Shown here piece by piece: positions 1 through 64,000 of a stretch of DNA of 64,000 nucleotides. Both the position numbers and the translations under genes were made by a program. Below the pieces are notes generated by a model. That model saw only the letters and a list, made by a program, of their open reading frames with translations, searched no databases and had not been told where the DNA came from. Position 1 is the stretch's first letter. Each line of letters opens with the position of its first letter. Origin of the DNA: Prauserella aidingensis (GTDB lineage Bacteria > Actinomycetota > Actinomycetes > Mycobacteriales > Pseudonocardiaceae); contig NZ_JAMTCN010000004.1 of assembly GCF_024171865.1 (NCBI RefSeq), positions 124,001 to 188,000 of the forward strand, given 5' to 3'.

Positions 1-792
1 CCCGTCGAGCAGCTCCGCGCGGGAGCCGAATCCGCCGACCGGGTCGGGCGCGCCGAACCGCCACGCCTTCACGCACAGCCAGCCGAGGTCCTCCATCGGG
101 TCGCCGCGGTGCACCAGTTCCCAGTCCAGCACCGCGCGGAGGCCGTCGGGGCCGACGATGAGGTTGCCGTTGCGGAAGTCGCCGTGCACCAGCGTGTCCC
201 CGGCCGGCGCGGGCCGATGCCGGTGCAGCCACCGCAGGGCGATCTCCACGGTCGGCAACGGTTCGTCGAGCGCGTCGCAGTGCTCGGTGAGCCAGTCCAG
301 CGGGTCCGGCGCAGGCAGCCGGGGAACCTCGCCTGCCGGGACGCGGTGGATCCGCGCCAGCACCCGGCCCAGCTCGGCGGCCAGCCCGGCCCGCGCCCGC
401 GCGTAGTCGTCGCCGCGCAGCAGCCGCCGGGGAATCGTCTCGCCGTCGACGTGCTCGGTGATCAGGTACGGCGCGCCGAGCCCGCTGCCGTCGGCGCCGT
501 CCGCAACGCCCCCGGTGCCGTGGTCGACCAACGCGGGCACCGGAACGCCCTGCCGCCGGGCCGCGGGCAGCACGGCGGCCTCCCGCGCCATCGTCTCGGG
601 ATCCGGCAGCCCCGGCGGGTCGCGGCGCAGCACGAGCCGCACCGGTCCGGCGCCGGACGTGGTGGCGTCGAACGTCCATGTCTCCCGGCTCGCGCCGGTC
701 GACAGCCGCCGTGGTTCGCCGACCTCCACGTCCTGGCCCCACACCGCGCCGAGCCGGAGTGCGAGCCGGGCGGCGAGGTCCTCCGGCGTCAT
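1..792 (-). CDS. APH-family phosphotransferase (C-terminus outside window)
   Basis: Aminoglycoside/choline-kinase-like phosphotransferase; 264 residues are visible and the C-terminus runs off the left edge. The catalytic loop LVHGDFRNGNL and the metal-binding VLDWELVHRGDP segment are both intact, so an active small-molecule kinase is likely. The ATG overlaps the TGA of the upstream ACAD (ATGA, 789-792), so the two are translationally coupled. APH proteins paired or fused with ACADs are known: animal ACAD10/ACAD11 and bacterial LvaA, where the kinase phosphorylates a 4-hydroxyacyl-CoA and the ACAD partner acts on the product. An antibiotic-resistance role is unlikely in this setting. The substrate is inferred from context only. 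Confidence 0.85.
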   Translation of the reverse strand, partial: MTPEDLAARLALRLGAVWGQDVEVGEPRRLSTGASRETWTFDATTSGAGPVRLVLRRDPPGLPDPETMAREAAVLPAARRQGVPVPALVDHGTGGVADGADGSGLGAPYLITEHVDGETIPRRLLRGDDYARARAGLAAELGRVLARIHRVPAGEVPRLPAPDPLDWLTEHCDALDEPLPTVEIALRWLHRHRPAPAGDTLVHGDFRNGNLIVGPDGLRAVLDWELVHRGDPMEDLGWLCVKAWRFGAPDPVGGFGSRAELLDG

Positions 793-2048
793 GCCCGCCT
801 GCGCGGGCCCGCGTAGCCGAACAGGTATCCGGCGACCTTGCGCATCTGCACCTCCTCCGACCCCTCGGTGATGCGGTACCGCCGGTGGTGGCGGTAGATG
901 TGCTCGAACGGTGTGTGCCGCGTGTACCCGAGTCCGCCGTGCACCTGCATCGCCCGGTCGGCGGCCTCGCACACCAGACGGTTCGCCCGGTAGTTGCACA
1001 TCGACACCTTGTCGCTGATCTCGTCCGCGGGCATCCGGTCGAGCTCCCACGCGGTCTTGTGGACCAGGGTGCGGACCAGTTCGGCGTCGGTCTGCAGTTC
1101 GACGAGCGGCCACTGGATCGCCTGCCGGGACGCGAGCGGCCTGCCGAACGCCACCCGTTCCCTGGCGTAGCCGACGCTGGCGTCGATGCAGTACTGGGCC
1201 GCGCCCACCCCGGAGGCTGCCTGCCGGATGCGGTTCTCGTGCACGAAGTGCTGCGCCAGCGCCAGTCCCTCGTCGACCTGTCCGAAGACCGCGTCGTCGG
1301 GCACCCACACGTCCCGGAGTGTCACCTCGGCGTGGTCGGTGGGCATGTTGAACGTCCACCAGTGGAAGTCGACCGCGAAGCCCGGAGTGCCGGTGGGGAC
1401 GATGAACGCCGTGATCCCGTGGGCCGAACCGTCCTCACCGGACGTGCGGGCGAAGATCACGTCGTGGGTGGCGGTGTGCAGTCCGGTGTTGAACCGCTTC
1501 TGCCCGTTGAGGATCCATCCCCCGTCGGCGCCCCGGACGGCCGTCGTCTCGAGCCACGTGGCGTCGCTGCCGTGCCCCGGTTCGGTCAGGCCGAACGCGA
1601 TCCGCGCCTCACCGGTGATACCGGCCTCGAGGAACTCCTCCCGCTGCGCGTCGGTGCCGAACTCGAGCAGCATGTGCACCAGCGGGAAATTGCCCACGAC
1701 CGAGGACTCGTTCTGCAGGTCGTTGTGCAGCCCCAGCCCGGTCGCCGCGAGATGCTCCCTGATCACGGCCATGTCCAGATTGGACCCGCCGCTGCCGCCC
1801 GCCTCCTTCGGCAGGCCGTATCGCAGCCAGCCCGCCCGGTCGGCGCGGCGGGCCATCTCGGCGAGCAGCTCCTCCCACTCCGGGTTGGGCGTCCCGCCCG
1901 CCTCCAGGTCGGTGCGGGCGAACTCGCGGCGGTGGTCGAAGAAGCGTTCGTTGTCGTCGCTGTGCTGCAGGGGTGCGATCTCGTCGGCGACGAACTCGTC
2001 GAGTTCCGCCAGGAGCCGGTGCAGCCGCTCGGGCAACGCGAAATCCAT
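789..2048 (-). CDS. acyl-CoA dehydrogenase, kinase-coupled
   Basis: A 419-residue FAD-dependent acyl-CoA dehydrogenase that should introduce an alpha,beta double bond, or handle a 4-phosphoacyl-CoA if it works with the adjacent kinase. Middle-domain motifs GLTEPGHGSDATW and LNGQKRFNTG and a C-terminal RITEGSEEVQMRK are visible; the Glu in TEGS sits where medium-chain ACADs carry their catalytic base. The ATG at 2048 starts MDFALPERL; the open frame continues further upstream but the family begins here. It follows the crotonase at 2150 after 101 bp that contain a strong hairpin, so its expression may be partly separate from the upstream genes. Confidence 0.9.
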   Translation of the reverse strand: MDFALPERLHRLLAELDEFVADEIAPLQHSDDNERFFDHRREFARTDLEAGGTPNPEWEELLAEMARRADRAGWLRYGLPKEAGGSGGSNLDMAVIREHLAATGLGLHNDLQNESSVVGNFPLVHMLLEFGTDAQREEFLEAGITGEARIAFGLTEPGHGSDATWLETTAVRGADGGWILNGQKRFNTGLHTATHDVIFARTSGEDGSAHGITAFIVPTGTPGFAVDFHWWTFNMPTDHAEVTLRDVWVPDDAVFGQVDEGLALAQHFVHENRIRQAASGVGAAQYCIDASVGYARERVAFGRPLASRQAIQWPLVELQTDAELVRTLVHKTAWELDRMPADEISDKVSMCNYRANRLVCEAADRAMQVHGGLGYTRHTPFEHIYRHHRRYRITEGSEEVQMRKVAGYLFGYAGPRRRA

Positions 2049-2110
2049 GACACTCCTTCGTGTCTCGGTGCGGTGTCTCGGTGGGGATCCACGGCGCCGC
2101 CGTGGCGACC

Positions 2111-2145
2111 GCGGCGGGCGGTACGGGGCCCGCACCGCCCGCCGC
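2111..2145 (-). terminator. Intergenic hairpin with 12-bp perfect stem
   Basis: GCGGCGGGCGGT and ACCGCCCGCCGC are exact reverse complements separated by 11 nt. The hairpin begins 5 nt after the stop of the crotonase at 2150 and ends about 60 nt before the next ACAD start. There is no T-run, which is common for actinobacterial terminators. It may be a terminator or attenuator that splits the operon, or an mRNA-stabilising structure. Confidence 0.5.
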
Positions 2146-2149
2146 CCGT

Positions 2150-2995
2150 TCAGGCCGGGTCGGTGAACCGGGGCGCACGCTCGGCCTGCGCGGCGCGTAC
2201 GGCCTCGACCTGGTTGGGACTGCCGATGAGACGCCGGATCGCGGTCTGCTCGGCGGCGAAGCCCTCGGCGAGGCCGGTGCGGCCCGCCAGGTTCAGCAGC
2301 CGCTTGGCGTCCCGGACGGCGTCGGGGTTCTTCCCGGCAACGTCCTCGGCGAGTGCCAGTGCCGCGGTGAGCGGATCGTCCTCGGTGCGGGTGACCAGGC
2401 CGAGCCGGTCGGCCTCCGCGGCGTCGACGACGCGGCCGGTGAGCGTCAGCTCCATCGCGACGTCGCGGCCGACGAGTTCCGGCAGCACCTGGGTGCCGGT
2501 CATGTCGGGTACGAGTCCCCAGGCGATCTCCCTGACCGACAGCCGCGCGTCCGGGGCGGCCAGCCGGATGTCGGCGCCGAGCGCGATCTGCAGTCCGCCG
2601 CCGTAGGCGTGCCCGTGCAGCGCGGCGATCACCGGCACGGGCAACTCCGTCCACACGTGGGCCGCCCGCTGGCCGAGCGCCCGTGCCGGTCCGGCTGCGG
2701 GACCGGGTCCCTCCGGCAGGGCGTGCTCACCGGTGACCATCTCGTCGAACGCCGCGACGTCGAGTCCCGCGCAGAACGACCGGCCGTTGCCCGACAGCAC
2801 GACGGCGCGAACCGACGAGTCGCCGCGCAGCTGCTCACCCACCCGCACGAGGCCGGTGAACATCGCGGGATCGAGCGCGTTGCGTTTGTCGGGCCGGTCG
2901 AGGCGGACGTCGGCGATGCCGGCGCGGACGGTGCACGACACCCGTTCGCCCGTGTCGTGCCGCGCGCCTCCCCGGACCGTCGGCGCGTCACCCAT
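2150..2995 (-). CDS. enoyl-CoA hydratase/isomerase-family protein
   Basis: Crotonase-superfamily protein of about 281 residues. The oxyanion-hole segments FCAGLDVAAFD and HGHAYGGGLQIAL are present. At the first of the two catalytic Glu positions of true enoyl-CoA hydratases it has Gln (GGGLQ), while the second (VREIAWG) keeps Glu, so isomerase, hydrolase or lyase chemistry is as likely as hydration. Start choice: ATG 2995 lies 9 nt after GGGGAGG; a GTG at 3001 forms a GTGA overlap with the upstream stop, and a GTG at 3013 is also possible. It is the fifth gene of the minus-strand operon. Confidence 0.85.
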   Translation of the reverse strand: MGDAPTVRGGARHDTGERVSCTVRAGIADVRLDRPDKRNALDPAMFTGLVRVGEQLRGDSSVRAVVLSGNGRSFCAGLDVAAFDEMVTGEHALPEGPGPAAGPARALGQRAAHVWTELPVPVIAALHGHAYGGGLQIALGADIRLAAPDARLSVREIAWGLVPDMTGTQVLPELVGRDVAMELTLTGRVVDAAEADRLGLVTRTEDDPLTAALALAEDVAGKNPDAVRDAKRLLNLAGRTGLAEGFAAEQTAIRRLIGSPNQVEAVRAAQAERAPRFTDPA

Positions 2996-2997
2996 CG

Positions 2998-3780
2998 TCA
3001 CGGGCCTCCCCACTCACCGGTGAACTCGGGTTCGGTCTTGTTCCGGAACGCCTCGAACGCCGCCCGCGCGTCGGTCGTGCCGAAGTTGACGGCCTGCGCC
3101 CGGGCCTCGCTCTCCAGCGCCTCGCGGAGCGTCGCGTCGACGCCCTCGTTGAGCAGCGCCTTCGTCTGGGCGAGCGCGACCGGCGGTCCCGCGGCGAGCG
3201 CGGCCGCCGTGTCGTCCACGAACGCGTCGAGTTCTGCCGCAGGCTTCACCCACGTGACCAGTCCGAGCCGCTCGGCCTCCTCCGCGCCGACGAAATCGGC
3301 CAGCAGCGCGATGCGTTTCGCCTGTTGCAGCCCGACGAGTTTGGGCAACAGCCACGACCCTCCGAAGTCGAGGGACAGGCCGCGCTTGGCGAAGATCTGA
3401 CTGAATCGTGCCCGGTCGGAGGCCGCGACCAGGTCACAGCCGAGGGCCAGGTTCCAGCCCGCGCCGACGGCGACGCCGTCGACCTTCGCGATCGTCGGCG
3501 TCTCCAGCTCGTGCAGTGTGACGGCCGTGCGGTTGACCAGGTGCATGCGCCGCAGCGGATGCAGCCCCGACTCCACGGACAGGTCGGCGCCCGCGCAGAA
3601 GTCGCCGTCTGCGCCGGTGAGCACGATGGCCCGGGTGCGCTCGTCGGCGTCGGCCTCCCGGAGCCGTTCGGCCAGCAGCGGCCACGTGCCCGTGTCGATC
3701 GCGTTCTTGCGGTGCGGGCGGTTGAGCGTGATCGTCGTGACGGCGTCGCTGTGGGACACCAGTACGGTCGGTTCGTCCAC
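2998..3780 (-). CDS. enoyl-CoA hydratase/isomerase-family protein
   Basis: 260-residue crotonase-fold protein. RPHRKNAID and FCAGADLSVESG form the CoA-binding and first oxyanion-hole segments, and VDGVAVGAGWNLALG the second. Neither canonical hydratase Glu is present: the first position is Asn (AGWNLA) and the second lies in a divergent FAKRGLSLDFGG segment. It is therefore probably not a classical hydratase. The GTG start at 3780 follows AAGGAAA at good spacing; upstream in-frame sequence is out-of-frame translation of the neighbouring ACAD. It is nearly contiguous with the crotonase at 2995, suggesting the two act in sequence on one substrate. Confidence 0.85.
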   Translation of the reverse strand: MDEPTVLVSHSDAVTTITLNRPHRKNAIDTGTWPLLAERLREADADERTRAIVLTGADGDFCAGADLSVESGLHPLRRMHLVNRTAVTLHELETPTIAKVDGVAVGAGWNLALGCDLVAASDRARFSQIFAKRGLSLDFGGSWLLPKLVGLQQAKRIALLADFVGAEEAERLGLVTWVKPAAELDAFVDDTAAALAAGPPVALAQTKALLNEGVDATLREALESEARAQAVNFGTTDARAAFEAFRNKTEPEFTGEWGGP

Positions 3781-3868
3781 GGATTTCCTTCCGGTACTCG
3801 GGTCGGGCGGTGCGGCCCGGTTGCCGCTCCGCCTGCCCGGCCGCGGCCACGCCGCCGCCGGTGGGGTC

Positions 3869-4963
3869 TCAGAGGGACAGTGCGTCCGCCAGCCGCGCGC
3901 GGTGCTCGGCGGGTGTGCCCAGCAGCAGTTCGGAGGTCTTGGCGCGCTTGTAGTACAGGTGCGCGTCGTGTTCCCAGGTGTAGCCGATGCCGCCGTGCAG
4001 TTGCAGCCCGGAGGCCGCGGTGTCGAACGCGGCGGGGCCGAGCACGACCTGCGCCAAGGCCGCGGCCTCCGGCAACGCGGCCGGGTCGTGGTCGGCCGTC
4101 CACGCCGCGTGCCACAGCACCGCCTCGGCCTGCTCGCACGAGGCGTACAAGTCGGCGCAGGCGTGCTTGACGGCCTGCTGGGACCCGATGGGCCTGCCGA
4201 ACTGCACGCGCACCGTCGCGTGGTCGACCGTGTCGTCGAGTACCCGCCGCATGCCGCCGAGCTGTTCCGCGGCGAGCGCCACGGCCGCGCGTTGCCACAC
4301 CGCTTCCAGCACCGCGGCGGGGTCGTCACACGGCACCTGCCGCGCCGACGTCCCGGCGAACTCGGCCCGCGCCATCCGCCGGGTCGGGTCGAGCGTCCGC
4401 GACGGCCGCCACGACACCGCACCACCGTCGACGACGAACCAGCCGTGGTCGGTGTGGACCAGAACGTGATCGGCGGTGCCGCCGTCGACCACGAACGCCG
4501 CCTCACCGACGAGCCGCCAGTGGTCACCGTCCCGCGTCGCTCGCACGCTCTCGGCCGCCGAGCCCCACCGGCCGCCCGGGTCCGCCACGGCCACCGCGGC
4601 GGTCTGCCGTCCCGCGGCGATCCCCGGCAGCAGCTCCTCGGCCAGGGTGTCGTCCCCGAGCGCCAGCACGACGTCGGTCGCGAGCACGGCCGACGACAGG
4701 TACGGCACCGGTGCCAGCGCCGCACCCAGTTCGGCCAGCACGACACAGCGTTCGACGTGGCCGGCCTCCGACCCGCCGAGCCGGTCGGGTGTGAGCAGCC
4801 CGGTCACGCCGAGTTCCGCCAACCGTGTCCACAGCCGGCGGTCGATACCCGGGCCGTCGTCGGCCATGACCTCGCGGACCCGCTGCGGTGGGCAGTGGTC
4901 GGCGAGCAGGGCGCGCACGCTCTCGGCCAGTCTGGTCTGTTCCTCGTCGAGCAGCAGTCGCAT
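3869..4963 (-). CDS. acyl-CoA dehydrogenase (small-subunit type)
   Basis: About 364 residues, beginning MRLLLDEEQTRLAESV. The middle domain is divergent and the C-terminus has LQLHGGIGYTWEHDAHLYYKRA but no GGTNEIQ-type flavin/catalytic segment. This is the pattern of the degenerate partner in heterotetrameric actinobacterial ACADs (the FadE26/27 and FadE28/29 type). The likely partner is the next gene upstream, at 4972. ATG 4963 lies 8 nt after GAGGTGA; an alternative GTG at 4975 makes a GTGA overlap with the partner's stop. Tight coupling supports complex formation. Confidence 0.85.
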   Translation of the reverse strand: MRLLLDEEQTRLAESVRALLADHCPPQRVREVMADDGPGIDRRLWTRLAELGVTGLLTPDRLGGSEAGHVERCVVLAELGAALAPVPYLSSAVLATDVVLALGDDTLAEELLPGIAAGRQTAAVAVADPGGRWGSAAESVRATRDGDHWRLVGEAAFVVDGGTADHVLVHTDHGWFVVDGGAVSWRPSRTLDPTRRMARAEFAGTSARQVPCDDPAAVLEAVWQRAAVALAAEQLGGMRRVLDDTVDHATVRVQFGRPIGSQQAVKHACADLYASCEQAEAVLWHAAWTADHDPAALPEAAALAQVVLGPAAFDTAASGLQLHGGIGYTWEHDAHLYYKRAKTSELLLGTPAEHRARLADALSL

Positions 4964-4971
4964 CTCCCGAT

Positions 4972-6216
4972 TCACCTCGCCTGGGTGCCGACGCGCAGCT
5001 CCCGGAACGGCACGTCGCGGTCGACCCGGGGTTCCTTCGGCAGTCCGAGCACGCGGTCGCCGAGGATGCCGCGCTGGATCTGGTTCGTGCCGCCGGCGAT
5101 GCTGGACGCGGGCGTCGCGTTGATCGCCAGCGCCAGCTCGTCACCCGACGCGTCGGTGGGGTCCCAGGCGATCGCGCGGGGACCCACCACGAGTCCCGCC
5201 ACCCGCACCGCCTGCCACAGCAGCTGCGCGCCGGCAAGCTTCGCCACCGACCCGCGCGCACCCGGCGCGATGCCTGCGTCGCTCTGCTGCCGGAGCCGGG
5301 AGTTGAACAGCGCCAGCTTCCGTTCGGCCGCGTACAACTCGGCCAGTTCCGCGCGCACGACCGGATCGTCGGCCACGCCCCGTGCGCGGGCGGCCTCGCG
5401 CAGGTTGGCGAACGTCATGGGGTCGTACCGGCGGCGAACGGCGCCGCCGATGGACACGCGCTCGTGCCCCAGCATCGTCACCGCGGCCGACCAGCCCGCG
5501 TCGACCTCGCCGATCACCGCGTCGGCCGGGATCCGCACGTCGTCGAAGTACACCTCGTTGAACGGCGCCGCGCCGGTCATGTCCTGCAACGGCCGTACGG
5601 TCACGCCGGGGGCACGCATGTCGACGACGAACATCGTCAGCCCCCTGTGCTTGACGACGTCCGGATCGGTGCGGGCCAGCAGCGCACCGAAGTCGGCGTA
5701 CTGCGCACCCGAGGTCCACACCTTCTGGCCGTTGACGACCCAGGAGTCACCGTCCCGCACGGCGCGCGTCTGCAGGCTCGCGACGTCCGACCCCGCACCG
5801 GGCTCGGAGAACAGCTGGCACCAGATCTCCTCGCCACGAAGCAACGGCGGCAGGTACCGCGTCTTCTGCTCGTGGGTCCCGAGATCCACCAGGGTCGGGC
5901 CGCACATGCCCATGCTGATCAGGAACACACCGGTCGGCAGGTCGTAGCCGGCCGCCTCCTCGTGGAAGACCTGCTGCTCGGCGGCGGACAGCCCCTGGCC
6001 GCCGTACTCGACGGGCCAGGTGATCCCCGCCAGGCCCGCGTCGTACAGCGCCGCCTGGAACCGCCGGGCCGCGGCGAGCTGCTCCTCGGTCGGCGCGCTC
6101 TCGCTCGCCTCCGGGACGCGGTCGTCCCCGGAAGGCGCGTGCTCGGCCAGCCAATCGCGGACCCGCCGGCGAAACCCGTCCGTTCGGGGGCCCGTGGCCC
6201 GGAGCTCCCTCGTCAT
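4972..6216 (-). CDS. acyl-CoA dehydrogenase (large-subunit type)
   Basis: 414-residue ACAD. FSEPGAGSDVASL and VVNGQKVWTSGAQ mark the flavin-binding middle domain, and IAGGTNEIQRGILGDRVLG the C-terminal domain. The position of the medium-chain ACAD catalytic Glu is Gly here, so the base probably comes from another helix, as in isovaleryl-CoA-dehydrogenase-like and FadE-type enzymes. ATG 6216 has GGAGGG at good spacing, and the gene begins 9 nt after the acyl-CoA synthetase stop. It probably pairs with the ACAD at 3869. Confidence 0.9.
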   Translation of the reverse strand: MTRELRATGPRTDGFRRRVRDWLAEHAPSGDDRVPEASESAPTEEQLAAARRFQAALYDAGLAGITWPVEYGGQGLSAAEQQVFHEEAAGYDLPTGVFLISMGMCGPTLVDLGTHEQKTRYLPPLLRGEEIWCQLFSEPGAGSDVASLQTRAVRDGDSWVVNGQKVWTSGAQYADFGALLARTDPDVVKHRGLTMFVVDMRAPGVTVRPLQDMTGAAPFNEVYFDDVRIPADAVIGEVDAGWSAAVTMLGHERVSIGGAVRRRYDPMTFANLREAARARGVADDPVVRAELAELYAAERKLALFNSRLRQQSDAGIAPGARGSVAKLAGAQLLWQAVRVAGLVVGPRAIAWDPTDASGDELALAINATPASSIAGGTNQIQRGILGDRVLGLPKEPRVDRDVPFRELRVGTQAR

Positions 6217-6225
6217 CGCCCTCCT

Positions 6226-7764
6226 TCACCCCGCGGCGACGGCATAACGCGCCGTGAGCTTGTGCTTGACCAGTTTTCCGGTGGGCGTGCGGGGAAGCTC
6301 GTCGATGAAGTCGACCGACTGCGGGGCCTTGTAGTGCGCGATCCGGTCCCGGACGTAGGCGAGCAGCTCGTCGGCGAGCTCCGGGCCCGCGTCCACTGTC
6401 GATGCCGGTTGGACGACGGCCTTCACCTGCTCGCCCATCTCGTCGTCCGGGACGCCGATGACGGCCACGTCGTAGACGGCCGGATGCAACGTGAGCACGT
6501 CCTCCACCTCCTGCGGGTAGATGTTGACGCCGCCGGAGATGATCATGAAGGCCTTGCGGTCCGTGAGGTACAGATAGCCCTCGGAGTCGACGTAGCCGAC
6601 GTCACCGCTGGTCGCCCAGGTGGGATGCTCGGGATGCTGGGACTCGCGGGTCTTGTCCGGTTCGTTGTGGTACGTGAACGACACCTCGTCGCGTTCGAAG
6701 TAGACGGTGCCGATCTCCCCCGCGGGCAGTTCGGTGCCCTCGTCGTCGCAGATGCGCACGACGCCGAGTCCCGCACGACCGACGGATCCCGGGCGCTCGA
6801 GCCACTCCTGCGGGGAGATGAAGGTGATCCCGGCACCTTCGGTCGAGGCGTAGTACTCGTAGAGGATCGGCCCCCACCACTCGATCATCGCCTGCTTGAC
6901 CTCGACCGGGCACGGCGCCGCCGCGTGGATCGCGACCCGGTGGCTGGACAGGTCGTAGCGGCCGCGGGTCTCGTCGGGGAGCTTGAGCATCCGCACGAAC
7001 ATCGTCGGCACCCACTGGCTGTGGGTGACGCCGTAGCGCTCGACGGCGCGCAGCGCGGCCTCGGGCTCGAACTTCTCCATCATCACGAGCGTCCCGCCGA
7101 CCGCGTGCACGCATGCGCCGTACCGCAGCGGCGCCGCGTGGTAGACCGGCGCGGGTGAGAGGTACGTGATCGTGTCGTCGAAGCCGTACATCAGCTGCAC
7201 CAACGGCAGCAGCGGATTGCCGGGCTCGTCGATCTGCCGCTCGGGCAGCGTGACCTTGATGCCCTTCGGTCTGCCCGTCGTGCCGGAGGAGTACAGCATG
7301 TCGGCACCCGCAGGCTGGTCCGCGGGCCGTTCGGGCGAGGCGGCCGCCAGCGTGGCGTCGTAGTCGTCGTATCCCGCCGCGACGCCGCCGTAGGCCAGCC
7401 GCAGCGGGACGTCGACCCGCTCGGCGACCCGCGTGACGAGTTCTCCCAGCGGGGCGGACACGATCAGGGCCTTGGCTTCGGAGTCGGTGACGATGTAGGC
7501 GATCTCGTCGGCGGTGAGGTGGCTGTTGACCGCGGTGATGTACAGACCGGAGCGCACGGCGGCCCAGTACACCTCGTAGGCGCGCAGCGAGTTGTCACTG
7601 AGCAGGGCCACGGTGTCGCCGCTGCGGAATCCGGCCCCGCGCAAGGCGTTCGCCAGCCGGACCGAGCGCTCCTCGAGTTCGGCATAGGTCAGCCGTTCAC
7701 CGGAACCCGCCATGATCACGGCGGGCTTGTCCGGTTGGGTGGCGGCGAAGGTACCCGGATACAT
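6226..7764 (-). CDS. acyl-CoA synthetase (AMP-forming)
   Basis: 512-residue ANL-superfamily ligase that activates a carboxylic acid to its CoA thioester through an acyl-adenylate. Motif A3 LYSSGTTGRPKG is near residues 157-168, A5 YYASTEGAG follows, then the hinge YLTDRKAFMIISGGVNIYP, and the C-terminal catalytic Lys in RTPTGKLVKH. ATG 7764 with AGGAGGA upstream is clearly preferred over in-frame upstream starts. As first gene of the seven-gene minus-strand operon it defines the pathway entry: an exogenous acid processed by two ACADs, two crotonases and the ACAD/kinase pair. Expression is probably controlled by the divergent TetR through the repeat at 7817. Confidence 0.93.
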   Translation of the reverse strand: MYPGTFAATQPDKPAVIMAGSGERLTYAELEERSVRLANALRGAGFRSGDTVALLSDNSLRAYEVYWAAVRSGLYITAVNSHLTADEIAYIVTDSEAKALIVSAPLGELVTRVAERVDVPLRLAYGGVAAGYDDYDATLAAASPERPADQPAGADMLYSSGTTGRPKGIKVTLPERQIDEPGNPLLPLVQLMYGFDDTITYLSPAPVYHAAPLRYGACVHAVGGTLVMMEKFEPEAALRAVERYGVTHSQWVPTMFVRMLKLPDETRGRYDLSSHRVAIHAAAPCPVEVKQAMIEWWGPILYEYYASTEGAGITFISPQEWLERPGSVGRAGLGVVRICDDEGTELPAGEIGTVYFERDEVSFTYHNEPDKTRESQHPEHPTWATSGDVGYVDSEGYLYLTDRKAFMIISGGVNIYPQEVEDVLTLHPAVYDVAVIGVPDDEMGEQVKAVVQPASTVDAGPELADELLAYVRDRIAHYKAPQSVDFIDELPRTPTGKLVKHKLTARYAVAAG

Positions 7765-7816
7765 GACGGCTCCTCCTTGAACCGAGACGTTGCCGTGAGC
7801 CTGCCCTGCCCGTCCA

Positions 7817-7840
7817 CGAACAGTCAATGCCGACTGTTCG
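7817..7840. promoter_or_regulatory. Putative TetR operator, perfect 9-bp inverted repeat
   Basis: CGAACAGTC and GACTGTTCG are exact inverted repeats separated by 6 bp. They lie between the divergent acyl-CoA synthetase (start 7764) and tetR (start 7871). Position and symmetry fit an operator for the TetR protein, controlling both the catabolic operon and itself. Confidence 0.7.
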
Positions 7841-7870
7841 GCGACCGCCGGCCGGGCTTACGCTGCGGAC

Positions 7871-8587
7871 ATGACCGACCGCGCCCGCCCTCCGGACGGA
7901 GGGACGACCGGCACGCCGCCGCCCGCCGCGGCCTCCGGCCCCGGCACACGATCGCTGACGGCCCCACCCGCCTCCGGGGAACCGCGGAGCCGGGAGGAAC
8001 GCAGTGCGGGCAGCCGTGAACTGATCCTCGACGCCGCCGTCGACTGTCTCGTCGACAGTGGCTACGCGGGCGCGTCGACGCTCGCGATCCAGGCCAAGGC
8101 GGGCGTGTCCCGCGGCCGACTGCTGCACCACTTCCCCTCACGGGACGGGTTGCTCGTCGCCGCGGTGCAGCACCTCGCCGGGCGGCGCCTCAGCGAGACC
8201 GAGATTCGCGTGTCCGACGCGCTGTCCGGGCATCCCGACGGCCCCGAACGGGTGGACCGGTGCATCGAACTGCTCTGGGCGACGTTCCACGAGCCGCATT
8301 TCTGGGCCGCGGTGGAACTGTGGACGGCCGCGCGCACCAACGAGGCGCTCGCGAGCGCGTTGCGCCCGGCCGAACGGCAGCTGCGCGAGTCGATCCGCGC
8401 CGTGACCGATCGCATCTGGAGTCCGTCGGTCCGCGAGCATCCGCGTTACGACGAGTTGCGCGAACTGTTGTTCACCAGCATGCGAGGCGCGGCACTCCCG
8501 TACGCCTTCGAAGCGCGGAATCCCATGACCGATCGTCACATCGCCGTCTGGAAATCGACCGCCCGGACACTCCTGTACGGCGAATAG
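7871..8587 (+). CDS. TetR/AcrR-family regulator of the acyl-CoA operon
   Basis: 238-residue TetR protein. A Pro/Gly/Ala-rich N-terminal tail of about 45 residues precedes a normal helix-turn-helix: SRELILDAAVDCL, then STLAIQAKAGVSRGRLLHHF. The C-terminal ligand domain is all-helical and ends at the stop at 8587. No strong Shine-Dalgarno site precedes ATG 7871, so a leaderless transcript is possible. It is divergent from the seven-gene operon, and the perfect inverted repeat between them is the probable operator. The inducer is most likely an acyl-CoA intermediate (inference). Confidence 0.92.
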   Translation: MTDRARPPDGGTTGTPPPAAASGPGTRSLTAPPASGEPRSREERSAGSRELILDAAVDCLVDSGYAGASTLAIQAKAGVSRGRLLHHFPSRDGLLVAAVQHLAGRRLSETEIRVSDALSGHPDGPERVDRCIELLWATFHEPHFWAAVELWTAARTNEALASALRPAERQLRESIRAVTDRIWSPSVREHPRYDELRELLFTSMRGAALPYAFEARNPMTDRHIAVWKSTARTLLYGE

Positions 8588-8713
8588 CGATTAACCGTCG
8601 CCTTGACCACGACCGCCGCGCCGGGCGACGATGGCGCCGGTCGCACGTGTCACCGTCACGCACCGCCGGTCGCCGTCGACGACGGCGACCCACCCAGGAT
8701 GGCGAGGTCAACG

Positions 8714-10348
8714 ATGTCCGCACCGTCTGCTGTCACCCCGGATTCCCGCCCTGCCCCCGAGATTCCCCGCATGCTCGGGCGGGGCATGACGATGGGCGAC
8801 CAGCTCGCCCGGCACGCCCGCACGATCGGGGACGAGCCCGCGTTCGTCTTCGAAGGCACGGTGCGCACCTACCGTGAGCTCGACGCGCGGGTGAGCCGAC
8901 TCGCCAACGCCCTGCGCAACCGCGGCGTCGGGCAGGGCGACCGGATCGCCGTGCTGGGACTGAACACGCTCGAGGTGATCGAGGCGTTCTTCGCCTCCAC
9001 CCGTCTCGGCGCCATCTGCGTACCCGTCAACTTCCGCCTCGCGGCCGGGGAGATCGCCTACGTCCTCGGCGACAGCGGCGCCGCGGCCGCCGTGGTGCAC
9101 GCGCCCCTCGCCGAGACGTACGCGCAGGCGGCGAGCGACCTCGCCGATCCGCCGGTGTGCCTCGTCCACGGCGACGGCGCCGACGGAGCCGTGCCGGGTT
9201 CGGTCGACTACGAACAGGCGCTGGCCGCCGCGTCGCCCGAGTTCGACGAGCTGCGCGTCGACGAGCACGACCCGGCGTTCATCATGTACACCTCCGGCAC
9301 GACGGGGAAGCCGAAAGGCGCGGTGCTGACGCACTTCAACCTCGTCATGCACGCTTTCAGCAACATGGCGACGATCGGCATCACCGGCGAGGACCGGGTG
9401 TGGATGGCCGCCGCTCCCCTGTTCCACATCGCGGGCATGTCCGGGCTGCTGCCGACCCTGCTGATGGGCGGGCGCACCGTGCTGTCCCCGTCGGGGCGAT
9501 TCGACCCGGTGGCGATGCTGGACACGTTCGAGCGCGAACGCGTGTCGTCGGTGTTCCTGGTTCCCGCGCAATGGCAGGCGATCGTCTCGGTGCCGGACAT
9601 CGACCGGCGCGACCTGTCGTGCCTGAAGAAGATCTCCTGGGGCGCGGCTCCCGCCTCGACGACGCTGCTGCGCACCATCATGGAGAAGTTCCCGCAGGCG
9701 GAGCTGTCGACGGCGTTCGGGCAGACCGAGTGCAGTCCGATCACGACGCTGCTGCGCGGCGAGGACTCGCTGCGCAAGATCGGTTCGGTGGGCACGCCGA
9801 TGCTGAACGTCGAGGTCCGTGTGGTGGACGACGACATGAACGACGTGCCCCGCGGCGAGGTCGGCGAGATCGTGTACCGCAGCCCGATGGTGATGAAGGA
9901 GTACTGGAACAAGCCCGCCGAGACCGCGGAGGTGTTCCGCGGCGGCTGGTTCCACTCCGGTGATCTGGTCCGCGAGGACGAGGACGGCTACTTCTACGTC
10001 GTCGACCGCAAGAAGGACATGATCATCTCCGGTGGGGAGAACATCTACTGCGCCGAGGTCGAGGACGTGCTCTCCGGCCACCCGAAGATCGCCGAGGTCG
10101 CGTTGATCGGTATGGCCGACGAGACGTGGGGCGAGACGCCCCTCGCGGTGCTGGCCCCGCGTGAGGACGGCGACCCGCCGACGGCGGCCGAGCTCGAGGA
10201 GTGGTGCACGCAGCGACTGGCCCGCTACAAGCGGCCGCGGAAGCTGGCGGTCGTGCCCGCGTTGCCGCGCAATCCCAGCGGCAAGGTGCTCAAGACGACG
10301 CTGCGTGCCGACCGCGACTCCGGGGCCCTGCCGATCGAGTCGGTGTGA
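8714..10348 (+). CDS. acyl-CoA synthetase (AMP-forming)
   Basis: 544-residue long-chain-type acyl-CoA synthetase. The AMP-binding motif is MYTSGTTGKPKGAV, followed by FGQTECSP, the hinge YVVDRKKDMIISGGENIY, and the C-terminal Lys in PSGKVLKTTLR. ATG 8714 has GAGG seven nt upstream; in-frame sequence back to 8603 gives no family-like protein. The 126 bp between tetR and this gene hold no gene. It may share regulation with the tetR upstream. Chain-length preference cannot be judged from sequence. Confidence 0.92.
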   Translation: MSAPSAVTPDSRPAPEIPRMLGRGMTMGDQLARHARTIGDEPAFVFEGTVRTYRELDARVSRLANALRNRGVGQGDRIAVLGLNTLEVIEAFFASTRLGAICVPVNFRLAAGEIAYVLGDSGAAAAVVHAPLAETYAQAASDLADPPVCLVHGDGADGAVPGSVDYEQALAAASPEFDELRVDEHDPAFIMYTSGTTGKPKGAVLTHFNLVMHAFSNMATIGITGEDRVWMAAAPLFHIAGMSGLLPTLLMGGRTVLSPSGRFDPVAMLDTFERERVSSVFLVPAQWQAIVSVPDIDRRDLSCLKKISWGAAPASTTLLRTIMEKFPQAELSTAFGQTECSPITTLLRGEDSLRKIGSVGTPMLNVEVRVVDDDMNDVPRGEVGEIVYRSPMVMKEYWNKPAETAEVFRGGWFHSGDLVREDEDGYFYVVDRKKDMIISGGENIYCAEVEDVLSGHPKIAEVALIGMADETWGETPLAVLAPREDGDPPTAAELEEWCTQRLARYKRPRKLAVVPALPRNPSGKVLKTTLRADRDSGALPIESV

Positions 10349-10379
10349 ACGGGCCTCACGTTCTGGAAGACTGGGCCGT

Positions 10380-11186
10380 GTGACGCACCTGGCGAACCCC
10401 GAAGGCATCCTCTGGCTCGAACTCGACGGCGCGGTCAACATCCGCGACGTCGGCGGCATCCCGACCACCGACGGCACGACGACCGCCCGGAACCGGCTGC
10501 TGCGGGCCGACAACCTGCAGGACCTGTCGGCGTCCGATCTCGGCCTGCTCGTGGACACCATCGGCCTCGACACGGTCGTCGACCTGCGCACCGCGCACGA
10601 GATCGACTCCGAAGGGCCGGGGCCGTTGCGCGCCTACTCACGTGTGCGGCACGTCCACCACTCGCTGCTGCCGGACGGCGGTGACGACGCCCTGCTGGCC
10701 CGCACCGGCGCCGACCGGGACGCCGCCGCCGACGCCCGCGAGGCCGACGTGGCCGAGTTCGACCGCGTCGTCGCCCACTACCTCGGATACGTCGCCCACC
10801 GGCCGGACAGCATCGTGGGCGCCCTGCGGGCGATCACCGACGCGCCGGGGGCGGCGCTGGTGCACTGTGCGGCAGGCAAGGATCGCACCGGCGTCGTCAC
10901 GGCGTTCGCGCTCGAGATCGCAGGCGTCGACCGGGAGGCGATCGCGGCCGACTACGCCGCCACCGCACACCGGATCGAGGCGATCATCGACAGGCTGCGC
11001 CGGTCGGAGACCTACCGCGAGGACGTCGACCGCAAGACGATCGACGAGCACCGTCCGCGTGCCGAGTCGATGGAGCGATTCCTCCGCGAGGTCGATGCCC
11101 GGCACGGCGGGGTACGGCCGTATCTGCACACCCACGGCTTCGGCCGGAACGAGGCCGAGCGCCTGCGCGCCAAACTGCGCGACTGA
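10380..11186 (+). CDS. tyrosine/lipid phosphatase, PtpB-like
   Basis: 268-residue member of the Y_phosphatase3 family that includes mycobacterial PtpB. The N-terminal signature VNIRDVGG is at residues 19-26, and the P-loop VHCAAGKDRTG at 161-171 gives catalytic Cys163 and Arg169. Family members hydrolyse phosphotyrosine and some also phosphoserine or phosphoinositides. No signal peptide or membrane segment is visible, so it is cytosolic or leaderlessly secreted. The GTG at 10380 follows GGAAGA at loose spacing and lies 31 nt after the acyl-CoA synthetase, in the same direction. Confidence 0.88.
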   Translation: MTHLANPEGILWLELDGAVNIRDVGGIPTTDGTTTARNRLLRADNLQDLSASDLGLLVDTIGLDTVVDLRTAHEIDSEGPGPLRAYSRVRHVHHSLLPDGGDDALLARTGADRDAAADAREADVAEFDRVVAHYLGYVAHRPDSIVGALRAITDAPGAALVHCAAGKDRTGVVTAFALEIAGVDREAIAADYAATAHRIEAIIDRLRRSETYREDVDRKTIDEHRPRAESMERFLREVDARHGGVRPYLHTHGFGRNEAERLRAKLRD

Positions 11187-11204
11187 CGCACTCCGCAGCC
11201 GGGG

Positions 11205-11786
11205 TCAGGCGGGTGCACGGGCGAGCAGCCGGGTCGTCGTGTCGGTCGCCCGTTCGGCCAGCACCGTGAACCCGCCGGGCAGCCGCTCCGACAGGCCACC
11301 GTGCGGAACCCGGTACGGCTGCGGCGGTTCCTCCTCGGCCCCTCGCTCGTGCTGCCGCAGCGCTTCCCAGGCGAGCAACCCGCCCGGCGCGACAGCGGCC
11401 GCACCGGCGGTGAACGCCGCCTCGTCCCAGAATCGGGTGGCGAGCACGAGGGCCCAGCGTGCGGCGGATGCCTCGCCGGTGAGCGTGGCCGTCGCGTCGG
11501 CACACACCCGGTCGATGCGCGAGCCCAGTCCGCGCCGCGCCGCTTCGTCCCGCAGCTGGGCCAATGCCAGGTCGGAGATGTCGACGACGGTCACGGCGCG
11601 GCCCTGTCCGGCCAGCGCGAGCGCGCTCCCGGACCGGCCGCCCGCGAGTTCCAGCACCGGCCCGGCGGGCGGCCCCGCAGCCAGCGCCTCCGTCACGAGC
11701 GGATGCGGGGCGAACGAGGGCCGCCGCGCGGCGTACCGCTCGTTCCACCGGTTCCGGTCCTCCGCGACGGCATCGGCGTCGCTCAT
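11205..11786 (-). CDS. SAM-dependent methyltransferase
   Basis: 193-residue class I methyltransferase of the small thiopurine/tellurite-resistance-like type. It begins with NRWNERYAAR; motif I is VLELAGGRSGSALALA and an acidic residue follows in VTVVDISD. In the usual E/DxGxGxG loop the sequence is ELAGGRSG, slightly atypical but common in actinobacterial members. ATG 11786 has GAGGAG upstream and lies 13 nt after the VKOR stop, so it is co-transcribed with VKOR. Convergent with the phosphatase, with only 18 bp between stops. The substrate is unknown. Confidence 0.82.
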   Translation of the reverse strand: MSDADAVAEDRNRWNERYAARRPSFAPHPLVTEALAAGPPAGPVLELAGGRSGSALALAGQGRAVTVVDISDLALAQLRDEAARRGLGSRIDRVCADATATLTGEASAARWALVLATRFWDEAAFTAGAAAVAPGGLLAWEALRQHERGAEEEPPQPYRVPHGGLSERLPGGFTVLAERATDTTTRLLARAPA

Positions 11787-11799
11787 GGCCGCTCCTCGC

Positions 11800-12534
11800 T
11801 CACAGCAGGTCCGAGAAGTAGTCCCAGAAGCGCTGCACGACCAGGAACACCACGAGCGCCAGCCACAGCGCCAACCCCCAGAGGTGATGGCGCACCGGGC
11901 GCGGCGCGATGCCCGGCAGGTGCCCGGCGGCGACGTTGTGGGCCGTCGTGTACCAGAAGACCGGGATGGTCACCGCCCACACGACGAGGCAGTACGGGCA
12001 CAGCGCTCCGATCTCGTACAGGCTCTGGGTGATCAGCCAGTGCACGAACCCGACGCCGAACAGGGTGCCTGCCTGCATGCCGAGCCAGAACCACCGCGGC
12101 AGCCGCGCCCGCGCGAGCACGGCCACACCGACGGTGACCACGACCGGGAACGCGACCAGGCCGATCAGCGGATTCGGGAAGCCGAACGCCGCCGCCTGGT
12201 CGCTCTGCATCACCGACGTGCAGGAGACGGTCGCGTCGAGGGTGCAGCTCGGCCGGTAGTCCGGGTCCTCCAGCAGCGCGAGCTTGTCGAGCGTGAGCGC
12301 GAACGCCGCGGCCAGGCCGAGCAGGCCGCCGACGGTCAGCACCCAGCCGGTGATCCTCCGCAGCCGGCCGCCGATCGGGTCGGCGGTGTCGTCCGGTCCG
12401 TCCGCGTCCGGCCCGCCTGCCGGGTCGGCGTCCGGCGCGTCGTCCCCGCCGTCACCGGCCGGACCCTCGGGCGCGTCGTCCACTCCGACCGCTCCGGCCC
12501 GGTCTCCGCTGTCGTCGCTGTTGTTGCCGGACAT
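11800..12534 (-). CDS. vitamin K epoxide reductase (VKOR) family membrane protein
   Basis: 244-residue membrane thiol oxidase. A long acidic, Asp/Gly/Pro-rich cytosolic N-terminus (about 57 residues) precedes four to five hydrophobic helices. The loop cysteine pair is Cys97 and Cys105 (SCTLDATVSCTSVMQ) and the quinone-proximal CPYC is at 179-182. Bacterial VKOR reoxidises a DsbA-like protein and passes electrons to menaquinone, supporting extracytoplasmic disulfide formation; no DsbA-like gene is adjacent. ATG 12534 is chosen because upstream in-frame sequence is not family-like; AAAGGGG lies 11 nt before it. Confidence 0.9.
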   Translation of the reverse strand: MSGNNSDDSGDRAGAVGVDDAPEGPAGDGGDDAPDADPAGGPDADGPDDTADPIGGRLRRITGWVLTVGGLLGLAAAFALTLDKLALLEDPDYRPSCTLDATVSCTSVMQSDQAAAFGFPNPLIGLVAFPVVVTVGVAVLARARLPRWFWLGMQAGTLFGVGFVHWLITQSLYEIGALCPYCLVVWAVTIPVFWYTTAHNVAAGHLPGIAPRPVRHHLWGLALWLALVVFLVVQRFWDYFSDLL

Positions 12535-12720
12535 GCCCCGGTGTCCCCTTTCTCGACCCTTCCTGTTCGCACGGTACTCACCGCCGGGTGCGCCGCGCGT
12601 GAAAGGGACGTGCGTGCAAGGGACGTGATCAAGCACTCGTTGAGTGGCGCCGACACGGCGGGATACGTTCGATGCGGCACTTGTGGACGACGACCGTCTA
12701 GGAAAGCCGGTGAGTCAGCG

Positions 12721-13851
12721 TTGACGAACCCGACCAGCCGAACGAGCCCGCCCGAGGGCGTCACGGTCCTCGGCACCGCGCAGTGGGCGGCGTGGCAGCG
12801 GCGCACGCTGCCGCCGGTCGAGCGGGTGAGCGGCGGGCTCTGGTCCGTGCCGGTTCCCATCCCCCACAATCCGCTGCGCTACACGCTCAGTTACGTCATG
12901 GAGGGCGACAGCGGACTGCTCGTCGTCGACCCGGGCTGGGACTCGCAGGAGGGCTGGGACGCGCTGCAGGCCGGGCTCGCCGAGGCCGGCGCGGCACCCG
13001 AGGACGTGACCGGCATCGTGGCCACGCACATCCATCCCGATCACCACGGCCTGTCGGAACGGCTCCGCGCGCTGTCGGGCGCCTGGATCGCGATGCACCC
13101 GGCCGAGCGCGACACACTCCCCCAGCGCATGTCCGGTGCGCTCGGCGCGCACGGCACGCTCACCGCGTGGCTGCGCACCCGGGGCGCGTCCGACGAGGAC
13201 GCCCACGCGCTCGGCGCCCCGTTCGACGCCCGGGACCCGGAGTCCGCCGCGATGGCCGAGCCGGACGTCCTGCTCGAGGACGGGGATCTCGTCCCGCTGG
13301 CCGGGCGGACGCTGCGGACCGTGTGGACGCCCGGACACACCCCCGGCCATCTGTGCCTGCAGGCGGTCGACGAACGGCTGCTGCTCACCGGTGACCACGT
13401 GCTGCCGCGCATCACCCCGAACATCGGGCTGTACCCGGGCGGCACCGGCTCGCCGCTGGCGGACTTCTTCACCTCGCTCGCGCGCACCACGGGCTTCGAC
13501 GACCACGACGCGCTGCCCGCGCACGAGTACCGCTTCCGCGGACTCGGCGAGCGCACCCGGCTGTTGGCCGAGCACCACGAGCGACGGTGCCAGGAGATCG
13601 TCGACGTGGTGGCCGAGCTGGGCACACCGACGCCGTGGGAGGTCGCCACGCACCTGACGTGGTCGCGCCCGTGGGCCGAGGTGGGGCACATGCGGATCAG
13701 CGCGCTCGCCGAGACCGAATCGCACCTCGACCACCTCGTCGGCGAGGGCAGGCTCGCGTGGCACGGAAACCCCGGAAGTGGTCCCGCACGCCCGGCCCGC
13801 GTCCGCCTCGCCACCTCTCCCACGCCGACCACCGCAAGGAGCACGACATGA
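12721..13851 (+). CDS. metallo-beta-lactamase-fold hydrolase
   Basis: 376-residue MBL-fold enzyme. The zinc motif ATHIHPDHHG (residues 101-110) gives His103, His105, Asp107 and His108; TPGHTPGHLC and LLTGDHVLP complete the di-metal site. A C-terminal helical domain resembles that of LACTB2/glyoxalase-II-like proteins. The family hydrolyses thioesters, lactones or nucleic acid; coupling to a thiolase-like/crotonase fusion suggests an acyl-thioester or lactone here. The start appears to be TTG 12721: it follows GGTGAG, the family-like sequence begins here, and no in-frame ATG or GTG fits nearby. Its stop overlaps the next ATG (ATGA at 13848). Confidence 0.85.
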   Translation: MTNPTSRTSPPEGVTVLGTAQWAAWQRRTLPPVERVSGGLWSVPVPIPHNPLRYTLSYVMEGDSGLLVVDPGWDSQEGWDALQAGLAEAGAAPEDVTGIVATHIHPDHHGLSERLRALSGAWIAMHPAERDTLPQRMSGALGAHGTLTAWLRTRGASDEDAHALGAPFDARDPESAAMAEPDVLLEDGDLVPLAGRTLRTVWTPGHTPGHLCLQAVDERLLLTGDHVLPRITPNIGLYPGGTGSPLADFFTSLARTTGFDDHDALPAHEYRFRGLGERTRLLAEHHERRCQEIVDVVAELGTPTPWEVATHLTWSRPWAEVGHMRISALAETESHLDHLVGEGRLAWHGNPGSGPARPARVRLATSPTPTTARSTT

Positions 13852-16232
13852 CCACCTCGCCCACCGTCGACGACCTCGACCCCGCCACGCCGGTGCTGGT
13901 CGGCGTCGGCCAGGCCGCCGAACGCATCGACGACGCCGACTATCGCAGGCTCTCGCCCGTCGACCTGGCCGCCGAGGCCGCCCGCATCGCACTGGCCGAC
14001 ACGGGCGCCGACACCGCGGCGGTGGCGGCCGCCGTCGACACGGCGGCGGCGATGCGCCAGTTCGAGCACTCGACGCCCGGCGCGTTCCCTCCACTGGGCA
14101 GTTCGGACAACTATCCGCGGTCGGTCGCCGGGCGCGTGGGCGCCGATCCGGGCCGCGCGATCCTCGACGTCGTGGGTGGACACGGACCGCAGCACCTGGT
14201 GAACGAGACGGCCGCCACGATCGCCGCGGGCGAGGCCGAGGTGGCGCTGCTGTTCGGTTCCGAGGCGATCTCGACGGCGCAGCATCTCGCGTCGGCTCCG
14301 GACAAGCCCGACTTCACCGAGCACGTCGGCGGAAAGCTCGAGGACCGCGGACGTGGCCTGCAGGGCCTGATGACCCAGGAGCTCCTCGCGGTGGGGCTGG
14401 CCGATCCGGCGGCCCAGTACGCGCTGTTCGAGAACGCCCGCCGCGGCAGGCTGAAGGCCTCCCGCGAGGAGTACGCACGTGCGATGGGCGAGCTGTTCGC
14501 CCCGTTCACGGCCGTCGCGGCGCGCAACCCGTACGCCGCGGCGCCGGTCGAACGGTCGGCCGCCGAGTTGACGACGGTCACCGAGTCGAACCGGATGATC
14601 GCCGACCCGTATCCGCGCTACGTCGTCTCGCGCGACAAGGTCAACCAGGGCGCGGCCGTGCTGCTGATGTCGGTGGCCGCGGCCCGGCGGCTCGGGGTTC
14701 CGCAGGAGAAGTGGGTGTTCCTGCGCGGCCAGGCGGACCTGCGCGAACGTGACCTCGTCGACCGGGCCGACCTGTCCGCTTATCCGGCGGCGGTCGCGGC
14801 GGTGCGGCACGCGCTGGAGATCGCCGGGGTCGGACTCGACGACGTGGCCGCGTTCGACCTCTACAGCTGCTTCCCCGTCGCCGTGTTCGCTCTCTGCGAC
14901 GGCCTCGGGATCGCGCCGGACGATCCGCGCGGGCTGACGCTCACCGGCGGGTTGCCGTTCTTCGGCGGTGCCGGCAACAACTACTCGATGCACGCGATCG
15001 CCGAGGCCGTGAGCCTGCTGCGCGACCGGCCGGGCGAGTTCGGCCTCGTGGGCGCGAACGGCGGCATGCTCAGCAAGTACTCGGTCGGTGTGTACTCGAC
15101 GACCCCCGCGCCGTGGCGGCCCGACGACAGCGCCCGGCTGCAGGCCGCACTCGACGCCGCCGAGAAGCCCGGCCACTCCCGGTACGCCGACGGGTGGGCG
15201 ACGATCGAGACGTTCACCGCCGTGTACGGCAGGTCCGGCGCGCCCCAGGGCGTCGTGGTGGGACGGCTGGAGTCCGACGGCACCCGGTTCGTCGCGCGCA
15301 CCGAGCGCGGTGACGACGAGCTGCTCGACCTGCTCACGACCGGCGACCCGGTGGGCACCCGGGTGTACGCACGCTCGTTCGGCTACGGCAACCGCGTCAC
15401 GCTGACCGAGGAGCGGATGGACGAGTTCCACCCGCCGCGTAAGCCTGCGTTGCGCGAGTCGTACGAACACGTGCTCGTCCGGCGCGACGGGCACGTCCTC
15501 GAAGTCACGATCAACCGCCCGGAGGCGCGCAACAGCCTGCACCCGGACGCGAACTCCGAACTGGACGAGATCTTCGACGCCTACTTCGCCGATCCGGACC
15601 TGTGGGTCGCGATCCTGACGGGCGCGGGCGACAAGGCGTTCTCGGCAGGCAACGACCTGAGCTACACCGCGTCCGGGAATCTGCCGTGGACGCCGAAGAA
15701 CGGGTTCGCGGGCCTGACGCATCGCGAGCACCTGCCGAAGCCGGTGATCGCGGCCGTCAACGGGTACGCGATGGGCGGCGGTCTGGAGATCGCGATGGCG
15801 TGCCACGTCATCGTCGCTGACGAGACGGCGCGGTTCGCGCTCAGCGAGGTCCGCGTCGGGCTCATCGCGGCGGCGGGCGGCCTGGTGCGGCTGCCGCGGA
15901 CGATCCCGCCGAAGGTGGCGAACGAGATGATCCTGACCGGCAAACGCCTCGACGCCGACGAGGCCGCCCGCCACGGGCTCGTGAACCGCGTCGTCGAGGC
16001 GGGCGGTGCCGTCGACGGAGCCCGGGAGGTGGCGGCGGAGATCCTCGCCGGATCGCCCACCTCGGTGCGCGCGTCGCTGCGGTTCATGGGTGAGACGGCG
16101 GGCATCGCGGACACGGTGGAGGCCGTGAACCATCCGTCGTCGGTGATGGACCATCTGCTGGTCGCCGAGGACACGATGGAGGGCATCATGGCGTTCACCC
16201 AGAAGCGGGAGCCGCAGTGGAAGAACCGCTGA
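13848..16232 (+). CDS. thiolase-like protein fused to enoyl-CoA hydratase
   Basis: 794-residue two-domain protein. Residues 1 to about 527 resemble the long actinobacterial acetyl-CoA acetyltransferase-like family. The nucleophilic-Cys loop reads VVGGHGPQHLVNE with no Cys, while YSCFPVAV (near 338) and NNYSMHAIAEA (near 379) keep the second Cys and the His. A C-terminal OB-like region follows. Residues from about 537 (SYEHVLVRRDGHVL) form a complete crotonase with FSAGNDL and both hydratase Glu residues (GGGLEIA, LSEVRVG). The frame is uninterrupted, with no internal stop and no clear internal Shine-Dalgarno site. The hydratase half should be active; the thiolase half may be a binding domain or have altered chemistry. 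ATG 13848 has AAGGAG upstream. Confidence 0.85.
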   Translation: MTTSPTVDDLDPATPVLVGVGQAAERIDDADYRRLSPVDLAAEAARIALADTGADTAAVAAAVDTAAAMRQFEHSTPGAFPPLGSSDNYPRSVAGRVGADPGRAILDVVGGHGPQHLVNETAATIAAGEAEVALLFGSEAISTAQHLASAPDKPDFTEHVGGKLEDRGRGLQGLMTQELLAVGLADPAAQYALFENARRGRLKASREEYARAMGELFAPFTAVAARNPYAAAPVERSAAELTTVTESNRMIADPYPRYVVSRDKVNQGAAVLLMSVAAARRLGVPQEKWVFLRGQADLRERDLVDRADLSAYPAAVAAVRHALEIAGVGLDDVAAFDLYSCFPVAVFALCDGLGIAPDDPRGLTLTGGLPFFGGAGNNYSMHAIAEAVSLLRDRPGEFGLVGANGGMLSKYSVGVYSTTPAPWRPDDSARLQAALDAAEKPGHSRYADGWATIETFTAVYGRSGAPQGVVVGRLESDGTRFVARTERGDDELLDLLTTGDPVGTRVYARSFGYGNRVTLTEERMDEFHPPRKPALRESYEHVLVRRDGHVLEVTINRPEARNSLHPDANSELDEIFDAYFADPDLWVAILTGAGDKAFSAGNDLSYTASGNLPWTPKNGFAGLTHREHLPKPVIAAVNGYAMGGGLEIAMACHVIVADETARFALSEVRVGLIAAAGGLVRLPRTIPPKVANEMILTGKRLDADEAARHGLVNRVVEAGGAVDGAREVAAEILAGSPTSVRASLRFMGETAGIADTVEAVNHPSSVMDHLLVAEDTMEGIMAFTQKREPQWKNR

Positions 16233-16268
16233 TGGGCGAAGCGCTGATGGAACAAGCGCTGATTCCAC
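16224..16268 (+). repeat. Three 15-bp tandem repeats carrying the stop codon
   Basis: Three consecutive 15-bp units, each containing CGCTGAT, run across the stop codon of the fusion gene. Because the unit is a multiple of three, the in-frame TGA occurs three times (CGC TGA in each unit). It looks like a local tandem duplication of the gene's 3' end. Confidence 0.7.
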
Positions 16269-16295
16269 GCCCGCCACGCTGATCGGAGCCCGACG

Positions 16296-16913
16296 ATGTC
16301 GGCACCCTCGCACCACGACCGGGCACACGCGAGCACGGGCAGGCCGCGCGACCCGGAGGTCGACCGCCGGATCGCACTGGCCGCTGTCGCCGTGTTCGGC
16401 GAGGCGGGCTGGGCCGGGTTCAGCGTCGAATCGGTGGCCCGGCAGGCGGGTGTCGGTAAGGCGTCGATCTACCTGCGCTGGGAGACGAAGGAACGGCTGC
16501 TGCTGGATGCGCTCGCCGCCCACGTGGCGCCGGTGGTCGATGCGGACACCGGTTCGCTGCGCGGGGACCTGACGGCGCTGGCACGGCAGTTGGTCGAGCT
16601 GTACGCCGGTCCGAGCAGGCAGGCGGCGCTGCGGATGACGCTCGAGGCGCCGATGATCCCCGGCCTCGCGGAACGGTGCGAGCAGCTGCGACAGGCGCAG
16701 GTGAAGGCGGCGCGCGCCATGGTGCACCGCGGCATCCGGCGCGGCGACCTGCCCGACGACAGCTCGGTCACCCTGCTGCTCGACACGCTGTGCGGCGGCG
16801 TCATCGCGCACATCCTCTCGACCCCGCACCACCTGGAGGACGCCGTCCAGGCCGGACTGGACGAGTTCACCGAGAACCTGGTCGGTTTCCTCCTCGGCTC
16901 GACCCACCGGTGA
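16296..16913 (+). CDS. TetR/AcrR-family regulator
   Basis: 205-residue TetR protein. The DNA-binding domain includes VDRRIALAAVAVFGEAG and VARQAGVGKASIYLRW; a TetR_C-like helical domain follows with CGGVIAHIL near the end. ATG 16296 is preceded by GGAG. It lies 63 bp after the thiolase-crotonase fusion on the same strand, so it probably belongs to the MBL-hydrolase/fusion operon and may regulate it. Its last 47 bp overlap, tail to tail, the 3' end of the opposing marR gene. Confidence 0.9.
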   Translation: MSAPSHHDRAHASTGRPRDPEVDRRIALAAVAVFGEAGWAGFSVESVARQAGVGKASIYLRWETKERLLLDALAAHVAPVVDADTGSLRGDLTALARQLVELYAGPSRQAALRMTLEAPMIPGLAERCEQLRQAQVKAARAMVHRGIRRGDLPDDSSVTLLLDTLCGGVIAHILSTPHHLEDAVQAGLDEFTENLVGFLLGSTHR

Positions 16914-17373
16914 CGGCAGAGCCCGACGGGGCCTCGTCGAGCTCGTAGGACTGTTCCAGCAGGTCGGTCATCGCCTGCCGGAAATCACGTCGCCGCCGAT
17001 CGCTCCACCCCGCGGTCATGCGGGCGAAGACCTCTTCCTGCCAGTGATGCGCCTGTTCCAGCATGGCTCGGCCCGCGGACGTGAGCCGCGCTTCGCGCCG
17101 TCTGCCGTCGGCCGCGGACACCGCCATGACGAGGTGCCCTGCCGTCGTGGCTGTGCCGACCAGTCGGGACGCTCCACTCTGGTCGATCCCGACCTCGTGG
17201 GCGATCGCGTTGATCGTGGCCGAGGCACCGCGCCGGTCGAGAGCGTCGACCGCTTCGCACACCATCACGAGCCGTCCCTGCTCGCCGCCGGATTCCCCCG
17301 TCACCTGCCGACGGGACCAGTGCCGCACGAAGTGGAACAGCACCTGCCCCGGGCCGGGGTCGTGGCCGGTCAC
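16867..17373 (-). CDS. MarR-family regulator
   Basis: 168-residue winged-helix regulator. The recognition region INAIAHEVGIDQSGASRLV and the wing VSAADGRRREARLTSAG are recognisable. A long N-terminal helix (VLFHFVRHWSRRQ) fits MarR dimerisation. The C-terminal Ser/Gly-rich tail is encoded in the 47-bp overlap with the convergent tetR. The GTG at 17373 overlaps the stop of the SnoaL-like gene (GTGA, 17370-17373), so it is translationally coupled to that frameshifted gene. Confidence 0.85.
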   Translation of the reverse strand: MTGHDPGPGQVLFHFVRHWSRRQVTGESGGEQGRLVMVCEAVDALDRRGASATINAIAHEVGIDQSGASRLVGTATTAGHLVMAVSAADGRRREARLTSAGRAMLEQAHHWQEEVFARMTAGWSDRRRRDFRQAMTDLLEQSYELDEAPSGSAVTGGSSRGGNRPGSR

Positions 17374-17749
17374 TCGGAGGCCGCCAGCTCGCGACAGAGC
17401 TGACCCAGCCGGAGTGCGGAGTCGAGGTCAGGCAGCCTCAGCGCAGCGGTCACCTTCCCGCCGGAAACGCGGAAGACCGTCGCCACGCGCGTCGCCGCGT
17501 CGCTCCCGGGCCACGTGGCGTCCTCCTCGACCACCGCCAGCCGTTCACCGATCGGGTGCCACGACCTCGGGATCAGCCTGATCCCGGACCGCTCGACCCA
17601 GTCCGCGAACTGCGCGGGCGTGATCGAACCGGCGCCCTTCGGGCCCAGCACCACGGTCGGGTCACCAACCGCCCGGCTGCCCGCTGCGAATCACCGTCGT
17701 TGACGCTCGCGTGCCATTCGATGACAGCCGCGTCGAGGTTCGACTCCAT
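17370..17749 (-). pseudogene. SnoaL/NTF2-like small protein, frameshifted
   Basis: The reading frame starts at ATG 17749 as MESNLDAAVIEWHASVNDGD, typical of a SnoaL/DUF4440-like protein. Near the CCC run at 17672-17674 the homology moves to another frame, continuing AVGDPTVVLGPKGAG to the stop at 17370. Restoring one base in that run gives a continuous protein of about 127 residues with the expected fold pattern. No programmed slippery heptamer is apparent, so this is a one-base deletion or an assembly error. A GTG inside the 3' part (near 17654) could still start a 94-residue C-terminal fragment. The 3' end is coupled to marR through a GTGA overlap. Confidence 0.7.
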
Positions 17750-17840
17750 GCGGAAACTATATGCGATTCGCATGGATCTCGGTTCGATGGCCCGCACCCG
17801 ACCGACGCTCCCGCCGAACGCGGGACCGAGCGCGGAACCT

Positions 17841-17984
17841 GCGCGTACGTACGCAGAACACGGCAGCATGAGTGCCGAACACCGACCCAACGCACAACAC
17901 GCGCACCGGAATCGACAACACGCTCCCCTGGAAGCGCAACACGCGCCCCCGAAAACGCAACACGGCGCCCGGAAAGCGCAACAC
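17841..17984. repeat. Degenerate 21-bp tandem repeat array
   Basis: Seven units end in AACAC at 17861, 17882, 17900, 17921, 17942, 17963 and 17984: spacings 21, 18, 21, 21, 21, 21 bp. The three rightmost units also share a GGAA/GAAA-GCAACAC end. All spacings are multiples of three. The array fills the gap between tetR (stop 17998) and the start of the SnoaL-like gene (17749). Each strand can be translated as a heptapeptide repeat, but no convincing gene starts there. It may act as a transcribed leader, protein-binding array or terminator-like region. Confidence 0.75.
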
Positions 17985-17997
17985 GGCTGCCGCGTAC

Positions 17998-18555
17998 TCA
18001 GGCGGCGGCGTGGAGTTGCGTCGCGATGGTGGCGGCCAGCTGCGTGCCCGTGGCCTCGTCGACCTCGGCGTGGCCGATCAGGAGCCGGTACCAGAGCACG
18101 CCGTAGACCTGGTCTACGGCGAGGTCCGCGGCGACGTCGGGCAGCCATCGCTCGATGATCAGATACAGCTGCTCCCGCCGGTCGGCGGTGAACTCGGCCA
18201 GCACCGCCGCGGCGTGCTCGTCCCGCAGCGCCTCGGACACGATCCCCCGCAGGGTGGCGGTGTACTCGGGCGTACCCGCGGCGGCGAACGTCGCCGCCAC
18301 GAACGCCTCGAGGTCCCCTTCCAGCGAACCGGTCGACGTCGTCGGAGCGAGGCTGCGTGCCCGTTCGGTCATCGCCTCGAGCACGACCGCCCCTTTCGAC
18401 GGCCACCAGCGGTAGATCGTCTGCTTACCGACCTGGGCCCGGCCCGCGATCGCCCCGAGCGTCACGGGCTCGCCCGCCGCCAGCAGATCGGTGGCCGCCG
18501 TGAGGATCGCCGCCTTGGCCTCGTCGTTCCGACGCCGTCCGGTGTGTGCGCGCAT
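17998..18555 (-). CDS. TetR/AcrR-family regulator
   Basis: 185-residue TetR protein. The DNA-binding domain reads AKAAILTAATDLLAAG, then LGAIAGRAQVGKQTIYRWW, with the PSKGAVVLEAM linker typical of the family. ATG 18555 starts MRAHTGRRR; upstream in-frame sequence is antisense to the nitroreductase gene. It is divergent from that gene (start 18649) over 93 bp holding a direct repeat centred on GGTACC, its likely operator. The stop codon lies directly beside the 21-bp repeat array. Confidence 0.9.
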   Translation of the reverse strand: MRAHTGRRRNDEAKAAILTAATDLLAAGEPVTLGAIAGRAQVGKQTIYRWWPSKGAVVLEAMTERARSLAPTTSTGSLEGDLEAFVAATFAAAGTPEYTATLRGIVSEALRDEHAAAVLAEFTADRREQLYLIIERWLPDVAADLAVDQVYGVLWYRLLIGHAEVDEATGTQLAATIATQLHAAA

Positions 18556-18560
18556 GGGTT

Positions 18561-18624
18561 GACGGTACCAACAGTCTCGCCTAATTTCGACCCATTCCGG
18601 AACCGCCGGTACCGACAACTCGCC
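18561..18624. promoter_or_regulatory. Direct repeat between tetR and the nitroreductase gene
   Basis: Two near-identical elements of about 20 bp (18561-18581 and 18605-18624) each contain CGGTACCRACA and end in CTCGCC. Their starts are 44 bp apart, close to four helical turns. Lying between divergent tetR and its neighbour, they are good operator candidates. Confidence 0.55.
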
Positions 18625-18648
18625 CCACCGGTCATGAAAGGATCCGCC

Positions 18649-19062
18649 ATGGACACACCTCAGCCGAGCTCGACAGGCAGGTTCCGGTTCGCCAACCGGT
18701 TCCATCGCCTGGTCAACCCGGTGATGCGCCGGATCGTCGGCCGCATGCCCGGACAGGCGCTCCTCGAAACCACCGGGCACCGCACCGGCCGCATCCGGCA
18801 CACGCCCATCGGCGGAGCAATCCGCGACGGCCGGTTCTGGTTCGTCTCCGACCACGGAACGGCCTCGGCCTACGTGCGCAACCTGATGGCCGAGCCCCGG
18901 GTACGCATCCGCACGCGCGGTGTCTCGTACCGCGGCACCGCGCACGTACTGCCCGACGACGACGCCCGCGCCCGTCTGCGCACCCTTCCGCGAATGAACA
19001 GTGCGATGGTCAGGGCGCTCGGCACGAACCCGACGACGATCCGCGTCGACCTGGACGACTGA
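18649..19062 (+). CDS. deazaflavin (F420)-dependent nitroreductase-family protein
   Basis: 137-residue protein of the Ddn-like split-barrel family. It contains FHRLVNPVMRRIVGR, LLETTGHRTGRIRHTPIGG and FWFVSDHGTASAYVRNL, the usual F420-phosphate-binding and core segments. Family members reduce nitroimidazoles or quinones with F420H2; the physiological substrate is unknown. ATG 18649 has AAAGGA seven nt upstream; an ATG at 18634 is less likely. It is divergent from a TetR gene and probably controlled by it. It converges on the formate dehydrogenase operon with 52 bp between stops. Confidence 0.88.
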   Translation: MDTPQPSSTGRFRFANRFHRLVNPVMRRIVGRMPGQALLETTGHRTGRIRHTPIGGAIRDGRFWFVSDHGTASAYVRNLMAEPRVRIRTRGVSYRGTAHVLPDDDARARLRTLPRMNSAMVRALGTNPTTIRVDLDD

Positions 19063-19114
19063 TGCCGCGGAGCCCGCCGCGCCGAGGCATCCTGCCTTCC
19101 CCGCAGAGCCGGCG

Positions 19115-20122
19115 TCAGGCCTGCTCGCCGCGGTCGACCCGCCGCCGCTGCGGCACGACGACGTACTTCGGGTCGCGGGTCGACTCGACACCGGCCTCGA
19201 AGATCCCGAACCGTTGCAGCGCGCTCCCCGCGAGCAACGCCAGCCCCGAGACGACACCCGCCGCACGGCTCCGGCCGGCCAGCAGGCTGCCCAAGGCGCC
19301 GCCTGCCGTCAGATACTCGGACCATTGCCGCAACCGGTGCGCCGTGCCCGTCCGGTAGGCCTCGCTGACGATGCCGAGTCGCTCGTCGAGTTGGCGGGAC
19401 GTGACCAGTTCCGTGACGGCGCCGACCGCGGCGAGTTTCCGCGCCGGTTCGGCCTCGTCGACGGGCGCGCACACCATGCCGAACCCGCCGCCGGCCGCCG
19501 CGGCGGAGCCCGCGAACACGAACGGCAGTCGATCACGGGCCTCGTTCCAGGCGGGCACCGCCGTGTGCGACAGCAGCACGGCCGTGTACGACGCCACGCC
19601 CGGTGCCAGCGCGGCCGACGCCAGACCGGCCGGGCGCGCCAGCGCGCCCAGCAGCTTCCCGAGCCACGTCCGCCGCAGCCGCGACGGCAGGAGTTCCGCC
19701 ACCGCCGCGGCACCGACGCCCGGACCGTAGGCGACGAGCAGCCACGTCCCGACGCTCATCGGGGAGCTCGGTTTCGCCACGCGCAGCATGTGATGGAAAC
19801 GTTCGGGCCTGCCCAGGTCGGCGATCAGCAGGTACGTGCTCGCGCCGAGACCGCCGAGCGCGCCGAGGCGCGTAGCTTTGCGCAGCCGTGGCCTGCGGGT
19901 CAGGTCGGCCCCCGCGGCGAGCTCGGCGCACGCCGCCGACAACCCGCCCGTGAACAGGTACGCCGGCACGAGCCACTCCCACACCGGCTCCTTCAGCACC
20001 CGCCTGCCGTAGTAGGAGCGGAAATCCCCCTCGGCGGAAGCGGGGGCCGCGTCCGACGCCGCGGCGGGGATGGTTCGCTGCTGCGCGGCGTCGGCGCTCA
20101 TGCGGCCCAGCGACCGGCTCAT
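19115..20122 (-). CDS. fdhC: formate dehydrogenase membrane subunit, NrfD-like
   Basis: 335-residue NrfD/PsrC-type membrane protein. After a cytosolic N-terminus it has YYGRRVLKEPVWEWLVPAYLF leading into the first of about eight hydrophobic helices; LGRPERFHHMLRV is a typical NrfD loop. It should anchor the FdhAB pair and pass formate electrons to menaquinone. No haem ligands of the FdnI cytochrome type are evident. ATG 20122 overlaps the fdhB stop (ATGA, 20119-20122). As last gene of the operon, its C-terminus is hydrophilic and ends shortly after a DPKYVVVPQRRR segment. Confidence 0.88.
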   Translation of the reverse strand: MSRSLGRMSADAAQQRTIPAAASDAAPASAEGDFRSYYGRRVLKEPVWEWLVPAYLFTGGLSAACAELAAGADLTRRPRLRKATRLGALGGLGASTYLLIADLGRPERFHHMLRVAKPSSPMSVGTWLLVAYGPGVGAAAVAELLPSRLRRTWLGKLLGALARPAGLASAALAPGVASYTAVLLSHTAVPAWNEARDRLPFVFAGSAAAAGGGFGMVCAPVDEAEPARKLAAVGAVTELVTSRQLDERLGIVSEAYRTGTAHRLRQWSEYLTAGGALGSLLAGRSRAAGVVSGLALLAGSALQRFGIFEAGVESTRDPKYVVVPQRRRVDRGEQA

Positions 20123-21039
20123 CGGCGGCTCCGTCCGAAGAAGACGGACACGGCCGTCGCGGCGAACGCCGCCGCGGCCACGCCCGCGCGCGCCCACATC
20201 GACCCTGCGTCGCGCGTCGGCACGACCGGGTCGGGCGGCAGTCCGTACACCTCGGGCTCGTCCAGCAACAGGAAGAACGCCCCGTCACCACCGACGCCGT
20301 CGTTCGGGTCCTCGCCGTACAGCCGCGCCTCGGTGATGCCGCGATCGTGCAACGTCGCGACCCGTTCGCGCGCCCGCTCCCGCAGTTCGTCCAACGGTCC
20401 GAACTGGATCGAGTCGGTCGGGCAGGCCTTGGCGCAGGCCGGTTCCAGGCCGTCACCCAGCCGGTCGTAGCACATGGTGCACTTCCACGCCCTGCCGTCG
20501 TCCTCGCGGCGGTCGATCACGCCGTAGGGACAGCCCGAGACGCAGTACCCGCAGCCGTTGCAGATGTCGTCCTGCACGACCACGGTCCCGAACTCGGTGC
20601 GGAACAGTGCGCCGGTCGGGCAGACGTCGAGGCATCCGGCGTGCGTGCAGTGTTTGCACACGTCGGAACTCATCAGCCACCGGAAGTCGGTCCGCGACTC
20701 CTCACCCGTCCCCGCGCCGGGCAGGTCGAACGACGGCAACCCCAGGTCGACCGCGGTGGCCTCGTCCGTGCGGCGCTCCGGCGCGGGCTGTTCGATGAAC
20801 GCCACGTGCCGCCACGAGTTCGCGCTCAACTCGCCCGTGTTGTCGAACGACATGCCGAGCAGGTCGAACCCGTCGTCCGGGAGGAGGTTCCACTCCTTGC
20901 ACGCCACCTCGCACGCCTTGCAGCCGATGCACACCGACGTGTCGGTGAAGAACCCGACCCGCTCCGGGTGCTCGGTGTACCCGGCATCACCCGAGACGTC
21001 GTCCAGCGGCCCGAAGGAGCTCTCCCGCGAGACGGTCAT
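20119..21039 (-). CDS. fdhB: formate dehydrogenase iron-sulfur subunit
   Basis: 306-residue ferredoxin-like beta subunit with four [4Fe-4S] motifs: CIGCKACEVACKEW near residue 37, CKHCTHAGCLDVCPTG, CNGCGYCVSGCPYGV, and CTMCYDRL with CAKACPTDSI. This matches the FdnH/FdoH architecture that carries electrons from FdhA to the membrane subunit. A single C-terminal hydrophobic helix (ARAGVAAAAFAATAVSVFFG) resembles the FdnH anchor. ATG 21039 has GGAGGAGG upstream and overlaps the fdhA TGA (ATGA, 21036-21039). Confidence 0.95.
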   Translation of the reverse strand: MTVSRESSFGPLDDVSGDAGYTEHPERVGFFTDTSVCIGCKACEVACKEWNLLPDDGFDLLGMSFDNTGELSANSWRHVAFIEQPAPERRTDEATAVDLGLPSFDLPGAGTGEESRTDFRWLMSSDVCKHCTHAGCLDVCPTGALFRTEFGTVVVQDDICNGCGYCVSGCPYGVIDRREDDGRAWKCTMCYDRLGDGLEPACAKACPTDSIQFGPLDELRERARERVATLHDRGITEARLYGEDPNDGVGGDGAFFLLLDEPEVYGLPPDPVVPTRDAGSMWARAGVAAAAFAATAVSVFFGRSRR

Positions 21040-24000
21040 GCGTCCTCCTCCCGATCGGTCGTGCCCTGTGCTGTCGCGTCCTGTGTTGTCGCGTCCGGTG
21101 CTGTCGCGCGTGGTCCGGTCGTGTCGGACGCCGTCGTGTCGGCCGTCATCACGTGCGTGCCGGTCTCCACGGTCACCCCGGCGCGCCTGCGGTACTCCGC
21201 GAGGTAGTCGAGCAGTTCACGTCCCCGCGGACGCCTGCCTGGCCGGATGTCGCACGTGGCGACCTTGCTCTCCTGGATCATCGTGTTCGGGTCCAGGACC
21301 ACGCCGAGCAGATCGTTGACGACGTCGCCGTCGACCTTGCCGCTCGGCCCCCAGTGGTACGGCATCCACACCTGGTGCACCACCCGGCCGTCGAGCCGCA
21401 ACGGCCGCATGCGCTCGGTGACGAGCACCCGCGCGTCGACGGCCGCGCGGCTCGTGACCACGTGGGCCCAGTCGAGGTTCTCCAGCCCCCTCTCGGCCGC
21501 CAGCTGCGGCGAGACCTCCACGAACAGCGCGGGCTGCAGCTCCGACAGGTACGCCAACTGCCTGCTCATACCGCCGGCCGTGTGGTGCTCGGTCAGCCGC
21601 GCGGCGGTGAACACGAACGGGAACACGTCGCCACCGCTCTCCGGCGGCGACGGGTTCGACGGGTTGTCCTCGCGCCCGTACACCTTGCGTGCCGGATTGC
21701 CCTGCTGGCCGTAGAGCAGGTTCGGCATCGGCGATTCGTGCGGCTCGTAGTGCGTGGGCAGCGGGCCGTCGGCGACACCGCTCGGTGCGAACAGCCACGC
21801 CTTGCCGTCGGCCTGCATGATGAACGGATCGTCCCCGGCGAGCGCACCCGGACCGGACTCGCCGTACTCGGGTTCGAACTCGGGCGGCGTGGTCTTCGGG
21901 AAGTCCGGCACGTCGTGGCCGGTCCACTCGCCGCGCTCGGCGTCCCACCAGACGAGCTTCTTGCGCTCGCTCCACGGCCTGCCCTGAGGGTCGGCGGAGG
22001 CGCGGTTGTAGAGCACCCGCCGGTTGGCGGGCCATGCCCAGCCCCATTCGAGCGCCGTCTCGTCCTGCTCGGTCCGCGCGGTGCGGTTGCGGGCGTGGTT
22101 GACGCCGCCCGCGTAGACGCCGCTGTAGATCCAGCAGCCCGCGGCGGTCGTGCCGTCGGACGTGAGCTGCTGATAGCTGTCGAGGAGTTCGCCCGTCGTC
22201 AGGTCCACCCCGTTGATGCGGCGCAGCACGTCGTCGGCCGACGGTTCGGGGAACTCGCCGTCGCCCTCGGTCCGGTAGTCCCACGCCAGGTCCAGCAACG
22301 GCCGGTCCCGCTCGTCGGTCGAGCCGGCCAGCTCGCTCCGCAGGATCCTGCCCAGGTGGTAGATGAACCACAACTCGGAGCGCTGATCACCGCGCGGCTC
22401 GAGAGCACGGTCGCGCCACTGCAGCATCCGCTGGGTCTGGGTGAACGTGCCCTCCTTCTCCACGTGCGAGGCGGCGGGGAAGAAGAACACCTCGGTGCGG
22501 CACTGTTCGGCGACGATCTCGCCGGTCTCGATCTCCGGCGCGTTGCGCCAGAACTCGGCGCTCTCGATCATCGTCAGGTCGCGTACGACGAGCCAGTCGA
22601 GGTTGGCCATGCCGAGCCGCTGCAACCGGCCGTGCGCGGAGCCGACCGCGGGGTTCTGACCGAGCAGGAAGTAGCCGAACACCTTCCCGTCGATCATGTC
22701 CATCACGGTGCGATACGTGCCGTGGTCGCCGTCGATGCGCGGCAGGTAGTCGAACCGGTAGTCGTTCTCCTCCGTGGCCGCGTCGCCCCAGTACTCCTTG
22801 AGCAGCGAGACGATGTAGTCGTCGGCGTTGTGCCAGTAGCCCTTCTGGTGCGTGCCGCGGATCGACTCGACGTAGTCCCGCTTGTCGGCGTGCCGCGAGT
22901 CGGGCATCGGCAGGTAACCGGGCAGCAGGTTGTACAGCGTCGGGATGTCGGTCGAGCCCTGGATGCTCGCGTGCCCGCGCAGCGCCAACACTCCCCCGCC
23001 GGGCCTGCCGATGTTGCCGAGCAGCAGCTGGATGATCGCGCCCGCGCGGATGTACTGGGCGCCCATCGAGTGCTGAGTCCAGCCGACGCTGTAGACCAGC
23101 GCCGCGGTGTGTTCGCGTCCGGACGCGCTCGTCCACGCCCGGCAGACCTCGAGGAAGTCCTCGCGGGAGACACCGCAGATGCGCTCCACCATCTCCGGCG
23201 TGTACCGCGAGAAATGGCGTTTCAGGATCTGGAACACGCAGCGCGGATGCTGAAGCGTCTCGTCGGTCGCGATGCCGGTTCCGCTCTCGAGTTTCGGCCC
23301 GCCCGATCCGTGCTGCTCGCCCGCGGACTGCTCGCGGTGCCGCTCGCCTTCGACCGAGTCCTCGGGGAAGCCGTTCTCGTACTGCCACGTCGACGTGTCG
23401 TACGTGCCCGTCTCCGGGTCGTAGCCCGAGAACAGCCCGTCGAGGTCCTCCGTGTCGGCGAACTCCTCACCGACCAGGAACGGCGCATTCGTGTAGGCCT
23501 GCACGTACTCCCGGAAGTCCAGGTCGTTCGACAGGATGTGGTTGATCACGCCGCCGAGGAACGCGATGTCCGAACCCGCCCGCAGCGGGACGTGCTTGTC
23601 CGCGAGCGCGCTCGTCCGCGTGAACCGCGGGTCGACGTGCAGCACCTTCGCACCGCGGGCCTTCGCCTCCATGACCCACTGGAAGCCCACCGGATGGGCT
23701 TCGGCCATGTTCGAGCCCATGATGACGATGCAGTCGGCGTTGGCCAGGTCCTGCTGATAGTCCGTCGCACCACCGCGACCGAAGGAGGCTCCCAGACCGG
23801 GAACCGTGGCGGAGTGTCAAATACGCGCCTGGTTCTCGATCTGCACCGCGCCGAGCGCCGTGAAGAGCTTCTTGATCAGGTAGTTCTCTTCGTTGTCGAG
23901 GGTCGCCCCTCCGAGGCTGGCGATGCCCTGCGTCCGCCGGAGCGGCTTGCCGTCGGCGTCGGTCTCCTGCCAGCCCTTGCGGCGGGCGTCGAGCACACGG

Positions 24001-24398
24001 TCGGCGAGCATGTCCATCGCCGTCGGCAGGTCGAGCTCCTGCCACTCGGTGCCGTACGGCGCCCGGTACAGCACGCGCTCCTCACGGTGGTCACCGGTGA
24101 CGAGCTGCTTGCTGGCCGAGCCTTTCGGGCACAACCGCCCCCGTGAGACCGGGCTGTCCGGGTTGCCCTCGATCTGCAGGACCCGCTCACCGGCGTCGTC
24201 GCTGCCGACGTAGACGTTCTGGGCGCACCCGACCGCGCAGTACGGACACACGGACGCGGCCACCCGGTCGGCGTCGGCGGTACGCGGTTCGCGCTCGCGG
24301 GACTTCGGCGAGGCCGCCGCGTCGCCCCTGCCGAGCCGGTCGGCACCCGTGAGCTGACGATAGACCGGCCAGGACCGGATCCAATCGCTCACACCCAT
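21036..24398 (-). CDS. fdhA: formate dehydrogenase catalytic subunit, selenocysteine-containing
   Basis: 1120-residue molybdopterin formate dehydrogenase, oxidising formate to CO2. Cys51, Cys54, Cys58 and Cys90 (VCPYCAVGC, RLCPKG) bind the N-terminal [4Fe-4S] cluster. Codon 194 is an in-frame TGA at 23817-23819 in the context NQARI-U-HSATVPGLGAS, exactly where formate dehydrogenases place their Sec/Cys Mo ligand. Both halves are in one frame, and a SECIS-like hairpin follows the UGA. Ordinary gene calling would split it into 193-residue and shorter 3' pieces. No twin-arginine signal is seen, so the subunit probably faces the cytoplasm. ATG 24398 has GGAGG upstream. Function needs sel genes, none of which lie here. 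Confidence 0.95.
23787..23819 (-). promoter_or_regulatory. Bacterial SECIS element of fdhA with its UGA codon
   Basis: In the mRNA the UGA (23819-23817) is followed after 11 nt by GGUUCCC, a GGUCU apical loop, and GGGAGCC. The seven-pair stem includes one G-U pair. Spacing and the GGUCU loop match the E. coli fdhF-type SECIS recognised by SelB. The structure lies inside coding sequence, as bacterial SECIS elements must. Confidence 0.92.
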
Positions 24399-24473
24399 GG
24401 ACGTCCTCCACTCGGCCTCGTCGCTTACCCGAAGATCGTACCCCTCGTGCGGGGCTTCGTCAGCTCCGCGCGA

Positions 24474-25373
24474 TCACGCCAGCCCGCGGATCACGTGAGC
24501 GGGTGACCTCGTCCCCCGGATCACCGACACCATGTCCAGCGCCTGGCACGTCTCGGCCACGTTGTGCGCACGGAACACCGCCGCGCCCTGCCACGCGCAC
24601 ACCGCCGTGGCGGCGAGCGTGCCGTGCAGGCGTTGATCGACCGGCAGATCGAGCGACTCGCCGACGAAGTCCTTGTTGGACAGCGCCACCAGCACCGGCC
24701 ACCCGGTGTCGACCAGCCGTCCCAGCTCTCGGGTGAGCGTCAGCGAGTGCCAGGTGTTCTTGCCGAAGTCGTGCGTGGGGTCGATCAGGATCCCCTCCGC
24801 GGGGACGCCGAGCCCGACCAGCTCCTCGGCCCGGTCGGTCACCTCGGTGATCACGTCGGCCACGACGTCGGGGTAGTGCACGCGGTGCGGCCGGGTGCGC
24901 GGGACCGCGCCGCCGGTGTGCGAGCACACGTACCCCGCGCCGTACTCGGCCGCGATCTCCGCGAGCCCGGGGTCGGCGCCAGCCCACGTGTCGTTGAGCA
25001 GGTCGGCACCCTCCTCGCACGCGAGCCTGCCGACCTCCCGGCGCCAGGTGTCGACGCTGATCACCGCCTCCGGGAACCGCTCCCTGAGCCGCGTCACGAA
25101 CGGCACCACGCGCCGTGTCTCCTCGTCGACGTCGACGTCCGCACCCGGCCCCGCTTTCACCCCGCCGACGTCGATGATGTCCGCACCGTCGGCGAGCGCC
25201 CGCTCGGCCGCCGCGAGGGCTTCGTCGGCGGCGTAGGTCGCACCCCGGTCGTAGAACGAGTCGGGCGTGCGGTTCACGATGGCCATGACCAATGGCCGGT
25301 CCCGGCGCATCGCCCTGCCGCGGAAACGGATCACGGAATCTGCGGAAGTCTCACCGGTCTGCACGCCTCCCAA
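24474..25373 (-). CDS. folP2: dihydropteroate synthase homologue, FolP2-like
   Basis: 299-residue TIM-barrel protein of the pterin-binding family. VMAIVNRTPDSFYDRGATY and DVGGVKAGPG replace the usual N.TPDSF.DGG and DIGGES motifs, and a distinctive SHTGGAVPRTRPHRVHY loop is present. This matches mycobacterial FolP2, which is reported not to be a functional dihydropteroate synthase. The TTG at 25373 has GGGAGG seven nt upstream; a GTG at 25364 would be too close to its GGGAGG. It lies 75 bp upstream of fdhA in the same direction, so readthrough is possible, though a functional link is not obvious. Confidence 0.88.
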   Translation of the reverse strand: MGGVQTGETSADSVIRFRGRAMRRDRPLVMAIVNRTPDSFYDRGATYAADEALAAAERALADGADIIDVGGVKAGPGADVDVDEETRRVVPFVTRLRERFPEAVISVDTWRREVGRLACEEGADLLNDTWAGADPGLAEIAAEYGAGYVCSHTGGAVPRTRPHRVHYPDVVADVITEVTDRAEELVGLGVPAEGILIDPTHDFGKNTWHSLTLTRELGRLVDTGWPVLVALSNKDFVGESLDLPVDQRLHGTLAATAVCAWQGAAVFRAHNVAETCQALDMVSVIRGTRSPAHVIRGLA

Positions 25374-25447
25374 CCTATCGCCTCCCGCCCGCCGGACCCT
25401 CCCGTGCGCGAAGCCACGGAGCCGGGACGCGAGAGCGTCACGGACGT

Positions 25448-26512
25448 TCAGCGCGGCAGGATGCCCGCCACCGCCCCGGCCCCATCGGGCCCGTGGGCGC
25501 CGTCGACGCCGTCGACGCCGTACCGGAGCCGGTCCTGCGCGGACAGCGACGCGGTGATGCCCCGCTGCGCCTCGGGCGGCAACGTGTGCAGGAGCGACAT
25601 CACCCGGTCCTTGCGCCGGATCGCGCCCTGCCGCTCCGGCAGGCCGGGCGTGGGCTGCAACTGGGGGACGACGCCGCGCACGTCGTCGACCGAGCCGTCG
25701 TGGTGCCCCGCGGCGGCATGGGCCTCCTCGCGGGCGATCTGGGCCGAGTCCTTCTCCTCGCTCATGCCGATGGGCCCGCGCACACGGCCGTTGAGGAACT
25801 GCTCGACGACCGGCTCGTCCGAGGTCAGCAGCACCTCACGGGGGCCGAACATCACCAGTTCCTTGCGGAACAGCATGCCGATGTTGTCCGGAACCGTGCG
25901 CGCCACGTTGATGTTGTGCGTGACGATCAGGATCGTCGCGTCGATCTGCGCGTTCAGATCCACCAGCAGCTGCGAGATGTACGCGGTGCGGACCGGGTCG
26001 AGGCCCGAGTCGGGTTCGTCGCAGAGGATGATCTCCGGGTCCAGCACGAGCGCCCGCGCGAGACCCGCGCGTTTGCGCATACCGCCGGAGATCTCGCCGG
26101 GCAGCTTGTCCTCGGCGCCGGACAGTCCGGTCAGCTCGAGCTTCTCGAGCACGATCCTGCGAACCTCGGTCTCCGACTTCTTCGTGTGCTCCCGCAGCGG
26201 GAACGCCACGTTGTCGTAGAGGGTCATCGACCCGAACAGCGCACCGTCCTGGAACAGCACCCCGAACAGCTTGCGCGTCTCGTAGAGCTTGCGCTCCGAA
26301 CACCGCACGATGTCCGTGCCGTCGACCGTGCAGGACCCCTGGTCCGGTTTCAGCAGTCCGATCATCGACTTGAGGAACACCGACTTGCCGGTACCCGACG
26401 GGCCGAGCAGGACCGAGACCTCCCCCGGCGGCAGCGTGAGCGTCACGTCCCGCCAGATCGGCTGCCTGCCGAACGACGTGGACAGGCCTTCGACGACGAC
26501 TTCGGCACCCAC
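25448..26512 (-). CDS. mceG: Mce-system ABC transporter ATPase (MceG/Mkl)
   Basis: 354-residue ATPase. Walker A GPSGTGKS (37-44), signature ISGGMRKRAGLARAL, Walker B IILCDEPDSGLD and the switch VTHN are all intact. Closest in layout to MlaF and to mycobacterial MceG/Mkl, which energise Mce lipid/sterol importers. The C-terminal extension of about 100 residues beyond the ATPase core (from roughly GRVRGPIGM) is the hallmark that separates MceG from other ATPases. No mce or yrbE genes are in the window, as expected for a shared, separately encoded ATPase. The GTG at 26512 has GGAGG upstream. A KstR-type palindrome sits about 40 bp upstream. Confidence 0.93.
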   Translation of the reverse strand: MGAEVVVEGLSTSFGRQPIWRDVTLTLPPGEVSVLLGPSGTGKSVFLKSMIGLLKPDQGSCTVDGTDIVRCSERKLYETRKLFGVLFQDGALFGSMTLYDNVAFPLREHTKKSETEVRRIVLEKLELTGLSGAEDKLPGEISGGMRKRAGLARALVLDPEIILCDEPDSGLDPVRTAYISQLLVDLNAQIDATILIVTHNINVARTVPDNIGMLFRKELVMFGPREVLLTSDEPVVEQFLNGRVRGPIGMSEEKDSAQIAREEAHAAAGHHDGSVDDVRGVVPQLQPTPGLPERQGAIRRKDRVMSLLHTLPPEAQRGITASLSAQDRLRYGVDGVDGAHGPDGAGAVAGILPR

Positions 26513-26550
26513 GTGGCCTCCTCGGAACCGCGCCCCGATGAGCAGTTCAC

Positions 26551-26564
26551 TGGAACATGTTCCA
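26551..26564. promoter_or_regulatory. KstR-type operator upstream of mceG
   Basis: TGGAACATGTTCCA is a perfect 14-bp palindrome that fits TnnAACnnGTTnnA, the motif described for the sterol-responsive TetR regulator KstR in mycobacteria and rhodococci. It ends 39 bp before the mceG start. Regulation of a Mce ATPase by KstR would be logical because sterol-uptake genes belong to that regulon. No kstR gene is in the window. Confidence 0.65.
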
Positions 26565-26638
26565 CCCTGGCATCGCAGCGCAGCCCGGTCAAGTGGAGCG
26601 AATTCCGATTAACCGGAAGCCGGCTCCGCACCGCGGGG

Positions 26639-28057
26639 TCAGTGCAGCAGCAGCGCGACCGGGGTGGCCAGCAGGATCGTCAGCGCCACGCGCTGGAACC
26701 AGATGACGATCATCCGCGGCACGGAGACCGGGATGTCGGTCGCCAGCACGCACGGAACCAGAGCCGAGAAGAACACGATCTCCGAGACACAGACGACCGC
26801 CACGATGAACTTGACCACCGCCGTCGATCCGGCGACCACCAGTGCGGGCAGGAACATCTCGGCGATGCCCACGGCGGCGGCCTTGCCGATCAGCAGCGGC
26901 TCCGGCGCCTGAGCGATCCACGCGAACGGGTAGAAGAGGTAGCCGAGCCAGTCGAACACCGGCGTGTAGGTCGCGAGGACGAGGCCCAGCAAGCCGACCG
27001 ACAGGATCGACGGCAGGATCGCCATGGTCATGCGCAGGCCGGAGGCGACGTTGACCACGATGTTGCGGCCCAGCGACGGCGCCGAGGCCACCGTCGCACG
27101 CGCCTCCTGCCAGGCGAGCGCGAACCGGCGGCCACCGGCGTCCCGTTCCGGCTGCGGGGTCACACCGTCGACGCAGGTGTCGGGAATCCGGGACAGCGGC
27201 GGGATCCGGACCGTCACGGCCGTCACGACGAACGTGATCACCAGCGTGGTCCAGAAGTACGTGTTCCAGCTGCCCATCAGGTCCAGAGTGGACGCCACGA
27301 CCACCATGAACGTCGCCGACACCGTGGAGAATCCGGTCGCGATGATCGCGGCCTCGCGGCCGGTGTACTTGCCCTGCCGATACACCCGGTCGGTGATCAG
27401 CAGGCCCAGCGAGTAACTGCCGACGAACGAGGCGACCGCGTCGATCGCCGACCGCCCCGGGGTCCGCCACACCGGCCGCATGACCGGGCGCAGGAGGACG
27501 CCGATGAATTCGAGCAGGCCGTAGCCGACGAGCAGGGCGAGGAACACCGCGCCGATCGGCACCAGCAGGCCCACCGGGATCACCAGACTGTCCATCAGGA
27601 ACGGCCCCATGTCCTCGTCGAACAGCCACGCCGGGCCGAGGCCGAACACCAGCATGGCGCCGACGACGAAACCTGCCACCTTGGCGATCGAGAACACCAC
27701 CGACATCGCCGACCGGTTCCACGTCCGGGCCGCGAAGGGATGTACCGCGCCCGCGAGGATGATCGCCAGCATCAGGTACGGCAGCGCAGCCGGGATCGCG
27801 ATCTCGACCGCGGTGACCAGGTGGTCCAGCACGATCGAACTCTCGCCACCGATCGAAACCGGCACGAAGAACACGAACGCACCGACGACGCTGTGGACGA
27901 AGAACTTCCACATCGGGACACGGCCGCCGGCGCCGGGGCCCGGAAGGCCGGTACCGCCGCGAGCGGCAGCACTGCCTTCCGGGCCGTGGTCGTCCGGGCC
28001 GTGGTCGTTCGGATCGTCGCCGTGTCGATCGTCGCCGTGTCGCTGTTCGGTCGTCAT
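26639..28057 (-). CDS. YjiH-family nucleoside-recognition-domain membrane protein
   Basis: 472-residue polytopic protein. After a hydrophilic His/Asp-rich N-terminus (repeated HGDD and DHGP) it has about ten hydrophobic helices, starting at WKFFVHSVVGAFVFFVP. SFVGSYSLGLLITDRVY, FSTVSATFMVVVA and VGIAEMFLPALVV are the Gate/nucleoside-recognition-type segments of the YjiH family (COG3314). The family's substrate is unknown; nucleoside or small-solute transport is guessed from the domain name. ATG 28057 has a perfect GGAGGT seven nt upstream. It stands alone between mceG and an ACAD operon. Confidence 0.85.
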   Translation of the reverse strand: MTTEQRHGDDRHGDDPNDHGPDDHGPEGSAAARGGTGLPGPGAGGRVPMWKFFVHSVVGAFVFFVPVSIGGESSIVLDHLVTAVEIAIPAALPYLMLAIILAGAVHPFAARTWNRSAMSVVFSIAKVAGFVVGAMLVFGLGPAWLFDEDMGPFLMDSLVIPVGLLVPIGAVFLALLVGYGLLEFIGVLLRPVMRPVWRTPGRSAIDAVASFVGSYSLGLLITDRVYRQGKYTGREAAIIATGFSTVSATFMVVVASTLDLMGSWNTYFWTTLVITFVVTAVTVRIPPLSRIPDTCVDGVTPQPERDAGGRRFALAWQEARATVASAPSLGRNIVVNVASGLRMTMAILPSILSVGLLGLVLATYTPVFDWLGYLFYPFAWIAQAPEPLLIGKAAAVGIAEMFLPALVVAGSTAVVKFIVAVVCVSEIVFFSALVPCVLATDIPVSVPRMIVIWFQRVALTILLATPVALLLH

Positions 28058-28156
28058 CCGCCACCTCCTTCGGTGGCAGGCAGCGTCGCACCACACCGTT
28101 CCGGCCTGAACAGGCCACACCGACGAACAGTCTCGGATCTCAGACCCGCAGGAGCC

Positions 28157-28200
28157 GAGCCCGGCCCTCCGCGTTGTCGAGCCCGGCCCTACGCGTTGTT
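28157..28200. repeat. 22-bp tandem duplication at an ACAD 3' end
   Basis: Two adjacent 22-bp units (28157-28178 and 28179-28200), each starting GAGCCCGGCCCT, differ at two positions. The right-hand unit contains the last codons and TAG stop of the ACAD at 28189. It looks like a recent local duplication of the gene's end. Confidence 0.65.
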
Positions 28201-29346
28201 GAGCAGAGCGCTGGGTGCCCGCAGCGCGGACTCCGAGGCGACCGCCCTGCGCCGGGCCGCCGCCAGGCCACCGAAGCTCTCGGTGATCGCGGCCAGCCGC
28301 GCCGCGTGGTGGGCGACCTCGGCCTCGTAGGTCATGCCGATACCGCCGTGCAGCTGCACCGCCTCCTCGGCCACCGCCGTCGCCGTGTCGCCGACGAACA
28401 CGAACGCGTCGTCGGCGATCGCGGGGAGGTCGACGTCCGCACCACCGTCGATCGCCTCGACCGTCGCCGTGGCCCACAGCGCCATCGACCGTGCCAGTTC
28501 GACACGGGCGTACATGTCGGACGCGCGGTGCACGAGCGCCTGGAACGTCGCCAGCGGGACACCGAACTGTTTGCGGTTCTTGAGGTACTCGACGGTGTGG
28601 CCGAGCGCCGACTCCATCAGCCCGACGGCCTCGGCCAGCACGGCCACACGCGCCCGCGCGACCGCGGTGTGCCACGCGGCCGTGGCGTCGGTGCCGGTCG
28701 TGCCGAGCAGCGTGGCCGGCGTCCCCGCGAACTCGACCTGCGAGGCACGACTCCAGTCGGCGCTGCGCCCGTCGGCCCGGGTGATGCCCGCGGCGGCCGC
28801 GTCCACGACGTACACGCCCGTCGTGTCCCCGTCCACGGCCGTGACCAGCAGCGTCGAGGCCTGGTCCGCGTGCCGCACCGGTGCCTTCACACCGGAGAGG
28901 ACCACCGACCCGTCGCCGGAGTGGGCGGCCGCCACCGACGGCGCGCTCCCCCACGGCCTGCGGGGTTCGGCGTGGGCGACGGCGATCGTCGTGGCGCCCT
29001 CGGCGAGGGCGGGCAGCCACTGCTTGGCCTGCTCCTCGGTGCCCAGCGCGGCGATCAGCCACGACGGCAGGAACACGCCGTCCAGCAGCGGTTCGGCCGC
29101 GGCGTGCTTGCCCATCGCTTCCAGCGTCGCGTACACCTCGACCGGCCCTGCGCCGACGCCGCCGTGGTCGCCGTCGATCGTCAACCCGGTCAACCCCAGC
29201 TCGGCCAGGGTGTTCCACACGTCGTCGTTCCAGCCACGTTCGGTGCTGGTCGCCTCGCCGCGGGCGCCCGCCGGGTAGCCGCGCCCCACGGCCGCGTCGA
29301 CGGTCTCGAACAGCAGCTTCTGGTCTTCGTTGAACTCGAGATTCAT
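28189..29346 (-). CDS. acyl-CoA dehydrogenase (small-subunit type)
   Basis: 385-residue ACAD beginning MNLEFNEDQKLLFETV. The flavin motifs are weak (AHAEPRRPWGSAP in place of TEPxxGSD), and the C-terminal VQLHGGIGMTYEAEVAHH lacks a GGTNEIQ segment. This is typical of the non-catalytic partner of a heterotetrameric ACAD. The gene starts 16 nt after the stop of the ACAD at 29363, its presumed partner. ATG 29346 is chosen from the family start. The stop codon lies within a 22-bp tandem duplication. Confidence 0.85.
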   Translation of the reverse strand: MNLEFNEDQKLLFETVDAAVGRGYPAGARGEATSTERGWNDDVWNTLAELGLTGLTIDGDHGGVGAGPVEVYATLEAMGKHAAAEPLLDGVFLPSWLIAALGTEEQAKQWLPALAEGATTIAVAHAEPRRPWGSAPSVAAAHSGDGSVVLSGVKAPVRHADQASTLLVTAVDGDTTGVYVVDAAAAGITRADGRSADWSRASQVEFAGTPATLLGTTGTDATAAWHTAVARARVAVLAEAVGLMESALGHTVEYLKNRKQFGVPLATFQALVHRASDMYARVELARSMALWATATVEAIDGGADVDLPAIADDAFVFVGDTATAVAEEAVQLHGGIGMTYEAEVAHHAARLAAITESFGGLAAARRRAVASESALRAPSALLNNA

Positions 29347-29362
29347 CGCCTATGCGCCCTTC

Positions 29363-30547
29363 TCACAGTCCCAGGATGGTCTTGGCGATCACGCCGCGCT
29401 GGATCTCGTTGGAGCCACCGAAGATCGACAGCTTGCGCTGGTTGAGGTACTGCGCCGCGGCGATCGTCGCGGCGTCGTCGGCGTGCAGCGACTCACCCGC
29501 GTCACCGTCCGGAGGCAGCAACATGCTGTCGTCACCCGCCGCACGCATGCGGAGCTTGCTCAACTCCTGCAGCGCCTTCGTGCCCTCCATCTTCAGCAGC
29601 GACGACACGGGGCTGGCCTGTCCGTTCTCCGACGCGCCGGTCACGCGGAGCTGCGTGGCCTCCAGCGCCAGCAGCGTCGTCCGCGCGCTGTGCATGGACG
29701 TGCGGAACTGCGGGTCGTCGGCGAGCGTGCCGCTCTCGGTCGGGATGCCGGCTGCCGCCTCGGCGAGGTCGGCGAAGACGCGCTGGCTCGTGCCGACCTG
29801 GGCGATGCCGTTACGTTCGTTGCCGAGCAGGAACTTGGCGTAACTCCAGCCCTTGTTCTCCTCGCCGACGAGATTCTCGACCGGCACACGCACGTTGTCG
29901 AAGAAGAACTCGTTGACCTCTTCGCTGCCGTCGACGAGCGTGATCGGGCGGCGTTCGATCCCCGGCGTGGTCATGTCGAGCAGCAGGAACGACAGGCCCT
30001 GCTGTTTGCGCGGCGCGTCCGGGTCGGTGCGGGCGAGCACGAACATCCAGTCGCCGTACTGGCCGAGCGTCGTCCATGTCTTCTGGCCGTTGAGAACGTA
30101 GACGTCGCCCTCGCGGCGCGCGGTCGTGCGGAGCGAGGCCAGGTCGGAACCGGCCTCGGGCTCGGAGAAGCCCTGCGACCACCAGATGTCGAGGTTCGCG
30201 GTCGCGGGCAGGAACTGCCGCTTCTGCTCCTCGCTGCCGAACTCGGCGATGATCGGGCCGACCATGCTCACGTTGAACGCCAGCGGCTGCGGAACCGAGT
30301 TGCGCTGGAGCTCCGAGGCGTAGATGTGCGACTGCGTCGGCGTCCAGCCCTTGCCGCCCCATGCGACGGGCCAGTGCGGGACCGCGAGGCCGTGGGCGTT
30401 GAGGATGCGCTGAGTGGTGACGATGTCGTCGTGGGTCGTGCGGCTCAGCGCGTTGCGCCTGCGGATGTCCTCGGGGATCTCACGCGTGAACACCTCCCGC
30501 ACACCGTCCCGGAATGCGATGTCCTCGCGGGACAACTCCAGATCCAT
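29363..30547 (-). CDS. acyl-CoA dehydrogenase (large-subunit type)
   Basis: 394-residue ACAD. GFSEPEAGSDLASLRT and LNGQKTWTTLGQYGDW mark the flavin domain, and IFGGSNEIQRGVIAKTILGL the C-terminus. The medium-chain-type Glu position is Gly; the base probably lies on another helix, as in mycobacterial FadE catalytic subunits. It resembles the FadE subunits that pair with a shorter partner, here the gene at 28189. ATG 30547 is preceded by GGAGAC. The two genes form a compact operon of their own; the 120 bp to the lysR stop upstream hold no gene. Confidence 0.9.
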   Translation of the reverse strand: MDLELSREDIAFRDGVREVFTREIPEDIRRRNALSRTTHDDIVTTQRILNAHGLAVPHWPVAWGGKGWTPTQSHIYASELQRNSVPQPLAFNVSMVGPIIAEFGSEEQKRQFLPATANLDIWWSQGFSEPEAGSDLASLRTTARREGDVYVLNGQKTWTTLGQYGDWMFVLARTDPDAPRKQQGLSFLLLDMTTPGIERRPITLVDGSEEVNEFFFDNVRVPVENLVGEENKGWSYAKFLLGNERNGIAQVGTSQRVFADLAEAAAGIPTESGTLADDPQFRTSMHSARTTLLALEATQLRVTGASENGQASPVSSLLKMEGTKALQELSKLRMRAAGDDSMLLPPDGDAGESLHADDAATIAAAQYLNQRKLSIFGGSNEIQRGVIAKTILGL

Positions 30548-30667
30548 GCAGTCTCCGTTCTCTCCGTCGTCGGCTCACGCAACGGTCAACCCACGCCGCT
30601 GTCGAGCGGCGCCCCCGCGACTCTACGACCGATCGTCCGACTCCGGACACCGGCGCACGCCCGGCGT

Positions 30668-31633
30668 TCACCCGATGCCGGGCCACCGCCCCTCCGCGGC
30701 GAGCCGCTCGGTGACCTCGACGACACCGCGCCGCACCGCGACGACCGCCTCCCGCGGTTCGTAGGACTCGCTCGTGGTCCGGATCGCCACGTACCGCCGC
30801 AGGCCCGGTTCGACGATGCGGCGGACACCGAGGTCACCCGCTCCGCCGCCGTACTCCCCGCCTCCGCCGTGCTGTTCTCCGGCTCCGCCGTGTCCGGGGA
30901 CGACCGATAACGGCAGGATCGTGCACGCCCGCCCACCCTGCGCGATCCGCAGCATCGTGCCGAGCGATTCGACGTCGCCGACGACGGCGGGACGCACCCC
31001 CGCGGCGGCGAACGTGCGGTCGATGAGTGCGCGCAGATGACTGTTCGGACCGGGGGTGACGAGCGGCACGGCATACAGGTCGGCCAGTGCGACCTCGTGA
31101 TCCGACGGCGGCCGCGGCTCGGGCCGGCCCACCAGGTAGAGCTCCTCCGAGTACAGCGGCACCTCGCCCGGCCGTGGCGCGTCGTCCTCACGGAACACCG
31201 CGGCCAGGTCGAGCCTGCCCGCCAGCAGCAGCTCGTGGATGTAGCCGCTCATCGACTCGAACAGCTGCAGGTGGATCCACGGATAGTGGCGCGTGACCCA
31301 GTCGAACAGGGCCGGGGCGAGCCGCGCGGCGACCGTGGTGGGCAGGCCGACCGCGACCGGCCCGTGCACCCGGTCGCGATGGTCGGCGACGTCGTGGGCG
31401 AGCCGGTCGAACTGCCGCACGAGTTGCTGGGCGTCCCGGTACAGGGCGGTGCCGGTGGGTGTCGGACGCACGCCCCGTGGACCGCGGACCAGCAACTGCA
31501 CCCCGAGCCGGGTCTCCAGCTGCGTCATGCGCTGGCTCAGCGCGGGCTGCGACACGTGCAGGCGGTGCGCGGCCGTGGACAGGCTGCCCGCCTCCACCAC
31601 GCCGATGAAGTCCCGTAAGTGCGCGATGTCCAC
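30668..31633 (-). CDS. LysR-family regulator
   Basis: 321-residue LysR protein. The N-terminal helix-turn-helix is FIGVVEAGSLSTAAHRLHVS followed by QPALSQRMTQLE. The periplasmic-binding-like effector domain carries an unusual Gly-rich insertion at about residues 247-269 (GHGGAGEQHGGGGEYGGG), in a loop of the second lobe. The GTG at 31633 lies 24 bp after the CitE-like gene stop, same strand, so it seems to be the last gene of the GntP/CoA-transferase/lyase operon and may control it through the palindrome at 35482. It may equally control the ACAD pair downstream. Confidence 0.9.
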   Translation of the reverse strand: MDIAHLRDFIGVVEAGSLSTAAHRLHVSQPALSQRMTQLETRLGVQLLVRGPRGVRPTPTGTALYRDAQQLVRQFDRLAHDVADHRDRVHGPVAVGLPTTVAARLAPALFDWVTRHYPWIHLQLFESMSGYIHELLLAGRLDLAAVFREDDAPRPGEVPLYSEELYLVGRPEPRPPSDHEVALADLYAVPLVTPGPNSHLRALIDRTFAAAGVRPAVVGDVESLGTMLRIAQGGRACTILPLSVVPGHGGAGEQHGGGGEYGGGAGDLGVRRIVEPGLRRYVAIRTTSESYEPREAVVAVRRGVVEVTERLAAEGRWPGIG

Positions 31634-31657
31634 GTAGCCGCCCCGTCGCCGACCGCC

Positions 31658-32485
31658 TCAGTTACCGTCCTGCCGCCGTCGCCGGGCGATCCGCCGCGCC
31701 CGTTCGACGACAGGCCGGTCGATCATCTCACCGTCGACCATCACCGCGCCCTCCGACTCGACGGCGAGTACGCGCTGCGCCCACGCAAGCTCCTCGGCCG
31801 AGGGGGCGAACGCGGCATGCACGAGCGGCACCTGCGTGGGGTGGATGCACAACTTGCCGCCGAACCCCCAGGCGAGTGCCCGCTCGGCGGAACGGCTCAC
31901 CGCGTCGGCGTCCCGGATCGCGGTACTGACGCCGTCCACCGGCTGCGGCAGCCCGTGGACCGCCGACCACCTGACGAGATCGCTGCGCGCGGTGTCGAGG
32001 GCGCCGTCGGCGCTCACGCCGAGATCGAGCGCCAGGTCGACGCTGCCGAACAGGAGCCGCACGGTGCCGGCCGCGCCCGCGATGTCGGCGACGGACACCA
32101 GGCCGCGTGCGGTCTCGACCAGCGGCAGCACCGCCGCGCCCGAGGCATCCGCGGCCGTCCGGACGTCGTCGGCGCTCTCGGCCTTGGGCAGCACCACCGC
32201 GTCCGGGCCGAGCCGACGGCAGGCCGCCAGGTCGGCGTCGGCGTGCTCGGTGCGCAGGTCGTTGACACGCACCACGACGCCACCGTCGTCGCCCGGCCAG
32301 TGCCGGGCCAGTGCGTCCCTGGCGGCGGCCTTCTCCCCCGGGCCGACGGCGTCCTCGAGGTCGATCACCACCGCGTCCGCACCGGCGGCCATGGCCCTGC
32401 CGAACCGGTCGGGCCTGGAGGCCGGGACGAACAGCCAGCTCACCGCCTCCGCGAGCGCCGTCGTCTGCTCGTCACCGTCGCTCAT
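31658..32485 (-). CDS. CitE-like CoA-ester lyase (HpcH/HpaI family)
   Basis: 275-residue TIM-barrel lyase. WLFVPASRPDRF, AVVIDLEDAVGPGEK, the metal-site Glu in LPLVETARGLV and Asp in LLFGSVDLALDLG, and GGKLCIHPTQV are all present. The family cleaves malyl-, citramalyl- or 3-hydroxyacyl-CoA esters by retro-Claisen/aldol chemistry. With the CoA-transferase upstream (32608) and the GntP permease it suggests import of a hydroxy-acid, CoA activation, and cleavage to acetyl-CoA plus a 2-oxo acid. ATG 32485 has GGAGGA six nt upstream. Confidence 0.88.
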   Translation of the reverse strand: MSDGDEQTTALAEAVSWLFVPASRPDRFGRAMAAGADAVVIDLEDAVGPGEKAAARDALARHWPGDDGGVVVRVNDLRTEHADADLAACRRLGPDAVVLPKAESADDVRTAADASGAAVLPLVETARGLVSVADIAGAAGTVRLLFGSVDLALDLGVSADGALDTARSDLVRWSAVHGLPQPVDGVSTAIRDADAVSRSAERALAWGFGGKLCIHPTQVPLVHAAFAPSAEELAWAQRVLAVESEGAVMVDGEMIDRPVVERARRIARRRRQDGN

Positions 32486-32607
32486 CACTGTCCTCCGCAC
32501 CGCCTGCCGATTCCCCGCCCGGACGGACAGGGTTCGCCGTCGCGGGCCGGGACTTCCCCGGTCCCGTCACCGTGCCCGCCCGTGGTCCCGTCGTCGCGGG
32601 CGAGTCG

Positions 32608-33783
32608 TCACGCCACACCGTCGGCGACCAGCCCGTCGATCTCGTCGGCCGCCATCCCGAGTTCGCCCAGGATCGGCCGCGTGTGCTCGCCGAGCGCGGG
32701 CACCGGGTCCATCCTCGGCGCGGGGTCGGTGAGGCCCGGCGGCGCGGTCGCAGGCACCGGCCCCGCGGGCGTCGCCACCTCGTGCCACCGGCCGCGCGCC
32801 TCCAACTGCGGGTGCTGCCACACCTCGCCCACGGTGTTGACCCGCGCGTTGGCGACCGGGATCTCGTCCAACAACGCCATCGCGGCGTCGCTCGGCAGCT
32901 CGGCGAACCGGCCGGAGACGATCGCACCCAGCGCGTCACGGTGGGCGTTGCGGTCGGCGTTGGTGGCGTAGTCCGGATGATCGGCCAGCTCCGGACGCGC
33001 GAGGAACCGTGCACAGAACGACCGCCACTCGCGCTCGTTCTGGACGGCCATCATGACGACCTTGCCGTCGCCCGCGGTGAACGGGCCGTACGGGTAGATC
33101 GTCGCGTGCGCCGCACCGGCCCGCGGTGGTGGCTCGGCACCGTCGTAGGCGTAGTACAGCGGAAATCCCATCCACTCCACAGTGGATTCCAGCATCGAGA
33201 CGTCGATGTGCGTGCCGACGCCCGTACGCCCGCGTTCCAGCAGCGCAGCCAGCACGGAGCTGTAGGCGTACATACCGGCGGCGATGTCGGACACCGAGAT
33301 GCCCACCTTCGCCGCTTCGTCGGGCGTACCGGTGACCGACACGAGGCCCGCCTCACTCTGCACCAACAGGTCGTAGGCCTTGCTCGTCTCGTACGGTCCC
33401 GGCGAGCCGTACCCGGAGACGTCGCAGACGATGAGCCGCGGGTCGCGCTCCCGCAGCGCCTCCGCCCCGAGTCCGGCCCGCTCCGCCGCGCCGGGTGCCA
33501 GGTTCTGGATGAACACGTCCGCCCCGTCGAGGAGCGTGCGCAACGCCGCCATGCCCCGCTCGTCCTTGATGTCGAGGGTGAGTGACTCCTTGTTCCGGTT
33601 CACCCACACGAAGTGGGAGCTCAGTCCCCGCACACGCGAATCGTAGGCACGGGCGAAATCCCCGACTCCGGGACGTTCCACTTTGATCACCCGGGCACCC
33701 AGGTCGGCCAGCTGCCTGCTCGCGTACGGAGCGGCGATGGCCTGTTCGAGCGACACGACGGTCACGCCTCGGAGCGGTTGCAT
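32608..33783 (-). CDS. type III CoA-transferase (CaiB/BaiF family)
   Basis: 391-residue family III CoA-transferase that moves CoA from a donor thioester to an organic acid. The catalytic Asp is conserved as Asp138 in GYGSPGPYETSKAYDLLVQS. VIKVERPGVGDFAR and FIQNLAPGAAERAGL are standard CoA-binding segments. ATG 33783 follows AAAGGGACAGG. It is 42 bp downstream of the GntP permease and 122 bp upstream of the CitE-like lyase. That trio resembles citramalate/itaconate-type dissimilation modules, but no hydratase is present here, so a hydroxy-acid substrate is more likely than an unsaturated one. Confidence 0.9.
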   Translation of the reverse strand: MQPLRGVTVVSLEQAIAAPYASRQLADLGARVIKVERPGVGDFARAYDSRVRGLSSHFVWVNRNKESLTLDIKDERGMAALRTLLDGADVFIQNLAPGAAERAGLGAEALRERDPRLIVCDVSGYGSPGPYETSKAYDLLVQSEAGLVSVTGTPDEAAKVGISVSDIAAGMYAYSSVLAALLERGRTGVGTHIDVSMLESTVEWMGFPLYYAYDGAEPPPRAGAAHATIYPYGPFTAGDGKVVMMAVQNEREWRSFCARFLARPELADHPDYATNADRNAHRDALGAIVSGRFAELPSDAAMALLDEIPVANARVNTVGEVWQHPQLEARGRWHEVATPAGPVPATAPPGLTDPAPRMDPVPALGEHTRPILGELGMAADEIDGLVADGVA

Positions 33784-33825
33784 ACCTGTCCCTTTCACTG
33801 TCGGCCACCGGATCCCGGCGGCACC

Positions 33826-35349
33826 TCAGACGACCACGCTCAGGATCATCACCAGCACCAGCGACAGCACCGACGCCAGCGACGTCACGAACGTCAACGC
33901 CTTCAGCGCACCGCGGGTCGTGACCCCGAGCAGAGTCTGGAACATCCAGAAGAAGTTGCTGTTGAGCTGCAACGCGAACAGTGCACCCGAGCCGATCGCC
34001 AACGCCAGCACCTCCGCGGGGATGCCGAGGCTGCCCATGATCGGCGCCAGGATGCCGGCCGCGGCGATCCCGGCCACCGCGATGGAGCCGATGGCCAGGT
34101 GCAGCACGGCGGCGACGAGCCACGCCAGGAGCACCGTCACCAGCGCGGGAATCCCGGCGCCTGCGGAGAACATGCCGGACAGCACGTCGTCCAGGTCGGT
34201 CTCCCCGATGACGGCGCCGAGCGACCCGCCCACACCGGTCACGAGCAGGATCTGTCCGGTGGAGTTGAAGCCGGACGTCATCGTCTCTCCGAGGGCGTCG
34301 GCACCGAGCGTCCTGCGCGCCAGCACGTAGGCCCCGACGAGGCCGGCGAACAGCGCGAAGACGGGGTCGCCGAGGAAGGCGAGCACATCGGACTCCACCC
34401 CGGCCGCCTTGGTGATCGCACCGGTCGCGATGAGCAGCAGCGGCACGACGATCGGCAGCAGCGACACGGTCAGCGGAGGCAGCGCGCGTTCCCGCGCCGC
34501 CGCGGTGGTGGTCGCGCCACCCGTCTGCACTGCGTCACCTGTCTGCACCGCGTCACCTGTCTGCACTGCGCCGCCCGTCTGCGCCGCGTCACCCGTATGA
34601 ACCGCGTCACCCGTCCCGTCACCCGAGTTCGGGGCAGTGCCGGAGCTCGGGGCGGCACCGGGGGCGTCGCCGCTCACGTCCTCGTCCTCGGCCCGCGCCG
34701 GGCCGTCCTGACTGGACCCGACCTCGTCCTTCTCGGCGTTCCAGAAGCCCCTGGCCAGCATGCGGCCGTAGACGAACACGGTCAGCAGCGCCGTCACCGG
34801 GCCGAGCGCGAAGCCGTAGAGCAGCATCGTGCCGAGCGGCACGTCCAGCAGGCCGGCGATGGAGATCGTGCCGAGCCCGGGTACGACGAACACGTACCCG
34901 ACGAGGATGCCCGCGGTCAGCGATCCGGCCATCATCGCGAGACCGTTGCGGCCGAGGTGGGGTGCCGCGGACCGGGCCAGCGGAGCGGCGAGCACGAGCT
35001 GGACGTCGACGTAGATGGAGGGGAACACCGAGCTGAGGGCCACGGCGAGCGCGTACGGCAGCCGCCGCGGTCCCAGCGCCCGCAGCAGTTTCTCCACGAC
35101 CTTCTGCAGCGCACCCATCGCGTGCAGCAGCCCGCCCAGCAGCACGCCGAATCCGATGAGCAGCCCGACCTCGGCCATGATGTCGCCGAAGCCCGTGGCC
35201 ACGGTGGTGATCGTCTTCTCGAAGCCGAGGCCCGACGCCAGCCCGAGGTAGAGCGACCCGACGACGAGCGCGATGACCGGCTCGACCTTGACGACCAGGA
35301 TCAGTGCGATGACGGCGGCGATCGCCACCGTCGCGTGCAACACGACCAT
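33826..35349 (-). CDS. GntP-family permease
   Basis: 507-residue gluconate:H+ symporter-family transporter with about twelve hydrophobic helices. FPSIYVDVQLVLAAPLARS and FALQLNSNFFWMFQTLLG are typical GntP segments. A long, hydrophilic central cytosolic loop (about residues 205-285) is acidic and then contains six hexapeptide repeats of the form G-D/G-A-V-Q-T. Gluconate, glycerate, citrate or other hydroxy-acids are known GntP substrates; the downstream CoA-transferase and lyase favour a hydroxy-dicarboxylate. The ATG at 35349 is the first gene of this operon. Confidence 0.88.
   Translation of the reverse strand: MVVLHATVAIAAVIALILVVKVEPVIALVVGSLYLGLASGLGFEKTITTVATGFGDIMAEVGLLIGFGVLLGGLLHAMGALQKVVEKLLRALGPRRLPYALAVALSSVFPSIYVDVQLVLAAPLARSAAPHLGRNGLAMMAGSLTAGILVGYVFVVPGLGTISIAGLLDVPLGTMLLYGFALGPVTALLTVFVYGRMLARGFWNAEKDEVGSSQDGPARAEDEDVSGDAPGAAPSSGTAPNSGDGTGDAVHTGDAAQTGGAVQTGDAVQTGDAVQTGGATTTAAARERALPPLTVSLLPIVVPLLLIATGAITKAAGVESDVLAFLGDPVFALFAGLVGAYVLARRTLGADALGETMTSGFNSTGQILLVTGVGGSLGAVIGETDLDDVLSGMFSAGAGIPALVTVLLAWLVAAVLHLAIGSIAVAGIAAAGILAPIMGSLGIPAEVLALAIGSGALFALQLNSNFFWMFQTLLGVTTRGALKALTFVTSLASVLSLVLVMILSVVV
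34521..34618 (-). repeat. 18-bp coding tandem repeat in the GntP loop
   Basis: Units recur exactly every 18 bp, with landmark GTCTGCAC or variants at 34523, 34541, 34559, 34577 and 34595, and a degenerate unit at 34613. They encode TGDAVQ-like hexapeptides in the central hydrophilic loop of the permease. Confidence 0.8.
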
Positions 35350-35481
35350 TGTGTTCCCGTTCTTTCTCGGCTCAGCACTCGCGACTCGGCGCCTCGGAAC
35401 CCGGCACCGGCCGTCCGAGCGTCGGGACGTGATCCAAACACGGCCACGCGAGTCCCGGTAGCCGGTGATCGCCGAGGCCCG

Positions 35482-35498
35482 TATAAGCGCGTCTTATA
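35482..35498. promoter_or_regulatory. Palindrome upstream of gntP, LysR-box-like
   Basis: TATAAG and CTTATA are perfect inverted repeats around CGCGT, in a strikingly AT-rich patch of an otherwise GC-rich gap. The inner TAAGCGCGTCTTA fits the T-N11-A LysR box. It lies 133 bp upstream of the gntP start and 47 bp after the end of the split-AtuA operon. It is a candidate operator for the LysR at 30668. Confidence 0.5.
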
Positions 35499-35544
35499 GC
35501 AGCGTGGCCCGCCGGCCGGCGGTCGTGGTCGGCGGTCGTGGTCG

Positions 35545-35913
35545 TCAGCCGAGGTCGAGCGTCAGGAGGTGGTAGCTCAGGGTCTTGCCGTGCCCGTCGA
35601 GGACCGCCGAGCCGGTCACGCCGCCGCCGAGCACGCCCGGCAGGCGGAAGACCAACGCCGGCAGCCCGCGCACGACGCTCCTGCCCACCTCGCCGGTGAC
35701 GAGCGGTGCGAAGTGCGCTGCCACCACGTCGGCGGTGAGGAGTCGTTCGAGCACGGTGAACGCGACGTCGTCGCGGGGCAGCACCGCGAGCATGAGCGTG
35801 TCGCCCTTGTCGCCCGCCCGCACGTCGGCCAGTTCGTCGACCGTCATGCTCGCACCGTCCCCCGCCGCGCCGGCCCCCGCCGGGTCGGCCGGCGTTCCGG
35901 TTCCCTCGTTCAT
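35545..35913 (-). CDS. AtuA-like ferredoxin-fold small protein
   Basis: 122-residue protein. ADVRAGDKGDTLMLAVLPRD and GLPALVFRLPGVLGGGV match the C-terminal domain of AtuA/DUF1446 proteins, here as a separate polypeptide. Its ATG overlaps the stop of the large AtuA gene (ATGA, 35910-35913), so the two are coupled and probably form one complex. The N-terminal 22 residues (Gly/Ala/Pro-rich) look like an unstructured tail. The biochemical role of this domain is unknown. Confidence 0.82.
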   Translation of the reverse strand: MNEGTGTPADPAGAGAAGDGASMTVDELADVRAGDKGDTLMLAVLPRDDVAFTVLERLLTADVVAAHFAPLVTGEVGRSVVRGLPALVFRLPGVLGGGVTGSAVLDGHGKTLSYHLLTLDLG

Positions 35914-37250
35914 CCGACCACCGTCACCCGTGGACGTACGTGCTCACGCGGTACCACGCACGAACGCACCGCCACGATCTCCGTGGTGCTCCTGCGTGCT
36001 CCGCCGCCGCCTGCGGGACCGTTGGTGTACAGGGATTCCACCTCCCAGCCGACGGCCTCGGCCGCCTCCGCGGTCGGCACGCGTGCCGACACCCGCACCC
36101 GCACCTCCGCGGGATCCTCCGCGGCGGCCAGCCCGCGGAACGCGGCGCCCGCACCGATGTACTCGACCTCGACGGCCTCCTCCGGCAGTCCGTGCACCCC
36201 GACGAGCCGTTCGCACGCGATGTCGGCCGCCATCCGGGCACGGTCGAGGCAGCGAGGCCCCGCGTAGGACAACTGCCCCTCGCCCAGCCACCCTCCCCGG
36301 AAACCGAGCGTCACCTTCAGCCCGTCCGGGCGCGGCCGTCCCGTCGCCCCGCGCGCGGCGACCCGATCCGTGCCGGCGTCGGTGAACGTGACGTCGCTGA
36401 AGTCGGCGACCACGTCCGGGGTCACGTAGGCGGCGGGGTCGTCCACTTCGTACAGCAGCTGCTCGCCGCAGGTCCGGCGGTCCAGCCTGCCGCCGGAGCC
36501 GTCCGGCTTGCCGAACACGGCGGCGCCGTCGGGCCCGACGTCGGCGAACGGGAACCCGAGCCGGGCGGGATCGGGTACCGGTTTGGTGAGCGGATCGGCG
36601 AAGTAGCCGCCGGTGAGCTGGCCCGCGCACTCGAGCAGATGACCCACGAGCGTCCCCTTGCCGAGCAGGTCGTGGTCGCCGGGTGCCCACCCGAACTCGT
36701 GGACGAGCGGGCCGAGGTACAGCGCCGGATCGGCGACCCGGCCGGTCACCACGACGTCCGCACCGGAGGCGACGGCCTCGGCGACCGGTTCGGCACCGAG
36801 GTAGGCGTTCGCGGAGAGCAGCTCGTCACCGACCTCCGACAGCGGTGTGCCGGTCTCCCACACCACGGGGTCGATCGTGCGCACCAGCTCGAGGACGTCG
36901 TCACCGGTCACGACCGCGATCCGCGCGTCCAGGCCCAGGGCACCGGCTTCGCGCAGCGCGCACTCACCCGCGGCTTCCGGATTGGCCGCACCCGAGTTGG
37001 TCACCACCGTCGTCCCCGCCGGGTGACAGTGCGGCAGCACCGCCCGCAGCCGGGCCGCCAGCAACGGGTCGAACCCGGCGGCCGGGTCGGCGATCCTGCG
37101 GGCGTGCCCGGCCGCGACGGTGCGCTCGCCGAGGCATTCGAACACGAGGTAGTCGGGCCGGGCGCGGCGCGCGAGTTCGACGGCGGGGTCGATCCGGTCC
37201 CCGGCGAATCCCGCACCCGCGCCGAGCCGCAGCGTCCCCGGCGCCCTCAC
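35910..37250 (-). CDS. AtuA-family protein (DUF1446)
   Basis: 446-residue protein of the acyclic terpene utilization AtuA family. LGAGAGFAGDRIDPAVEL, DYLVFECLGERTVA, VVTNSGAANPEAA, VVTGRVADPALYLGPLV and VEYIGAGAAFRG are conserved family stretches. The founding member is linked to citronellol/geranyl-CoA catabolism, but its reaction is not established. The GTG at 37250 overlaps the CitMHS transporter stop (GTGA, 37247-37250). The C-terminal domain normally fused in long AtuA proteins is encoded by the next gene. The transporter/AtuA/AtuA-C operon implies use of an imported carboxylate. Confidence 0.88.
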   Translation of the reverse strand: MRAPGTLRLGAGAGFAGDRIDPAVELARRARPDYLVFECLGERTVAAGHARRIADPAAGFDPLLAARLRAVLPHCHPAGTTVVTNSGAANPEAAGECALREAGALGLDARIAVVTGDDVLELVRTIDPVVWETGTPLSEVGDELLSANAYLGAEPVAEAVASGADVVVTGRVADPALYLGPLVHEFGWAPGDHDLLGKGTLVGHLLECAGQLTGGYFADPLTKPVPDPARLGFPFADVGPDGAAVFGKPDGSGGRLDRRTCGEQLLYEVDDPAAYVTPDVVADFSDVTFTDAGTDRVAARGATGRPRPDGLKVTLGFRGGWLGEGQLSYAGPRCLDRARMAADIACERLVGVHGLPEEAVEVEYIGAGAAFRGLAAAEDPAEVRVRVSARVPTAEAAEAVGWEVESLYTNGPAGGGGARRSTTEIVAVRSCVVPREHVRPRVTVVG

Positions 37251-38683
37251 GACGCCCACACCGGGATCGCACCGGTCGCCAGCGCGACGGCCAGCATCAC
37301 GAGGCTGGCCAGCCACGCCCAGCCGATCAGCGCGCGGATGTGCTTGCCGATCTCGACGCCGGCGAGGCCCACCAACAGGTAGAACGAGCCGGTGAGCGGA
37401 CTGATCGGGAACCCGAGAGTCTCCTGGCCCAGCAACGCGGCCTGTGCGAGCTCGGTTGCGGTGATGCCGAACTGTTCGCCGACGCCCGTCAGCACCGGCA
37501 GCACACCGAAGTAGAAGGCGTCGGGACCGAACAACAGGCTCAGCGGCACGCCGAGCACACCGACGATCAACGGCAGTGCTGGTGCGGCTCCCGCCGGGAT
37601 GGCGTCCGCGGCCGTGGTCGCCATCGCCTCGATCATGCCGCTCGCCTCGAGAATGCCGAGGAACACGCCCGCGGCCAGCAGCGTCGTGACCATGAGCATG
37701 GCGCCCTTGGCGTGGGCCTCGATGCGGTCGGTCTGCGCCTTGAGTCCCGGGTAGTTCACGATCAGCGCGATCACGAGTCCGGCCAGGAACACCGCCTCGG
37801 CGGCCGTGACACCGGCGACGAGCCCGCCGATCACGGCGATCGTGAGGGCGATGTTGAACCAGAACAGTTTCGGCCTGCGCAGCGCTCCGGCGTCGGTGTC
37901 GTCACCGGAGGATCCCGACGAGGCCGCCGCGCCGCTCCCGGCCCGGCCCCCGGCCGTGGGGTCCGTCGAGTCCGTGGTGCCGGCCGCAGTGACGGCGGAA
38001 CCCGCCGCCGGGGTCGCACCGGCGGGTTCCAGCTCGCCGCCGGCCGCGACGGCGACGGACTCGGCCGTGGCGAGCCGCTTGCCCTCCCGCCTGCCGAGCC
38101 ACCACGCGATCACCAGCACCGTGACGACACCGGCGATCTGGGCCGGGATCAACGGCACCCAGAGGTCGTTGACCGGCACGCCCGTCGTGCTCGCCGCACG
38201 GACCGCGGGCCCGCCCCACGGCAGCAGGTTCATCACGCCCGCACCCAGGCCGACGCAGGTGGCGAGCAAAAGCCGCCGCATGCCGAGTCCGTCGAACACC
38301 GGCAGCATCGCGGGGATGGTGATGAGGAACGTCGTCGCCCCTGCCCCGTCCAGGTGCACGGCGCAGGCGAGCGCGGTCGTCGCCAGGCAGACGGTGGCGG
38401 GCGCGTTGCCCGCGAACCCGACGATGCGAGCGATGATCGGGTCGAACATGCCCGCGTCGCGCAGCACGCCGAAGAAGGCGATGGCGAACACGAACATCGC
38501 CGCGGTGCCCGCGACGTCGGCGATGCCGGCACCCGCGAACTCGCCGACCTCGGCGGGGCCGAACCCCGCGACGAAGGCGGCCACGATCGGCACACCGGCC
38601 AGCGCCACGACGGCGGCCACCCGGTTGGTCAGCAGCAACGCCAGGATGACACCGACGGTTGCAAAGCCCAGCCAAGACAACAT
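37247..38683 (-). CDS. CitMHS-family citrate/carboxylate:H+ symporter
   Basis: 478-residue transporter with about twelve helices. WLGFATVGVILALLLTNRV begins the first helix; VHLDGAGATTFLITIPAMLP and FGPDAFYFGVLPVLTGVGE are characteristic CitMHS segments. A central cytosolic loop rich in Gly/Ala/Ser separates two halves. CitMHS proteins import metal-citrate complexes with protons; other di- or tricarboxylates are possible. ATG 38683 is chosen because hydrophobic sequence starts directly after it. Divergent from the LysR at 38778, which should regulate it. Confidence 0.88.
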   Translation of the reverse strand: MLSWLGFATVGVILALLLTNRVAAVVALAGVPIVAAFVAGFGPAEVGEFAGAGIADVAGTAAMFVFAIAFFGVLRDAGMFDPIIARIVGFAGNAPATVCLATTALACAVHLDGAGATTFLITIPAMLPVFDGLGMRRLLLATCVGLGAGVMNLLPWGGPAVRAASTTGVPVNDLWVPLIPAQIAGVVTVLVIAWWLGRREGKRLATAESVAVAAGGELEPAGATPAAGSAVTAAGTTDSTDPTAGGRAGSGAAASSGSSGDDTDAGALRRPKLFWFNIALTIAVIGGLVAGVTAAEAVFLAGLVIALIVNYPGLKAQTDRIEAHAKGAMLMVTTLLAAGVFLGILEASGMIEAMATTAADAIPAGAAPALPLIVGVLGVPLSLLFGPDAFYFGVLPVLTGVGEQFGITATELAQAALLGQETLGFPISPLTGSFYLLVGLAGVEIGKHIRALIGWAWLASLVMLAVALATGAIPVWAS

Positions 38684-38749
38684 TGTCCCAGGACCTCTCC
38701 ACGGTTTCGGATCTGCCGAGAGTCTGGTGCCGCCACCTCCTGTCGTCCA

Positions 38750-38774
38750 GCATTGATTCCGCATAGATTGATGC
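38750..38774. promoter_or_regulatory. LysR-type regulatory region between lysR and the CitMHS gene
   Basis: The divergent gap has an AT-rich element bounded by GCAT at 38750 and ATGC at 38771, containing a T-N11-A LysR-box pattern. Its right end lies just before the lysR ATG at 38778, as expected for autorepression. The symmetry is imperfect, so this is a tentative assignment. Confidence 0.35.
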
Positions 38775-38777
38775 ACC

Positions 38778-39716
38778 ATGAGCATAGACATGTCGATCCG
38801 CCAGCTGCGTGCGATCGTCGCCGTGGCGGACGCGGGCGGCTACACCGCCGCAGCGCGCCAGCTCCACATTGCACAGTCCTCTTTGAGCAGGTCGGTACTG
38901 GACATCGAGCGGCGAGTGGGCGTATCACTGTTCGAGCGCACCACGCGCAGCGTCGTGCCGACGCCGGACGGCGCAGAGTTCCTGACGATCGCGCGCGGGT
39001 TGCTGGCCCATGTCGACGCGGCGCTCAACCACTTCGAGGGGTACCTGGCGGGCACGCGCGGTGCGGTCACGATCGCCGCGCTGCCCTCGCTCGCAGGCAG
39101 CATGCTCCCGACGGCGCTGGCCGACTTCCGGCGCGACCGGCCGGACGTGACCGTCTCGGTCCGCGACGGCCTTGCGGACGAGGTGCTGGCACACGTGGTC
39201 GACGGCACGGCCGACATGGCGATCACCGTGGCGCCCGCCGTGCCCGCCGGCCTCAGTGCCCCGCGTATCGCCGTGGACCGGTTCGTGTGCGTCTTCCCGC
39301 CGGGCCACCGGTTCGACGGCCGGCAACGGGTCGCCTGGCGCGACCTGGCGGGCGAGCCGTTCGTCGCCTTCGACCGGGACACCAGCATCCGCACCTACGT
39401 CGACCGCACCCTCGCCGACGTCGGCGTCGAACTGGGGCCGATCACCGAGGCCCGCAACATCGGCGCCGTCGCGGGTCTCACGGCGGCCGGCTTGGGGGTG
39501 TCGATGGCCCCGGCACTCATCGTGCCCATGATGGGGTTCGCCGGCCTGGAGCACGCGGCGGCGACCGGACCCGTGGTGAAGCGCGACATCCGGCTCGTCC
39601 ACGACCCCGCCCGCCCGTTGTCCCGGCCCACCCGCGCCCTGATGGACACGCTGCTCGGCGCCTCGGCACGCGAACTCGAACTGCCCGCCGGAGCACGGTG
39701 GACGACCGACGACTGA
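38778..39716 (+). CDS. LysR-family regulator of the CitMHS/AtuA operon
   Basis: 312-residue LysR regulator. Its N-terminal helix-turn-helix is IVAVADAGGYTAAARQLHIA with QSSLSRSVLDIE, and LFERTTRSVVPTPDG closes the wing. The effector domain ends near ELPAGARW. ATG 38778 is used; an ATG at 38790 is an equally plausible start. Divergent from the CitMHS transporter over 94 bp, it is the natural candidate regulator, with a carboxylate or its CoA ester as inducer. Convergent with the SDR at 39728, with only 11 bp between stops. Confidence 0.92.
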   Translation: MSIDMSIRQLRAIVAVADAGGYTAAARQLHIAQSSLSRSVLDIERRVGVSLFERTTRSVVPTPDGAEFLTIARGLLAHVDAALNHFEGYLAGTRGAVTIAALPSLAGSMLPTALADFRRDRPDVTVSVRDGLADEVLAHVVDGTADMAITVAPAVPAGLSAPRIAVDRFVCVFPPGHRFDGRQRVAWRDLAGEPFVAFDRDTSIRTYVDRTLADVGVELGPITEARNIGAVAGLTAAGLGVSMAPALIVPMMGFAGLEHAAATGPVVKRDIRLVHDPARPLSRPTRALMDTLLGASARELELPAGARWTTDD

Positions 39717-39727
39717 GCCGCGCCGCG

Positions 39728-40483
39728 TCAGCTCGCCGTGTAGCCGCCGTCGACGAGGTGGTAGCTGCCGGTGACGAACCCGGCCGCGTCACTGGCCAGG
39801 AACGCCACGACCTGCGCCACCTCCTCCGGTTCGGCCATGCGCCCGAGCGCGTGCCGTCCGGCCAGGTCGCGCTGCGTTTCCTCGTCGAGCGCGTTCGCCA
39901 CGGCAGGAGTGTTGACGAACCCGGGGCCAACGGCGTTGACGCGAATCCCCCGTGCGCCGTACTCGAGCGCGGCGTTCTTCGTCAGGCCCTGCAGGGCGTG
40001 TTTGGCCGTCACGTACGCCGAGTTGCCGGGGAATCCGACCGAGCCGAGCATCGACGACATGTTCACGATGCTGCCCCCGCCGTGCGCCAGCATCGCGGGA
40101 ATCTGTGCCTGCAGTCCGTGGAGGACGCCGCCGAGGTTCAGGCCGAGCACCGCGTTCCACGAGTCCAGGGGATAGTCGGCCAGTTCGGCGGCCGCTCCGC
40201 CGATGCCCGCGTTGTTGACCGCGATCCGTAGCGGCGCGAGCGTCTCCGCCTCCCCCACCGCGTCGACGTGGACCTCGGCTATGGAGGCGTCGCCGACCAC
40301 GACGGCCGCCCTGCCGCCTGCGTCGGAGATCTCGCCGGCCACGGCCTGCGCAGCGTCGTCGTCGAGATCGGCCACGACGACCGCAGCTCCGTTCGCCGCC
40401 AGCAACCGCGCCACCGCACGTCCGATTCCGCTGCCTGCGCCGGTCACGATCGCCGACCGGTCCGCCACGTCGTAGGTCGCCAT
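39728..40483 (-). CDS. SDR-family oxidoreductase
   Basis: 251-residue classical short-chain dehydrogenase. The nucleotide motif TGAGSGIG is near residues 14-21, NNAG follows, the catalytic Ser lies in NMSSMLGSVG, and Tyr/Lys in YVTAKHA. The Asp in VVVADLDDD after beta-2 favours NAD over NADP. The substrate is unknown; FabG-like alcohol or 3-hydroxyacyl-CoA oxidation is typical. ATG 40483 has GGGAGG upstream. A perfect 16-bp palindrome lies 15 bp before the start. Confidence 0.9.
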   Translation of the reverse strand: MATYDVADRSAIVTGAGSGIGRAVARLLAANGAAVVVADLDDDAAQAVAGEISDAGGRAAVVVGDASIAEVHVDAVGEAETLAPLRIAVNNAGIGGAAAELADYPLDSWNAVLGLNLGGVLHGLQAQIPAMLAHGGGSIVNMSSMLGSVGFPGNSAYVTAKHALQGLTKNAALEYGARGIRVNAVGPGFVNTPAVANALDEETQRDLAGRHALGRMAEPEEVAQVVAFLASDAAGFVTGSYHLVDGGYTAS

Positions 40484-40497
40484 CGGTCCTCCCGTTC

Positions 40498-40513
40498 CCG
40501 GTGCGCGCACCGG
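40498..40513. promoter_or_regulatory. Perfect 16-bp palindrome upstream of an SDR gene
   Basis: CCGGTGCGCGCACCGG is fully self-complementary and ends 15 bp upstream of the SDR start at 40483. It could be an operator or a hairpin after the MFS gene; the rest of the 157-bp gap shows no gene. Confidence 0.4.
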
Positions 40514-40640
40514 CTCATCGGTTGTCACCCGCCGCAGGCGCGATGCCGATCACGCCACCGTTCACCATGCCCGCCCGCGCCGCGGCGCGCCAGTGCGGCG
40601 AGATGCCACCGGACGCGGGAGACGCGGCGGGCAGGCCGCG

Positions 40641-42050
40641 TCAGGCCGCCGACGTGACGGTCTCCGCCGTGCGCGGCGCGGGAGTGACCAGTGCGATCGC
40701 GCCGGCGAGCGCGGCGGCCCCTCCGGCGATGGCGAAGATCACGGTGTAGGCGGTGATGCCGGGATAGGTGGCGTCACCGACCCGGACGACGATGCCCGCC
40801 GTCACCGTGGCGACGATGGCGCTGCAGCTGGACGTCCCGATCGACCGGCACAGCGCGTTGAGACTGTTGGCGGCGGCGGTCTCCGACTGGGGCACGGCAC
40901 GCATGATCAGCGCGGGCACGGCGCCGTAGGCCAGAGCGGCACCGATCGCCGGGACGGTGACGACCACGATCACGGCGGCGAGCCCGTCGTGGACCGCGAC
41001 GCGCGCCAGGTTGCCCACCGCGAGCAGCGACGTGCCGAGCACGACCGTCACCTTCGGTCCCCACCGGCGGGACACGACCGCGGACAACGGCGAGAACGCC
41101 ACCATGGCACCGCCGACCGGCAGCAACGCCAGCCCGCTGGCCACCAGCGACAGGTCGAAGCCGTAGCCGGTGGCGGCGGGTGCCTGCAGCATCTGCGCAC
41201 TGACCATGAACGAGGCGAACATCGCCACGCCGATGAGCACGGAGGCGATGTTCGTCAGCAGCACGGCGGGCCGGGCCGACACCCTCAGGTCGACGAGCGG
41301 GCCGGTGGGCAGGCGCAGTTCGTACCAGCCCCAGCCGACGAAGATCACCAGAGCCGCCGCCAGCAACAGCACCACCTCGGGGCTGTCCCAGCCCCACGTG
41401 CTGCCCCGGGAGACGGGAAGCAACAGGCACAGCAGCCCTGCCGACAGGCCCACCGCGCCGCCGAGGTCGAACCGCCCGCCGCTGCGCACCGGCGACTCCG
41501 GCACGAGCGCCGTCACCAGCACCAGCTGCACCGCCCCGAACACGGCCGCGCCGGCGAACAGCCAGTGCCAGTCGGCGTACTCGGCGACGAACCCGGTCAG
41601 CGGCAACCCGATGGCGCCGCCCGCGCCCAGAGTGGAGCTCATGACGGCGATACCCGTGCCGACCCGTTCGGGCGGCAGTTCGTCGCGCATGATGCTGATG
41701 CCGAGCGGGATGACACCGATCGCGACGCCCTGCAACCCGCGCGCCGCCAGCGCGAGGAGGAACTCACTGCTCACGGCGCCGAGTGCGCTGCCCGCGGTCA
41801 TCGACGTCAGTGCCACGAGCAGCATGCGCCGCTTGCCGTACATGTCACCGAGCCTGCCGAGCACGGGCGCGCAGACGGCGCCGGTCAGCAGGGTGATCGT
41901 GATCAGCCACGCGGCGTTGGACGGTGTCGTGTCGAGCAGCCGTGGAAACGCGGGCAGGAGCGGCACGGCCAGCGTCTGCATCAGCGAGACGGCGATACCG
42001 GACGCGGCGAGCACGGCGACCACGGACCAGGGCGCGGACGTTCGTGCCAC
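40641..42050 (-). CDS. MFS transporter, DHA2 (14-helix) type
   Basis: 469-residue major-facilitator protein, EmrB/QacA-like. The GRLGDMYGKRRMLL loop between helices 2 and 3 (motif A) and an RGLQGVAIGVIPLGISIMRD segment (motif B region) are clear; about 14 helices can be counted. Likely exports a drug or a pathway intermediate. The GTG at 42050 has GGAGG nine nt upstream and starts just before the first helix; longer in-frame starts add a basic, unstructured tail. It lies upstream of the SDR at 40483, same direction. Confidence 0.85.
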   Translation of the reverse strand: MARTSAPWSVVAVLAASGIAVSLMQTLAVPLLPAFPRLLDTTPSNAAWLITITLLTGAVCAPVLGRLGDMYGKRRMLLVALTSMTAGSALGAVSSEFLLALAARGLQGVAIGVIPLGISIMRDELPPERVGTGIAVMSSTLGAGGAIGLPLTGFVAEYADWHWLFAGAAVFGAVQLVLVTALVPESPVRSGGRFDLGGAVGLSAGLLCLLLPVSRGSTWGWDSPEVVLLLAAALVIFVGWGWYELRLPTGPLVDLRVSARPAVLLTNIASVLIGVAMFASFMVSAQMLQAPAATGYGFDLSLVASGLALLPVGGAMVAFSPLSAVVSRRWGPKVTVVLGTSLLAVGNLARVAVHDGLAAVIVVVTVPAIGAALAYGAVPALIMRAVPQSETAAANSLNALCRSIGTSSCSAIVATVTAGIVVRVGDATYPGITAYTVIFAIAGGAAALAGAIALVTPAPRTAETVTSAA

Positions 42051-42182
42051 GACCGACGTCCTCCGTTCCACTCGATGGCCGGAGGCGCCCGCGACACGGT
42101 GCGTTCCGGCAAGGTCAGCCGATCGAGTAAACCGGTTCCGGCACGCGCGTGCAAGAAGAGTGGGGTGGACCACAACCCCATA

Positions 42183-42196
42183 ATGATGCTCATCAT
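42183..42196. promoter_or_regulatory. AT-rich palindrome upstream of the CoA-transferase/gntR operon
   Basis: ATGATG and CATCAT form a perfect inverted repeat around CT, in an AT-rich stretch between the divergent MFS and CoA-transferase genes. Such short palindromes are usual for GntR/FadR-type regulators, and a gntR gene is second in the plus-strand operon. The site is 135 bp from the CoA-transferase start. Confidence 0.45.
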
Positions 42197-42331
42197 CCCG
42201 AGGGTTAACGTGGACGGTCCGGTGAAGACGTGGCTTACAGGTGAACCTGACCGGGAACCCTGGACAGAATCACCTGCCGACCGGGTATCGTTGTGCTAAT
42301 CTATCATCACCATTCGCATAGAGGAGACGAC

Positions 42332-43639
42332 ATGGCCACGGATACCGTCCCCTCCGACGCGCGGCCACTGGCCGGTGTACGGGTGATCGAACTCGGCTCG
42401 ATGTACGCAGCGCCGACCACCGGCCGCATGCTCCGCGACTTCGGTGCCGACGTCGTCAAGGTCGAAGACCCGTCCGCAGGCGATTTCGCCCGGCAGTGGC
42501 AACCCGCCCACAACGGCACCGCGATCGGCTTCGCCCGGCTCAACTCCGGGAAGCGCTCCGTGGGGGTCGACCTGCGCACGCCCCGTGGCCGTGCGGTCGT
42601 GACGCGGCTGATCGACGAGGCCGACGTGCTCATCGAGAACTTCCGTCCCGGACGGCTCGAGAGCTGGGGTATGGGCTACGACGACCTCGCCGCGCGCAAT
42701 CCCCGCCTGGTGATGACCCGGGTCAGCGGGTTCGGCCAGACCGGGCCCTACCGGGAGCGCCCCGGCTTCGGCACCGTCGCCGAGACCGCCAGCGGCTACG
42801 CGTTCCTCAACGGCTGGCCCGAGACGCCGCCGACCGCTCCCCCGTTCGGATTCGCCGACTCGATCGCCGGCATCTCGGCGGCCTTCGGTACGGCCATGGC
42901 GCTGTACCGGCGCGAGCTGTCCGGCCACGGCTCGGAGGTCGACGTCGCACTGTACGAGCCGCTGATGTTCATCCTCGGCGACGCCGTGCTGAACTACACC
43001 TCCTCCGGCGCGATCATGCAGCGGCACGGCAACGCCTCCGGGGCCGCCTCACCGCGGGGCATCTATCAGGCCGGCGACGGCGGCTGGCTGTCGATCGCCG
43101 CGTCGAACCAGGCCATCGCGATGCGCCTGTTCGACGCCATGGGCATGCCGGAGCTGAAGACCGACGAGCGCTACGCCACCAACACCGCACGCATGGCCAA
43201 CAACGACGCGCTGCAGGCGATCGTGCGCGAGTGGATCGGCGCCCGGCCCCGCGACGAGGCACTGGCGACCCTCGACGACCACGAGGTCGTGTCCGCCGCC
43301 GTCAACGACGCGAGCGACATCGCCGCCGACCCGCACTTCCTGGAGCGCACCCTGGTCGACCTGGCGGGCAGCGCGCTCGGCCCCGCCCTGATGCCGGGGC
43401 CGGTGCTGCACGTGCGCGACATGGAACGGCCCGTGTACCGGGGCGTTCCCGAGGTCGGCGAACACACGGGGCAGGTGCTGGCCGGTGAGCTGGGCATCCC
43501 GGCGGGCGAGCTGACCGCGTTGGCGGCCGACGGGGTGATCGGCGCCGTCGACGGCGAGAACGGCCCAGCGGACCCCGCCACCGCGTCCGTGGCGGGCACG
43601 GACGTCGGCACCGGAAGCAGGGCCACCGGAGCGGCGTGA
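42332..43639 (+). CDS. type III CoA-transferase (CaiB/BaiF family), atypical active site
   Basis: 435-residue family III CoA-transferase. VIELGSMYAAPTTGRML, VVKVEDPSAGDFAR and LIENFRPGRLESWG are standard. The catalytic-Asp segment reads GFGQTGPYRERPGFGTVAE, with Gly147 where the nucleophilic Asp is expected; a subfamily with PGFG at this point exists, so this may be a natural variant with altered chemistry. ATG 42332 has GAGGAG upstream. The stop overlaps the gntR ATG by one base (TGATG). It opens the 42-64 kb catabolic region. Confidence 0.88.
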   Translation: MATDTVPSDARPLAGVRVIELGSMYAAPTTGRMLRDFGADVVKVEDPSAGDFARQWQPAHNGTAIGFARLNSGKRSVGVDLRTPRGRAVVTRLIDEADVLIENFRPGRLESWGMGYDDLAARNPRLVMTRVSGFGQTGPYRERPGFGTVAETASGYAFLNGWPETPPTAPPFGFADSIAGISAAFGTAMALYRRELSGHGSEVDVALYEPLMFILGDAVLNYTSSGAIMQRHGNASGAASPRGIYQAGDGGWLSIAASNQAIAMRLFDAMGMPELKTDERYATNTARMANNDALQAIVREWIGARPRDEALATLDDHEVVSAAVNDASDIAADPHFLERTLVDLAGSALGPALMPGPVLHVRDMERPVYRGVPEVGEHTGQVLAGELGIPAGELTALAADGVIGAVDGENGPADPATASVAGTDVGTGSRATGAA

Positions 43640-44379
43640 TGACACAACCACCGCTCCGGCCGCGCAAGACGGCCATGCTCGTGGCCCAGCGGATCGTCGC
43701 CGACATCCACGAACGCGGCAACACGGTCGGCGAACGCCTGCCGCCGGAACGGGTCATGCTCGACGAGTACGCCGTGGGCCGCGGAACGCTCCGGGAGTCG
43801 TTGCGGTTCCTCGAGCTCCAGGGGGTGATCTCGCTGCGGCCGGGCCCCGGCGGCGGCCCCGTGGTGGAACAGCCGGACGCCTCCAGCCTGGCGACGGCGC
43901 TCACGCTGTTGCTGCAGTTCGAGAACGCGCCGTTCCGCACGATCGCGGAGGCCCGCACCGGCCTGGAGCCGATGATGGCGCAACTGGCGGCCGAGCGGAT
44001 CGACGACGAGTCGCTGGGCCAACTGAAACTCAGCGTCGACACGATGTACGACCAGCTCGACGACCAGCACGTCTTCCTGGCGGAGAACAAGCGGTTCCAC
44101 GACATCATCGCCCACGGCAGCGGCAACGCGATGTTCGGCTACCTCGTCGACGCCCTGCTGGGCATTCTCGACGGCTCGGCGATCGGTATCGACTACCCGA
44201 AGGTGCGGCGCACCGCCGTGCACAAGGCGCACCTTCGGATCTACGAGGCGATCGCGACGCGGGACCCGCAGGCGTCGTCGACGGCGATGGCGCACCACAT
44301 CGAGGAGTACGTCAAGTACGCCGAGCGCAAGTTCCCCGACATCCTCGCCGCACCGATCACCTGGACCCACCTGACCTGA
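43639..44379 (+). CDS. GntR-family regulator (FCD domain)
   Basis: 246-residue regulator. The winged helix includes ERLPPERVMLDEYAVGRGTL and RESLRFLELQGVISLRPGPG; the C-terminal FCD domain has the metal/ligand His residues in KRFHDIIAHGSGN and MAHHIEEYV. It is coupled to the CoA-transferase (TGATG); an in-frame GTG directly before the ATG is an alternative start. FCD regulators usually sense carboxylates or acyl-CoAs and bind short palindromes, so the repeat at 42183 is a candidate site. Confidence 0.92.
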   Translation: MTQPPLRPRKTAMLVAQRIVADIHERGNTVGERLPPERVMLDEYAVGRGTLRESLRFLELQGVISLRPGPGGGPVVEQPDASSLATALTLLLQFENAPFRTIAEARTGLEPMMAQLAAERIDDESLGQLKLSVDTMYDQLDDQHVFLAENKRFHDIIAHGSGNAMFGYLVDALLGILDGSAIGIDYPKVRRTAVHKAHLRIYEAIATRDPQASSTAMAHHIEEYVKYAERKFPDILAAPITWTHLT

Positions 44380-44431
44380 ACCGGTCCGTGCCCGACCACG
44401 ACCCGTCCGGCTCGCAGCCCGCCGGCGGCCC

Positions 44432-45235
44432 TCACCGCCAGGGTGAGTCGATGTCGAGCACCCGGGCGAGGGTGCCGCCGAGCACGGCTTTCGTCTCGTC
44501 GTCGGTGAGGCCGAGGGCGTCGATGGCGGCGATCTCGTCGCCGGGGTCGGCCATCGGCCAGTCGGAGCCGAACACGATCCGCTCGGCGCCGTGATTGCGG
44601 ATCAGCCTGCGCACCCGTTCCGGGCGCAGCGTGTTCAGCCCGGGCGGCCACGACGTCTCCAGCACCACGTCGGCCCCGGAAAGCATCTCCTCGGCGTCGT
44701 CGAGGATCTTGTAGCCGCCGAAGTGGCAGGCCATCAGCCGCAGTTCGGGGAACTGTGCCGCGATGTCGGCGATCATCCGCGGACTGGAGAGACTGTTCGT
44801 GTGGGTATCGGCGCTGCCCGCACCGACGTGGGCGATCACGGCGATGTCCGAACCGAACGCCTCCAGGATCGACCACAGCCGCGGATCGTCGAGCCCGTAG
44901 TTCTGGAACAGCGGATGGATCTTCACCGCACGGAGGCCGTGCCGGTGCAGGCTCGCCAGGTTCTCCTCGACCGGCAGATCCACGTGCACCGTGCCGACGG
45001 GGTAGTGCCGGTCGCCGGCCGCGCCGGCGACGAACCGGTTCACCGAGTCGACATGGCGCGCCTCGGCCGCGATGCCCAGACAGCAGCTCATGTCGACGCC
45101 GCTGCCGGCCATGGCGGACGTCAGGCCACCGACCGTGCCGTCACCCCGGGCCGTCAGCCCGGGCAGCCGATTGCCCGCGAGCGCGGCCGCGGCGATCTTG
45201 TCGGGCCAGACGTGCGTGTGCGCATCGATGATCAT
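44432..45235 (-). CDS. amidohydrolase-family (COG2159) hydrolase/decarboxylase
   Basis: 267-residue metal-dependent TIM-barrel enzyme. MIIDAHTHVW gives the first metal-binding His pair, followed by KIHPLFQNYG, IAHVGAGSADTH, ACHFGGYK and VFGSDWPMADP with the metal Asp. The family contains ACMSD-like decarboxylases, lactonases and C-C hydrolases, so it may act on a ring-cleavage or enol intermediate. ATG 45235 lies 6 bp after the SDR stop; a GTG at 45244 would make a GTGA overlap with it. It is last in the minus-strand operon ACAD/ACAD/SDR/amidohydrolase. Confidence 0.85.
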   Translation of the reverse strand: MIIDAHTHVWPDKIAAAALAGNRLPGLTARGDGTVGGLTSAMAGSGVDMSCCLGIAAEARHVDSVNRFVAGAAGDRHYPVGTVHVDLPVEENLASLHRHGLRAVKIHPLFQNYGLDDPRLWSILEAFGSDIAVIAHVGAGSADTHTNSLSSPRMIADIAAQFPELRLMACHFGGYKILDDAEEMLSGADVVLETSWPPGLNTLRPERVRRLIRNHGAERIVFGSDWPMADPGDEIAAIDALGLTDDETKAVLGGTLARVLDIDSPWR

Positions 45236-45240
45236 GGCTG

Positions 45241-45990
45241 TCACAACTTTCCGGATTCGCCGCCGTCGACCACGAAGACCGAGCCCGTGGTGAACGGCGA
45301 GCGGGCGGACACGAGCAGGCAGACCAGCGGCATCAGTTCCTCCACCTCGGCCATGCGGCCCGCGGGGATCCTCTTGACCCGCCGGGCGAGCAGATCGGGC
45401 GATTCGAGCACGGCGCTCTGCGCGTCGGTCGCGAACGCTCCCGGGGCGATGCAGTTCACCTGCACACCCTTGCCCGCCCACTCGGCGGCCAGGGACTCGG
45501 TCATCCGCACGACGGCGCCCTTCGACGTCGAATAGCCGACCAGGTGCGGTTTGCCGCGCACACCGGTCGTCGAGGCGACGTTGACGATCCGGCCGCTCCC
45601 CTGGGCGAGCATGTGCCTGCCCGCCGCCTGGGCCAGCAACATCGGCGCGATCACGTTGACCGCCATCGTCTCCTTCCACACGCCCGGGTCCTGGTCGACG
45701 AACGCGCCGGCGGGCGCGATGCCCGCGTTGTTGACGAGGGCGTCGATCCGGCCGTGCCGGGCGACCACGGTATCGACGAGAGCCGTCACCGCGGCCTCGT
45801 CACGCATGTCCACGGCTTCCGCCGTGATCCGGCCCTCGCCCCGTGCGGCGACCTCGGTGAGGACGTCCTTGCTGCGTGCCGCGGCGACGACCGTGGCCCC
45901 TTCCGCAGCGAGTGTCGTGGCCATCCCCGCGCCGAGTCCGCGGCTGGCACCGGTGACCAGCACGACGGTGCCATCCAGTCCCAAGTCCAT
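45241..45990 (-). CDS. SDR-family oxidoreductase
   Basis: 249-residue classical SDR. TGASRGLG near residues 14-21, NNAG, catalytic Ser in NVASTTGVRG and YSTSKGA are conserved. The basic residues in AAARSKDV after beta-2 suggest NADP(H). ATG 45990 immediately follows the ACAD stop (TGAATG), so translation is coupled. Likely oxidises a hydroxyacyl-CoA or alcohol formed after the two ACADs act. Confidence 0.9.
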   Translation of the reverse strand: MDLGLDGTVVLVTGASRGLGAGMATTLAAEGATVVAAARSKDVLTEVAARGEGRITAEAVDMRDEAAVTALVDTVVARHGRIDALVNNAGIAPAGAFVDQDPGVWKETMAVNVIAPMLLAQAAGRHMLAQGSGRIVNVASTTGVRGKPHLVGYSTSKGAVVRMTESLAAEWAGKGVQVNCIAPGAFATDAQSAVLESPDLLARRVKRIPAGRMAEVEELMPLVCLLVSARSPFTTGSVFVVDGGESGKL

Positions 45991-47160
45991 TCAGGACACC
46001 TGCTTCCCGGCCTGCTTCTTCGCGGCCTCCTTGCCGAGTCTGCGGGCCAGCGAGTCGAGCAGCACCTCGGTCGCACCCTCGTACACGCGCAGCGGACGCG
46101 CGTTGCGGTACAGGCGTTCGATCTTCGATCCGCGCACCAGGCCGAACCTGCCCATGCTCTGCACCGCCCGGTCGGCCGCACGGCCCGCCGCCTCGGTGGC
46201 GACGACCTTCGCGATCGACGAGTGGTCCAGATGCGACAGCGGATCGGTCCGGGCGAGCGACGCGGCGCGGTAGGTCATGGCCCGCGCGCTCTCGACGTCG
46301 GCCCACGACGAGGCGAGGTTCTGCCCGACCGCGCCCAGCTCGAGCAGCGGCCTGCCGAACTGGGTACGCGTCGTCGCGTGCGTGGTCGCTTCGTCCACCG
46401 CAGCCTGCCCGAGTCCGACGCCCGAGCCGGCCACGGTCACCCGGAACACGGCGAGCGTCTGCAGCATCAGTGAGAACGCCTTACCCGGCGCGCCGAGCCG
46501 GTTCGCTTCGGGCACGACCACGTCGTCGAAGGTGAGCTCGCCGAGGATGTGCGGGGCGATGATGTCGGCTCCCCGCTCGGCCGTCAGCCCCGCCGACGAC
46601 GCAGGCACGAGCACCATCGAATAGCCGTCGTCCTCCTTGCCGAGGACGCAGTAGAACGCCGCGGCGCCGCCGTTGGTGATGAACGATTTCCGCCCGCGCA
46701 CCACGAGGTCGCCGCCGCGGCGTTCGATCGTCGTCGTGATCGCACGCAGGTCCGAGCCGACGTCGGGTTCGGTCAGGGCCAGCCCGGCGATCGCCTCCAG
46801 TGCCGCCACCTTCGGCAGCCATGCGGCCTTCAGTTCCTCCGAACCCCCCATCGACAGCGAGTAGCTGCCCACGCCCTGCATTCCGAACAGCGAGTCCAGG
46901 TGCGCCGAGCTGTACATGAGCGCTTCGCGGACGACGGCGAGCGCCAGCGGGTCGAGGGTCTCGGACTCCCCGCCGTACGCGGCGGGAACGACCTGCCGGG
47001 CCAGACCCGACTCCCGGAGTACGGCGGCGGTCGGCTCGTGTATGCCAGGACTCTCGTCGGCCTCGGCGGCGAACGGCTCGACCGCCGCGGCCACGTCCCG
47101 GGCCACCTTCTGGATCGCACGGTGCCCGTCGGACAGATCGAACAACTGCTCGGAAGCCAC
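45991..47160 (-). CDS. acyl-CoA dehydrogenase
   Basis: 389-residue ACAD. LALTEPDVGSDLRAITT and GRKSFITNGGAA form the flavin domain, and RVYEGATEVLLDSLARRLG carries Glu in the YEGAT position used as base by medium-chain ACADs. A GTG at 47160 (VASEQLFDLSDG) is preferred; an in-frame GTG upstream would add a short basic tail. The C-terminus ends in a Lys-rich helix. It follows the ACAD at 47292 after 131 bp without a gene, and the SDR starts directly after it. Confidence 0.9.
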   Translation of the reverse strand: MASEQLFDLSDGHRAIQKVARDVAAAVEPFAAEADESPGIHEPTAAVLRESGLARQVVPAAYGGESETLDPLALAVVREALMYSSAHLDSLFGMQGVGSYSLSMGGSEELKAAWLPKVAALEAIAGLALTEPDVGSDLRAITTTIERRGGDLVVRGRKSFITNGGAAAFYCVLGKEDDGYSMVLVPASSAGLTAERGADIIAPHILGELTFDDVVVPEANRLGAPGKAFSLMLQTLAVFRVTVAGSGVGLGQAAVDEATTHATTRTQFGRPLLELGAVGQNLASSWADVESARAMTYRAASLARTDPLSHLDHSSIAKVVATEAAGRAADRAVQSMGRFGLVRGSKIERLYRNARPLRVYEGATEVLLDSLARRLGKEAAKKQAGKQVS

Positions 47161-47291
47161 TCTCTTTCGCCTTTCGCTCGTGCGCATGTGTTGTGGGCGG
47201 TGCCGGCGTCACTGCCGCCTGCCGGTCCGCGACCCGCTCCGCCGCAGGCTCCGGCACCGAGGAGCACGCGCCGTGGCCGCAACCTCTCTCG

Positions 47292-48440
47292 TCAGCGACG
47301 CTGGTCGAAGCGGCGGCCGAGGAGTTCGGACACGATGCGGGTGCGCTGCATGGCCGGGGTTCCGCCCGCGATGGCCCAACCGTGCGCGTCGCGGTGCAAC
47401 CGTTCGAGGCCGTACTCCTCGGTGTAGCCGTTGCCGCCGTGCAGTTGCATGCCCAGATCGGTGACCCGTTTGGCCATCTCGTTGGCGGTGCACTTGGCGA
47501 GCGAGACCTTGAACGGGTCGGGCAGTCCGGTCCCCGCACTGTCTGCGGCCTTCTCGAGCAGCGCCCTGGCGGCCTCCACTTGCAGCACCATGTCCGCCAG
47601 GTTCGTCTGCACGCTCTGGAACTCCACGAGCGGTTTGCCGAACTGTTCGCGTTCCTGCACGTAGGCCGTGGTGCGGTCGAGGGCGGCCTGTGCGACGGCC
47701 AGGCTCATCGTGGTGTTGCCGAGCCGCTCGATGGAGAAGACGCCGAACAGTTTGCCGAAACCGCCCGCGGGCACGACGACGTTGTCGGCGGGTGCGACGA
47801 CGTCGTCGAAAATGACGTCCGCGGAGGGGATGCCGCGGAAACCCATCAGTTTCTCCTGGGCGCCGAAGCTCAGTCCCGGTGTGCCCTTCTCGACGACGAT
47901 GCCGCCGATGCCCTTCGACCCCGGCGCATCGGACAGCCGGGTGTAGGTCAGGTACAGGTCGGCCTCACCGCCGTTGGAGATCCACCGCTTGGTGCCGTTG
48001 ATGACGTAGGTGTCGTCGACGGGCTTGGCAGCGGTGCGCATGTCGGTGGCCGCCGATCCGGCGTCCGGTTCGGAGATCGCGACCGCCATCGTCTTCTCGC
48101 CCGCGACGATGTCCGGCAGCCAGCGCCTGCGTTGCTCTTCGGTTCCGAGGTGGTTGATCACCTGGGCGGGGCCGGTGTTGGATTCGAAGACCTGGAACGC
48201 CGCGGGCCGGCACACCTTGCCGAGTTCTTCGATGACGGCCAGGGCGTGACTGATCGGCGCCCCGGAACCGCCGAACTCCTCGGGCAGTGCGATGCCCAGA
48301 AAGCCCAGTTCGCCGAGACGTTTGCGCTCCTCGACCGGCAACGGCCTGCGCTCGGCGTCCAGCTCGTCGGCCATCGGGGCGTAGACGTCCGCGGCCACCT
48401 GCGCGGCGAGCCGGCGGATCTCCCGGATGTCATCGGTCAT
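47292..48440 (-). CDS. acyl-CoA dehydrogenase
   Basis: 382-residue ACAD. AISEPDAGSAATDMRT and INGTKRWISNGGEADL mark the flavin domain, REQFGKPLVEFQSVQ the substrate/FAD segment, and AIAGGTPAMQRTRIVSELLG the C-terminus. The canonical Glu position is Gly, as in isovaleryl-type enzymes. ATG 48440 has a perfect AAGGAGGT upstream, implying strong expression. It is the first gene of the minus-strand operon and shares a promoter region with the divergent thiolase. Confidence 0.92.
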   Translation of the reverse strand: MTDDIREIRRLAAQVAADVYAPMADELDAERRPLPVEERKRLGELGFLGIALPEEFGGSGAPISHALAVIEELGKVCRPAAFQVFESNTGPAQVINHLGTEEQRRRWLPDIVAGEKTMAVAISEPDAGSAATDMRTAAKPVDDTYVINGTKRWISNGGEADLYLTYTRLSDAPGSKGIGGIVVEKGTPGLSFGAQEKLMGFRGIPSADVIFDDVVAPADNVVVPAGGFGKLFGVFSIERLGNTTMSLAVAQAALDRTTAYVQEREQFGKPLVEFQSVQTNLADMVLQVEAARALLEKAADSAGTGLPDPFKVSLAKCTANEMAKRVTDLGMQLHGGNGYTEEYGLERLHRDAHGWAIAGGTPAMQRTRIVSELLGRRFDQRR

Positions 48441-48463
48441 CGTCGACCTCCTTGGTTGTAATC

Positions 48464-48494
48464 ATTATCCTGGTTTATCCACCACGGTTGTCAA
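48464..48494 (-). promoter_or_regulatory. Promoter-like element of the ACAD operon
   Basis: On the minus strand, TTGACA (48494-48489) is followed after 19 bp by GATAAT (48469-48464), then TGATTACAAC and the gene's AAGGAGGT. The GATAATGATTA stretch resembles the GATAATRGTTA core of the repeats around the P450 promoter. The 19-bp spacing is longer than ideal. Confidence 0.45.
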
Positions 48495-48552
48495 CAGGCG
48501 ACCGGATGACGCGGCGCGGCCACGCGGAAACGGTCACAATCCCGGCGTCCAC

Positions 48553-48581
48553 GTCCACCCTCACCGAGGGTGAGCGTGGAC
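48553..48581. promoter_or_regulatory. 29-bp near-perfect dyad between divergent catabolic operons
   Basis: GTCCACCCTCAC and GTGAGCGTGGAC are inverted repeats with one mismatch and a 5-nt centre. The dyad is 33 bp upstream of the thiolase start and about 113 bp upstream of the divergent ACAD. This is a likely operator for a regulator of both operons; an adjacent TATCATGATA palindrome (48593-48602) may be part of the promoter. Confidence 0.55.
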
Positions 48582-48613
48582 TTAGACATGCATATCATGA
48601 TAAGTAATTAACC

Positions 48614-49819
48614 ATGATTCCAGCGCGGGAAGTCAGCGACGTCGTCATCGTCGACGCGGTCCGCACCCCGATGGGCAAGGGCAAACCCGGCGGGGCACTC
48701 GCCGGACTGCACCCCGTCGACCTGCTGGCCCAGACACTCACCGGGCTCCTCGACCGCACCGGCGTCGACCCCGCGACCGTGGACGACGTCCTCATCGGCT
48801 GCGTTTCGCAGGTCGGCGAGCAGTCCGCCACCCCCGGCCGCATGGCCTGGCTCGCCGCGGGCCTGCCCGAGCACGTCCCCGCCACGACGATCGACCGCAA
48901 GTGCGGCTCCGGCCAGCAGGCCGTCCACTTCGCTGCGCAGGCCATCATGGCCGGGTCCTACGACATCGCCGTCGCGGGCGGCGTCGAGTCGATGAGCCGC
49001 GTGCGCATGGGATCGGCACGACTCGACGCCGATCCCTGGGGTGACGGTGTCGCCGACCGGTACTCCCCCGGCCTCATCTCCCAGGGTGTAGCGGCCGAGC
49101 TGGTCGCCGCGAAGTGGAAACTCGACCGCGCCGAGCTCGACGAGTACTCGGCACACTCCCACCGTCGGGCGGCAGCGGCACGCGAGGCGGGCGCGTTCAC
49201 GCGCGAAATCGTCCCGGTCGTCACCCCCGACGGCACCGTCACCGAGGACGAGACGATCCGCCCCGGCAGCTCGGCGGAGAAGCTCGCAGGTCTCGAACCG
49301 GCCTTCCGCACCGACGCGACGAGCGCCCGTTTCCCCGACATCGGCTGGCACATCACGCCGGGCAACTCCTCGCAGATCACCGACGGCGCGAGCGCACTGC
49401 TGCTGATGAGCGCCGAGAAATGTGCGCAGTCGGGGCTCACCCCGCGGGCCCGCATCCGCGCGATGCACGCCTGCGGCGACGACCCACTGCTCATGCTCAC
49501 CGCCCCGATCCCCGCCACGCATCGCATCCTCGAGCGCTCCGGCATCGACCTCGCCGACATCGGCCACGTCGAGCTGAACGAGGCGTTCGCCCCCGTCCCG
49601 CTGGCCTGGCTACGGGAGTTCGCCGGTTCGGGCGCCGACGAGGCACGGCTCAACCCGCGTGGCGGCGCGATCGCGCTCGGACACCCGCTCGGCGCCTCCG
49701 GCGCCCGCCTCATGACGACGATGCTGTCCGCGCTCGACGACGGTGGTCACCGCTACGGGCTGCAACTCATGTGCGAGGCCGGCGGCATGGCCAACGCCAC
49801 CGTCCTCGAACGACTCTGA
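48614..49819 (+). CDS. acetyl-CoA C-acyltransferase (thiolase)
   Basis: 401-residue degradative-type thiolase. All catalytic residues are in place: Cys97 in DRKCGSGQQAV, His357 in GGAIALGHPLGASG and Cys387 in MCEAGGMANA. It should cleave a 3-ketoacyl-CoA to acetyl-CoA and a shortened acyl-CoA. ATG 48614 starts MIPAREVSDVVIVDAVRTP. It is the first gene of the plus-strand operon thiolase/SDR/crotonase, a full set for hydration, oxidation and thiolysis. Unlike the thiolase-like domain at 13848, this one is fully canonical. Confidence 0.95.
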   Translation: MIPAREVSDVVIVDAVRTPMGKGKPGGALAGLHPVDLLAQTLTGLLDRTGVDPATVDDVLIGCVSQVGEQSATPGRMAWLAAGLPEHVPATTIDRKCGSGQQAVHFAAQAIMAGSYDIAVAGGVESMSRVRMGSARLDADPWGDGVADRYSPGLISQGVAAELVAAKWKLDRAELDEYSAHSHRRAAAAREAGAFTREIVPVVTPDGTVTEDETIRPGSSAEKLAGLEPAFRTDATSARFPDIGWHITPGNSSQITDGASALLLMSAEKCAQSGLTPRARIRAMHACGDDPLLMLTAPIPATHRILERSGIDLADIGHVELNEAFAPVPLAWLREFAGSGADEARLNPRGGAIALGHPLGASGARLMTTMLSALDDGGHRYGLQLMCEAGGMANATVLERL

Positions 49820-49945
49820 ACCTCCGCCCGCAGCCTTCCCGGTAACCCGACGTCCCGAACCCCACAGCCGTCCGGACAGCGCAGCTTCCCGGACCCCGCA
49901 GCTCCCGCACGCGCCAGCCTTCCCCACACGACAGGGAGAATCACC

Positions 49946-50704
49946 GTGGACCTGACCGACAGTTCCGTCGTCGTCACCGGCGGCGCCTCCGGCCTCGGAC
50001 TGGCCAGTGCCACCCGGCTCGCCGACCGCGGCGCCCACGTGGTGGTGCTCGACCTGCCCTCCTCCGACGGCGCGGCGGTCGCCGACACGCTCGGCGGCAC
50101 CTTCGCACCCGCCGACGTGACCGACGCCGACCAGGTGGAAGCGGCCGTCGACACCGCTGCCGCGGCGGCACCGCTGCGGGCCCTCGTCCACTGCGCCGGG
50201 CGCGGCGGCGCACTGCGGCTCGTCGACCGCGACGGCAATCCGGGGTCGATGGACATGTTCGACACGGTCGTCAAGACCAACCTCTACGGCACCTTCAACG
50301 TCCTCCGGTTCGCCGCCGCGCGGATGGCACGCAATGAACCGGTCGACGGGGAGCGCGGCATCTGCGTCCTCACCGCGTCCGTCGCGGCCTACGAGGGCCA
50401 GATCGGGCAGCTCCCGTACGCATCGTCGAAGGCGGGCATCGTCGGTATGACACTCGTCGCGGCGCGCGACCTGGCGTCCAAGCAGATCCGCGTCACGACG
50501 ATCGCCCCGGGCCTGTTCGACACGCCGATCCTGGCGCGCCTGCCCGAGGACGTGCGCGACTCCCTCGGGAAGACGATCCCGAATCCGAGCAGGCTGGGCG
50601 TCCCCGGCGAGTACGCCCAGCTCGCGGAACAGATCATCGACAACCCGATGCTGAACGGTGAGACGATCCGCCTGGACGGTGCCATCCGCATGGCACCGCG
50701 CTGA
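49946..50704 (+). CDS. SDR-family 3-hydroxyacyl-CoA dehydrogenase-like protein
   Basis: 252-residue SDR resembling HSD17B10-type (type II) 3-hydroxyacyl-CoA dehydrogenases. TGGASGLG near residues 11-18, VLDLPSSDG for NAD selectivity, the catalytic Ser in LTASVAAYEGQIG and YASSKAG are conserved; TIAPGLFDTPIL and IPNPSRLGVPGEYA are type II hallmarks. The GTG start at 49946 has AGGGAG upstream. Lying between a thiolase and a crotonase, it probably supplies the oxidation step. The 126 bp before it hold no gene. Confidence 0.9.
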   Translation: MDLTDSSVVVTGGASGLGLASATRLADRGAHVVVLDLPSSDGAAVADTLGGTFAPADVTDADQVEAAVDTAAAAAPLRALVHCAGRGGALRLVDRDGNPGSMDMFDTVVKTNLYGTFNVLRFAAARMARNEPVDGERGICVLTASVAAYEGQIGQLPYASSKAGIVGMTLVAARDLASKQIRVTTIAPGLFDTPILARLPEDVRDSLGKTIPNPSRLGVPGEYAQLAEQIIDNPMLNGETIRLDGAIRMAPR

Positions 50705-50794
50705 TCGACCCGACGTCGACACGACCGCGCCGGCCAGACCTGCGTTGATCGACCGCGCCGGCCGTTCCGGCGCCGAACACCCGTGGAGCGTGCA

Positions 50795-51577
50795 GTGACC
50801 GATTCCGTGACCGACGAACCCGAACTGCAGGTGACCGAGCGCGGCCGCGTGCTCGTGCTGACGATGAACCGGCCGAAGGCGAAGAACGCGATGTCGCTGG
50901 CCATGGCGCAGCAGATCGCCGAGGCCGTCGACGAACTGGACCGCAGGCCCGACCTGTCGGTCGGCGTCATCACCGGCGCGGGCGGGACATTCTGCGCGGG
51001 CATGGACCTGAAGGGGTTCGCCCGCGGGAAGATCCCGGTCGTCGAGGGCCGGGGTTTCGCGGGCCTGGTGCAGCAGCCGCCGACGAAACCGCTCATCGCC
51101 GCCGTCGAGGGGTACGCCCTGGGCGGCGGGTTCGAGGTCGTGCTCGCGTGCGACCTCGTCGTCGCCTCCGACGAGGCCACCTTCGGCCTGCCCGAGGTCA
51201 AGCGCGGCCTCACCGCCGGTGCGGGCGGACTGCTGCGCCTGCAGGAGCGCATCCCGTACCACCTCGCCATGGAGCTCGTGTTCACCGGCCGGATGTGGCC
51301 TGCCACGGAAGCCGCCGAGGCCCGGCTGGTCAACAGGCTCACCGGCGCGGGCGGGGCCCTCGACGGAGCCTTCCAGCTCGCCGACACGATCGCCGAGAAC
51401 GCTCCCCTGGCACTGGCGGCGTCCAAACAGGTGCTCGTCCGTTCCGCGGATTGGCCCCTCGACGAGAAGTTCACCAGGCAGAACGAGTTCCTCGACCCGG
51501 TGCGCAGGTCCGCCGACGCCCGGGAGGGCGCGGCGGCGTTCGCGGAGAAGCGCACGCCTGTGTGGAAGGGCGAGTAA
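50795..51577 (+). CDS. enoyl-CoA hydratase
   Basis: 260-residue crotonase. The oxyanion-hole segments FCAGMDLKGFA and EGYALGGGFEVVLACD are intact, and both hydratase Glu residues (GGGFE and LPEVKRG) are present, so true hydration of an enoyl-CoA is expected. The GTG at 50795 has GGAG six nt upstream; a GTG at 50783 is in frame but lacks a site. It closes the thiolase/SDR/crotonase operon. Confidence 0.9.
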   Translation: MTDSVTDEPELQVTERGRVLVLTMNRPKAKNAMSLAMAQQIAEAVDELDRRPDLSVGVITGAGGTFCAGMDLKGFARGKIPVVEGRGFAGLVQQPPTKPLIAAVEGYALGGGFEVVLACDLVVASDEATFGLPEVKRGLTAGAGGLLRLQERIPYHLAMELVFTGRMWPATEAAEARLVNRLTGAGGALDGAFQLADTIAENAPLALAASKQVLVRSADWPLDEKFTRQNEFLDPVRRSADAREGAAAFAEKRTPVWKGE

Positions 51578-51656
51578 CCGCCCGCCACGAGGTCGACGCC
51601 TCGGACACGCCGCCGGGCCGTCGACCCCAGCGGGTCGGCGGCCTTGCGGTCTGCGG

Positions 51657-51695
51657 CCCCGCCCGCCGGCGCGGTGACCGCGGGCCGGGGCGGGG
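51657..51695. terminator. Putative bidirectional terminator hairpin
   Basis: CCCCGCCC and GGGCGGGG pair across a loop that contains a second stem, CGCGG-TGA-CCGCG. It lies between convergent genes (crotonase ending 51577, ACAD ending 51700). No T-run is present on either side, as often in GC-rich actinobacteria. Confidence 0.5.
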
Positions 51696-51699
51696 AGCC

Positions 51700-52869
51700 T
51701 CAGTAGCTGCGGGGCAGGCCGAGGACGTGTTCGGCGACGTAGTTGAGCACCATTTCCTGGCTGATCGGCGCGATCCGCATCAACCGCGCCTCCCGGAAGT
51801 AGCGTTCCACGTGGTACTCCTGGGCGAAGCCGTATCCACCGTGGACGCTGATCGCCACGTCGGCGGCGTGGAACCCGGCCTCCGCGGCGAGGTACTTGGC
51901 CTCGTTGGCCTCCTTGCCGCACGGGATGTCGTTGTCGATCATCCACGCGGCCTGTTTGCACATCAGGTCGGCGGCGTCGAGCTTGATCTTCGCCTCGGCG
52001 AGTTGACCGGAGATGAGCTGGTTCTTCCCGATCGGCCTGCCGAACACGACCCGCTCGCCCGCGTACTCGCACGCCCGCGCGAGCGCCGCCCTGCCCAGTC
52101 CGATCGCGGCGTTGGCCGACAGGACCCGCTCGGCGTTCAGCCCGGCCAGGATGGCCGTGAAGCCCTCGCCGACCTCGCCGATGACGTCCTCGTCGGACAC
52201 GAACAGGTCGTCGATGAACAGCTCGTTCGTGTCGACGGCGTTGCGGCCGAGCTTCGGGATCGGCTTGATGTCCACGTGATCGCGGTCGACCTCGGCGAAC
52301 ATGAGCGTCAGCCCGCGGGTGCGGCCCTTGCCCTCCTCGCGCGGTGACGTGCGGCAGAGCAGCATCATCCGCTCGGCCTCCTGGGCCTTGGTGATCCACA
52401 CCTTCTTGCCCGACACCCGGAAGCCGCCGTCGACCTTGCGCGCCGTGGTCGACAGGTTCAGCGTGTCCGTGCCGGCGTCAGGCTCGGTCACCGCGAACGA
52501 CGTGTGCAGGTCACCGTCGACCAGTCGCGGCAGGAACCGCTTCTTCAGTTCCTCGCTGCCGTGGCGGATGAGCGGCTCGAAGCCGAAGATACCGATGTGG
52601 ACACTGCTGCAGCCGTTCATCCCCGCCCCGGAGGCGGAGATCTCCTGCTCGACGATCGCCGCCTCGGTCACGCCGAGCCCGCCCCCGCCGTACTCCTCGG
52701 GCACGGTCAACCCGAGCCACCCACCGGCCACGACCGCCCGGTAGAACTCCCACGGGAACTCGTGCGACCGGTCGCGGGCGGCCCAGTACTCGTCGTCGAA
52801 GCGACCGCACAGCTGCCGCACCGCCCGCCGGATGTCCTCGTGCGTCTCGTCATAACCGAATCCCATCAT
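51700..52869 (-). CDS. acyl-CoA dehydrogenase
   Basis: 389-residue ACAD. FAVTEPDAGTDTLNLST and VSGKKVWITKAQEAERM mark the flavin domain and VHGGYGFAQEYHVERYFREA the C-terminal one, which ends IAPISQEMVLNYVAEHVLGL. The GGTNEIQ motif is replaced by APISQEM, with Ile-Ala-Pro at the medium-chain Glu position, a known ACAD subgroup. Two ATGs lie in tandem (52869 and 52866). It is last in the minus-strand operon after MaoC, the CitE-like lyase, acyl-CoA synthetase, MenB-like crotonase and ferredoxin. This ACAD/MaoC/CitE/FadD set resembles the mycobacterial leucine/itaconate-type cluster. Confidence 0.92.
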   Translation of the reverse strand: MMGFGYDETHEDIRRAVRQLCGRFDDEYWAARDRSHEFPWEFYRAVVAGGWLGLTVPEEYGGGGLGVTEAAIVEQEISASGAGMNGCSSVHIGIFGFEPLIRHGSEELKKRFLPRLVDGDLHTSFAVTEPDAGTDTLNLSTTARKVDGGFRVSGKKVWITKAQEAERMMLLCRTSPREEGKGRTRGLTLMFAEVDRDHVDIKPIPKLGRNAVDTNELFIDDLFVSDEDVIGEVGEGFTAILAGLNAERVLSANAAIGLGRAALARACEYAGERVVFGRPIGKNQLISGQLAEAKIKLDAADLMCKQAAWMIDNDIPCGKEANEAKYLAAEAGFHAADVAISVHGGYGFAQEYHVERYFREARLMRIAPISQEMVLNYVAEHVLGLPRSY

Positions 52870-52933
52870 GGCCTCCTGAGCCGGCAGCCGCGATCGCCGA
52901 TACCGCGGCCGCGGAAAGTCCGAAGTGGATGGA

Positions 52934-53392
52934 TTACGCCTCCGTAGGGCGTTTCATCATCATGCCGGCGCGTTCGCACAGGCAGACGACCTCGTCGCGC
53001 TGGTTGATGCCGCGGTGTTCGAACCAGACGATGCCGGCGTTCGGCCGAGACTCCGACTCGCGCTTGCGCAGGATCGTGCTGCTGGCGCGGATCGTGTCGC
53101 CGTGGAACACCGGGTTCGGGAACTCGACCTTCTCGTAACCGAGGTTGCCCAGAGTGGTGCCGTAGGTCAGGTCGTACACGATCATGCCGCCGACCAGCGC
53201 CATCGTGAACAGGCTGTTCACCAGCCGGTGGCCGTGGATCGTGGTCTTGGCGAACTCCTCGTCCAGGTGCAGCGGCTGCGGGTTCATCGTGAGCGAGGTG
53301 AACAGGACGTTGTCCATCTCGGTCACCGTGCGCGTCATCGGGTGGTCGTAGACCTCCCCTTCGACGAGCTCCTCGAAGTACAGGCCGGGCAT
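52934..53392 (-). CDS. MaoC-family enoyl-CoA hydratase
   Basis: 152-residue hotdog-fold (R)-specific hydratase. The active-site segment [19 protein letters not shown] supplies the usual Asp/His pair in modified form (Asn-Pro-x-x-His); [12 protein letters not shown] follows as in MaoC proteins. Mesaconyl-CoA hydratase-like members sit beside CitE-like lyases, as here (53421). The ATG at 53392 lies 28 bp after the lyase stop. Expected role: hydrating an unsaturated acyl-CoA to the 3-hydroxyacyl-CoA that the lyase cleaves. Confidence 0.9.
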
Positions 53393-53420
53393 GGTCGGCT
53401 CCTTGCGCTCGGGTGGGTGT

Positions 53421-54326
53421 TCACGCGCGGCCGGTCACGCGGCGGGCGTGGGCGAGCCACTCCCGCGCCGTGTCGGCGTGCGCCTTGTCGATGTGGATGC
53501 CGCGATAGCGCACGGCGCCGTCGCCCCGTGCCGCCGCCTCCTCGAACGCGGCGACGAGCCCCTCGCGGAACTCGATCTCCTCCGCGGTCGGCGAGAACAC
53601 CTCGTTGATCGTCGCCACGTGGGACGGATGGATGGCGATCTGCCCGCGGAATCCGAGCTGCAGCCCGTAGTCCGCGAACGCCTTCAGCCCGTCCAGGTCG
53701 GACAGGTCCTCCCACAGTCCCGTCAGAGCGTGCAGACCGTATTCGCGGCAGGCCAGCACCACGCGACTTCGCAGGTACAGAGTCTCGGTGCCTTCCCGGC
53801 TCCACCGGTAGCCGACGGCGCGGGCGATGTCGGCGTGCTCGGCCGTCGGGCCGATCATCGCGCCCACGCGCGGTGAGGCACCCGCGATCTCCCGGCAGTT
53901 CTGGATCGCCTCGACCATCTCGACCGGCACGATCAACTCGAGGCCCGGGTCCGTTCCGGCGCCGGTCCCGGCGCCGTTGCGGAGTTCGAACCAGTCGACC
54001 AGCGTCTCCCACCGCAGGACGTCGTCCCGATCACGCACCTTGGGCACGAACAGCCCGGTCAGCCCCGGGCACACGGCGGTCTCGAGGTCGACGCCCGCCA
54101 ACCCCGTGTCCAGGGCGTTCGGCCGGACGAACAGCCCGGCCTCGTGACCCGCCTCTCGCACCCGGCCGACCGTGTCGGCGACGAGACCGCGGGCCTCGGC
54201 CTTGCGGTCACCCGGTACGGAGTCCTCCAGATCGAGCACAACGGCGTCCGCGCCGCTCGCGATCGCCTTCGTGACCCACTCCGGCTTGTGCGCGGGCACG
54301 AACAGCACGGATCGATAGGGATGCAT
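53421..54326 (-). CDS. CitE-like CoA-ester lyase (HpcH/HpaI family)
   Basis: 301-residue TIM-barrel lyase. [29 protein letters not shown], the metal-site Glu in [12 protein letters not shown], and [18 protein letters not shown] are conserved. It is longer than the CitE-like gene at 31658 and has a C-terminal helical lid ([15 protein letters not shown]). With MaoC and ACAD it could catalyse dehydrogenation, hydration and C-C cleavage of a methyl-branched or dicarboxylic acyl-CoA, like mycobacterial Rv2498c. ATG 54326 has GAGGGGA upstream. Confidence 0.88.
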
Positions 54327-54343
54327 CGGTGGTCCCCTCCCGC

Positions 54344-55996
54344 TCAGCTCGCCGTGGCGGCGAGCGCGATGCGGTCGACGGTGTCCGGCGTGATGCCCCG
54401 TTCCCGCAGCTTCGCCTTCTGCACGCGCTGACTCGGCGTCTTCGGCAGCTCGTCGACGAACCGCAGGAACCGCGGCACCGCGAAGGCGGGCACCTTGCTG
54501 CCGCACCAGTCCCAGATCTCCTCCGCGCTCACCGGCTCCTCGGTGATGAGGTACGCCATCACCTCGTCCTCGCCGGCCTCGGCGTCCGCGGGCACGGCGA
54601 TGACGGCGCATTCCAGCACCGCGGGATGGCTGAGGAAGGCCGTCTCCACTTCGTAGGAGCTGATGTTCTCGCCGCGGCGGCGCAGCGCGTCCTTGAACCG
54701 GTCGACGAAGTAGAACCAGCCGTCGGCGTCCCGCTTGAGCGCGTCGCCGGTGTGGAACCACAGGTTCCGCCACGCCTCGACGGTGCGGTCGGGCATGTTG
54801 AAGTAGCCCATGCTGCAGATCCACGGCACCCGTGGCCGCACGACCAGCTCGCCGACCTCACCGGCACCGACTTCCTCGTCGGTGTCGGGATCCACCAGGC
54901 GCACGTCGAACCACTCGTCGGCGGCCAGGCCCGCGGCCCCTGCCGGGCGGTCCTCGCCGTACGGAGAGAGGATCGGCGCCGACGTCTCGGTCAGGCCGAA
55001 CACCTCGACGAACGCTTCGATTCCGTAGCGGCTCCGGAACTCGTCGACCAGCGACGCCGCGGTCGGCGCCGCGAACACACACCGGAGCACGTTGTCGGCG
55101 TCGTCGGGCCGCCGCGGCTGCTTCGACAGGAAGTCCATCATCACGCCGATGAAGTTCGTGACCGTGGCGCGGCTCTCGCGGACCTGGTCGATCCAGTTGC
55201 TGGCGCTGAACCGCGACCGCACCACCGCTCGCGCACCCGCCACCAGCGCCGGATACACCGCCATGAACTGGGCGTTGCCGTGGAACAGCGGCGTGACCGT
55301 CATCCACGTGTCGTCGGCTGTCAGGCGCGTCAACGACACGCATTCGTCGCCGAAGAAGTACATCTGGCCGTGGGGCATCGCGACGCCCTTCGACGGCCCG
55401 GTCGTGCCGGAGGTGAAGAACACCGACGCCAGATCGCCCGAAGCCACCTCGGGCAGGTCCGCGGCCGCGCCCTCCTCGAGGGCCTCCCACGGTTCGGCCT
55501 CCCAGCCCGCGGCCCGCAGCGTGGCCAGCGCGGCTGCGCGGCAGCCGGTGTCGATGACGTAGAACCGTGCGATGTCGGCGGCGGCGTCGGCCACGGCGGC
55601 GAACCGCTCGGCGTGCACGTCGTCGATGACGGCGATGCGCGCCTCGACGGTCCGCACCTGGTGGGCCAGGAAGTCGTGCTCGTAGGCGGTGTTGATCGGC
55701 ACCTCGACGAGTCCCGCGACCGCGGTGCCGAGCCAGGTGCGGACGAAGCGCGACGAGTTGGCCGCCATGATCACCACGCGGTCCCCCGGCGCGGTGCCCG
55801 CGGCGAGCAGTGCCCTGCCGATCCGCTCGGCGGCGGCCAGCGTGTCGGCGTAGGTCCAGGTGGCCGACTCCTCGGGGGTGTCAAGGAACACCCGATCCGG
55901 GGTGGCCTGCGCCCAGTGCCGCAGCACCGTCGGCAGGGCCCACTGCCCGCGGTCCGGGAACGTCGGCCGAAGCTCCGTGTAGTACCGCCGCGTCAT
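54344..55996 (-). CDS. acyl-CoA synthetase (AMP-forming)
   Basis: 550-residue ANL-family ligase. VFFTSGTTGPSKGVAMPH is the AMP-binding loop, FGLTETSAPILSPYG the A5 region, and YFVDRFKDALRRRGENIS the hinge. The terminal catalytic Lys region is SQRVQKAKLRERG. The layout recalls crotonobetaine/carnitine- or fatty-acyl-type ligases. ATG 55996 overlaps the MenB-like gene's stop by one base (TGATG), with GGAGG upstream. It supplies the CoA-activation step for the neighbouring P450/ACAD pathway. Confidence 0.92.
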   Translation of the reverse strand: MTRRYYTELRPTFPDRGQWALPTVLRHWAQATPDRVFLDTPEESATWTYADTLAAAERIGRALLAAGTAPGDRVVIMAANSSRFVRTWLGTAVAGLVEVPINTAYEHDFLAHQVRTVEARIAVIDDVHAERFAAVADAAADIARFYVIDTGCRAAALATLRAAGWEAEPWEALEEGAAADLPEVASGDLASVFFTSGTTGPSKGVAMPHGQMYFFGDECVSLTRLTADDTWMTVTPLFHGNAQFMAVYPALVAGARAVVRSRFSASNWIDQVRESRATVTNFIGVMMDFLSKQPRRPDDADNVLRCVFAAPTAASLVDEFRSRYGIEAFVEVFGLTETSAPILSPYGEDRPAGAAGLAADEWFDVRLVDPDTDEEVGAGEVGELVVRPRVPWICSMGYFNMPDRTVEAWRNLWFHTGDALKRDADGWFYFVDRFKDALRRRGENISSYEVETAFLSHPAVLECAVIAVPADAEAGEDEVMAYLITEEPVSAEEIWDWCGSKVPAFAVPRFLRFVDELPKTPSQRVQKAKLRERGITPDTVDRIALAATAS

Positions 55997-56826
55997 CACG
56001 ACCTCCGTGTTCCGGTTCCCGGGGGCGGGAAGTCCGGGCGCCGCTTCTCGACGAAGGCCCGCGCACCCTCCCGCATGTCGTCGCTGCCGACGGCCTGCGT
56101 GAGCATGGCCAGACCGCTGGACATCGAGTCCTGGCCGGTGTTCCACCACAGGTTCGAGCTGACCTTGCTGATCTCGAGGTACAGCGGGCTCAGAGCCTTG
56201 AGCTCGTCGATCCACTCGCCGACGCGCCGCTCGAGTGCGGCCACGCCGTCACCGCCGGCTGCGGGTTCCTCGACGACCTCGTTGATCAGTCCCATCTGCA
56301 GGGCCTGCTGAGCGCTGTAGCGACGGCACAGCAACGTGAGCTCCTTGGCCTTCTTCTCGCCGATCTGCACCGCCATGTGATTCGTCGCGCCGAGCACCGG
56401 CGCCGACCCCACCCGCGGGCCCGTCTGGCCGAACGTGGCACGCGGAGTGGCGATCGCGAGATCACAGGCCACGACGAGCTCGTTGCCACCGCCCGCCGCG
56501 GCGCCGTCGACAGCTGCGAACACCGGCCGCGGGCAGTCGCGCACGGCCTGGAGCATGCGCGCCGAGGTGTGGAACAGGGTGCGCAGCAGGTCCGGGTCGG
56601 GATCGTCGAGCTGATCGAGCGCCCCGCCTGCGCAGAAACTGCCTCCCGAGCCGGTGATGACGACGGCGTGCAGCTTCGTGGCCCGCTCGAGCGCCTCGAT
56701 GATCGTGTGCGCCATGCCGATGTCGTAGGCGTTGCGGCGATCCGGACGGTTGAGGCGGATCCACAGCGCCCCGTCGTGCTCGCGAACCTCGACGTCGGAG
56801 GCCTCGTCTGCCATACGGGCGCTCAC
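55996..56826 (-). CDS. MenB/BadI-like crotonase-family hydrolase
   Basis: 276-residue crotonase of the naphthoate-synthase/ring-hydrolase branch. GGGNELVVACD (112-122) and FGQTGPRVGSAPVLGATN (132-149) match MenB/BadI, where the second hydratase Glu is absent. EKKAKELTLLCRRYSAQQAL and a late KVSSNLWWN (near 221-229) resemble alicyclic ring-opening hydrolases such as BadI and the 6-oxocyclohexenyl-CoA hydrolases; that finer assignment is less sure. MenB itself is unlikely because no men genes are near. The GTG at 56826 overlaps the ferredoxin stop (GTGA, 56823-56826); an ATG at 56814 is also possible. Confidence 0.82.
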   Translation of the reverse strand: MSARMADEASDVEVREHDGALWIRLNRPDRRNAYDIGMAHTIIEALERATKLHAVVITGSGGSFCAGGALDQLDDPDPDLLRTLFHTSARMLQAVRDCPRPVFAAVDGAAAGGGNELVVACDLAIATPRATFGQTGPRVGSAPVLGATNHMAVQIGEKKAKELTLLCRRYSAQQALQMGLINEVVEEPAAGGDGVAALERRVGEWIDELKALSPLYLEISKVSSNLWWNTGQDSMSSGLAMLTQAVGSDDMREGARAFVEKRRPDFPPPGTGTRRS

Positions 56827-57020
56827 TCGTCCGTGACCGACAGGGCGAGCTCCGGGCACGCCTCGGCGCCGCGGGCGGCGTCGTCCTCCAGACCCGGCGG
56901 CACCTCCGGCGTACGAACGACGACGTGCCCGTCCTCGTCGGACAGGTCGAAGACATCGGGTGCGGTCATGTTGCAGAGACCGTGTCCCTGACACCGGTTC
57001 TCGTCAGCTCGGACCTTCAT
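56823..57020 (-). CDS. ferredoxin, P450 redox partner
   Basis: 65-residue single-cluster ferredoxin. Ligands are Cys10 (RCQGHGLC), Cys16 and Cys55 (EACPEL), with His13 where 4Fe ferredoxins have a Cys. This CxxHxxC arrangement is typical of actinobacterial P450-associated [3Fe-4S] ferredoxins. It is divergent from the P450, whose FAD-containing reductase is at 58448, so all three parts of a class I P450 system are present. ATG 57020 has GGAGGA upstream. Confidence 0.93.
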   Translation of the reverse strand: MKVRADENRCQGHGLCNMTAPDVFDLSDEDGHVVVRTPEVPPGLEDDAARGAEACPELALSVTDE

Positions 57021-57105
57021 GACTGTCCTCCGTGCGACGCTGCTTCGGGAACGAACCGGGACCACGCGGGACCCGGTGAGCACTCCGGCGTGCTCACGTT
57101 GTTCA

Positions 57106-57126
57106 CATATAACCATTATCAGAGAA
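57106..57126. repeat. Operator-like direct repeat, copy 1 (ferredoxin/P450 promoter region)
   Basis: A 21-bp element with core ATTATCAGAGAA that is identical to copy 2 (57159-57179) except for one base. The two starts are 53 bp apart, five helical turns. This copy is on the ferredoxin side of the divergent region; read on the minus strand it contains GATAATGGTTATA. Confidence 0.75.
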
Positions 57127-57144
57127 CAGGCGAAAGGTCGAGCC

Positions 57145-57172
57145 TTGACTGGGCCAGTCATATAACTATTAT
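57145..57172 (+). promoter_or_regulatory. Sigma-A-type promoter of the P450 gene
   Basis: TTGACT (57145-57150) and TATTAT (57167-57172) are separated by 16 bp, a strong match for a housekeeping promoter in such GC-rich DNA. The -10 lies inside repeat copy 2, so a protein bound there would block RNA polymerase. The P450 start codon at 57201 follows 28 bp later. Confidence 0.65.
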
Positions 57173-57179
57173 CAGAGAA
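57159..57179. repeat. Operator-like direct repeat, copy 2 (over the P450 -10)
   Basis: Second copy of the 21-bp element, differing from copy 1 at one position (C to T in the middle). It covers the -10 region of the P450 promoter. Together the copies suggest a repressor that controls both divergent transcripts. Confidence 0.75.
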
Positions 57180-57200
57180 AGCCCAAAGGAGGGATGCGCT

Positions 57201-58451
57201 GTGACCGAGCAGGCTCGTAGTCCGATCGCCGCGTTCGACCACCACTCCCCGGAACACGCGGCGGATCCGGTCGGCACCTACCGCGCACTCCGCGCCGAAC
57301 ATCCGGTCGCCTGGACCGAAGCGCACGGCGGGTACTGGGTCCTCGGCGACTACGCCAGCGTCTTCGAGGCCTCGCGCGACGACGATCTGTTCTCCTCCGC
57401 GCGACACGAATCCGGCGGCGAGGGCCTGGCGATCGTCATCCCGAAGGCGCCGACGGCGTTCCACATCCCCATCGAGCTCGATCCCCCGACCTTCCGCGGG
57501 TACCGCAAGATCGTGAACAAGGTGACGGCGCCCGCGGCGGTCAAGAGACTCGACCCCGTGATCGACCGCTTCGTCACCGGGTTCATCGACGAGATCATCG
57601 AGAGCGGCGAGGCCGACCTCGCCTTCGTCGCGGGCGTTCCCGCCGCGGTCACCGTCGACTGGCTGGGCCTCGACGCCTCCGAGTACAAGCGCTATGTCGA
57701 CGCGATGCACACCCTCGTGTCGGCGGCACCGGGATCCGAGGAGTACAACCACGCGCGCGACATCGCGGTGCCGTGGGTCGAGAAGACGGTGCGCGCCCAC
57801 ATCGCGAAGCGGCGCGAGAACCCGACCGACGACGCCACCAGCGAGTTCATCCTCGCCGAGATCGACGGCAGGCCGATGACGGACGACGAGATCTACTCGA
57901 TCCTCGAACTCCTCATCTCCGGCGGCGTCGGCACGACCGCCTCCCTGGTCACGCAGTCACTGGTGTGGCTGTACGAGAACCCCGAGGAGCGACAGCGGCT
58001 CATCGACGACCCGAGCCTGCTCGACGCCGCGGTGGAGGAGTTCCTCCGGGTGTTCTCCCCGACGCAGGCACTCGCGCGCACCATCACGCGCGACGCCGAG
58101 TTCCAGGGCGTCCACGTCCACGCGGGCGATCGCGCGCTGCTGAGCTGGGCATCGGCCAACCGCGACCCGGAGCAGTTCGACGAACCGGACCGGGTCGACA
58201 TCACGCGCTGGCCCAACCGCCACATGGCGTTCGGCCTCGGCGTGCACCGCTGCGCCGGTTCGCACCTCGGCCGGGCGATGGCGCGCGCGATGATCAGCCA
58301 GGTGCTGGAGCGGATGCCGGACTACGAGGTGGACCTCGACGGGCTCGTCACCTATCCGGACCAGGGCACCAACGCCGGGTTCCACTCGATCCCGTGCCGG
58401 TTCACCCCGGGGAAGCGCCGCGGGGAGCCGTTGTTCGGCTCGCGCCGATGA
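57201..58451 (+). CDS. cytochrome P450
   Basis: 416-residue bacterial class I P450. The haem loop FGLGVHRCAGSHLGR places the proximal Cys at 351; the K-helix ExxR is Glu280-Arg283. In the I-helix the usual A/G-G-x-D/E-T is LLISGGVGTTAS, with Gly244 replacing the acid of the acid-alcohol pair, so proton delivery or chemistry may differ. It probably hydroxylates a hydrophobic acid or cyclic substrate to start the pathway. The GTG at 57201 has GGAGGG upstream; the stop overlaps the reductase ATG (ATGA, 58448-58451). Confidence 0.95.
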   Translation: MTEQARSPIAAFDHHSPEHAADPVGTYRALRAEHPVAWTEAHGGYWVLGDYASVFEASRDDDLFSSARHESGGEGLAIVIPKAPTAFHIPIELDPPTFRGYRKIVNKVTAPAAVKRLDPVIDRFVTGFIDEIIESGEADLAFVAGVPAAVTVDWLGLDASEYKRYVDAMHTLVSAAPGSEEYNHARDIAVPWVEKTVRAHIAKRRENPTDDATSEFILAEIDGRPMTDDEIYSILELLISGGVGTTASLVTQSLVWLYENPEERQRLIDDPSLLDAAVEEFLRVFSPTQALARTITRDAEFQGVHVHAGDRALLSWASANRDPEQFDEPDRVDITRWPNRHMAFGLGVHRCAGSHLGRAMARAMISQVLERMPDYEVDLDGLVTYPDQGTNAGFHSIPCRFTPGKRRGEPLFGSRR

Positions 58452-59596
58452 CCCGGATCGTCGTCGCCGGTGCCGGGCTGGCGGCCGCTCGCGCCTGCGC
58501 AGCCCTGCGCCGCACGGGTTTCGACGGCGAACTCGTCGTGCTCGGCGCGGAGCCGCATCCGCCGTACGACCGACCACCGCTGTCGAAGGCCGTGCTCAGG
58601 GGCGATCGTGACGACGCGCCGCTGCCGTTCGACGTCGACGCGCTCGGCGTCCGGTTCCGGGCGGGCGTGACGGCCACCGGGTTGAACACCGCGGAACGGG
58701 TCGTGCGGACCGACGGCGGCGACGAGCCCTACGACGGCCTACTGCTGGCCACCGGCGCCGAACCGGTGCGCCTGCCGGGCGACGGCGAGCAGCTGACCGT
58801 GCGCACGCTCGACGACGCGATCGCGCTGCGCGCCCGCCTCGCCGCGGGGGCGCGCGTCGTGATCATCGGGGCGAGCTGGATCGGCGCTGAGGTGGCCACG
58901 GCGGCCCTCGCGGCCGGCTGCCGGGTCACATGTCTGGAAGCAGGCGTCGCTCCCCTGTCGGCCGCACTGGGCGGCGAGGTCGGCGCGCTGCTGACCCCGT
59001 GGTGGGCCGACGTCGACCTGCGGCTCGACACCAAGGTCGCGTCGGTCGACCCCGGCGGTGTGCTGCTGGCCGACGGCTCAATCGTGCCCGCGGACGTCGT
59101 CGTCACCGGCATCGGCGTACGGCCCGCGACCGGCTGGCTGACCGGGTCCGGACTCGAGCTCGGCAACGGGGTGCACGTCGACGAGCACCTGCGCACCTCG
59201 GCGTCCGGCGTGGTCGCCGTCGGTGACCTCGCCGCACGCTGGTCACCCCGGACGGGCGCGCGCCTGCGGGTCGAACACTGGGACGAGGCGGGCGCGGCCG
59301 CGTCGGTCGCCGCCCGGGTGCTGCTGGCCCACATCGCGGGCGGCTCCGATGCGGACCTGCCCGGCCACGATCCGGTGCCGTACTTCTGGTCCGACCAGTT
59401 CGGCCGCAAGGTGCAGTACGTCGGCCACCACGGCCCGGCGGACCGCGCCGAGATCGACACGAGCGACGAGGGGAAGCCGGCCGTGCACTGGTACGCGCCG
59501 GACGGCAGGCTCACCGCGTGGCTCGGGGTGAACCGGATGAAGGAACTCGCCGCCGCCCGGAAACAGATCGCCGAGGCGACGCCCCCGCTCCCCTGA
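58448..59596 (+). CDS. FAD-dependent ferredoxin reductase
   Basis: 382-residue NAD(P)H:ferredoxin reductase of the putidaredoxin-reductase type. The N-terminal FAD fingerprint is VVAGAGLAAARAC, with HPPYDRPPLSK after it; the NAD motif is VIIGASWIGAEVA and the second FAD motif GVVAVGDLAARW. ATG 58448 overlaps the P450 stop. It should transfer electrons to the ferredoxin at 56823 and so to the P450. Length and domain order are normal. Confidence 0.93.
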   Translation: MTRIVVAGAGLAAARACAALRRTGFDGELVVLGAEPHPPYDRPPLSKAVLRGDRDDAPLPFDVDALGVRFRAGVTATGLNTAERVVRTDGGDEPYDGLLLATGAEPVRLPGDGEQLTVRTLDDAIALRARLAAGARVVIIGASWIGAEVATAALAAGCRVTCLEAGVAPLSAALGGEVGALLTPWWADVDLRLDTKVASVDPGGVLLADGSIVPADVVVTGIGVRPATGWLTGSGLELGNGVHVDEHLRTSASGVVAVGDLAARWSPRTGARLRVEHWDEAGAAASVAARVLLAHIAGGSDADLPGHDPVPYFWSDQFGRKVQYVGHHGPADRAEIDTSDEGKPAVHWYAPDGRLTAWLGVNRMKELAAARKQIAEATPPLP

Positions 59597-59659
59597 CCGA
59601 CCGCGTCCTGCACCCGGTACCCCGTGTCCTGCACTCAGCCGTTCCCGACCACCACGCCG

Positions 59660-59935
59660 CTACGACGTGCCACGGTAGCCCTCTCGCCTGGCACGGACTC
59701 CCGCGTCGAGGAGACGGTCACTGAGTTCCCACAGCCGCGCGGCCAACTCGGGATCGACGGCGTGGGGCACAACCGTCGCCGGCGGCTCGGTCTCGGTGGC
59801 GAAATCCAAGGGACGCGGATCCTCGTCGCGCGACCACCGGCGGTCCAGTTCGACGGCGAACAGGACGTTGGCCGCCTTCGACCGGCCGTACGCGAGCATG
59901 CCCAGCTCGTCGTAACCGTCGGCGACGCACCGCAC
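59660..59935 (-). pseudogene. SDR remnant (retinol-dehydrogenase-like C-terminal pieces)
   Basis: The 354 bp between the ferredoxin reductase and the luciferase-like gene hold only this decayed frame. Its first part, LAYGRSKAANVLFAVELDRR, matches the catalytic Tyr/Lys helix of an SDR; its second part, VPHAVDPELAARLWELSDRL, matches the usual SDR C-terminus. The segment between them, normally about 70 residues, is reduced to a short unrelated stretch. The nucleotide-binding half is missing. No functional protein is expected. Confidence 0.7.
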
Positions 59936-59950
59936 ACCGGAACCCGGTGA

Positions 59951-60991
59951 TCACCCGGCGGGCCGTTCCAGGAAGTCGGCGAACGAGCGGGATTCGAGCC
60001 CCCGCAAGGGTTGCACGATCTCCCTACCGACGTGGGCGAGGTACGCCTCGGTCTGCTCGGCGTCCATCCCTGGCCAGTGCGGGCGCACCAGCAGCGGGCC
60101 GACCGGGAGGGCCGCCGCGATGTCGGCCACCTGCTTCCGGCACGCCTCGGCATCACCGAGGATCACGTGGTCGCGCACGGTGTCGCCGAAGTTGCGCACC
60201 TCGTCGTCGCCGAGCAGCGTCATGCCGCGTCCGGCGTAGGCCTCGTACTTGCCCCGCGCGACCGCGGCGAACCGCGAGACCGCGTCGTCGAAGTCCTCGC
60301 CGATCATCAGCTCCCGCCGCAGCGGCAGCGGGTTCAACGGCAGGCCCCGGCTCGTGCGTTCGGCCGCGTAGGTCCGGATGAGCGCGTCGACCTGGTCGAT
60401 CGTCTGTTGCGGCGTGATCGTCCAGACGTCGCCGTGCCGTGCCGCCCGCCGCACGCCCGTCTCCCGCATCGCACCCAGCCACACCGGTGGCCGCGGTTGC
60501 TGCAGCGGATGCACGTGCGTCGGCAGGTCGTCGATCTGCCAGAACCGGCCCTGATGACTCACGCGGTCGGACGACCACAGTTTCGTCATCACCTCGATCA
60601 GCTCCTCCAGCAGCCGGTAGCGCTGGCCGAACGGCACGCCCATGGTGGCGTACTCCTGCGGCAGGTAGCCGGTGCCGAGCCCGACGACCAGTCGCCCACC
60701 GGTGACGACGTCCAGTGTGGCCAGTTCCTCACCGAGCACCACCGGATGGTGCACGGGTCCGATGAGGACGGTCGTGCCGATCGTGACGTGGTCGTCGAGT
60801 TCGGCGGCCAGGCGAGCCAGCAGTGGCACGGGCTGGAACCAGCGGAACCCGTCGTACAGGAAGTGCTGACCGATCGTCAGGTACGTGAAGCCCGCCCGCT
60901 GTGCAGCCTCGGCCTTGCGCAGCATCAGGTCGAGGTGTTCGCGGGCCGACGACGCGACCGGTTGGTCACCCATCAGGATGCCGAATTCCAC
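59951..60991 (-). CDS. luciferase-like (LLM class) flavin/F420-dependent oxidoreductase
   Basis: 346-residue TIM-barrel oxidoreductase of the bacterial luciferase superfamily. FTYLTIGQHFLYDGFRWFQP, TIGTTVLIGPVHHPVVLGEE and GGRLVVGLGTGYLPQEYAT are the usual core segments. Members are FMN monooxygenases or F420 dehydrogenases, and sequence inspection does not decide which. The GTG at 60991 has GGAGGA upstream. It starts 34 bp after the SDR at 61026, same strand, in an operon with that SDR and an aldehyde dehydrogenase. A Baeyer-Villiger-like or alcohol-oxidising step would fit. Confidence 0.9.
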   Translation of the reverse strand: MEFGILMGDQPVASSAREHLDLMLRKAEAAQRAGFTYLTIGQHFLYDGFRWFQPVPLLARLAAELDDHVTIGTTVLIGPVHHPVVLGEELATLDVVTGGRLVVGLGTGYLPQEYATMGVPFGQRYRLLEELIEVMTKLWSSDRVSHQGRFWQIDDLPTHVHPLQQPRPPVWLGAMRETGVRRAARHGDVWTITPQQTIDQVDALIRTYAAERTSRGLPLNPLPLRRELMIGEDFDDAVSRFAAVARGKYEAYAGRGMTLLGDDEVRNFGDTVRDHVILGDAEACRKQVADIAAALPVGPLLVRPHWPGMDAEQTEAYLAHVGREIVQPLRGLESRSFADFLERPAG

Positions 60992-61025
60992 GGTTCCTCC
61001 TTCGGTTACCGCTGCGGGGGATTGG

Positions 61026-61790
61026 CTACTTGGCCGTCATGCCACCGTCGACGGGGATCGTCACACCGGTCACGAAGCTCGCCATGTCGCTGGCGAGGAA
61101 CAGCGCGACCTGGGCGATCTCCTCCGGCTGGGACGGGCGGCCCATCGGGATCTGGGCGAAGAACGCCTTCTTCCGCTCGGCCAGCTCCTCCTCGGTCTCG
61201 GTGCGGAAGAACGCGGGCAGTCCGGGGGTGTCGACCGATCCCGGCGCGATGGCGTTGACCCGCACCCCGTCCTGCGCGAACGCGAGCGCCAACGAGCGGA
61301 CCAGCGCGATGATGCCGCCCTTGGTGAACGAGTACAGCGGGCTGTACGGCGAGCCGACCAGTCCCGAACTGGAGCTGGTGAAGATCACCGACGCGTTGCC
61401 CGAGGCCCGCAGCGCGTCGGTGAGGTAGTTGGTCAGGTAGAAGCTCGCGCGGGCGTTGATCTCGATGAGCGCGTCCCAGTCCTCGACCGACAGGTCCGTG
61501 CCCGCCGCGCCGGGAATGCCGACGTTGTTGTACAGCACGTCGAGCGACCCGTGGTCCGACCGCACCCGCTCGGCGAGCGACTTCAGCGCGTCCAGGTCGC
61601 GGACGTCGATGACCTCGGCACGCGCACTGCCGCCCGCGCCTTCCACGGCGCCCACGACGTCCTTGGCGGCACCGCCGTCGACGTCGACGACGATCACGTG
61701 CGCTCCCTGTGCCGCGAAGGCCTCCGCCGCGGCGCGGCCCATACCCGAGCCGCCTGCGGTGATGAGCGCGGTCCTGTTCTTGAGCAGCAT
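61026..61790 (-). CDS. SDR-family oxidoreductase
   Basis: 254-residue classical SDR. TAGGSGMG, YNNVG in place of NNAG, the Ser-rich catalytic strand FTSSSSGLVGS and YSFTKGG are present. VVVDVDGG after beta-2 indicates NAD. Expected to oxidise a hydroxyl group before the aldehyde dehydrogenase, whose stop lies 59 bp upstream on the same strand. ATG 61790 starts MLLKNRTALITAGG. Confidence 0.9.
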   Translation of the reverse strand: MLLKNRTALITAGGSGMGRAAAEAFAAQGAHVIVVDVDGGAAKDVVGAVEGAGGSARAEVIDVRDLDALKSLAERVRSDHGSLDVLYNNVGIPGAAGTDLSVEDWDALIEINARASFYLTNYLTDALRASGNASVIFTSSSSGLVGSPYSPLYSFTKGGIIALVRSLALAFAQDGVRVNAIAPGSVDTPGLPAFFRTETEEELAERKKAFFAQIPMGRPSQPEEIAQVALFLASDMASFVTGVTIPVDGGMTAK

Positions 61791-61849
61791 GACGAGAACT
61801 CCGATCTACGGATGGTGGTCCACTGTGGAAATTCCGGTGTCGGCGGCGA

Positions 61850-63346
61850 TCAGGTCCCCGGCGGACGGGTCACGCCTGCGAGCGGCCACTGGATGTGTTT
61901 GACCTCGAAGAACTCGGCGAAGCCGTCCTCACCGAGTTCGCGGCCGACGCCGCTGCGGCCGGGCCCACCCCACGGCGCGTCCGGGCGCATGCCGGCCCCA
62001 CCGTTGATCGTCACCGTTCCGGACCGCACTCGTTCGGCCACGGGCATCGCCTCGTCCAGCGGGCCGAAGACGTTGGCGGCCAGGCCGTACGACGTCGCGT
62101 TGGCGATCCGCACCGCCTCGTCCACGTCGGAATACGGCAACGCGATGGCGATCGGGGCGAACAGTTCGGTCTGTGCGATCGGCGCGTCGACGTCGACGTC
62201 GGTGAGGATCGCCGGATTGAGGTAGTGACCGGCCGGCAGGTTCGGCCGCCCGCCGCCTGCGGACACCGTGGCGCCGGCAGCGACGGCGTCGGACACCATG
62301 CCCTCGACCTTCGCCCGGTGTTCTGCCGAGATCACCGGTCCGACGACCGTCTCGTCGGCCTGCGGGTCGCCGACGGCGATCGTCTCGATGAACGCGTCGG
62401 CCTTCTCGCAGAACTCGTCGAGGCGGTCCCGGGGCACGAGCACCCGGCTCCACGCCGCGCAACCCTGGCCCGCGTTGCGCGCGAACCGCAGGATCGACGG
62501 GCCGACCGTCGAATCCAGGTCCGCACCGGGCAGGATGATGTTGGGGCTCTTGCCGCCGAGTTCGAGCACGGCCTTCGACAGCGATCCGAGCGCCGACTGC
62601 GCTATGACCTGCCCGCCCACCGCGTCGGAACCGGTGAACGACACGAGGTTCACGTCGGGGTGCCCGGTGAGCCGCTTACCCACCTCCGGACCGCCGACGA
62701 CGAGGTTCACCACGCCCGGCGGCAGGTCGAGTTCCTCGATCAGCTCGAACACGCGCAGTGTCGTCTGCATACCCTGCGGCGACGGCAGCACCACGGTGGT
62801 GCACCCGCTTGCGAGGGCCCCGCCGAGCTTCCAAGCGAGCAGGTTGATCGGATAGTTGTACGCAGGCAGCGCGGCCAGCACGCCCGCCGGTTCGTAGCGC
62901 AACAGACTCGTCGACAGCACGGGCTTGTCGTAGAGCGGCAGCGCGTGCGAGTACCCGCCGCGCGGTCCCCGTTCGGCCATCTCTGCGTACCACCGCAACG
63001 CCTCGACCGGCCCGCCGACCTGCATGCCGCGGGCGGCCCCGATGGGCGTGCCGACCTCGTCGGCGATCAGCCGCGCCAGCGGTTCGGTGTTCTTCTCGAG
63101 CAGGTCGGCCAGCCGGCTCACCACGCGCGCGCGGTCCTTCGGCCCGTACGCGCGCCAGGCGTCGCCCTCGAACGCGGCCCGCGCGCTCGCGACCGCGGCG
63201 TCCACCTGCTCCGGCGAACTCAGCTGCGCGGTGCCGACCGCCTGCTCGGTCGACGGGCTCCACGAGGTGTAGGTCTCGCTGGACTCCCCGTCGCGCCACG
63301 CGCCGTCGATGTAGGTGCTCTTACTTCGCGTGTCCAGGCCACTCAT
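61850..63346 (-). CDS. aldehyde dehydrogenase
   Basis: 498-residue NAD(P)-dependent ALDH. Catalytic Cys lies in ARNAGQGCAAWSRVLV, the general-base Glu in LELGGKSPNIIL, the oxyanion Asn in LPAYNYPINLLAW, and the cofactor loop in VSFTGSDAVGG. It should oxidise an aldehyde produced downstream of the P450 or SDR to the acid that is then CoA-activated. ATG 63346 starts MSGLDTRSK. The 111 bp before the crotonase at 63458 hold no gene. Confidence 0.95.
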   Translation of the reverse strand: MSGLDTRSKSTYIDGAWRDGESSETYTSWSPSTEQAVGTAQLSSPEQVDAAVASARAAFEGDAWRAYGPKDRARVVSRLADLLEKNTEPLARLIADEVGTPIGAARGMQVGGPVEALRWYAEMAERGPRGGYSHALPLYDKPVLSTSLLRYEPAGVLAALPAYNYPINLLAWKLGGALASGCTTVVLPSPQGMQTTLRVFELIEELDLPPGVVNLVVGGPEVGKRLTGHPDVNLVSFTGSDAVGGQVIAQSALGSLSKAVLELGGKSPNIILPGADLDSTVGPSILRFARNAGQGCAAWSRVLVPRDRLDEFCEKADAFIETIAVGDPQADETVVGPVISAEHRAKVEGMVSDAVAAGATVSAGGGRPNLPAGHYLNPAILTDVDVDAPIAQTELFAPIAIALPYSDVDEAVRIANATSYGLAANVFGPLDEAMPVAERVRSGTVTINGGAGMRPDAPWGGPGRSGVGRELGEDGFAEFFEVKHIQWPLAGVTRPPGT

Positions 63347-63457
63347 GCCGGCTCCTTCGTCCTCGTTGACTCGCCGCTGACCGCTGGAGGATCGTAGGCA
63401 CCCCGTGCGGCAGTGCGACAGTTGTTGTGTTGCCGGAAAACTTCGGGTACGGGTCCA

Positions 63458-64000
63458 TCACCTGCCACGGGCGGCCCGGAACGTCCGCACCGCGTCCCTG
63501 TGGTCGTCGGTGTCGAACAGCAGCGCGGTCGCCTCCACCGACTCGGCGAAACCGCCCGCCGTGTCACGGTTGACGAACGCCTTGCCGACCCGCACCGCGA
63601 GCGGCGGGTGCGCCGCCATGTCACCCGCCAGTTCCACGGCCCGCTCGCACAGCTCGCCGTCGGGATGCACCTCCTGCACCAGGCCGATGCGCTCGGCCCG
63701 TGCGACATCGACGTCCCTGCCGCTCAACGCGAGATAACGCGTCCAGTGCCTGCCGAGGACGTCGGGACCGCGCACGATGCCGTAACCCGGCATCAGCCCG
63801 ACGGTCGGTTCCTTGAACGCGAACCGCGCCGACTCCCCCGCGAGCACCACGTCGCTCGCGAGCGCCAGTTCGGTGCCGCCGCCGTAGGCGATGCCGTTCA
63901 CCGCGGCGATCACCGGCACCGCGCACCGTTCCACGGCGTGGAACGCGTCGTACACGAGCCGCAGGTGAGACCGTACCCGCGCGACGTCCCCGTCCAGGCC
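63458..64000 (-). CDS. enoyl-CoA hydratase-family protein (N-terminus outside window)
   Basis: Partial crotonase whose N-terminus runs off the right edge; about 180 residues are visible. AVNGIAYGGGTELALASD carries the second oxyanion-hole loop with Glu at the first hydratase position. ARFAFKEPTVGLMPGYG keeps Glu near the second, so hydratase activity is possible. It is upstream of the ALDH/SDR/luciferase-like operon on the same strand. The first oxyanion-hole segment is not in the window. Confidence 0.85.
   Translation of the reverse strand, partial: GLDGDVARVRSHLRLVYDAFHAVERCAVPVIAAVNGIAYGGGTELALASDVVLAGESARFAFKEPTVGLMPGYGIVRGPDVLGRHWTRYLALSGRDVDVARAERIGLVQEVHPDGELCERAVELAGDMAAHPPLAVRVGKAFVNRDTAGGFAESVEATALLFDTDDHRDAVRTFRAARGR

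Follow-up and report, generated by a model that had tools for sequence, protein, structure and literature searches.

The gene for the alpha subunit of a formate dehydrogenase (FDH) in Prauserella aidingensis carries an in-frame TGA, which raises the question of whether this codon ends the protein or specifies selenocysteine (Sec). The locus lies in a stretch of 64,000 nucleotides (hereafter the window, whose numbering is used throughout). From its sequence, it is nearly certain that the locus encodes a membrane-linked fdhABC-type FDH in which Sec would be inserted at UGA codon 194 by SelB and tRNA-Sec, directed by a hairpin just downstream. This reading, which agrees with the initial annotation, is strongly supported by a conserved and covarying hairpin, an alignment to E. 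coli FdnG, and the sel genes of the same genome. The relevant features are the following.

21036..24398, minus strand: fdhA, FDH alpha subunit of 1120 residues with predicted Sec at 194 (NF041513, PDB 1kqf)
23817..23819, minus strand: UGA codon 194, putatively read as Sec (reading frame, FdnG alignment, relatives)
23787..23805, minus strand: SECIS hairpin with arms 23799-23805 and 23787-23793, loop GGUCU 23794-23798, and conserved core 23788-23804
20119..21039, minus strand: fdhB, 4Fe-4S beta subunit (TIGR01582, Pfam Fer4 domains)
19115..20122, minus strand: fdhC, NrfD-type membrane (gamma) subunit (Pfam PF03916 NrfD)

A single frame of 1120 codons plus a stop runs from the ATG at 24398 to the final TGA at 21036, and its only internal TGA is codon 194, in the context NQARI-U-HSATV. 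A plain ORF list divides this frame into products of 193 and 894 aa; the frame reading bears out the earlier claim that both halves share one frame. When read through, FdhA matches the NCBIfam family NF041513 (formate_DH_Act) with 1901 bits against a cut-off of 1400. The match spans the site (FdhA residues 6-1072, model positions 2-1067 of 1067), and no difference from the family is seen over this full length. FdhA is also homologous over most of its length to E. coli FdnG (FDH-N alpha, PDB 1kqf), with an E value of 1.1e-208. The alignment pairs codon 194 with a residue printed as X, which we take to be selenocysteine, and Sec at this position would probably be a ligand of Mo (or W).

With its alpha-beta-gamma plan, the locus corresponds to a molybdopterin-dependent membrane FDH of the fdhABC type. 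The fdhB start codon overlaps the fdhA stop (ATGA), and an ATGA overlap with fdhB likewise suggests that fdhC starts at 20122. FdhB contains Pfam Fer4 domains and scores 189 bits against TIGR01582, under the cut-off of 334.7, while PF03916 (NrfD) is matched with 57.5 bits by the ORF at 19115-20197. As in FDH-N/O-type loci, an Fe-S beta subunit and a membrane gamma subunit adjoin alpha, with the beta subunit below its model cut-off and the gamma subunit of the NrfD type. Electrons from formate would pass through FdhB to the quinone-linked NrfD-type subunit. The twin-arginine pair that marks the FDH-N/O type is not visible by eye at the FdhA N-terminus, which makes a cytoplasm-facing enzyme likely and is the reason for placing FdhA in the actinobacterial family rather than with FDH-N itself. 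FdhD is found in the same assembly. Upstream of fdhA and 75 bases from it is an ORF of the dihydropteroate synthase family in the same orientation (TIGR01496; window 24474-25373, minus strand).

The prediction that selA, selB, selC, and selD would be found elsewhere in the genome holds for all four, which adjoin each other on contig C2 of the draft assembly (80 contigs, completeness 99.95), with fdh on contig C5. The tRNA-Sec scores 72.1 bits, over its cut-off, and is assigned the anticodon TCA by ARAGORN; selA and selD score 422.7 and 387 bits, respectively. SelB barely exceeds its curated cut-off (242.3 against 242.25 bits; 250 bits in another search) with a match that covers only model positions 2-354 of 581. 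It nevertheless combines a GTPase domain with a C-terminal SelB-wing_3 domain, and SelB chains are its top matches in the PDB.

RNA folding places a 7-bp stem with the loop GGUCU 11 nt after the TGA, as the initial annotation had described, but the stability of this structure is ordinary when compared with shuffled sequences. Positions 23787-23819 fold at -11.5 kcal/mol (z -0.75; 44 of 200 shuffles equal or better) and positions 23780-23822 at -12.6 kcal/mol (z -1.16; 24 of 200), and in 23770-23822 the same stem sits inside a larger fold (z -0.45; 66 of 200). An Rfam search of the window gave no match at gathering scores. Folding energy was rejected as evidence for a SECIS, with weak z-scores for the window and for three TGA-bearing relatives; support for the hairpin comes instead from comparison among relatives. 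The description of the element as fdhF-like stands in part. In E. coli fdhF (three records listed with that annotation), GGUCU is equally far from the UGA, but the arms are in a different register. Drawings of the fdhF hairpin show a bulged U and a loop of 4 nt, whereas that of the window is predicted to have no bulge and a 5-nt loop.

The comparison covers 111 sequences, namely, the window, the best 80 of at least 594 confirmed stretches, and the 30 best loci from same-family genomes; the two sets may share species, so not all sequences are independent. The site is TGA in 105 of the 111, including all of the best 80, and TGC (Cys) in the other six. Together with the FdnG alignment, this places the in-frame UGA where homologues have Cys or Sec, as had been claimed. 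One TGA locus, L094 from a Frankiales MAG, has CTC (Leu) after the TGA in place of the CAC (His) of the other 104, which is damage or error in the MAG; the search motif requires the His codon and misses this locus, and hairpin pairs were counted in the remaining 104 sequences. The inner six stem pairs form, from the outside in, in 104, 104, 103, 104, 104, and 104 of these, and the outermost (seventh) pair in just 53. In addition, the locus of Saccharomonospora sp. CUA-673 (L089:6588-6629) has lost one base within the 3′ arm or immediately beyond it, which shifts the frame and is possibly a sequencing error.

Covariation was assessed in 54 of the 55 distinct TGA 42-mers; L089, whose 3′ arm is one base short, was set aside. 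Pairing across the 6-bp core stem reaches 99.7% and falls to at most 69% when the stem partner is shifted. One pair joins two silent third positions, of a Val and a Gly codon, and occurs as CG (22), UA (19), UG (10), GC (1), and GU (1), with one sequence unpaired. None of 500 shuffles reached the covariation score; double-sided changes occur in only one of the six pairs, a pair count equaled by 102 of 500 shuffles. Three of the six pairs are invariant, and many of these bases are fixed by the protein. None of the 54 sequences varies at loop columns G23 and T24. Like a SECIS, the element lies just 3′ of the UGA, keeps its pairing across relatives, and has an apical G-U, with folding energy alone not significant. 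The 5′ arm codon for Val199 is GUU in 53 of the 104 TGA sequences, compared with 1.1% of 6183 downstream Val codons of the same genes. In the six TGC sequences, the pair beside the variable one never forms, the innermost pair forms in two, and the loop U is lost, while the other three constant or near-constant pairs form in all six. Silent-site covariation may serve as a compact SECIS test in high-GC actinomycetes, for which folding energy alone is unhelpful here.

The loop is GGUCU in 86 of the 104 TGA sequences, AGUUU in 12, and AGUCU in 6. The latter two constitute a second class (18 of 104), in which a Ser codon replaces Gly, and are found at L098-L101, L104, L107-L111, L113, L115-L118, L120, L125, and L127.

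Three other explanations of the TGA can be weighed against this background. If it were a true stop, fdhA would be a pseudogene or its halves would be translated separately, the second from the ATG at 23720, and an ORF of 894 aa whose ATG lies 99 nt past the start of the TGA is indeed present. However, the 32 codons from the TGA to this ATG contain no stop in 102 TGA loci (L089 and L094 excluded), retain a mean amino acid identity to the window of 0.877 with 741 silent and 403 replacement codon changes, and align to FdnG. The recurrence of TGA at the same codon in nearly all sequences compared, its replacement by a Cys codon in the rest, and the presence of the sel genes also speak against a stop, which is extremely unlikely. 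A fault of sequencing or assembly might be suspected in a draft of this kind, but the same TGA and hairpin recur in separate assemblies, including those of Prauserella isguenensis (L020) and P. rugosa (L019), which leaves this explanation a vanishingly small probability.

Alternatively, a near-cognate or suppressor tRNA could read the UGA as an ordinary amino acid such as Cys or Trp, with the sel genes serving some other purpose. Cys at this site in the six TGC relatives would suit such a reading, which is nonetheless very unlikely: the genome has selA, selB, selD, and a tRNA-Sec whose anticodon matches UGA, and the silent-site covariation of the hairpin would be left without a role. Furthermore, formate removal in Actinomycetospora chiangmaiensis needs selenite (PMC7176365). 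Insertion of Sec by SelB and tRNA-Sec is the reading retained here, and the locus is a clean example for the annotation of in-frame UGA codons.

The occurrence of tRNA-Sec was compared with that of UGA-bearing FDHs in 43 genomes. A tRNA-Sec over the cut-off occurs in all 15 genomes that carry a TGA-containing FDH (the present one and the 14 TGA genomes with the highest scores), in 2 of the 10 for which the listed FDH lacks a TGA (all such rows listed), and in 3 of 18 without a match near the FDH cut-off (the genomes with a weak best match within G001-G045, excluding the 74% complete G011 and G028 with its partial match). Altogether, tRNA-Sec is present in 5 of the 28 genomes for which no TGA FDH is listed. 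In G002, G016, G034, G115, and G031 (L139-L143 around tRNA-Sec), both tRNA-Sec and selD are over cut-off. No UGA-bearing FDH is among the matches listed for these five genomes, nor is there a SECIS match to search model R1 at E < 0.2.

R1 clearly matches a single site in the P. aidingensis genome itself, that of fdhA (70.5 bits), which is among the sequences from which the model was built, and weakly matches three more (E 0.147, 0.339, and 0.915; 150 of 7702 candidates were scored). Among the candidates scored, a further selenoprotein sharing this SECIS was rejected. R1 reads sequence besides structure, as its weak matches inside TGC-containing FDH genes of G023 (34 bits), G029 (29.3 bits), and G109 (22.6 bits) reveal. 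Among the TIGR01591 matches listed for the present and the five discordant genomes, only the window gene and low-scoring pieces on G002:C41, where both TGA and TAG occur, bear internal stops; no listed SelD match in these genomes has an internal stop. Frames interrupted by UGA near tRNA-Sec (14 kb in the present genome, about 20 kb in each of the five) were uninformative by eye. Inspection of active-site motifs shows Cys (TGC) at L144, L145, L146, L147, and L150; L148 (present genome), L149, and L151 have no clear site.

It is tentatively proposed, as a possibility that is on balance doubtful, that the actinobacterial FDH SECIS is a subtype of its own (a 6-bp unbulged core and three forms of a 5-nt loop) recognized by a SelB that poorly fits the general model in its C-terminal half, and that tRNA-Sec and selD are retained in a few relatives for selenoproteins that these searches did not detect.

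The assignment of a Sec-containing FDH is correct and ordinary, as such enzymes are already known in actinomycetes; the locus adds one actinomycete to the known Sec users and leaves the picture unchanged. The initial annotation's remark that selenoproteins are credited to few such actinobacteria is not upheld, as 173 of 297 genomes of the same family score above the NF041513 cut-off and published cases exist. Among the matches listed in these genomes, most have one TGA, 10 have none, and one has two. The best 80 of at least 594 confirmed stretches, all with the TGA, come from a wide range of actinobacterial genera, including Mycobacterium, Streptomyces, Micromonospora, Amycolatopsis, and Nocardioides. 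A 2006 survey ranks Actinobacteria in the top three phyla for selenoprotein families, with Symbiobacterium and its 12 selenoproteins counted among them (PMC1794560), and a 2016 survey names FdhA and SelD as the most widespread bacterial selenoproteins (PMC5029168).

Two published systems are close to the present one. According to a 2020 report (PMC7176365), A. chiangmaiensis has three Sec FDH systems with a SECIS prediction and selenite-dependent formate removal, and proteomics detected FdhA, SelA, SelB, and SelD at low abundance. Its FDH1 and the window locus have in common a Sec alpha subunit encoded with a UGA and a SECIS, accompanying beta and gamma subunits, and genomic selA, selB, and selD, but selA and selB are listed with FDH1, whereas sel and fdh occupy C2 and C5 here. 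In Streptomyces incarnatus, a selABCD cluster accompanies a Sec FDH-O that has a SECIS (Oshima et al. 2015, PMC4498112); this species shares with the window the Sec alpha subunit, the UGA with its SECIS, and all four sel genes; its sel cluster lies near fdh, in contrast to the separate contigs of the present draft assembly.
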